From the NCBI GenBank assembly GCA_030616165.1, contig JAUWXV010000037.1, forward strand, positions 1 through 21,647: a stretch of DNA of 21,647 nucleotides, read 5' to 3'. How positions within the stretch are numbered: the first letter of the stretch is position 1; every line of letters starts with the position of its first letter. Below the pieces are notes generated by a model. It was not told the origin of the DNA, searched no databases, and saw nothing but the letters and a program-made list of their open reading frames with translations. The DNA comes from a bacterium. GTDB taxonomy: Bacteria; SM23-31; JAUVVT01. Positions 1 through 21,647 of this stretch are shown piece after piece. A program made the translations under genes and the position numbers.

Positions 1-1882
1 CAATAGTTGCAGTATTTTCACCCGAAATTTCTTCAGTCTGAACAAATTCTTCGCTAATATTTATGCCGATATTACTGTATATCGATCCAATCGTCTCATC
101 GAAATGTGTTTTCAATACATTTTCTATATAGGCAACTACAGATTCAGTAGTCTTTAACTTCGTCCCTTCTGGTAAGTGAACCTTTATTGTAAACTGACCC
201 TGATCTGCTTTTGGAATAAACTCCGTGCCAACGATAGGAATCAATAATATACAAATTATCAATAAAACCAACGTGCCTGATATAACATATTTTTTATTAT
301 TTAAAACTTTTTCCAAGAGATTCCAGTAAAATGGATATCTTATCTCTTTTTCGATTATTTCCCCTTTGAATTTCAAAAACTTTGATGCAAGCATCGGAAT
401 TAGCAGAAGTGCGACAAGAAGTGATGAAAGGAGAGAGAAGGCAACAGTCAATGCTTGTTCTTTAAACAATTCTCCTGCAATTCCATGAACAAAGATAATA
501 GGCAGAAAAACAACAACCGTGGTAATGGTTGATGTTATTATTGCTCTGGATACCTCCGACGTACCGTTTACTGCAGCATCTCTCATATTTTCACGAAGCT
601 GACGGTGCCTGAAAATATTCTCCACAACAACTATGGAATTATCAATCAGCATTCCTGCACCCAATGCCAGACCACCTAAAGTCATAATATTGATTGTGAG
701 GTCATTAAAATACATTAGATTAAATGTAGCAATAATGGATATAGGAATTGCAATACTGACAATTATCGTGGCTATGACATTCCTTAAGAATAAAAATAAA
801 ACAAGCACTGCCAGAATAATACCATAAATAGCGGTCTGCCTCACTTCACCAATTGCAGCATTTATAAACTTTGCCTGATCCGATGCTATATTTACATCTA
901 CACTCGGGAGTGAGTTTTTCAAAACACCGAGTTTCTTTTTCACTGCATCAATAACACGCACAGTATTGCTCTGAGCCTCCTTATAAATTGCAATACCAAC
1001 ACAGGGAACACCATTAATCCTCACTGAACTCATCGGTTCTTTATATCCCATATTGACTTTAGCAATATCTTTAAGCAGTACTGGAACCCTGTTTTCAGAA
1101 TAAATTTTTGCCTCGACCTTTTTACCAAAGGTCTCTTTTTCTTTATAACCTATCGTCACATTTTCAATATCTATTAGTGTATTGAATTCACCAATACCTT
1201 TTATAATATAAACCTTTTCATTATCCTTAATATTTCCCCCACTTGCATTAATATTAGAAGCCCTGATTCTGCTGACTACATCATTCAAGGTTAAACTATA
1301 TGCCTCTAATAAATACGGATTCACATTTATCAATACCTCTTTTTCAAGACCACCTGAAACAGATGCTGCAGCAACCCCTTCAACCCTCTCCAGTTCTCTC
1401 TTAACAACTGTTTCTGAAATCCTTCTTATCTCATCAAGGTCTTGATTTTCGGTGCCGACAATACTTAATGTCATTACTGGCATAGCTTGCGGATCATATT
1501 TTCCAACTGTCAACTCATCCACCTCTTCATTTCCAGCAAGACGACCAACCTTTTTCTGAATATCTATCATAGCAAAATCCATATCAGTATCCCAGAAAAA
1601 TTCCACAGTAACCTGTGTAAGTCCTACCCTCGATACTGAACTCACCTTCTTTACCTTGCTCACAGTGCTTACAAGCCCTTCAATATTTTTGGCAAACTGC
1701 TCTTCCATCTCTTGTGGGGGTTTTTCTCCAGATTTCAATGTCACCACTATCTTGGGGCTGTGGATGTCAGGCATAAGATCAGTTCCAAGTCTATTCAGCG
1801 ATATCAATCCGAGAAGAACTATTCCAATGATTATCATAACAACAGTTATAGGATATTTTACTGAAAAACCTGGTATATTCAT
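1..1882 (-). CDS. RND-family efflux transporter, inner-membrane pump (C-terminus cut by window start)
   Basis: This is the proton-driven inner-membrane pump of a tripartite efflux system, with 627 residues visible. I translated the minus strand from the ATG at 1882 (preceded by AAAGGCGAG) and the frame stays open to base 1. Seen: a first membrane helix at about residues 8-32, two periplasmic porter subdomains, then a block of helices from about residue 335. The helix-4 motif GAGMLIDNSIVVVEN carries the proton-relay Asp at residue 414. AcrB has two adjacent Asp here; this protein has Asp-Asn, as in many HAE1-type pumps outside the AcrB group. The second periplasmic loop begins near the window edge (GTEFIPKADQGQF, a common RND motif). 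Full-length members have about 1,030 residues, so roughly 400 are missing. It lies downstream of the adaptor and TolC genes. The substrate cannot be read from the sequence; drugs or lipids are more likely than metals. Confidence 0.95.
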   Translation of the reverse strand, partial: MNIPGFSVKYPITVVMIIIGIVLLGLISLNRLGTDLMPDIHSPKIVVTLKSGEKPPQEMEEQFAKNIEGLVSTVSKVKKVSSVSRVGLTQVTVEFFWDTDMDFAMIDIQKKVGRLAGNEEVDELTVGKYDPQAMPVMTLSIVGTENQDLDEIRRISETVVKRELERVEGVAAASVSGGLEKEVLINVNPYLLEAYSLTLNDVVSRIRASNINASGGNIKDNEKVYIIKGIGEFNTLIDIENVTIGYKEKETFGKKVEAKIYSENRVPVLLKDIAKVNMGYKEPMSSVRINGVPCVGIAIYKEAQSNTVRVIDAVKKKLGVLKNSLPSVDVNIASDQAKFINAAIGEVRQTAIYGIILAVLVLFLFLRNVIATIIVSIAIPISIIATFNLMYFNDLTINIMTLGGLALGAGMLIDNSIVVVENIFRHRQLRENMRDAAVNGTSEVSRAIITSTITTVVVFLPIIFVHGIAGELFKEQALTVAFSLLSSLLVALLLIPMLASKFLKFKGEIIEKEIRYPFYWNLLEKVLNNKKYVISGTLVLLIICILLIPIVGTEFIPKADQGQFTIKVHLPEGTKLKTTESVVAYIENVLKTHFDETIGSIYSNIGINISEEFVQTEEISGENTATI

Positions 1883-2191
1883 TAATCACTCGCCTTTATT
1901 TTACGGCCATAAATTTGACAAATTTGTGTGAGATTACCACGCCTGCGCAGGCGTCGCTTCACTCCTCGTAATGACATGTAGTTAATTTGTCATTGCGAGC
2001 GATGTCCCACGAGTACTCGGGGAGCGAAGCGTGGCAATCTAAATAATTAAATATATTAGTGATTTAAATAAAAAATTTTAATTTTCATAATTTGCCAAAC
2101 TTCAGTCGTGGTATAAAATTGCATCCAAAAATATGGATTCGATAAATCGAAACCCTACAATTTTCAATAATGCTTACATAACATTAAAAAC
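1883..2191. other. Spacer between adaptor and RND pump, occupied by an inverted repeat element
   Basis: No convincing gene is present in these 309 bases. The part nearest the pump start carries its ribosome-binding site. Positions 1931-2040 are two inverted copies of a GC-rich repeat (listed separately). The remainder (2041-2191) is plain AT-rich sequence. The plus-strand reading frame at 2133-2576 is antisense to the adaptor gene and has no family resemblance that I can see. Confidence 0.7.
1931..2040. repeat. Pair of inverted GC-rich repeats forming a long imperfect hairpin
   Basis: The left copy spans 1931-1976 and the right copy 1988-2040, in opposite orientation. Their outer ends match (agattaccacgc against the complement of gcgtggcaatct) and so do their inner ends (gtaatgaca against tgtcattgc), so the pair can fold into a stem about 50 bp long with internal mismatches. 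Each copy has its own palindromic core: CGCCTGCGCAGGCG at 1940-1953 and CGAGTACTCG at 2010-2019. The GC content is well above the surroundings. The second core recurs at 8623-8632 and 16106-16115. Confidence 0.8.
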
Positions 2192-3244
2192 TTATTTGCC
2201 AACGGTAACCCTTGTTTTATCTTTTAATGTTTCATATCCCCTCAGGACAATTCTTTCTCCTTCTTCTAATCCGCTTATTATTTCTATATTTTCTTTATCT
2301 TCCAGTCCGAGCTCGACCTCTTTCATAATCGCCCTCTGTTTTTCCACAACGAAAACAACATCCCTATTATTTCTATTCAAAACAACATGCCTCGGCACAA
2401 GAACCGCATTTTCTTTTGATTCGATAACTATATCAACCTTAACAAACATACCTGGTATGAGCCTTCTTTTAGGATTATTAATGAATATTGTAACCTTATG
2501 TGTTCTGCTTTCCGCATCGATAGTTCGGCTTATTTCAGTTAATTCTCCAATAAAAATTTCTTCAGAGATTGCATAATTTATAACCTTTGCTTTATGTCCA
2601 ATTTTTATTCTTGCAATATCAGTATTAGATACATTCACCTCAACATAAACATTATCATAATCCATAATTTTCCCTATCACCCTTCCAGCAGTAACATAAT
2701 CGCCTTCTGTAATTTTTTCAAGTCTAACCAATATTCCGGAAATGGGAGTTTTTACATTGAGTTTATCCATCATTATTAATGATGCTTCATAATTATACTT
2801 TGCATCCACTCTATGCTGGTCTGCAAGTTGAACTTCTTTTAAAGTAACGCCTCCCTTTTCGTACAGGCTTTTTTGTTTTTCATATTCTCTTTCAGCAGTC
2901 TCCATAGTTTTAAGTTTTAACTCTACCCTTGCATTATTGACAAGTTCTCGGTTCTCTAATTTTGCAATCATCTGATTCGTTTTAACACGAATTCCTTCCT
3001 GTATCCTGAAATTGGATGTAGAAGCAAAACTGAAAAATCCTGATGCTTCTGTTAATATCTCCGCTTCGGCTATTGGTTTTATTGTTCCTGTTGATGAAAC
3101 ATATTCTTCAATCAGCCCCGTTTCAACACTTTGAACAGATACAGGAACATCTATTAACTCCATTTCTGTATTGTCCTGCCCCCCGCAGTTCAAAACAAAC
3201 AACATTATCAAAAATATTTGCCATAATTTAAATATCTCTTTCAA
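2192..3244 (-). CDS. HlyD/MFP-type periplasmic adaptor lipoprotein of an RND efflux system
   Basis: The membrane fusion protein links the RND pump to the TolC-like channel. The layout is typical of the family: a short N-terminal strand region (VSSTGTIKPIAEAEIL), a lipoyl-like half, an alpha-helical hairpin (about residues 90-150), the second lipoyl half (LNVKTPISGILVRL), a beta-barrel (PGMFVKVDIVI) and a C-terminal membrane-proximal domain ending at residue 350. The N-terminus is a lipoprotein signal with the candidate acylated Cys at residue 20 (FVLNC); Asn before Cys is unusual for a lipobox. I chose the TTG at 3244 because AGGAG lies seven bases upstream. An in-frame ATG at 3259 gives five more residues but has no visible ribosome-binding site. 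It sits between the TolC-like and RND genes on the same strand, and a repeat separates it from the pump. Confidence 0.93.
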   Translation of the reverse strand: MKEIFKLWQIFLIMLFVLNCGGQDNTEMELIDVPVSVQSVETGLIEEYVSSTGTIKPIAEAEILTEASGFFSFASTSNFRIQEGIRVKTNQMIAKLENRELVNNARVELKLKTMETAEREYEKQKSLYEKGGVTLKEVQLADQHRVDAKYNYEASLIMMDKLNVKTPISGILVRLEKITEGDYVTAGRVIGKIMDYDNVYVEVNVSNTDIARIKIGHKAKVINYAISEEIFIGELTEISRTIDAESRTHKVTIFINNPKRRLIPGMFVKVDIVIESKENAVLVPRHVVLNRNNRDVVFVVEKQRAIMKEVELGLEDKENIEIISGLEEGERIVLRGYETLKDKTRVTVGK

Positions 3245-3356
3245 AACTATACTCCTCATTTTATTATTTATCTTTGTAAATTTAAAAGTTTCTTATAAAA
3301 CTTACTACAAAAAAATTAATAATATCCTTTTATATTATACTATTGAAAATAAAAAA

Positions 3357-4871
3357 TTATTCAATCTCAGAGATTGCAGGTCTATTATTTTCAAAATCCC
3401 ACATAGTTTTAACAACAATATCCATCAATGCCTTTTTATAATCAATCAACGCACTCAAATACTCCACCCTTGCTCTGGTAAGACTGTTCTGTTCAAGAGC
3501 CAGTTCTCTTGAAGTAATGTCTCCATTTTTAAATCTCTCAAGTGAAATATCATAAGTCTTTTCAGCAAGTTCAATATTTTTCTCTGTTATTTCGATTCTG
3601 CTTTTACTCTCTTCAAGCCTTCTTACAGCATCTCTGACTTCTTCTTTTAGTGTCTCCTTGGTATCATCCAGTTTATATTCAGCATTTTTAAGGTCGGCTT
3701 CCGCTGCTTGAACCTCAGCCTCATTTCTTCCCCAATCCCATAGTGGCATTGAAAAATTTATCCTTACACTCCGGGTAAGATCAAAATCATTAAATGTATT
3801 CCTATATTCTTCATCCGTTCCATCTATACCGTATGTAGCTATAATATTGCCTTTAAATTCACTTCTGCTGTCAGCATCTATAACGCTCAACTCGCTTCTT
3901 TCAATATATATTTCATCAACCCTTAATTCCGTTCTATATTTTAGCGCTTTATTTAAAGCATCATCAATATCAACTTCTATGGGTTTATATTCAAATTCTG
4001 CTGCTATATCTATTTCCTGCTCAATATCCAATCCAATTAAATGTTTGAATAAATCCTCGATTCTTCTAAGATTTCCAATACTCATTTCGAGGAAATTTTT
4101 ATTTCTTGCAAGTTCCACCTCAAGCTGCATTACTTCAACCTCCGGAATAAGGTCAGCCTGAAATCTATTCACAGCCATTTGATAGACATCTTCTGATTGT
4201 TTCACAAGACCTTCATCTATCTTTACCTGTTCTTTTGCCTGATAAAGGTCATAGAACCTATTAGTAACATCAGCAATTATTGCCAGTTTATATCTCTCAT
4301 ACTGTTCTTCTGTCTCTTCAAATCCCAGTTCAGCCCTTCTAATATTCATCTTCAGGGTATTTGGTGTAAAGATTGGCTGAACAAATTGGAAATATAATTT
4401 ATTCGAAAAAAATCTGCTGTCTGTTCTTCCGAACTCTTCTCCGGTTAAAGGATTGAATCGTTTGCTGTCATTGAAAAGGTCATTTCGGAAAAATGTTCCA
4501 TAAAGTGATAGAGTCCCATTAGTGCTGAATGGCTGGCTAATTATAATTTGACCCTGATTCTGAAAATTCCCCTTCTTTTCAAAAACATCTTTGTTTGAAA
4601 ATGCATCAAGAACTTGATTAATCGATTCCGAATAACTCGGCACATCAAAACTCAAATTTGCATAAGACCTCAATGAAGCCCTTGCTGCTTTAAGTGTTTC
4701 TGTCGACCTTCTTACACTCTCTTTAAGTGTTTTTATGCTGTAACTTTTATTCAACGCTGTCTCTACACTTTTCTCAAGTGTGAGTACTAATGGCGTTTCA
4801 CAAAATGACATCTTAGTAATAAAAAAAATTAAAATAAATAAAATTCCGATATAATTAAGTTTAATTCTCAT
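3357..4871 (-). CDS. TolC-family outer membrane efflux protein
   Basis: This is the outer-membrane channel of the tripartite exporter. The product has 504 residues, slightly longer than the usual 420-490. Residues 1-24 form a signal peptide (basic start, hydrophobic core, MSFCETP near the cleavage region). After it come two repeats of the outer-membrane efflux protein family, rich in long amphipathic helices. Seen: LTLEKSVETALNKSYSI at the start of the first repeat, VRINFSMPLWDWGRNEAEV opening the second, and the terminal helical stretch LERFKNGDITSRELALEQN. A Cys in the signal peptide could suggest a lipoprotein, but no clear lipobox precedes it. The ATG at 4871 follows AGGTGA at good spacing. 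It is the first gene of the set TolC, adaptor, pump, and about 130 bases separate it from the fused ABC permease upstream. Confidence 0.93.
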   Translation of the reverse strand: MRIKLNYIGILFILIFFITKMSFCETPLVLTLEKSVETALNKSYSIKTLKESVRRSTETLKAARASLRSYANLSFDVPSYSESINQVLDAFSNKDVFEKKGNFQNQGQIIISQPFSTNGTLSLYGTFFRNDLFNDSKRFNPLTGEEFGRTDSRFFSNKLYFQFVQPIFTPNTLKMNIRRAELGFEETEEQYERYKLAIIADVTNRFYDLYQAKEQVKIDEGLVKQSEDVYQMAVNRFQADLIPEVEVMQLEVELARNKNFLEMSIGNLRRIEDLFKHLIGLDIEQEIDIAAEFEYKPIEVDIDDALNKALKYRTELRVDEIYIERSELSVIDADSRSEFKGNIIATYGIDGTDEEYRNTFNDFDLTRSVRINFSMPLWDWGRNEAEVQAAEADLKNAEYKLDDTKETLKEEVRDAVRRLEESKSRIEITEKNIELAEKTYDISLERFKNGDITSRELALEQNSLTRARVEYLSALIDYKKALMDIVVKTMWDFENNRPAISEIE

Positions 4872-4924
4872 TCTTCACCTCTATTTTTAACCATATCATA
4901 TATAGAATTCTCAAATTTGAAGAT

Positions 4925-4953
4925 AAAATAAAAAAATTATTGCGGATTGTCCA
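4925..4953 (-). promoter_or_regulatory. Candidate sigma-70-type promoter for the efflux gene set
   Basis: On the minus strand TGGACA (4953-4948) is separated by 17 bases from TATTTT (4930-4925), about 50 bases upstream of the TolC-like start. The -35 match is five of six and the -10 match four of six. The region is so AT-rich that such matches arise by chance, so support is weak. Confidence 0.3.
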
Positions 4954-4999
4954 TATAAAATTTTAATTTTTTACCGCTTCGTCCTTCAAAGAAAACAGG

Positions 5000-7900
5000 T
5001 TATTTTTTCACCCACTTTACAGCATCTGCAAGTATGAATCCATCTGATTTATCAGATAATTCAACTTTATAATCTCCTTTTGAAAAGTAATAGGTCCCTA
5101 ACCCGTTCCATCCTTTTTCGGAATTTCTTGCAAGAAATTCCAATCTTTCTTCACCGTCATCATGATAAATAGTAATCTCATATATTTTGCCAAGTCTTTT
5201 TTTAAAAAAATCGTCATTTATGTAAAAATATACAAAATATTCACCAGGCTCAGAAATATTTGCTTTCCAGACTGCAATATGTTTACCAGAACCCTTTTTC
5301 TTCACTAATGAGGTATGACGATATTTCCCGTAGGCATACTTGTTGTTTCTTAATCTCCATTTATTAAAACTACCCCAGGCATTCGGATTATTCGGGAGAT
5401 TGTATGCTAAAGGTCTGAAATCCTTCTTTTTTGATTTATCGATATCCGGTCTTAAAAGACTCTTTTCAGTTAAATCTTCCACATAAAAATTATCATCAAG
5501 ATCATCGACAATTATTTCATTACTAACAACATCAGGGAGTGTAGATACTGTTGTATAAGATTCCTCTCCCTTTTTTAATTTTTTATACTCCGAAATATAA
5601 AAATTTTCCCTGAAACTTTCTCTGTTAAGAGAGAAAAACGGCTCCACATCAACATACAAAGGCTTATCAGGAACGACAATTTTAATCTCCTTCTCCTCAT
5701 AGCTTTTAAAATTTGAAAATTTAGTAATCAGGTCTTCCTCAGTTTTAAATTCTAATTTAACATATCCTTCCCCCTTTTCTCCATTTTTCAGACGCACAAT
5801 TATTTGATAGGAAGGAGTTTCGGATTCAATCTGATATGCCTCAACACTTTTCAACAGAAACCCGGGAATCTGGGTGTTATAAAGCCAATTATTGAAAAAA
5901 TCGCTAAGACCATCCTTATAAATCTCTTCAGCAGTCTCTTTAAAAAGGTTAATAGTAGGATAATCAAAAGAATATTTAGAGACAAAAGTCTTTAGTAATT
6001 CTCCAAATTTTTCACTTCCCATCATCTCACGCAGGGTCTTAATCATTGCCTCCCCTTTAACATTCATAACATCCTTGAATAAATCTGGGTCATCCATCGG
6101 AGAAAATTCGCTCAGTGGTTTTTCTTCCAACAATTTGTAAAGACTATCTATCCCCACTGAAAGTACTAACCTCCCACCCAATGAAAAACCAGCTTCACTA
6201 CTACCGCCTGGCCCTATACTCATATTAAACCCTCCCCGAAAACCACTAACTCTTATAGGTTGAATAGGCACAATCCCTGTTACCCATTCAGCAACAAAGT
6301 TATTCATCCCAAATGTGAGTAATGGATATAAATTATCTTTCGGGTCAATCCTGAATCCCCAATAGTTCGGTATAAACTTATGGTCTATGCGGGATTCAAA
6401 CACGCCTGAACGTGAAATATACCCATTAAGAATATCCAACTTTACCTTTTCCTCAGAAGTATCCTCCCCCCTTCTTTTTGCACGATTAATAAGCCTCTTA
6501 AATCTACCTTCAAAATTTGCTGACAGAATCCCCCCTTCTTTCATCATCGATATGCCGGGTAGATTCATAACACTTGCTCTATCCCAGCTCTTCGAAAATT
6601 CTGCCATTTGAACTGGAACCTCTATTAAGGAAATACTTTTATATGGATAACTTAATCCTGTCCTATACCTTATTTCTCTTAATTTTTCAGCAATAAAACC
6701 TTTCAAAGTATCAGAAACATCAGAGTAAAAGGAAATATTTTTATTATGTAATGGTGAATAATATAATGTACATTTGATACTATCATACATAGCACTTACA
6801 GTTTCATATTTTCCAGTATTTATTGAAAATTTCGGAACAGGTATATCAGAAATCCAGGTAAAAACCGATTCTTCCTTATTTTCCACCACAGAAACAAGTT
6901 CTCCTTGAGTTAAAGTAATATGACCTTTAGGCACTTTTATACTTATATCCGATGTCGAAAAACATACCCTTCTTTTTTCTGGATACTGATATCCACAACT
7001 GGCTCCCATTGTGGGATACCACCCTGTCTCTGGAAGCAAAAATGAATAATCTTTACCTATACAGTAATAAATCGCACCTGCAAGTTCTTGAAGAATAATA
7101 TCTTCATATCCTTTCTTCGATTCATCAAATTCTAAAAAGAATGCCCTATCGTCAAGTTTTCCATCATAATCGATAATTATATTTGTTGAATCGTCTGGGA
7201 AAACTGGAACATCTGAAATATCAATATTTAAAATTGAATAATCCCTATCAAATTTAACAGGTATCTGCTTATTATCTTTTTCAATTAAACAACGATTTAT
7301 TTTTAGTCCTGGATTTAATGAAAATATCAAATTATTTAATTTTTTATCTGTATCATTTAAAATTTTTATCTCTGCCAATACTTCTATTTCTCTATTTTTT
7401 GGAAGTAAATTTATTTTCATAGAGTAGTGCTTAAGCCAGGGCACATCATAATTAACATACCTCTTTTCTGCTTCAAGGGCTGTTTTTCTATATTCAGCCC
7501 TCTTTCCTGCTTTATACGGAAAATAATAGATAATCGCCGATGAAACTAAAACCATAATAATTATTGTTATTTTCAATAAACTATATTCTCTTTTGAACTG
7601 CCTCAGTCTGGGATAAAAAAGTATGGACAATCCAATAAACACAAATCCAAGAATTACATACAAAACCCTCTGAAGAATAACCGTATCAATATTTGCAAAT
7701 CCCACAAGGTCTGAAGTAAAAATTGATATCCGGTAGCATCCAAAATCAAGTAAATTATAAAAATATCTCGAAAGCCAAAACCAAATTACTCCAACATATC
7801 CTAATGATAAAAATATCACAGCAAAGCGATTCTTTACAGAAAGGACTATAAAAAATTCAAAAGCAGATATATATAATACGGAAGGAATGTTAATCATCAG

Positions 7901-8356
7901 GAAATAAAAAATATAATTTTCAAATTTTACAGGCACATCAAGAAAAATCAGCCCCATTATTAAACTAAGAAGCATAATAAATAGACTAACAAGCATGATA
8001 GGAATAATAACACCAAGATATTTACCGATAATAATTTCAAAAGATGTCAGGGGTTTTGATAATAAAACATCTCTTATATTAGAAAAATCATCTTTGCTTT
8101 TGAAGTTGAAAACAAAAAATATCATTGCAATATTTATCACAGTGCTAAAATATATTAAAGAAAAATATCCTATAGTATTAACAGCAAGTAAACCAAATTG
8201 CACCTCCCCTGAAGCAAATACATTAAACATTATTACGCCGGCAGTTATAAAACCAGCAATAACAAATCCAATACCGCATAAAATCCAGAATCTTGCAGTG
8301 CGTAAAAGGAGTTTCATTTCGTATTTTGCAATTGTTCCAGTATTTAAAAAATTCAT
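5000..8356 (-). CDS. ABC-2 permease fused to a degenerate M1 aminopeptidase-like domain and a golvesin-type C-terminal domain
   Basis: The 1,118-residue protein has three parts. Residues 1-281 carry about seven membrane helices with ABC-2 permease character; the partner ATPase lies at 8845-9747. From about residue 307 (PWLKHYSMKINLLP) to about 850 comes an M1-peptidase-like region, presumably outside the cytoplasm. Its metal site should read HExxH-x18-E. Here it reads H659-K660-F-I-P663, followed after exactly 18 residues by F682, then NYWGFRID where active relatives have an HQWWG-like stretch. Only one zinc ligand remains and the catalytic Glu is gone, so it is probably not a peptidase. The helical M1 C-terminal part is recognisable (VKGEAMIKTLREMMGSEKF; FFNNWLYNTQIPGF). 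Residues 994-1118 resemble the golvesin C-terminal/xanthan-lyase-like domain (GWNGLGTYYF; ILADAVKWV at the end). Start: ATG 8356 has GGTGA seven bases upstream; an in-frame ATG at 8392 lacks one. ABC permease/M1 fusions are known; this inactivated form is the oddity. Confidence 0.9.
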   Translation of the reverse strand: MNFLNTGTIAKYEMKLLLRTARFWILCGIGFVIAGFITAGVIMFNVFASGEVQFGLLAVNTIGYFSLIYFSTVINIAMIFFVFNFKSKDDFSNIRDVLLSKPLTSFEIIIGKYLGVIIPIMLVSLFIMLLSLIMGLIFLDVPVKFENYIFYFLMINIPSVLYISAFEFFIVLSVKNRFAVIFLSLGYVGVIWFWLSRYFYNLLDFGCYRISIFTSDLVGFANIDTVILQRVLYVILGFVFIGLSILFYPRLRQFKREYSLLKITIIIMVLVSSAIIYYFPYKAGKRAEYRKTALEAEKRYVNYDVPWLKHYSMKINLLPKNREIEVLAEIKILNDTDKKLNNLIFSLNPGLKINRCLIEKDNKQIPVKFDRDYSILNIDISDVPVFPDDSTNIIIDYDGKLDDRAFFLEFDESKKGYEDIILQELAGAIYYCIGKDYSFLLPETGWYPTMGASCGYQYPEKRRVCFSTSDISIKVPKGHITLTQGELVSVVENKEESVFTWISDIPVPKFSINTGKYETVSAMYDSIKCTLYYSPLHNKNISFYSDVSDTLKGFIAEKLREIRYRTGLSYPYKSISLIEVPVQMAEFSKSWDRASVMNLPGISMMKEGGILSANFEGRFKRLINRAKRRGEDTSEEKVKLDILNGYISRSGVFESRIDHKFIPNYWGFRIDPKDNLYPLLTFGMNNFVAEWVTGIVPIQPIRVSGFRGGFNMSIGPGGSSEAGFSLGGRLVLSVGIDSLYKLLEEKPLSEFSPMDDPDLFKDVMNVKGEAMIKTLREMMGSEKFGELLKTFVSKYSFDYPTINLFKETAEEIYKDGLSDFFNNWLYNTQIPGFLLKSVEAYQIESETPSYQIIVRLKNGEKGEGYVKLEFKTEEDLITKFSNFKSYEEKEIKIVVPDKPLYVDVEPFFSLNRESFRENFYISEYKKLKKGEESYTTVSTLPDVVSNEIIVDDLDDNFYVEDLTEKSLLRPDIDKSKKKDFRPLAYNLPNNPNAWGSFNKWRLRNNKYAYGKYRHTSLVKKKGSGKHIAVWKANISEPGEYFVYFYINDDFFKKRLGKIYEITIYHDDGEERLEFLARNSEKGWNGLGTYYFSKGDYKVELSDKSDGFILADAVKWVKK

Positions 8357-8455
8357 CAAAAATTCACCTTTTCTGTTCCATGGAATATGCAAATTTTAAG
8401 TAATTATCCGAACTTTAGTAATCTTTTTATTTTTATTAAAATATCTACACACCCG

Positions 8456-8480
8456 TAGGGGCGGTTCGCGAACCGCCCTC
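8456..8480. repeat. Palindromic repeat, type GTAGGGGC...
   Basis: Positions 8459-8478 are a perfect 20-base palindrome (GGGCGGTTCG then its complement), preceded by GTAG. It has the same design as the palindrome at 8728-8757, with GG/CC in the arms where that one has AA/TT, so pairing is kept in both. Confidence 0.8.
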
Positions 8481-8611
8481 ACGCGTCTATCACCAACAGG
8501 TCTTAATTCCTCACGAAACGTGAAATAGAGAAAGGGCGATCCGTAATTAGTTACATTAATACTAATGTTATGTTTATCATAAATGTAAACCGACCAACGT
8601 CAAATTACCTC

Positions 8612-8640
8612 TGTCATTCCCCCGAGTACTCGGGGGAATC
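8612..8640. repeat. Palindromic repeat with CGAGTACTCG core
   Basis: Positions 8616-8639 are a perfect 24-base palindrome (ATTCCCCCGAGT and its complement) with the core CGAGTACTCG at 8623-8632. It is flanked by TGTC, as in the repeat copy at 1988-2040. Confidence 0.85.
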
Positions 8641-8681
8641 CATAATAAACAATATATTATAGTATGCCATAAAAAAATTAT

Positions 8682-8707
8682 ATTCCTCCCGAAAATTCGG
8701 GAGGAAT
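8682..8707. repeat. Palindromic repeat, ATTCCTCCCGAA arms
   Basis: There are two perfect 12-base arms (8682-8693 and 8696-8707) separated by two bases. It is GC-rich within AT-rich sequence and lies 42 bases from the CGAGTACTCG palindrome. It could double as a strong RNA hairpin in the transcript between ATPase and permease. Confidence 0.75.
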
Positions 8708-8727
8708 TACAAAAAATATTTATTCTT

Positions 8728-8757
8728 TGTAGGGGCAATTCATGAATTGCCCCTACA
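8728..8757. repeat. Perfect 30-base palindrome, type GTAGGGGC...
   Basis: The left half TGTAGGGGCAATTCA (8728-8742) is the exact reverse complement of the right half (8743-8757). It is related to the element at 8456-8480, with changes on both arms that preserve pairing. Confidence 0.85.
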
Positions 8758-8844
8758 TCTCGTATTGTTTAACAAATACGTAATTTATAATAATTTAATA
8801 TATTTAATAAACCTTACAAAGAAATTTTTTAAGTTGAAAAAAAC

Positions 8845-9747
8845 TTACGCTAAATCTTCATCTGAGATTTTTTTGCCGACTTGAGTTTCCATAAAATAGA
8901 CATAAGCATCCTCGAGCGTGGGCTGGATTCTTTCTCCAGAATATTTATCAAGTTCCCTTCCTACTATCTTCAGTTCCAATTTCCCATTAACGGGCACCGT
9001 TGTTATAATGTTATAATTTTTCTTTATCTCATCCAGTTCTCTCTCATCAATCACTATTTTCCAAACGTGCCCCTCTGCCATTTTAACAAGTTCTAAAGGA
9101 TTACCTTCGAAAACTATCTTTCCATTATCCAAAAGAGCAATATTTTGACAGGTGCTCGATATATCGCCGACAATATGTGTCGAAAGAATAATAATTTTAT
9201 TCTGGCTAATGTCAGCCAGAAGGTTTCTGAATTTTATCCTCTCTTCGGGGTCGAGTCCGGTTGTGGGTTCATCTATTATAAGAACTTTAGGGTCTCCAAT
9301 CAGAGCCTGTGCAATTCCGAGTCGCCTTATCATCCCTCCTGATAATTTCTTTGCTTTGCGGTCTCTTACTTCTGTCAGTCCCATAACATCAAGCATCTCT
9401 TCAACTTCCTTTCTCTTTTTAGTTTTATTCTTTATTCCATTGAGCGAAGCGATGTAATCAAGAAACTCCCATGTTTTTAACTTAGGATATACTCCGAACT
9501 CCTGTGGAAGGTATCCCAACATCCCTCTTATTTCTTTTCGATTATTAGCAATATCATATTTACCTACTTTTACATCTCCGCTTGTAGCTTCAAGTAACGT
9601 TGCAAGTATCTTCATCAAGGTTGTTTTACCAGCACCATTAGGACCTAAAAGCCCAAACATCCCTTCTCCTATCTCAATATTTACATCATCAAGGGCTTTA
9701 ACTCCTTTCTTGTAAATCTTCGTCAAATTTTTAATATTTATCTTCAT
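8845..9747 (-). CDS. ABC transporter ATP-binding protein
   Basis: This is the ATPase subunit, most likely energising the fused permease encoded at 5000-8356. The 300 residues contain all motifs of an active ABC ATPase: Walker A GPNGAGKTT (residues 35-43), Q-loop Gln82, signature LSGGM (135-139), Walker B VLIIDE (155-160) with catalytic Glu160, D-loop and switch His191. The C-terminal 80 residues form a small accessory region ending in the TLEDAYVYFM motif common in ABC-2 exporter ATPases. The start ATG at 9747 has AAGGTG at good spacing. It is transcribed toward the permease, but 488 bases of repeat-rich spacer intervene. The cargo cannot be inferred from this subunit. Confidence 0.96.
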   Translation of the reverse strand: MKINIKNLTKIYKKGVKALDDVNIEIGEGMFGLLGPNGAGKTTLMKILATLLEATSGDVKVGKYDIANNRKEIRGMLGYLPQEFGVYPKLKTWEFLDYIASLNGIKNKTKKRKEVEEMLDVMGLTEVRDRKAKKLSGGMIRRLGIAQALIGDPKVLIIDEPTTGLDPEERIKFRNLLADISQNKIIILSTHIVGDISSTCQNIALLDNGKIVFEGNPLELVKMAEGHVWKIVIDERELDEIKKNYNIITTVPVNGKLELKIVGRELDKYSGERIQPTLEDAYVYFMETQVGKKISDEDLA

Positions 9748-9901
9748 TTCAGCACCTTATATTAATTTTGAAGAAACAATATTGTTTAAAAATTAAAAAT
9801 TAATAAAAATTATATTTGAAATCCCTGAAAAAATCACCCTTCAATATTATTAGACTATAGTAAAATAAAAAACTTTTCAAATCTATTTAAAAGATTGTTT
9901 T

Positions 9902-9932
9902 ATTATAATTCTGCTAATTATATTAAGTTCAA
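9902..9932 (-). promoter_or_regulatory. Candidate promoter for the ABC ATPase gene
   Basis: On the minus strand TTGAAC (9932-9927) lies 19 bases from TATAAT (9907-9902), about 155 bases upstream of the ATPase start and just past the hairpin that follows folD. The -10 is perfect but the spacer is longer than ideal, and the region is very AT-rich. Confidence 0.3.
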
Positions 9933-9934
9933 AA

Positions 9935-9988
9935 AATTAAAAAAGTTGTTATATTATAACATAAATAAATATAACAACTTTTTTAATT
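9935..9988 (-). terminator. Perfect 20-bp hairpin after folD, likely (bidirectional) terminator
   Basis: The arms 9935-9954 and 9969-9988 are exact reverse complements of each other, with a 14-base loop. On the transcript the 3' arm ends in a run of six U, and the symmetrical A-run would serve the opposite strand. It begins 15 bases after the folD stop and separates the housekeeping block from the export block. The low GC content of the stem lowers confidence. Confidence 0.65.
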
Positions 9989-10003
9989 CTCATCAATATT
10001 ATT

Positions 10004-10897
10004 TTATTTATTCATAGATGAAAGATGCTGAGTTTTTGCTGCATAGACTGTATTCTTTAAAAGCATAGCAATAGTAAGTGGTCCAACTCCCCCGGGAACC
10101 GGTGTTATAGCTTTTACCTTTTTCTCAACCGATTCAAAGTGTACATCCCCCACAAGTCGATAACCTTTTTTAGATAGTGGGTCATCAATTCTATTGAGTC
10201 CCACATCAATAACCACTGAACCTTCTTTAACCATATCCCCTTTTATCCCTTCAGGAACGCCCATCGCAGCTATTATTATATCTGCCTGTTTTGTGAAATG
10301 AGCAAGGTTTTTTGTTCTGGTATGGCAGATTGTAACCGTTGCATTTCCACCTTTTGCTTTTCTCATTAAAAGAGCAGCAAGGGGTTTTCCGACAATGTTG
10401 CTCCTTCCTATGATTACAGCATGCTTCCCTTCGGGGTCGATATTTTCATACTCAAAGATTTCTAATATTCCAGCAGGGGTACATGGAATAAAATTTGGCT
10501 TACCATCGAGGATTTTTCCAAAATTTATCGGATGCAAACCATCTACGTCCTTTTCGGGATTTATTCTCATCAAAATTTCACTCTCATTCAGGTGATTGGG
10601 AAGGGGAAGCTGAACTAATATACCATTAACATTTTTATTATTGTTGAACTCTTCAATATTTCTGTTTACTTCTCCCTGTGAAGATTCTTCATTAAGCCGC
10701 CTTACATCCGAAGTTATGCCCAATTTAATGCATTCTTTTTCTTTCATATTAACATATATTTTCGATGCAGGATTATTCCCCACCAAAATAACACCAAGAC
10801 AGGGCACCACTCCTTCATCTTTAAGTAAATCAATCTCTTTTTTCAATCTGATTTTTATATCTTCTGCTATTTTTTTCCCGTCGATTATTTTAGTCAT
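10004..10897 (-). CDS. folD: Bifunctional methylenetetrahydrofolate dehydrogenase / methenyltetrahydrofolate cyclohydrolase
   Basis: FolD interconverts 5,10-methylene-, 5,10-methenyl- and 10-formyl-tetrahydrofolate in the cytoplasm, supplying one-carbon units for purines and formyl-Met. The 297-residue length is normal. Seen: the catalytic Tyr/Lys pair Y48-x3-K52 (IYVNMKEKEC), VDGLHPINFGK in the substrate pocket, the nucleotide-binding motif GRSNIVGKP near residue 165, and the C-terminal family signature PVPGGVGPLTIAML (often GPMT, here GPLT). The start ATG at 10897 follows GGAG. It is the last gene of the block, 58 bases after rny, and is closed by a strong hairpin. In many bacteria a folate enzyme gene (5-formyl-THF cyclo-ligase) follows zapA and 6S RNA; here folD lies two genes after zapA. 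Confidence 0.97.
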   Translation of the reverse strand: MTKIIDGKKIAEDIKIRLKKEIDLLKDEGVVPCLGVILVGNNPASKIYVNMKEKECIKLGITSDVRRLNEESSQGEVNRNIEEFNNNKNVNGILVQLPLPNHLNESEILMRINPEKDVDGLHPINFGKILDGKPNFIPCTPAGILEIFEYENIDPEGKHAVIIGRSNIVGKPLAALLMRKAKGGNATVTICHTRTKNLAHFTKQADIIIAAMGVPEGIKGDMVKEGSVVIDVGLNRIDDPLSKKGYRLVGDVHFESVEKKVKAITPVPGGVGPLTIAMLLKNTVYAAKTQHLSSMNK

Positions 10898-10955
10898 ATC
10901 TCTCCAAAACTAAATTTTAAGAAATTTTCTTGAAAAAATTTTGCAATCAGCATAT

Positions 10956-12524
10956 CTACTTTGCATAAGATACAGCCCTAAATTCTCTAATAACGGTTAC
11001 CTTAATCTGTCCGGGATACTCCATTTCGGTTTTAATCTTCTGTGCTACATCCTGTGAAATCTGAAAAGCTTCGAGGTCATCAACCTTATCCTGTTCAACA
11101 ATCACTCTGATCTCGCGCCCTGCCTGAATGGCATAAGTTCTTGAAACACCCTTAAAAGATTCTACTAATTTTTCGAGTTTTTCCAATCTTCTGATGTAGC
11201 CCTCTAAAGTTGCTCTTCTTGCTCCTGGTCTGGATCCTGAAATAGAATCTGCTGCCTGAACCAGAACGGTTATCGGGGAAATTATTTCTACATCTTCATG
11301 ATGACCCTCTATTGCATTTGTCACAATCGGTCCTTCATGATACCTTTTTGCAATCTCAACGCCGATGTGGGCATGAGTCCCCTCTGTATATCTATCCATA
11401 GCCTTACCAATATCATGTAAAAGTCCAGCTCTTTTTGCTAAATTGGCATCTAAGTTCAATGAAGCAGCCATCAACCCTGCAAGATAAGCAACCTCCACGG
11501 AATGCTGTAAAACATTCTGTCCATAGCTGGTTCGATATTTGAGTTTACCGAGAAGTTTTACTAATTCTGGATGTATTTTGGGGATACCTGCTTCAACAAG
11601 TACCTGTTCACCCACCTCTATTATCATATCATCCATCTCTTTTTTAGTTTTTTCTATTATGTCTTCAATCCTTGCTGGGTGAATCCTTCCATCTTCTATT
11701 AATTTTTCAAGAGCCATCCGTGCCACTTCCCTTCTAATGGGGTCAAAAGAAGATAATACCACTGCTTCTGGCGTATCATCGACAATCACCTCAACACCGG
11801 TAACTGTTTCAAACGCTCTAATGTTTCTGCCATCTCTACCTATTATTCTACCTTTCATATCTTCGTTTGGAAGATTGACTACTGATACAGTATTCTCAAC
11901 AGCATGATCTACCGCTGATCTTTGAATAGCTGAAACAATTATCTCTTTTGCATCTTTATTGGCAGTCAATCTCGCATTTTCTCTTATCTCCTTGACCATT
12001 AAAACAGAATCTCTCTTTGCCTTTTCTATTAAAGAATCCATAAGAAGTTTTTTTGCTTCAGTAGCCGACATACGAGATATTTTTTCAAGTTGTTCATTTT
12101 CTTTTCTTATTAATTCATTAAGGGTCTTTTCTTTCTCTTCAATAATTTTTGATTTCCTAATTACATCCTTTTCTAATTTTCTTATCTCTTTCTCGGTTTT
12201 ACTCAATAATTCAGCTCTTCTTTCCAAACTTGTTTCCCTCGAAGCAGTTGCCTTCTCTAATTTTTCCAATTCATGCCTTTTTCCTTTAGTTTCGTTGTCA
12301 AATCTTTGCTTAAGTTTATACCACTCATCTTTTGCCTCAAGCAATTTTTCCCTTTTCAATGTATTAGCATTCTTTTCCGCTTCATTAATAATATCATTTG
12401 CCTTTTTAGCAGCTTCTCTTACTTTATTTCTGCCAATTTTCGAACTTATATACCAGCTTAAAATATTAGTTATTGCACTTATTACAATAACAATTACGAT
12501 ACAAACATATATAGAAATTTGCAT
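10956..12524 (-). CDS. rny: Ribonuclease Y
   Basis: RNase Y is a membrane-anchored endoribonuclease that starts mRNA decay. The 522-residue protein shows the full family layout: an N-terminal membrane helix (about residues 4-26), a long charged coiled coil (about 30-200), a KH RNA-binding domain with GRIIGRDGRNI (about 225-235), and an HD phosphohydrolase domain with the metal-binding His370-Asp371 in AGLLHDIGKAMD. The C-terminal RNase Y region ends PGQIKVTVIREFRAVSYAK. The start ATG at 12524 is preceded by a strong GGAGG. It lies downstream of zapA and the 6S-like RNA, and upstream of folD. No strong promoter was found in the 240 bases upstream, so it may be read through from zapA/6S or have a weak promoter of its own. 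Confidence 0.97.
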   Translation of the reverse strand: MQISIYVCIVIVIVISAITNILSWYISSKIGRNKVREAAKKANDIINEAEKNANTLKREKLLEAKDEWYKLKQRFDNETKGKRHELEKLEKATASRETSLERRAELLSKTEKEIRKLEKDVIRKSKIIEEKEKTLNELIRKENEQLEKISRMSATEAKKLLMDSLIEKAKRDSVLMVKEIRENARLTANKDAKEIIVSAIQRSAVDHAVENTVSVVNLPNEDMKGRIIGRDGRNIRAFETVTGVEVIVDDTPEAVVLSSFDPIRREVARMALEKLIEDGRIHPARIEDIIEKTKKEMDDMIIEVGEQVLVEAGIPKIHPELVKLLGKLKYRTSYGQNVLQHSVEVAYLAGLMAASLNLDANLAKRAGLLHDIGKAMDRYTEGTHAHIGVEIAKRYHEGPIVTNAIEGHHEDVEIISPITVLVQAADSISGSRPGARRATLEGYIRRLEKLEKLVESFKGVSRTYAIQAGREIRVIVEQDKVDDLEAFQISQDVAQKIKTEMEYPGQIKVTVIREFRAVSYAK

Positions 12525-12763
12525 AGCTCCTCCATTTCAAAATCAATTAACATTTATTGCATCTATTCTATTTCTAAAGATAATCATTTAATTTATAATA
12601 ATTTAAAAATAAAATATTTTTAATTTTTTGCAGAACTTTTGTAAATTTTTATTTAATTAATTCCACTTTAATTTCATTATTTCCTGTCTTTTGAAAAATA
12701 AATTAGAATTTTATATATACATACATAAAAAAAAATCCCCATATTATAAAATTGTGACTTTAT

Positions 12764-12893
12764 ATTAAAGAACCGTCTTCGACACGGTGGGTGCCTTCCC
12801 ATGCGCTTTTTACTTCCACTTCGAGATGAGGCCTGTAATAGACGCCTGGAGCAAAGCTCCCTATTTTATTAGTGTTGGTTCTTTAATTTGTAT
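12764..12893 (-). ncRNA. ssrS: Candidate 6S RNA, compact form
   Basis: 6S RNA binds the sigma-70 RNA polymerase holoenzyme by mimicking an open promoter. Evidence here is context plus fold. The element lies directly downstream of zapA on the same strand, the conserved 6S location in many bacteria. An 11-bp closing stem is perfect (12877-12887 with 12764-12774). An imperfect terminal stem can form (GCGTCTATTAC with GTAAAAAGCGC), leaving an open middle on both sides as in 6S. The 3' side contains GGCACCCACC, resembling the 6S central-bubble region. The element is clearly more GC-rich than its flanks. At about 125-130 nt it is shorter than usual (150-200), which is the main doubt. It is not 5S rRNA: the 5S loop order and length do not fit. 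If not 6S, it is still a structured RNA. Confidence 0.6.
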
Positions 12894-12900
12894 GCCACAA

Positions 12901-12906
12901 ATTATA
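12901..12906 (-). promoter_or_regulatory. -10 box for the 6S-like RNA
   Basis: A perfect TATAAT lies on the minus strand at 12906-12901, placing the expected transcript start near 12893, six bases before the closing stem. No good -35 hexamer is visible at 16-18 bases (TTTAGG is the closest). Confidence 0.5.
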
Positions 12907-12949
12907 ATACAGGGATAAATTAACCTAAATTATCTTTTCTCAGATTTTT

Positions 12950-13252
12950 TTACTTCTCCAAATCCTGAACATTTCTATCTATCTTTTCTATCAGTTTTTC
13001 AGCATCTTTACTCATTATTTCCAATAATTTCTTCTTTTCCTCTCTTTCCCTCATAAGTTCATCAGCTATATTCAATGCCGCCAGAACTGCAACCTTTAAT
13101 GGGGATTTTGAACTCATTGCCCTGTCTATCTCGAGCATAACATCATCTACATGTTTTGCAACAGATTTGACATATTTATTATCTCCCCCCGTTTTTACCG
13201 GATATTCCATCCCGTATATGCTTACTTTTACTACATCTTTTTCTTTATTCAT
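12950..13252 (-). CDS. zapA: Cell division protein ZapA
   Basis: ZapA is a small cytoplasmic protein that bundles FtsZ at the division ring. The 100 residues match the family: an N-terminal beta region (VVKVSIYGMEYPVKTGG), the segment YVKSVAKHVDDVMLEI, the conserved VAVLAALNIADELM stretch, and a C-terminal coiled coil used for dimerisation. The start ATG at 13252 has GGGGA very close upstream. It lies between the ZapB-like gene and the 6S-like RNA, in the order pheT, zapB-like, zapA, 6S seen in several bacterial groups. Confidence 0.93.
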   Translation of the reverse strand: MNKEKDVVKVSIYGMEYPVKTGGDNKYVKSVAKHVDDVMLEIDRAMSSKSPLKVAVLAALNIADELMREREEKKKLLEIMSKDAEKLIEKIDRNVQDLEK

Positions 13253-13317
13253 ATCCCCACATTATCAAAAATTTGAGAAAGATTTTTTCTAAATTGATTA
13301 CACTAATAAATATTTTA

Positions 13318-13593
13318 TTAAAAAATTAATATAAGTTTATCCAACCTCGTTAAAATCCTCTTCAACCCATCCTTTAATTTTGACTCTTTTTTTGAACTTA
13401 CATTACTTGAAGCGCCAGAAAGACCTATATTTTCTTTTTTTAGTAATTCAATTAATTCTTTATCCTTTCTTTGATTGTTTAAAAGTCTTTGACATTTCGC
13501 TTTTATTAATTTATTTTCCTCTTTTAGCTGGACTAACAGATGAAACAACTTATCAATCTCTTTTTCCAATTTTTGTAATACCTCTAATTCCAT
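13318..13593 (-). CDS. Small coiled-coil protein, ZapB-like
   Basis: This 91-residue, highly charged protein has heptad-like Leu/Ile spacing through about residue 60 (LQKLEKEIDKLFHLLVQLK), a Ser/Lys-rich linker (about 59-71) and a short amphipathic C-terminus. There is no signal peptide or membrane segment. I do not recognise a specific sequence family. The call rests on size, coiled-coil nature and position between pheT and zapA, where other bacteria carry ZapB-like FtsZ-ring factors. No ribosome-binding site is visible before the ATG at 13593; the pheT stop is 53 bases upstream. Confidence 0.7.
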   Translation of the reverse strand: MELEVLQKLEKEIDKLFHLLVQLKEENKLIKAKCQRLLNNQRKDKELIELLKKENIGLSGASSNVSSKKESKLKDGLKRILTRLDKLILIF

Positions 13594-13646
13594 AATATAA
13601 ATTTAATCATTAAATTACAAAAATCAAAACAAATTTACTTTTTTTT

Positions 13647-16034
13647 TTACTTTTTTCTTAATTCTGCTCCAACCAAAATTCGAAGTTCATTAATAATCCT
13701 TTCAATAACCTCATCTATTTCTGATTCCTTTAACGTCTTCTCTAATGAATAAAACTGGAGCGAAAAACCGATACTTTTTTTATTTTTTGGAATTTGTTCT
13801 CCTTCATAAAGGTCAAAAACATCAACTTTCTTAAGATATTCACCCCCATTTATTTTTATATAATTTATTAATTCCTTAGCAGATACATCTTTTGATAATA
13901 AAAATACTAAATCTCTTTCAATTGAAGGGAACTGAGGGATAGGAATAAATTTTAATTTTCTTTGAGAAATTTTTTTTATTATATTATCTAAAAATATCTC
14001 AAATATATAAACATTGTTTTTGCCCGAAATATCAATATAATTATCTTCTACCCTGCCGAAAAATCCAGAATAAACATTATCTATCTTTATCCCACAACAT
14101 TCGCTCAACCGATTTTTATCATAATAAAAAAATTCATAATTTTCAAGAAAAATTTTATTAAAAAATGTCTCAATAATCCCCTTAACACAATAAAAATCAA
14201 CAAGGATTTTACCAATTTCCCAATTCGGAAATTCAATCGTTCCCTCAATTGCTCCAGCAAGATTTAATGATTCAAATTCAGTAGAATCTACCCCACTCTT
14301 CGCCGAAAATACCTTCCCAATTTCAAATATCCTTACGTTTTTTTGTTCACGGTTTTTATTGTATTCTATTATCTTTAACACATTCTCCATCAGGGTCTTC
14401 CTCATCCAGTTCATCCCTTCGGAGATAGGATTTTTGATTTTAATCAAACCAGCCTCATTTTCAATCCAATCTTTCTGTCTATCCCCAACTATACTGTTTG
14501 TGATTATCTCATAAAAGCCCAATCCAATAAATATATTTCTGAATTCATCTATATACTTTTCGACATTATCTTCAATCTTAGTCTGGATATTGATAGTAGA
14601 AAATTTTGCCTCTTCAATATTATCGTAACCATAAATCCTTGCAATCTCTTCTACTAAATCTATTTCCCTGGTAACATCTTTTCGGAAACTCGGTACACTT
14701 ACCATTAAATTTTTATTCTTTTTCACCAAAAACTCAAGCCCCTCAAGTATAGAAACAATATTTTTTCTCTGCATCTTTTTTCCTAAAATTTTATTAACCC
14801 TATCCGGACGCAGTGTTATAAACTTCTCCTCTTTTTTAAGATAATTAACATCCAAACACCCTTTGACAATTCTTCCATCAGCAATCCTCTTCATTAAATC
14901 AATTGCTCTGTCAGATGCAAAATCGACAATTTGAGGGTCAACTCCCCTCTCAAACCTTATGGAAGCATCTGTTGATAACCCAAGCTTTTGTGAAGTTTTT
15001 CTGATATTTATCGGATTGAAATAGGCACTCTCAAGAAGAACATTTTTTGTATCTTCTGATACTTCAGAATTAATCCCTCCCATTATCCCAGCAAGGGCAA
15101 CCGGTCTTTTCCCATCACAAATCAAAAGTGAACCGCTGTCTAACACCCTTTCTACTCCGTCAAGAGTGGCAAATCCTTCACCACTCTGTGCAAGTCGGAC
15201 AATAATCTTGTGATCGTAAATCAAAGAAAGATTAAATGCATGAAGAGGCTGTCCGAGTTCCATTAAAACGTAATTTGTAATGTCAACAATATTATTTATA
15301 GTTCTCAATCCCACTGATTCCAACCTCTTCACAAGCCAGAATGGAGACTGGGCAATTTTTACATCCTTTATCACCCTCGCTGTATATCTCGGACAATTGA
15401 CCCTATCCTGAATCTCAATTACAACATCATCCTCTATTCTATCCTCATCCTCTTCCAACGAAAACTTTGGCATCTTAATTCTGTTTCCACTAAGAGCGGC
15501 TACCTCCCTTGCTATTCCTATTATACTCATACAGTCCGCTCTATTTGGTGTTATAACTATATCAAGGACTGCATCCCTGTTTTCGGGTTCAAACTGGAAC
15601 ATTTCACCAGGATGGAATTTCTCATCAAGCACCAAAATCCCACTGTGGTCATCAGAGATACCAAGTTCTTTTTCTGAACAGAGCATTCCTTCTGAAACTA
15701 TTCCCCTAATTTTTGCTTTTTCTACATATATACCTGAAGGAAGAAATGCACCAGGAAGAGCAGTTACAAAATATTCCCCCTCTTTAACATTTGGTGCGGC
15801 ACAGACTATTGAAACTTTCCTGCTGCCTACATCCGTGATACATATATGAAGTCTGGAAGAATCCGGATGTTTCTTTATTTCAAGAACTTTACCAACAACA
15901 ATCTTTTTGGATTCGGGTATAATTTTCTCAATCTCCTCAACCTCAAGCCCTGCCATAGTCAGTCTTTCAGCAAGTTCTTCAGGAGACCAATCAAATTCAA
16001 CGTATTCCTTTATCCAATTATACGAAACCCTCAA
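13647..16034 (-). CDS. pheT: Phenylalanine-tRNA ligase beta subunit
   Basis: PheT pairs with PheS in the (alpha-beta)2 enzyme that charges tRNA-Phe. The 795-residue length is typical. Domains in order: an N-terminal tRNA_bind/OB-fold region (VVGKVLEIKKHPDSSRLHIC to IRGIVSEGMLCSEKELGI, about residues 45-150), the B3/B4 editing region (about 210-390, with LAGIMGGINSEVSEDTKNV and GLSTDASIRFERGVDP), B5, the catalytic-like core, and a C-terminal anticodon-binding FDX-ACB domain (from PIPQFPSIERDLVFLL to the end). The start is a TTG at 16034, with AAAGGT upstream giving MRVSYNWIKEYV, the usual PheT beginning. An exact copy of this start region lies 124 bases upstream beyond a repeat (see findings). 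pheS is the preceding gene. Confidence 0.97.
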   Translation of the reverse strand: MRVSYNWIKEYVEFDWSPEELAERLTMAGLEVEEIEKIIPESKKIVVGKVLEIKKHPDSSRLHICITDVGSRKVSIVCAAPNVKEGEYFVTALPGAFLPSGIYVEKAKIRGIVSEGMLCSEKELGISDDHSGILVLDEKFHPGEMFQFEPENRDAVLDIVITPNRADCMSIIGIAREVAALSGNRIKMPKFSLEEDEDRIEDDVVIEIQDRVNCPRYTARVIKDVKIAQSPFWLVKRLESVGLRTINNIVDITNYVLMELGQPLHAFNLSLIYDHKIIVRLAQSGEGFATLDGVERVLDSGSLLICDGKRPVALAGIMGGINSEVSEDTKNVLLESAYFNPINIRKTSQKLGLSTDASIRFERGVDPQIVDFASDRAIDLMKRIADGRIVKGCLDVNYLKKEEKFITLRPDRVNKILGKKMQRKNIVSILEGLEFLVKKNKNLMVSVPSFRKDVTREIDLVEEIARIYGYDNIEEAKFSTINIQTKIEDNVEKYIDEFRNIFIGLGFYEIITNSIVGDRQKDWIENEAGLIKIKNPISEGMNWMRKTLMENVLKIIEYNKNREQKNVRIFEIGKVFSAKSGVDSTEFESLNLAGAIEGTIEFPNWEIGKILVDFYCVKGIIETFFNKIFLENYEFFYYDKNRLSECCGIKIDNVYSGFFGRVEDNYIDISGKNNVYIFEIFLDNIIKKISQRKLKFIPIPQFPSIERDLVFLLSKDVSAKELINYIKINGGEYLKKVDVFDLYEGEQIPKNKKSIGFSLQFYSLEKTLKESEIDEVIERIINELRILVGAELRKK

Positions 16035-16167
16035 TTTTTACCTTTATTCAAATTTTATTAAAAATAGAACATTTTAATTCTACATACGAGTTTGCAACGT
16101 CGTCCCGAGTACTCGGGACTCCTCGCAATGACAGGGGGGAATGGAATGAAACCCTCAATTTTTACCT
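16024..16167 (-). repeat. Repeat insertion flanked by 20-bp direct copies of the pheT start
   Basis: gaaaccctcaatttttacct occurs at 16024-16043 (the real pheT start and its ribosome-binding site) and again, exactly, at 16148-16167. Between them lies a repeat with the palindrome at 16102-16119 (core CGAGTACTCG) followed by actcctcgcaatgaca (16118-16133), which matches the repeat at 1961-1976 in 15 of 16 bases. The arrangement looks like an insertion with target duplication that left pheT intact. Confidence 0.75.
16048..16158 (-). other. Possible short upstream reading frame from the duplicated pheT start
   Basis: The upstream copy of the pheT ribosome-binding site and TTG opens a 36-codon frame that begins MRVS like PheT, then runs through the repeat and stops (TGA) 13 bases before the real pheT start. 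It may be translated because its initiation region is identical, but the peptide itself has no family resemblance. Confidence 0.35.
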
Positions 16168-16236
16168 GTAATGTTAATCTCAAAAATTAATTTATTTTAA
16201 AAAAACTCTGTCAAACTTTATTGAAAAGAATCTTAA

Positions 16237-17265
16237 TCAAAATTGGTTCAGAAATCTCATATCATTTTCATAAAAGGTTCTAATATCATCAATTTGATAT
16301 TTAAACATTGCAATTCTTTCTACCCCCATCCCGAATGCATATCCCGAATAAATCTCAGGGTCGATATTCACAAACTTGAACACCTCTGGATCAACCATTC
16401 CTGCACCCGATATTTCAACCCATCCGGCTCCTTTACAAATCTTACACCCTTTTCCTTTACAAAACATGCATAAAAAATCATATTCAGCACTTGGTTCGGT
16501 AAATGGGAAAAAACTTGAACGAAACCTGATCTTCATATCTTTACCGAACATCGCCCTGGCAAAAGTTAATATGATCCCTTTTAACTCCGCAAATGTGACA
16601 TTTTTATCCACATAAAGCCCTTCTACCTGCATAAAAATCGGTGAATGTGTGGCATCAGGGGTATCTCTCCTGAATACTCTTCCTGGAGCAATAATTCTTA
16701 TCGGTGGCTTAGTCTTCTCCATTATCCGAATCTGAACTGGTGATGTGTGTGTCCTAAGAAGCATATTATTTGTCAGGTAAAATGTATCCTGAAGTTCTCT
16801 TGCCGGATGACCAGGTGGTATATTCAATGCTTCAAAATTGTAATAATCCGTTTCAATCTCCGGTCCCTCTGCTATCTCAAATCCCATAAAAGAAAATATA
16901 GACTTTATCTCTTCCATTATCATCGTAAGTGGATGTTTTTTCCCGATAAATCTCTTAAAACCGGGAAGAGTTATATCATACCTTTTTTCAGTCTTTTCAA
17001 TCTGTATTAATCTTTTGTTAACTTCTTTTAGTTTTTCTTCGATATATTTTTTTAATTCATTCAGTTCGTTTCCAATTAAAGGTCTCTTTTCAACAGAAAA
17101 TTCTCCCAACCTTCTAAAATAAGATGACACAAATCCCTTTCTTCCGAGATAGTTTACTCGAATCTGATTTAAATCACTGATATTTATAATTTTATCAAAT
17201 TCTTTATTGAATTGATTTTTTAACGAATTTATCTCATCTAATATATTTGATTTAACATTATTCAT
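16237..17265 (-). CDS. pheS: Phenylalanine-tRNA ligase alpha subunit
   Basis: This is the catalytic alpha subunit of PheRS. The 342 residues show an N-terminal coiled-coil tRNA-binding arm (about 1-100) and a class II synthetase core. Seen: the motif-2 region LLRTHTSPVQIR followed by RVFRRDTPDATHSPIFMQVE, and motif 3 GMGVERIAMFKYQIDDIR near the C-terminus. A CxxC-type pair (FLCMFCKGKGCKICKGAGW) before EISGAGMVDPEVF is common in PheS of many phyla and may bind zinc. The start ATG at 17265 has no clear ribosome-binding site. The gene follows rplT after a 79-base spacer containing a hairpin, and precedes pheT. Confidence 0.97.
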   Translation of the reverse strand: MNNVKSNILDEINSLKNQFNKEFDKIINISDLNQIRVNYLGRKGFVSSYFRRLGEFSVEKRPLIGNELNELKKYIEEKLKEVNKRLIQIEKTEKRYDITLPGFKRFIGKKHPLTMIMEEIKSIFSFMGFEIAEGPEIETDYYNFEALNIPPGHPARELQDTFYLTNNMLLRTHTSPVQIRIMEKTKPPIRIIAPGRVFRRDTPDATHSPIFMQVEGLYVDKNVTFAELKGIILTFARAMFGKDMKIRFRSSFFPFTEPSAEYDFLCMFCKGKGCKICKGAGWVEISGAGMVDPEVFKFVNIDPEIYSGYAFGMGVERIAMFKYQIDDIRTFYENDMRFLNQF

Positions 17266-17296
17266 TGGAAAAATTTTGATAAAACATAAAATTATC

Positions 17297-17330
17297 TCTA
17301 ATTCGTCCTGAATACTGGCGATGAATTAGA
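17297..17330 (-). promoter_or_regulatory. Hairpin between rplT and pheS
   Basis: The arms TCTAATTCGTC (17297-17307) and GATGAATTAGA (17320-17330) pair over 11 positions, one of them a G-U type, with a 12-base loop. No U-run follows, so it is more likely a processing or translational element than a terminator. Confidence 0.45.
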
Positions 17331-17344
17331 AATTGTTAATATTT

Positions 17345-17692
17345 CTAAACCGATATAGAATTAACTATCTTTTTAAACGCATCTGGATTATTCACAGCGA
17401 GTTCTGCAAGCGTCTTTCTGTTAACTTCAATATTTGCATCTTTCAACCTTTTCATAAATACAGAATAAGACAAACCATACGCCCTGACCGCTGCATTTAT
17501 TCTTATAATCCATAACTTTCTGAATTCTCTTTTTCTTGTTCTTCTATCTCTATAAGCATATTTTAGAGCCCTCATTACGCTCTCTTTAGCAGTCCTTAGG
17601 AGTCTACTCCTTGCTCCTCGATACCCTTTCGCAAGTTTAATGATTTTCTTTCTTTTTCTTCTTGACGAAACACTGCTTTTCACCCTGGGCAT
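17345..17692 (-). CDS. rplT: 50S ribosomal protein L20
   Basis: L20 binds 23S rRNA early in large-subunit assembly and in E. coli and B. subtilis also represses its own operon by binding the mRNA. The 115 residues match the family throughout: [19 protein letters not shown], the basic [18 protein letters not shown] helix, and the C-terminal globular part [20 protein letters not shown]. The start ATG at 17692 has AGGAGA seven bases upstream. The gene order infC, rpmI, rplT is the standard bacterial operon. Confidence 0.98.
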
Positions 17693-17725
17693 TATCTATT
17701 CTCCTTTTCTCTTTTCATAAAGAAA

Positions 17726-17754
17726 TTAACCCTATGGTATGAACATAGGGTTAA
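17726..17754 (-). promoter_or_regulatory. Hairpin in the rpmI-rplT spacer
   Basis: A perfect 11-bp stem (17726-17736 with 17744-17754) with a 7-base loop lies 35 bases after the rpmI stop and about 35 before rplT. There is no strong U-run behind it. Candidate roles are mRNA processing, partial termination or L20 autoregulation. Confidence 0.5.
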
Positions 17755-17788
17755 AAACTTAACAATAAATTGATGATATAAATACATT

Positions 17789-17977
17789 TTATATCATTTT
17801 TTTTATCTTTTTTGTATCAGAAGAATTTACCAGCGAAGATTTTCTCAGATTCCTCTTTCTTTTTCTGGTTTTTTTGGTCAGAATATGACTGGCACAAGCC
17901 TTCTTTCTTTTAATTTTTCCTGAAGCAGTCTTTTTAAACCTTTTTGCGGCTCCGCTTTTTGTCTTTATTTTTGGCAT
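17789..17977 (-). CDS. rpmI: 50S ribosomal protein L35
   Basis: This small basic large-subunit protein has 62 residues, the normal length being about 65. The family pattern is clear: [20 protein letters not shown], then [24 protein letters not shown], then a C-terminal Ser/Lys-rich tail. The start ATG at 17977 follows AAGGGGAA. It begins 21 bases after the infC stop and precedes rplT. Confidence 0.98.
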
Positions 17978-17998
17978 TTCCCCTTGTTCCTTTTACCA

Positions 17999-18511
17999 TT
18001 ACCTTTTTATAAAATATACTATAAGATTTCTTCCCTCTTTCTTAACCGGAGATTCAATTTTTGCTATATCAGAAAGCTCTTTTTCTATTTCTTTAAGAAC
18101 ATTCATTCCGAAATCTTGATATACAATCTCCCTTCCTTTAAAAATTACCGTTGTCTTTAGTTTATTACCCTGTTCTATGAACTTTCTTGCATTCTTTATT
18201 TTAAAATTAAAATCGTGTTTTTCCGTCTTAGGTCTAAACCTTATTTCTTTAACATGGATGATATGCTGCCTTCTCTTACTATCCTTTTCCTTTTTGCTTA
18301 ACTCATACTTAAATTTTCCGAAATCCATTATTTTACAGACGGGAGGTTTTGCATTCGGTGAAATCTCAACAAGATCAAGTTCCTCCTTTTTTGCAATATC
18401 CAGAGCCTCAGAAATACCCAATATTCCAATCTGCCCGCCGTCTGCGCCAATAAGTCTTACTTTCGGAGATTTTATTTGTTTGTTTACCCTTACTTTTTTT
18501 CCTTTTATAAT
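17999..18511 (-). CDS. infC: Translation initiation factor IF-3, with an apparent ATT (AUU) start
   Basis: IF-3 binds the 30S subunit and checks start-codon/initiator pairing. The first in-frame ATG (18421) would remove the beginning of the N-terminal domain. The conserved IF-3 opening continues upstream in frame as VRVNKQIKSPKVRLIGADG. Reading back, no ATG, GTG or TTG is present near it, but an ATT at 18511-18509 has GGAG exactly seven bases upstream. That gives 170 residues, the usual length. In E. coli infC also starts with AUU, which lets IF-3 repress its own translation; the same control is likely here. An ATA codon directly after is the alternative start. The linker and C-terminal domain (KTEKHDFNFKIKNARKFIEQGNK region; TTVIFKGREIVYQDFG) are complete. 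Confidence 0.93.
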   Translation of the reverse strand: MIKGKKVRVNKQIKSPKVRLIGADGGQIGILGISEALDIAKKEELDLVEISPNAKPPVCKIMDFGKFKYELSKKEKDSKRRQHIIHVKEIRFRPKTEKHDFNFKIKNARKFIEQGNKLKTTVIFKGREIVYQDFGMNVLKEIEKELSDIAKIESPVKKEGRNLIVYFIKR

Positions 18512-18518
18512 TTCATCA

Positions 18519-18522
18519 CTCC
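18519..18522 (-). promoter_or_regulatory. Ribosome-binding site that supports the ATT start of infC
   Basis: GGAG on the minus strand ends seven bases before the ATT at 18511. The nearby ATG at 18516-18514 is out of frame and reaches a stop after three codons, so the site most plausibly serves the ATT. Confidence 0.65.
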
Positions 18523-18595
18523 AAGTTAATTTAACATAAATCCTATTACAAATAAAATATTAATTCACCTCAATAAAAGCCAAATACTAATAAGT

Positions 18596-18621
18596 GGTTC
18601 TTGTGCAGTGCACAGAATCAA
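18596..18621 (-). promoter_or_regulatory. Hairpin at the thrS-infC junction
   Basis: Shortly after the thrS stop the transcript can fold TTCTGTGC-ACT-GCACA(A)GAA, an 8-bp stem with one bulged A. It falls in the 114-base infC leader, where B. subtilis carries its L20-responsive leader. No U-run follows. The functional assignment is open. Confidence 0.35.
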
Positions 18622-18625
18622 GGTT

Positions 18626-20566
18626 TTAACTAAATTTTTTCCCTCTTTCTTTTTTAATTAAATTTATAAATTCTGTTAATTTCAATGCCCCGATGTCTCC
18701 CTTTTTTCTCTTTCTAACGGAAACCGTCTCATTTTTTTCTTCTTTATCACCTACAATCAACATATAATTCGTTTTACTTAGTTCTCCCTCACGGATTTTA
18801 TATCCGACCTTTTCATTTCTTGAATCATTATTAACTCGAAAGTTATTATCTCTTAAAATATTTTCAATTTTCAAAGCATAATTATAATGCTTTTCACTCA
18901 CTGGGATAATTAAGATTTGTGTTGGTGCAAGCCAAAGAGGTAAATCACCGCCATAATGTTCAATTAAAACTCCCGTGAATCGTTCTATTGAACCAAGAAT
19001 TGCTCTGTGAATCATAACCGGTCTTTTTTTACTGCCAGATTTTGCGACATATTCAAGTTTAAACCGTTTAGGCATCGAAAAATCTACCTGAATAGTCCCA
19101 CACTGCCAGGTTCTGTTCAGGCAGTCTGTGATATGAAAATCGATTTTTGGTCCGTAAAATGCTCCTTCCCCTTTATTTATTTTATAATTTATATCCCTTG
19201 CTTTCAGAGCATTTTCAAGGCACTCTTCGGCTAATCTCCAATCTCTTGCAGAACCTATCGCCTTTTTAGGCTTTGTAGATAATTCAATAAGATATTCATT
19301 AAACCCAAATGTTGAATAGATTTCTATAACAAGGTCGATAATCTTTGTTACCTCTTCTTCAACCTGCTCAAATAGACAAAATACATGAGCATCGTCCTGT
19401 GTAAATTGTCTCACACGAAATAATCCATGAAGAACACCTGTCTTCTCGTGTCTATGAAGCAATCCCAATTCAGCAAACTTTACAGGGAAATCTTTATAAG
19501 ACCACAACTTTTCTTTAAAAAATAGGAGTCCTCCAGGGCAGTTCATAGGTTTTACTGCATAACCCTTGTTATCAATCTTTGTAAAATACATATTTTCCCT
19601 ATAATTTTTCCAGTGTCCGCTTCTGTGCCATAGTTCCTTATTAAGAATAATAGGAGTTTTAATTTCGTAATAATTTTCTCTTCTGTGGACTTCACTCCAG
19701 TAATTAATAATTTCATTAAAAATAATCACCCCTTTAGGGTGCCAGAATGGAAAACCAGGTGCCTCCGGATGAAAACTGAAAAGGTCAAGTTCTTTACCGA
19801 TTTTGCGGTGGTCCCTCTTTTTCGCTTCTTCAATAAGATTCAGATATTTTACTAATCCACCTTTATCAGGATAGGATACTCCGTATATCCTCTGTAGCAT
19901 AGGATTTCGCTCATCTCCCCTCCAGTAAGCACCGGCAATACTCAACAATTTAAAATTCTTTATTCTTCCTGTTGATGGAAGATGTGGTCCTTTACAAAGG
20001 TCAACAAAATCTCCCTGCCTGTAAACAGTTACTTCATCTTCAAGTTCTTCCAGATATTCTACTTTGTAACTTTCATTTAAACTTTTAAAAAGTTCTATCG
20101 CCTCCTCTCTTTTTAAAACTTCTCTTTTTAAGGAAAGATTTCTTTCTGATATTTTTTTCATCTCAGACTCAATGTGATAAAGGTCTTCCAATATAATACA
20201 TTCTCCGAAATCAATATCATAATAAAACCCATTAGAAACAGGAGGTCCAAACCCGAGTTTTGCATCTGGATAAAGTCTCTTAACCGCATGCGCCAGTAAA
20301 TGTGCAGAAGTGTGCCAGTAAACCTCCATACCTTCTGGTGAATCAACCGTTAAAATTTCTAAATCACCACTTTCATTCAGTTTTTCTGTCAGGTCTATTA
20401 ATTCTCCATTAAATTTAACAGCCACAGCTTTATCGGAAAGGTCTCTATCAATCTTATTAAGAATATCAACAGATTTTACTCCCTTTTTGAATTTAAGGAC
20501 CCTCCCATCGGTAAGCCTCAAGTCAATTTCATTTTCAGCGGTCAATACTTCTTCCATTTCCCTCAC
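18626..20566 (-). CDS. thrS: Threonine-tRNA ligase
   Basis: ThrRS charges tRNA-Thr and removes misattached Ser. The 646 residues contain every domain: an N-terminal TGS-like domain (about 10-75), the editing domain with HTSAHLLAHAV and DLCKGPH, the class II catalytic core (MNCPGGLLFFKEKLWSYKDF; LHRHEKTGVLHGLFRVRQFTQDDAH; motif 3 HRAILGSIERFTGVLIEHYGG), and the C-terminal anticodon-binding domain (LAPTQILIIPVSEKH to the end). Conserved zinc ligands are present (Cys in MNCPG, and the later His residues). The start is uncertain: a GTG at 20566 or an ATG at 20557. AGGG lies only two bases before the ATG, and the GTG has no visible site. It lies downstream of tRNA-Val with two hairpins between. 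Confidence 0.97.
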   Translation of the reverse strand: MREMEEVLTAENEIDLRLTDGRVLKFKKGVKSVDILNKIDRDLSDKAVAVKFNGELIDLTEKLNESGDLEILTVDSPEGMEVYWHTSAHLLAHAVKRLYPDAKLGFGPPVSNGFYYDIDFGECIILEDLYHIESEMKKISERNLSLKREVLKREEAIELFKSLNESYKVEYLEELEDEVTVYRQGDFVDLCKGPHLPSTGRIKNFKLLSIAGAYWRGDERNPMLQRIYGVSYPDKGGLVKYLNLIEEAKKRDHRKIGKELDLFSFHPEAPGFPFWHPKGVIIFNEIINYWSEVHRRENYYEIKTPIILNKELWHRSGHWKNYRENMYFTKIDNKGYAVKPMNCPGGLLFFKEKLWSYKDFPVKFAELGLLHRHEKTGVLHGLFRVRQFTQDDAHVFCLFEQVEEEVTKIIDLVIEIYSTFGFNEYLIELSTKPKKAIGSARDWRLAEECLENALKARDINYKINKGEGAFYGPKIDFHITDCLNRTWQCGTIQVDFSMPKRFKLEYVAKSGSKKRPVMIHRAILGSIERFTGVLIEHYGGDLPLWLAPTQILIIPVSEKHYNYALKIENILRDNNFRVNNDSRNEKVGYKIREGELSKTNYMLIVGDKEEKNETVSVRKRKKGDIGALKLTEFINLIKKERGKKFS

Positions 20567-20580
20567 TTATAATTTAAAAA

Positions 20581-20606
20581 TCCACTTTCTTTGAAAAGAA
20601 AGTGGA
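20581..20606 (-). terminator. Terminator-like hairpin just ahead of thrS (possible attenuator)
   Basis: A perfect 11-bp stem (20581-20591 with 20596-20606, 4-base loop) is followed on the transcript by five U and then, within about 15 bases, the thrS start. A terminator so close to a start suggests leader control. A competing pairing TTTCTTTG with CAAAGAAA would break the stem. Confidence 0.5.
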
Positions 20607-20632
20607 CAAAGAAACTTTATACTTATTCCTTG

Positions 20633-20657
20633 CTTACTTCTTTTTCAAAGAAGTAAG
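20633..20657 (-). promoter_or_regulatory. Second hairpin in the tRNA-Val/thrS leader
   Basis: A perfect 11-bp stem (20633-20643 with 20647-20657) with a 3-base loop lies between the tRNA 3' end and the terminator-like hairpin. It may be part of a thrS leader structure or help tRNA release. No T-box GGUGG-type signature is visible. Confidence 0.45.
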
Positions 20658-20695
20658 TACTTTCTTTCTTACTTTTAATAAAAATTAACTTTTCG

Positions 20696-20769
20696 TGGGC
20701 GATACTGGACTTGAACCAGTGACTTCTTGCATGTCAAGCAAGCACTCTAACCACCTGAGCTAATCGCCC
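20696..20769 (-). tRNA. tRNA-Val (anticodon GAC)
   Basis: The cloverleaf is complete. The acceptor stem GGGCGAT/ATCGCCC pairs over 7 bp; the D arm is GCTC...GAGT; the anticodon stem CTTGC/GCAAG encloses the loop TTGACAT with anticodon GAC, which reads Val codons GUC and GUU. The T arm is ACTGG-TTCAAGT-CCAGT and the discriminator is A. CCA is not encoded (CGA follows), so it must be added enzymatically. The tRNA lies about 130 bases upstream of thrS and behind its own promoter; it may share a transcript with thrS. Confidence 0.96.
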
Positions 20770-20783
20770 ATCCCTCTCTAAAT

Positions 20784-20812
20784 ACTGTAATTAAATATAA
20801 AAAATATATCAA
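20784..20812 (-). promoter_or_regulatory. Promoter of tRNA-Val and possibly the thrS block
   Basis: On the minus strand TTGATA (20812-20807) is separated by exactly 17 bases from TACAGT (20789-20784). The predicted start is near 20777, eight bases before the mature tRNA 5' end. It lies directly after the terminator at 20816-20850. Confidence 0.6.
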
Positions 20813-20815
20813 CAT

Positions 20816-20850
20816 TAAAAAGGCGTATCATTTTATAATTCGACACGCCT
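20816..20850 (-). terminator. Rho-independent terminator upstream of tRNA-Val
   Basis: On the minus strand AGGCGTGTC (20850-20842) pairs with GATACGCCT (20829-20821) through nine pairs, including one G-T, with a 12-base AT-rich loop and five U behind it. It would end transcripts from the amidohydrolase-like gene, about 270 bases after that gene's stop. Confidence 0.75.
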
Positions 20851-21116
20851 GAAAATTTGTTTACACATATATCATAACACAATAATCAGTATTCAATGAA
20901 ATAACTATATCAATATTCGATTTCGTCAATTCTTATCTTTTAATTTTCCCTCTTTAATAATATAATTTATTGTTTTTTAACAAAAATAATTTACTTAAAA
21001 TTATTCCTAAAATCAAGAATTTTTTATTTTCTCAATTTTATTTTTTAAGAAGCAATACATTAAATTGTTTTTCAATTTTGTTATATTGATTGAGAAACCA
21101 TTAACATGAAAATTTT

Positions 21117-21647
21117 TTACTCAATTTCATATTCCAGAGTTTTCAGAACATCCTTAACACGAGGATATAATCTTGCAGTATTCTGGTAATATATTTTTGC
21201 AAGGACATCTATGGGCAGTGCTAATCCATGGGTTTCTGTACTCCCGAAGAATCCACCTTTGATTACTTTATCGGTTTCCAGAATCTGGAAACATCGGTAA
21301 TATTGTTCGGCTACCCTCTGATAGTTTCCGTCTTTAGTCTGACTGCCGATGTCGGTGCCGAATAGAATTCTATCAGCATATTTAATAATAAATTCCCGAA
21401 GATTTTCTCTTTCCATCCTGTGAAACTGCTGAAATCTTGCAGCAAGGTCAATGTTAAGATTAGGATAAGTCTCCAGAATATACCGTAAATAATCCAACTG
21501 CTCATCCGAATAAAAATGGTCTAACATATGAGCATTCACAACTACCAAATCAGGATGTCTGTCAAGAACTCTCTCCCAGGCATTGTGCGCTTCCCAGAAT
21601 TTAATAGGACTTTCGCACCATCTGGTAGGATATGGCTGAGAAATATG
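21117..21647 (-). CDS. Amidohydrolase-2 family protein, C-terminal part (N-terminus beyond window)
   Basis: This is the last 176 residues of a TIM-barrel metal-dependent hydrolase of the amidohydrolase-2 group (the family of uracil/decarboxylase-type and lactone-hydrolase enzymes). The frame is open to the window edge. Seen: FWEAHNAWERVLDRHPDL followed by VVVNAHM, where the family has a metal-binding His in an 'aH.g' turn; YLRYILETYPNLNIDLAAR (family pattern 'l...l..yPNv..Dls'); and ILFGTDIGSQTKDG, carrying the conserved active-site Asp of FGTD. The C-terminal LAKIYYQNTARLYPRV matches the family's closing 'i...NA.rlf' motif. The precise substrate cannot be told. It appears to be terminated at 20816-20850. 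Confidence 0.88.
   Translation of the reverse strand, partial: HISQPYPTRWCESPIKFWEAHNAWERVLDRHPDLVVVNAHMLDHFYSDEQLDYLRYILETYPNLNIDLAARFQQFHRMERENLREFIIKYADRILFGTDIGSQTKDGNYQRVAEQYYRCFQILETDKVIKGGFFGSTETHGLALPIDVLAKIYYQNTARLYPRVKDVLKTLEYEIE

Follow-up and report, generated by a model that had tools for sequence, protein, structure and literature searches.

Genes at the locus

The window, by which we mean the whole stretch of 21,647 nucleotides analysed, carries five genes in the same direction, one of which encodes a permease fused to an M1-like domain.

2..1882, minus strand: RND permease, downstream of the fusion gene and continuing past the window edge (NF033617, E 4.6e-113 on the partial protein)
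2192..3259, minus strand: HlyD/RND-type periplasmic adaptor, downstream (TIGR01730, E 2.8e-53, over the cut-off)
3357..4871, minus strand: outer membrane efflux protein of the TolC family, downstream (PF02321, E 3.8e-55)
5000..8356, minus strand: ABC-2-type permease/pseudo-M1/Golvesin_C fusion (1118-aa ORF; 87-member family; AlphaFold2)
8845..9747, minus strand: ABC ATPase, GldA/DrrA-like, 300 aa, upstream (PF00005, E 6.5e-31; best NCBIfam models TIGR03522 and TIGR01188)

The fusion ORF (8356..5000) was intact from its ATG and without interruption over 1118 aa. The ATPase and fusion genes are separated by a 488-bp gap (8357-8844); in most relatives they nearly touch or overlap. The gap contains back-to-back palindromes (8616-8639, 8682-8707 and 8728-8757) that are REP- or MITE-like. 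A 6S RNA (RF00013, 61.6 bits) was found at 12732-12918 on the minus strand.

Domain layout of the fusion protein

The AlphaFold2 model of the 1118-aa fusion (87 relatives in the alignment) had a pLDDT of 85.5 and a pTM of 0.82. The protein was divided as follows.

7460..8356, minus strand: residues 1-299, amphipathic N-terminal helix and about seven TM helices (AlphaFold2 model, hydropathy, fusion homology)
5852..7474, minus strand: residues 295-835, M1-peptidase-fold arm (VIA-align, hhalign, active-site columns)
5567..5851, minus strand: residues 836-930, beta-rich, after the M1-like helices (strands in the model; VIA-align range to ~919)
5486..5512, minus strand: residues 949-957, IVDDLDDNF, a family signature (consensus IVDNEDxGF; I949, D951 and F957 invariant in 87 sequences)
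5009..5347, minus strand: residues 1004-1116, Golvesin_C (PF25275; 49.2 bits against a gathering cut-off of 31.6)

The permease helices in the model spanned residues 21-47, 54-83, 105-138, 145-174, 177-198, 223-247 and 255-299, and helix 85-98 took the position of the ABC coupling helix. By model and hydropathy, this part has the six to seven TM helices and the amphipathic N-terminal and coupling helices of an ABC-2 exporter. No Pfam permease model matched the 1118-aa protein at E 1 or better. The homology was seen through the family of ABC/M1 fusions that bear HExxH, to whose second permease half residues 1-299 were homologous (hhalign).

The arm consists of an N-terminal beta domain and a catalytic-like helical domain, without the catalytic residues. 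Judging from the model, the beta-rich segment behind it is probably M1 domain III-like. The C-terminal end of the permease part (residues 1-299) is expected to lie in the periplasm. The initial annotation had missed the Golvesin_C domain, the surrounding efflux cassette and three paralogs within the genome.

Evidence for the M1 fold

With the single sequence, Golvesin_C was the only confident Pfam domain. The match to PF01433 was weak (E 7e-5, residues 753-824 only), and its 22.9 bits fell below the cut-off of 27.7. When the family alignment was compared by hhalign with 27 soluble M1 proteins, each carrying HExxH-x18-E, the probability was 99.8% (E 1.3e-28). Comparison with a 13-sequence alignment of the HExxH-bearing fusions gave E 2.2e-43 across permease and M1 parts. 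A profile search of solved structures matched M1 enzymes in several stretches.

Structure prediction, proposed in the initial annotation as a check, gave an M1-like fold over residues ~295-919. By VIA-align this part of the model matched IRAP, ERAP1, tricorn F3, a Deinococcus M1 enzyme and LTA4H with Z of 23-25. Model, profiles and alignment thus agree with the original reading of an ABC-2-like permease joined to an M1-fold domain without catalytic residues.

The active site is lost

Two segments bear on the former metal site.

6311..6382, minus strand: residues 659-682, HKFIPNYWG...F, the earlier placement of HExxH-x18-E (active-site columns, profile alignment, model)
6410..6454, minus strand: residues 635-649, helix in place of the HExxH helix by element order (models, alignments)

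H659, K660, P663 and F682 (numbered from the ATG) were located where the initial annotation had put them, and the catalytic Glu, second zinc His and zinc Glu were all replaced, as it had claimed. The active-site columns showed that the loss is in fact wider. The window protein lacks both zinc His, the catalytic Glu, the zinc Glu, the catalytic Tyr and the GxMEN Glu. P663 aligned with the second zinc His and F682 with the zinc Glu of the soluble M1 proteins (hhalign). N765 took the position of the catalytic Tyr, in a column where Tyr is outside the six commonest residues. N598 took that of the GxMEN Glu, which is Val in 47 of the 87 sequences of the family alignment. Of the characters of an M1 metallopeptidase, the fold is present, and the zinc site, the catalytic Tyr and the GxMEN exopeptidase motif are all missing.

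An intact HExxH elsewhere in the window protein was also looked for and was absent. The M1 site lacked HExxH in all 87 aligned members and in all 20 Butyricimonas synergistica paralogs. One relative (L082) has HESLH at 408, outside the M1 site, as a chance occurrence. No His column in the M1 region was conserved above 75% in the 87-sequence alignment, and on this ground an alternative metal site was rejected.

In the profile alignment, 'HE' fell near K638-V639, within helix 635-649, and 'xxH' fell at F661-P663; a variable insertion separated the two. Helix 635-649 contains no His, and its counterpart by element order in an HExxH-bearing fusion is helix 935-952. In the model of that fusion, HExxH lies within this continuous helix and the Glu helix (961-981) comes close after. 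In the dead form the insertion ahead of FIP-NYWG was long and variable among relatives, and pLDDT dropped below 50 at residues 652-659. The model and the alignments suggest that the insertion may divide the ancestral HExxH motif. Two placements are possible, the H659/K660 register being one of them, and the ligand set is missing from both.

The 23 residues from H659 to F682 do give the HExxH-x18-E spacing read initially. Its exactness before YWG is probably coincidental, because the profile alignment places a variable insertion inside the motif and the model is weak at 652-659. The placements of the retained YWG, of P663 and of F682 stand, but H659 was ruled out as a relic, since its column is His in only 4 of 87 sequences and Tyr in 57. 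Nor was continued peptide binding at the site upheld. The amine-binding Glu of GxMEN is gone, which also weakens the case for binding a peptide N-terminus through that motif, and no other part of the domain varies as much as the old active-site segment.

Distribution and selection

Scanning named genome contigs yielded 255 relatives, of which 80 were retained; the scan was seeded with the IVDDxDxGF signature and is therefore biased to members having that C-terminal part. By title, the 80 belonged to Bacteroidota, candidate division KSB1, Latescibacterota, Krumholzibacteriia, Calditrichaeota/Caldithrix, Chlorobiota, Hydrogenedentota, Acidobacteriota/Holophagae and one gammaproteobacterial MAG. 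Among 148 genomes drawn evenly from the phylum of Carboxylicivirga, a strong match was present in 3, one of them the centre genome, so the family is patchy.

The genome of the window has three further copies (~32% identity). Butyricimonas synergistica DSM 23225 has about 20 (L167-L172, L184-L196), most of them without an adjacent ATPase. Sigma factor, anti-sigma and TonB-receptor-like genes are found close to several of these copies. In a relative of the same class (L016 1468-4741, minus strand) the gene occupies two frames of 862 and 243 aa, owing to a frameshift or an assembly error.

Purifying selection was estimated from close pairs with measurable dS. In the catalytic-like domain, dN/dS ranged from 0.03 to 0.31 (0.03 for L053/L090, 0.31 for L046/L047, 0.07 for L063/L065, 0.05 for L042/L057, 0.06 for L057/L099 and 0.09 for L039/L044), mostly no higher than in the M1 N-terminal domain. 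With the motif in none of 87 members and dN/dS this low, the loss proved to be clade-wide, not recent, and under purifying selection, a point on which the initial annotation had sought a survey of relatives. An assembly error or a lone decayed copy was ruled out by the 87 aligned members, the three same-genome paralogs and the low dN/dS.

Four residues of the M1-like domain (E579, P581, E607 and K767) were invariant in the 87-sequence alignment, and N858 and the IVDDxDxGF signature were invariant or nearly so. All were kept in the 20 Butyricimonas paralogs too.

6536..6538, minus strand: E607, invariant in 87/87 (visual counterpart of E919, the YRE-type Glu, in the HExxH-bearing fusions)
6056..6058, minus strand: K767, invariant in 87/87 (the Lys of M1 Y-x-K-G; N765 lies two residues before)

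Strong purifying selection on a catalytic-like domain, together with the invariance of E579, E607 and K767, would fit an enzyme whose active site has been rebuilt. We consider this very improbable. The best His column in the region reaches only 75%, and the segment of the former active site varies strongly. The invariant residues, moreover, look like scaffold, because the HExxH-bearing fusions keep counterparts of them (E900, E919 and K1020, matched by eye).

Relation to the HExxH-bearing fusions

The initial annotation had pointed to ABC/M1 fusions with an intact HExxH. Such proteins exist, and all 15 that were detected are related to the dead form in the permease as well as in the M1 part. 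The 103 dead-form sequences all grouped together in a FastTree tree, with support of 1.0, on a long branch. The root was placed by the HExxH-bearing fusions, so the tree shows separation. The simplest reading would be a single loss.

The HExxH-bearing fusions (L179 2066-5644, L198-L212) keep HExxH and the Tyr and have FAQSF-like residues at the GxMEN position. This replacement makes the label 'aminopeptidase' doubtful for them. In a Fulvivirgaceae genome (L179), a dead-form system and an HExxH-bearing one lie about 5 kb apart.

A five-gene efflux cassette

Neighbouring genes were compared at the 53 loci with enough flank, which had been chosen on the permease alone with neighbours ignored. The order ATPase, permease/pseudo-M1, TolC, HlyD adaptor and RND, all on one strand, was found in 48 of them, across several phyla, and also in the window. 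The conserved unit is this five-gene cassette, and the unit first described was too small. The cognate ATPase adjoined the permease in 65 of 69 relatives, as in the window (9747-8845). The HExxH-bearing fusions also had an ATPase upstream (15/15), but no OEP, MFP or RND gene was found within ~1.5 kb of any of the 15. Since they adjoin an ATPase only, the efflux link accompanies the dead form.

The cassette order is a sign of co-regulation rather than of physical coupling. The cassette is lacking around the window genome's three paralogs and around most Butyricimonas copies, which indicates that the permease can act apart from an adjoining pump. Elsewhere in the genome of the window (L197 4251-9733), genes for an RND permease (1237 aa), an ATPase (374 aa, 44% identical to that of the window) and an ABC-2-like permease (248 aa) are consecutive, forming another RND-ABC pairing.

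The constant presence of a complete RND tripartite pump next door, one that could export alone, admits a reading of the ABC unit as a sensor or flux gauge. The arm, which is large and ligand-sized and lacks the enzymatic residues, would bind an envelope-damaging compound, and the ATPase and permease would control or energise the RND pump with little export of their own. The ATPase and permease resemble an ordinary exporter pair, however, and the cassette has no recurrent regulator or kinase gene. We regard this reading as quite unlikely.

Another reading turns on Golvesin_C, whose nearest solved sequence is the C-terminus of a Paenibacillus xanthan lyase (6f2p, E 4.7e-13). The ABC transporter might handle an envelope component (a lipoprotein, glycolipid or glycan), with Golvesin_C binding glycan and the RND/TolC genes linked through envelope stress only. 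The family members are in Gram-negative-type lineages, and carbohydrate-type genes, as judged from sequence starts, stand close to some of the orphan paralogs in the genome of the window. Yet glycan and lipoprotein genes are not a recurrent part of the cassette, and this alternative appears distinctly improbable.

Proposed role

We favour, as the probable reading, a non-catalytic arm that serves an ABC exporter as a periplasmic platform, the exporter forming one export route with the RND/TolC pump. The fusion protein would supply the membrane part of an export-type ABC transporter. It would probably act as a homodimer, powered by the ATPase at 9747-8845, and from each copy would project a large periplasmic arm made of the dead M1 fold and Golvesin_C. 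This arm would receive, hold or gate the exported molecule without enzymatic action; alternatively, it may dock the ABC unit to the neighbouring TolC/HlyD/RND tripartite pump. The five proteins together would make a single envelope export route. By analogy with RND pumps of this type, a hydrophobic or amphiphilic molecule would be the default guess for the substrate.

A bolder version is a hybrid export machine, new and belonging to Gram-negative-type bacteria, in which the dead arm physically couples the ABC exporter to the RND/TolC pump so that an ATP-driven and a proton-driven pump share one exit. It would have arisen once, through loss of peptidase activity in an M1-fused ABC exporter, with some 20 later copies made in Butyricimonas. 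We hold this version to be rather unlikely.

Comparison with known systems

The dead arm is a real and conserved part of a transporter, not a broken gene, and is apparently undescribed. In the papers searched, which were mostly open-access, we found no account of the dead M1 arm family, the fixed ABC-RND-TolC cassette or ABC/M1 fusions. No plasmid matches were found. M1 pseudoenzymes and ABC/M1 fusions are kinds already known, and transporter-fused pseudoenzymes are rare. Automatic annotation may call the dead-arm permease a peptidase, or overlook the domain. That the ABC, RND and TolC genes form a fixed cassette in so many phyla suggests a shared export route, which is testable in cultured species such as those of Mangrovibacterium, Carboxylicivirga or Butyricimonas.

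The M1 metallopeptidases (ERAP1/2, IRAP, tricorn F3, LTA4H, PepN) resemble residues ~295-919 in fold (Z about 25) and differ in having the HExxH, zinc Glu, catalytic Tyr and GxMEN that the dead arm lacks. TAF2, the aminopeptidase-like subunit of TFIID, is an M1-fold pseudoenzyme serving as a scaffold. Unlike the dead-arm permease, it is eukaryotic and nuclear and is not fused to a transporter.

MacAB-TolC is an ABC exporter with a periplasmic domain that works with an adaptor and TolC. The window resembles it in having an ABC unit with a predicted periplasmic domain beside an adaptor and TolC. On the other hand, the window permease is ABC-2-like with an M1-fold arm, and its adaptor/TolC pair has an RND permease of its own.

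Also close are the HExxH-bearing ABC/M1 fusions of Bacteroidota, which share the permease-M1 order, the homology (E 2.2e-43) and an upstream ATPase of the same family. Unlike the dead form, they have two permease halves with 12 TM helices (hydropathy and model), an intact HExxH and Y-x-K-G, and no OEP, MFP or RND neighbours. Golvesin_C, present in the dead form, was not seen in the one such protein inspected. The dead form and these fusions, which lack the RND genes, together constitute a natural experiment in the change of an enzyme domain into a structural part.
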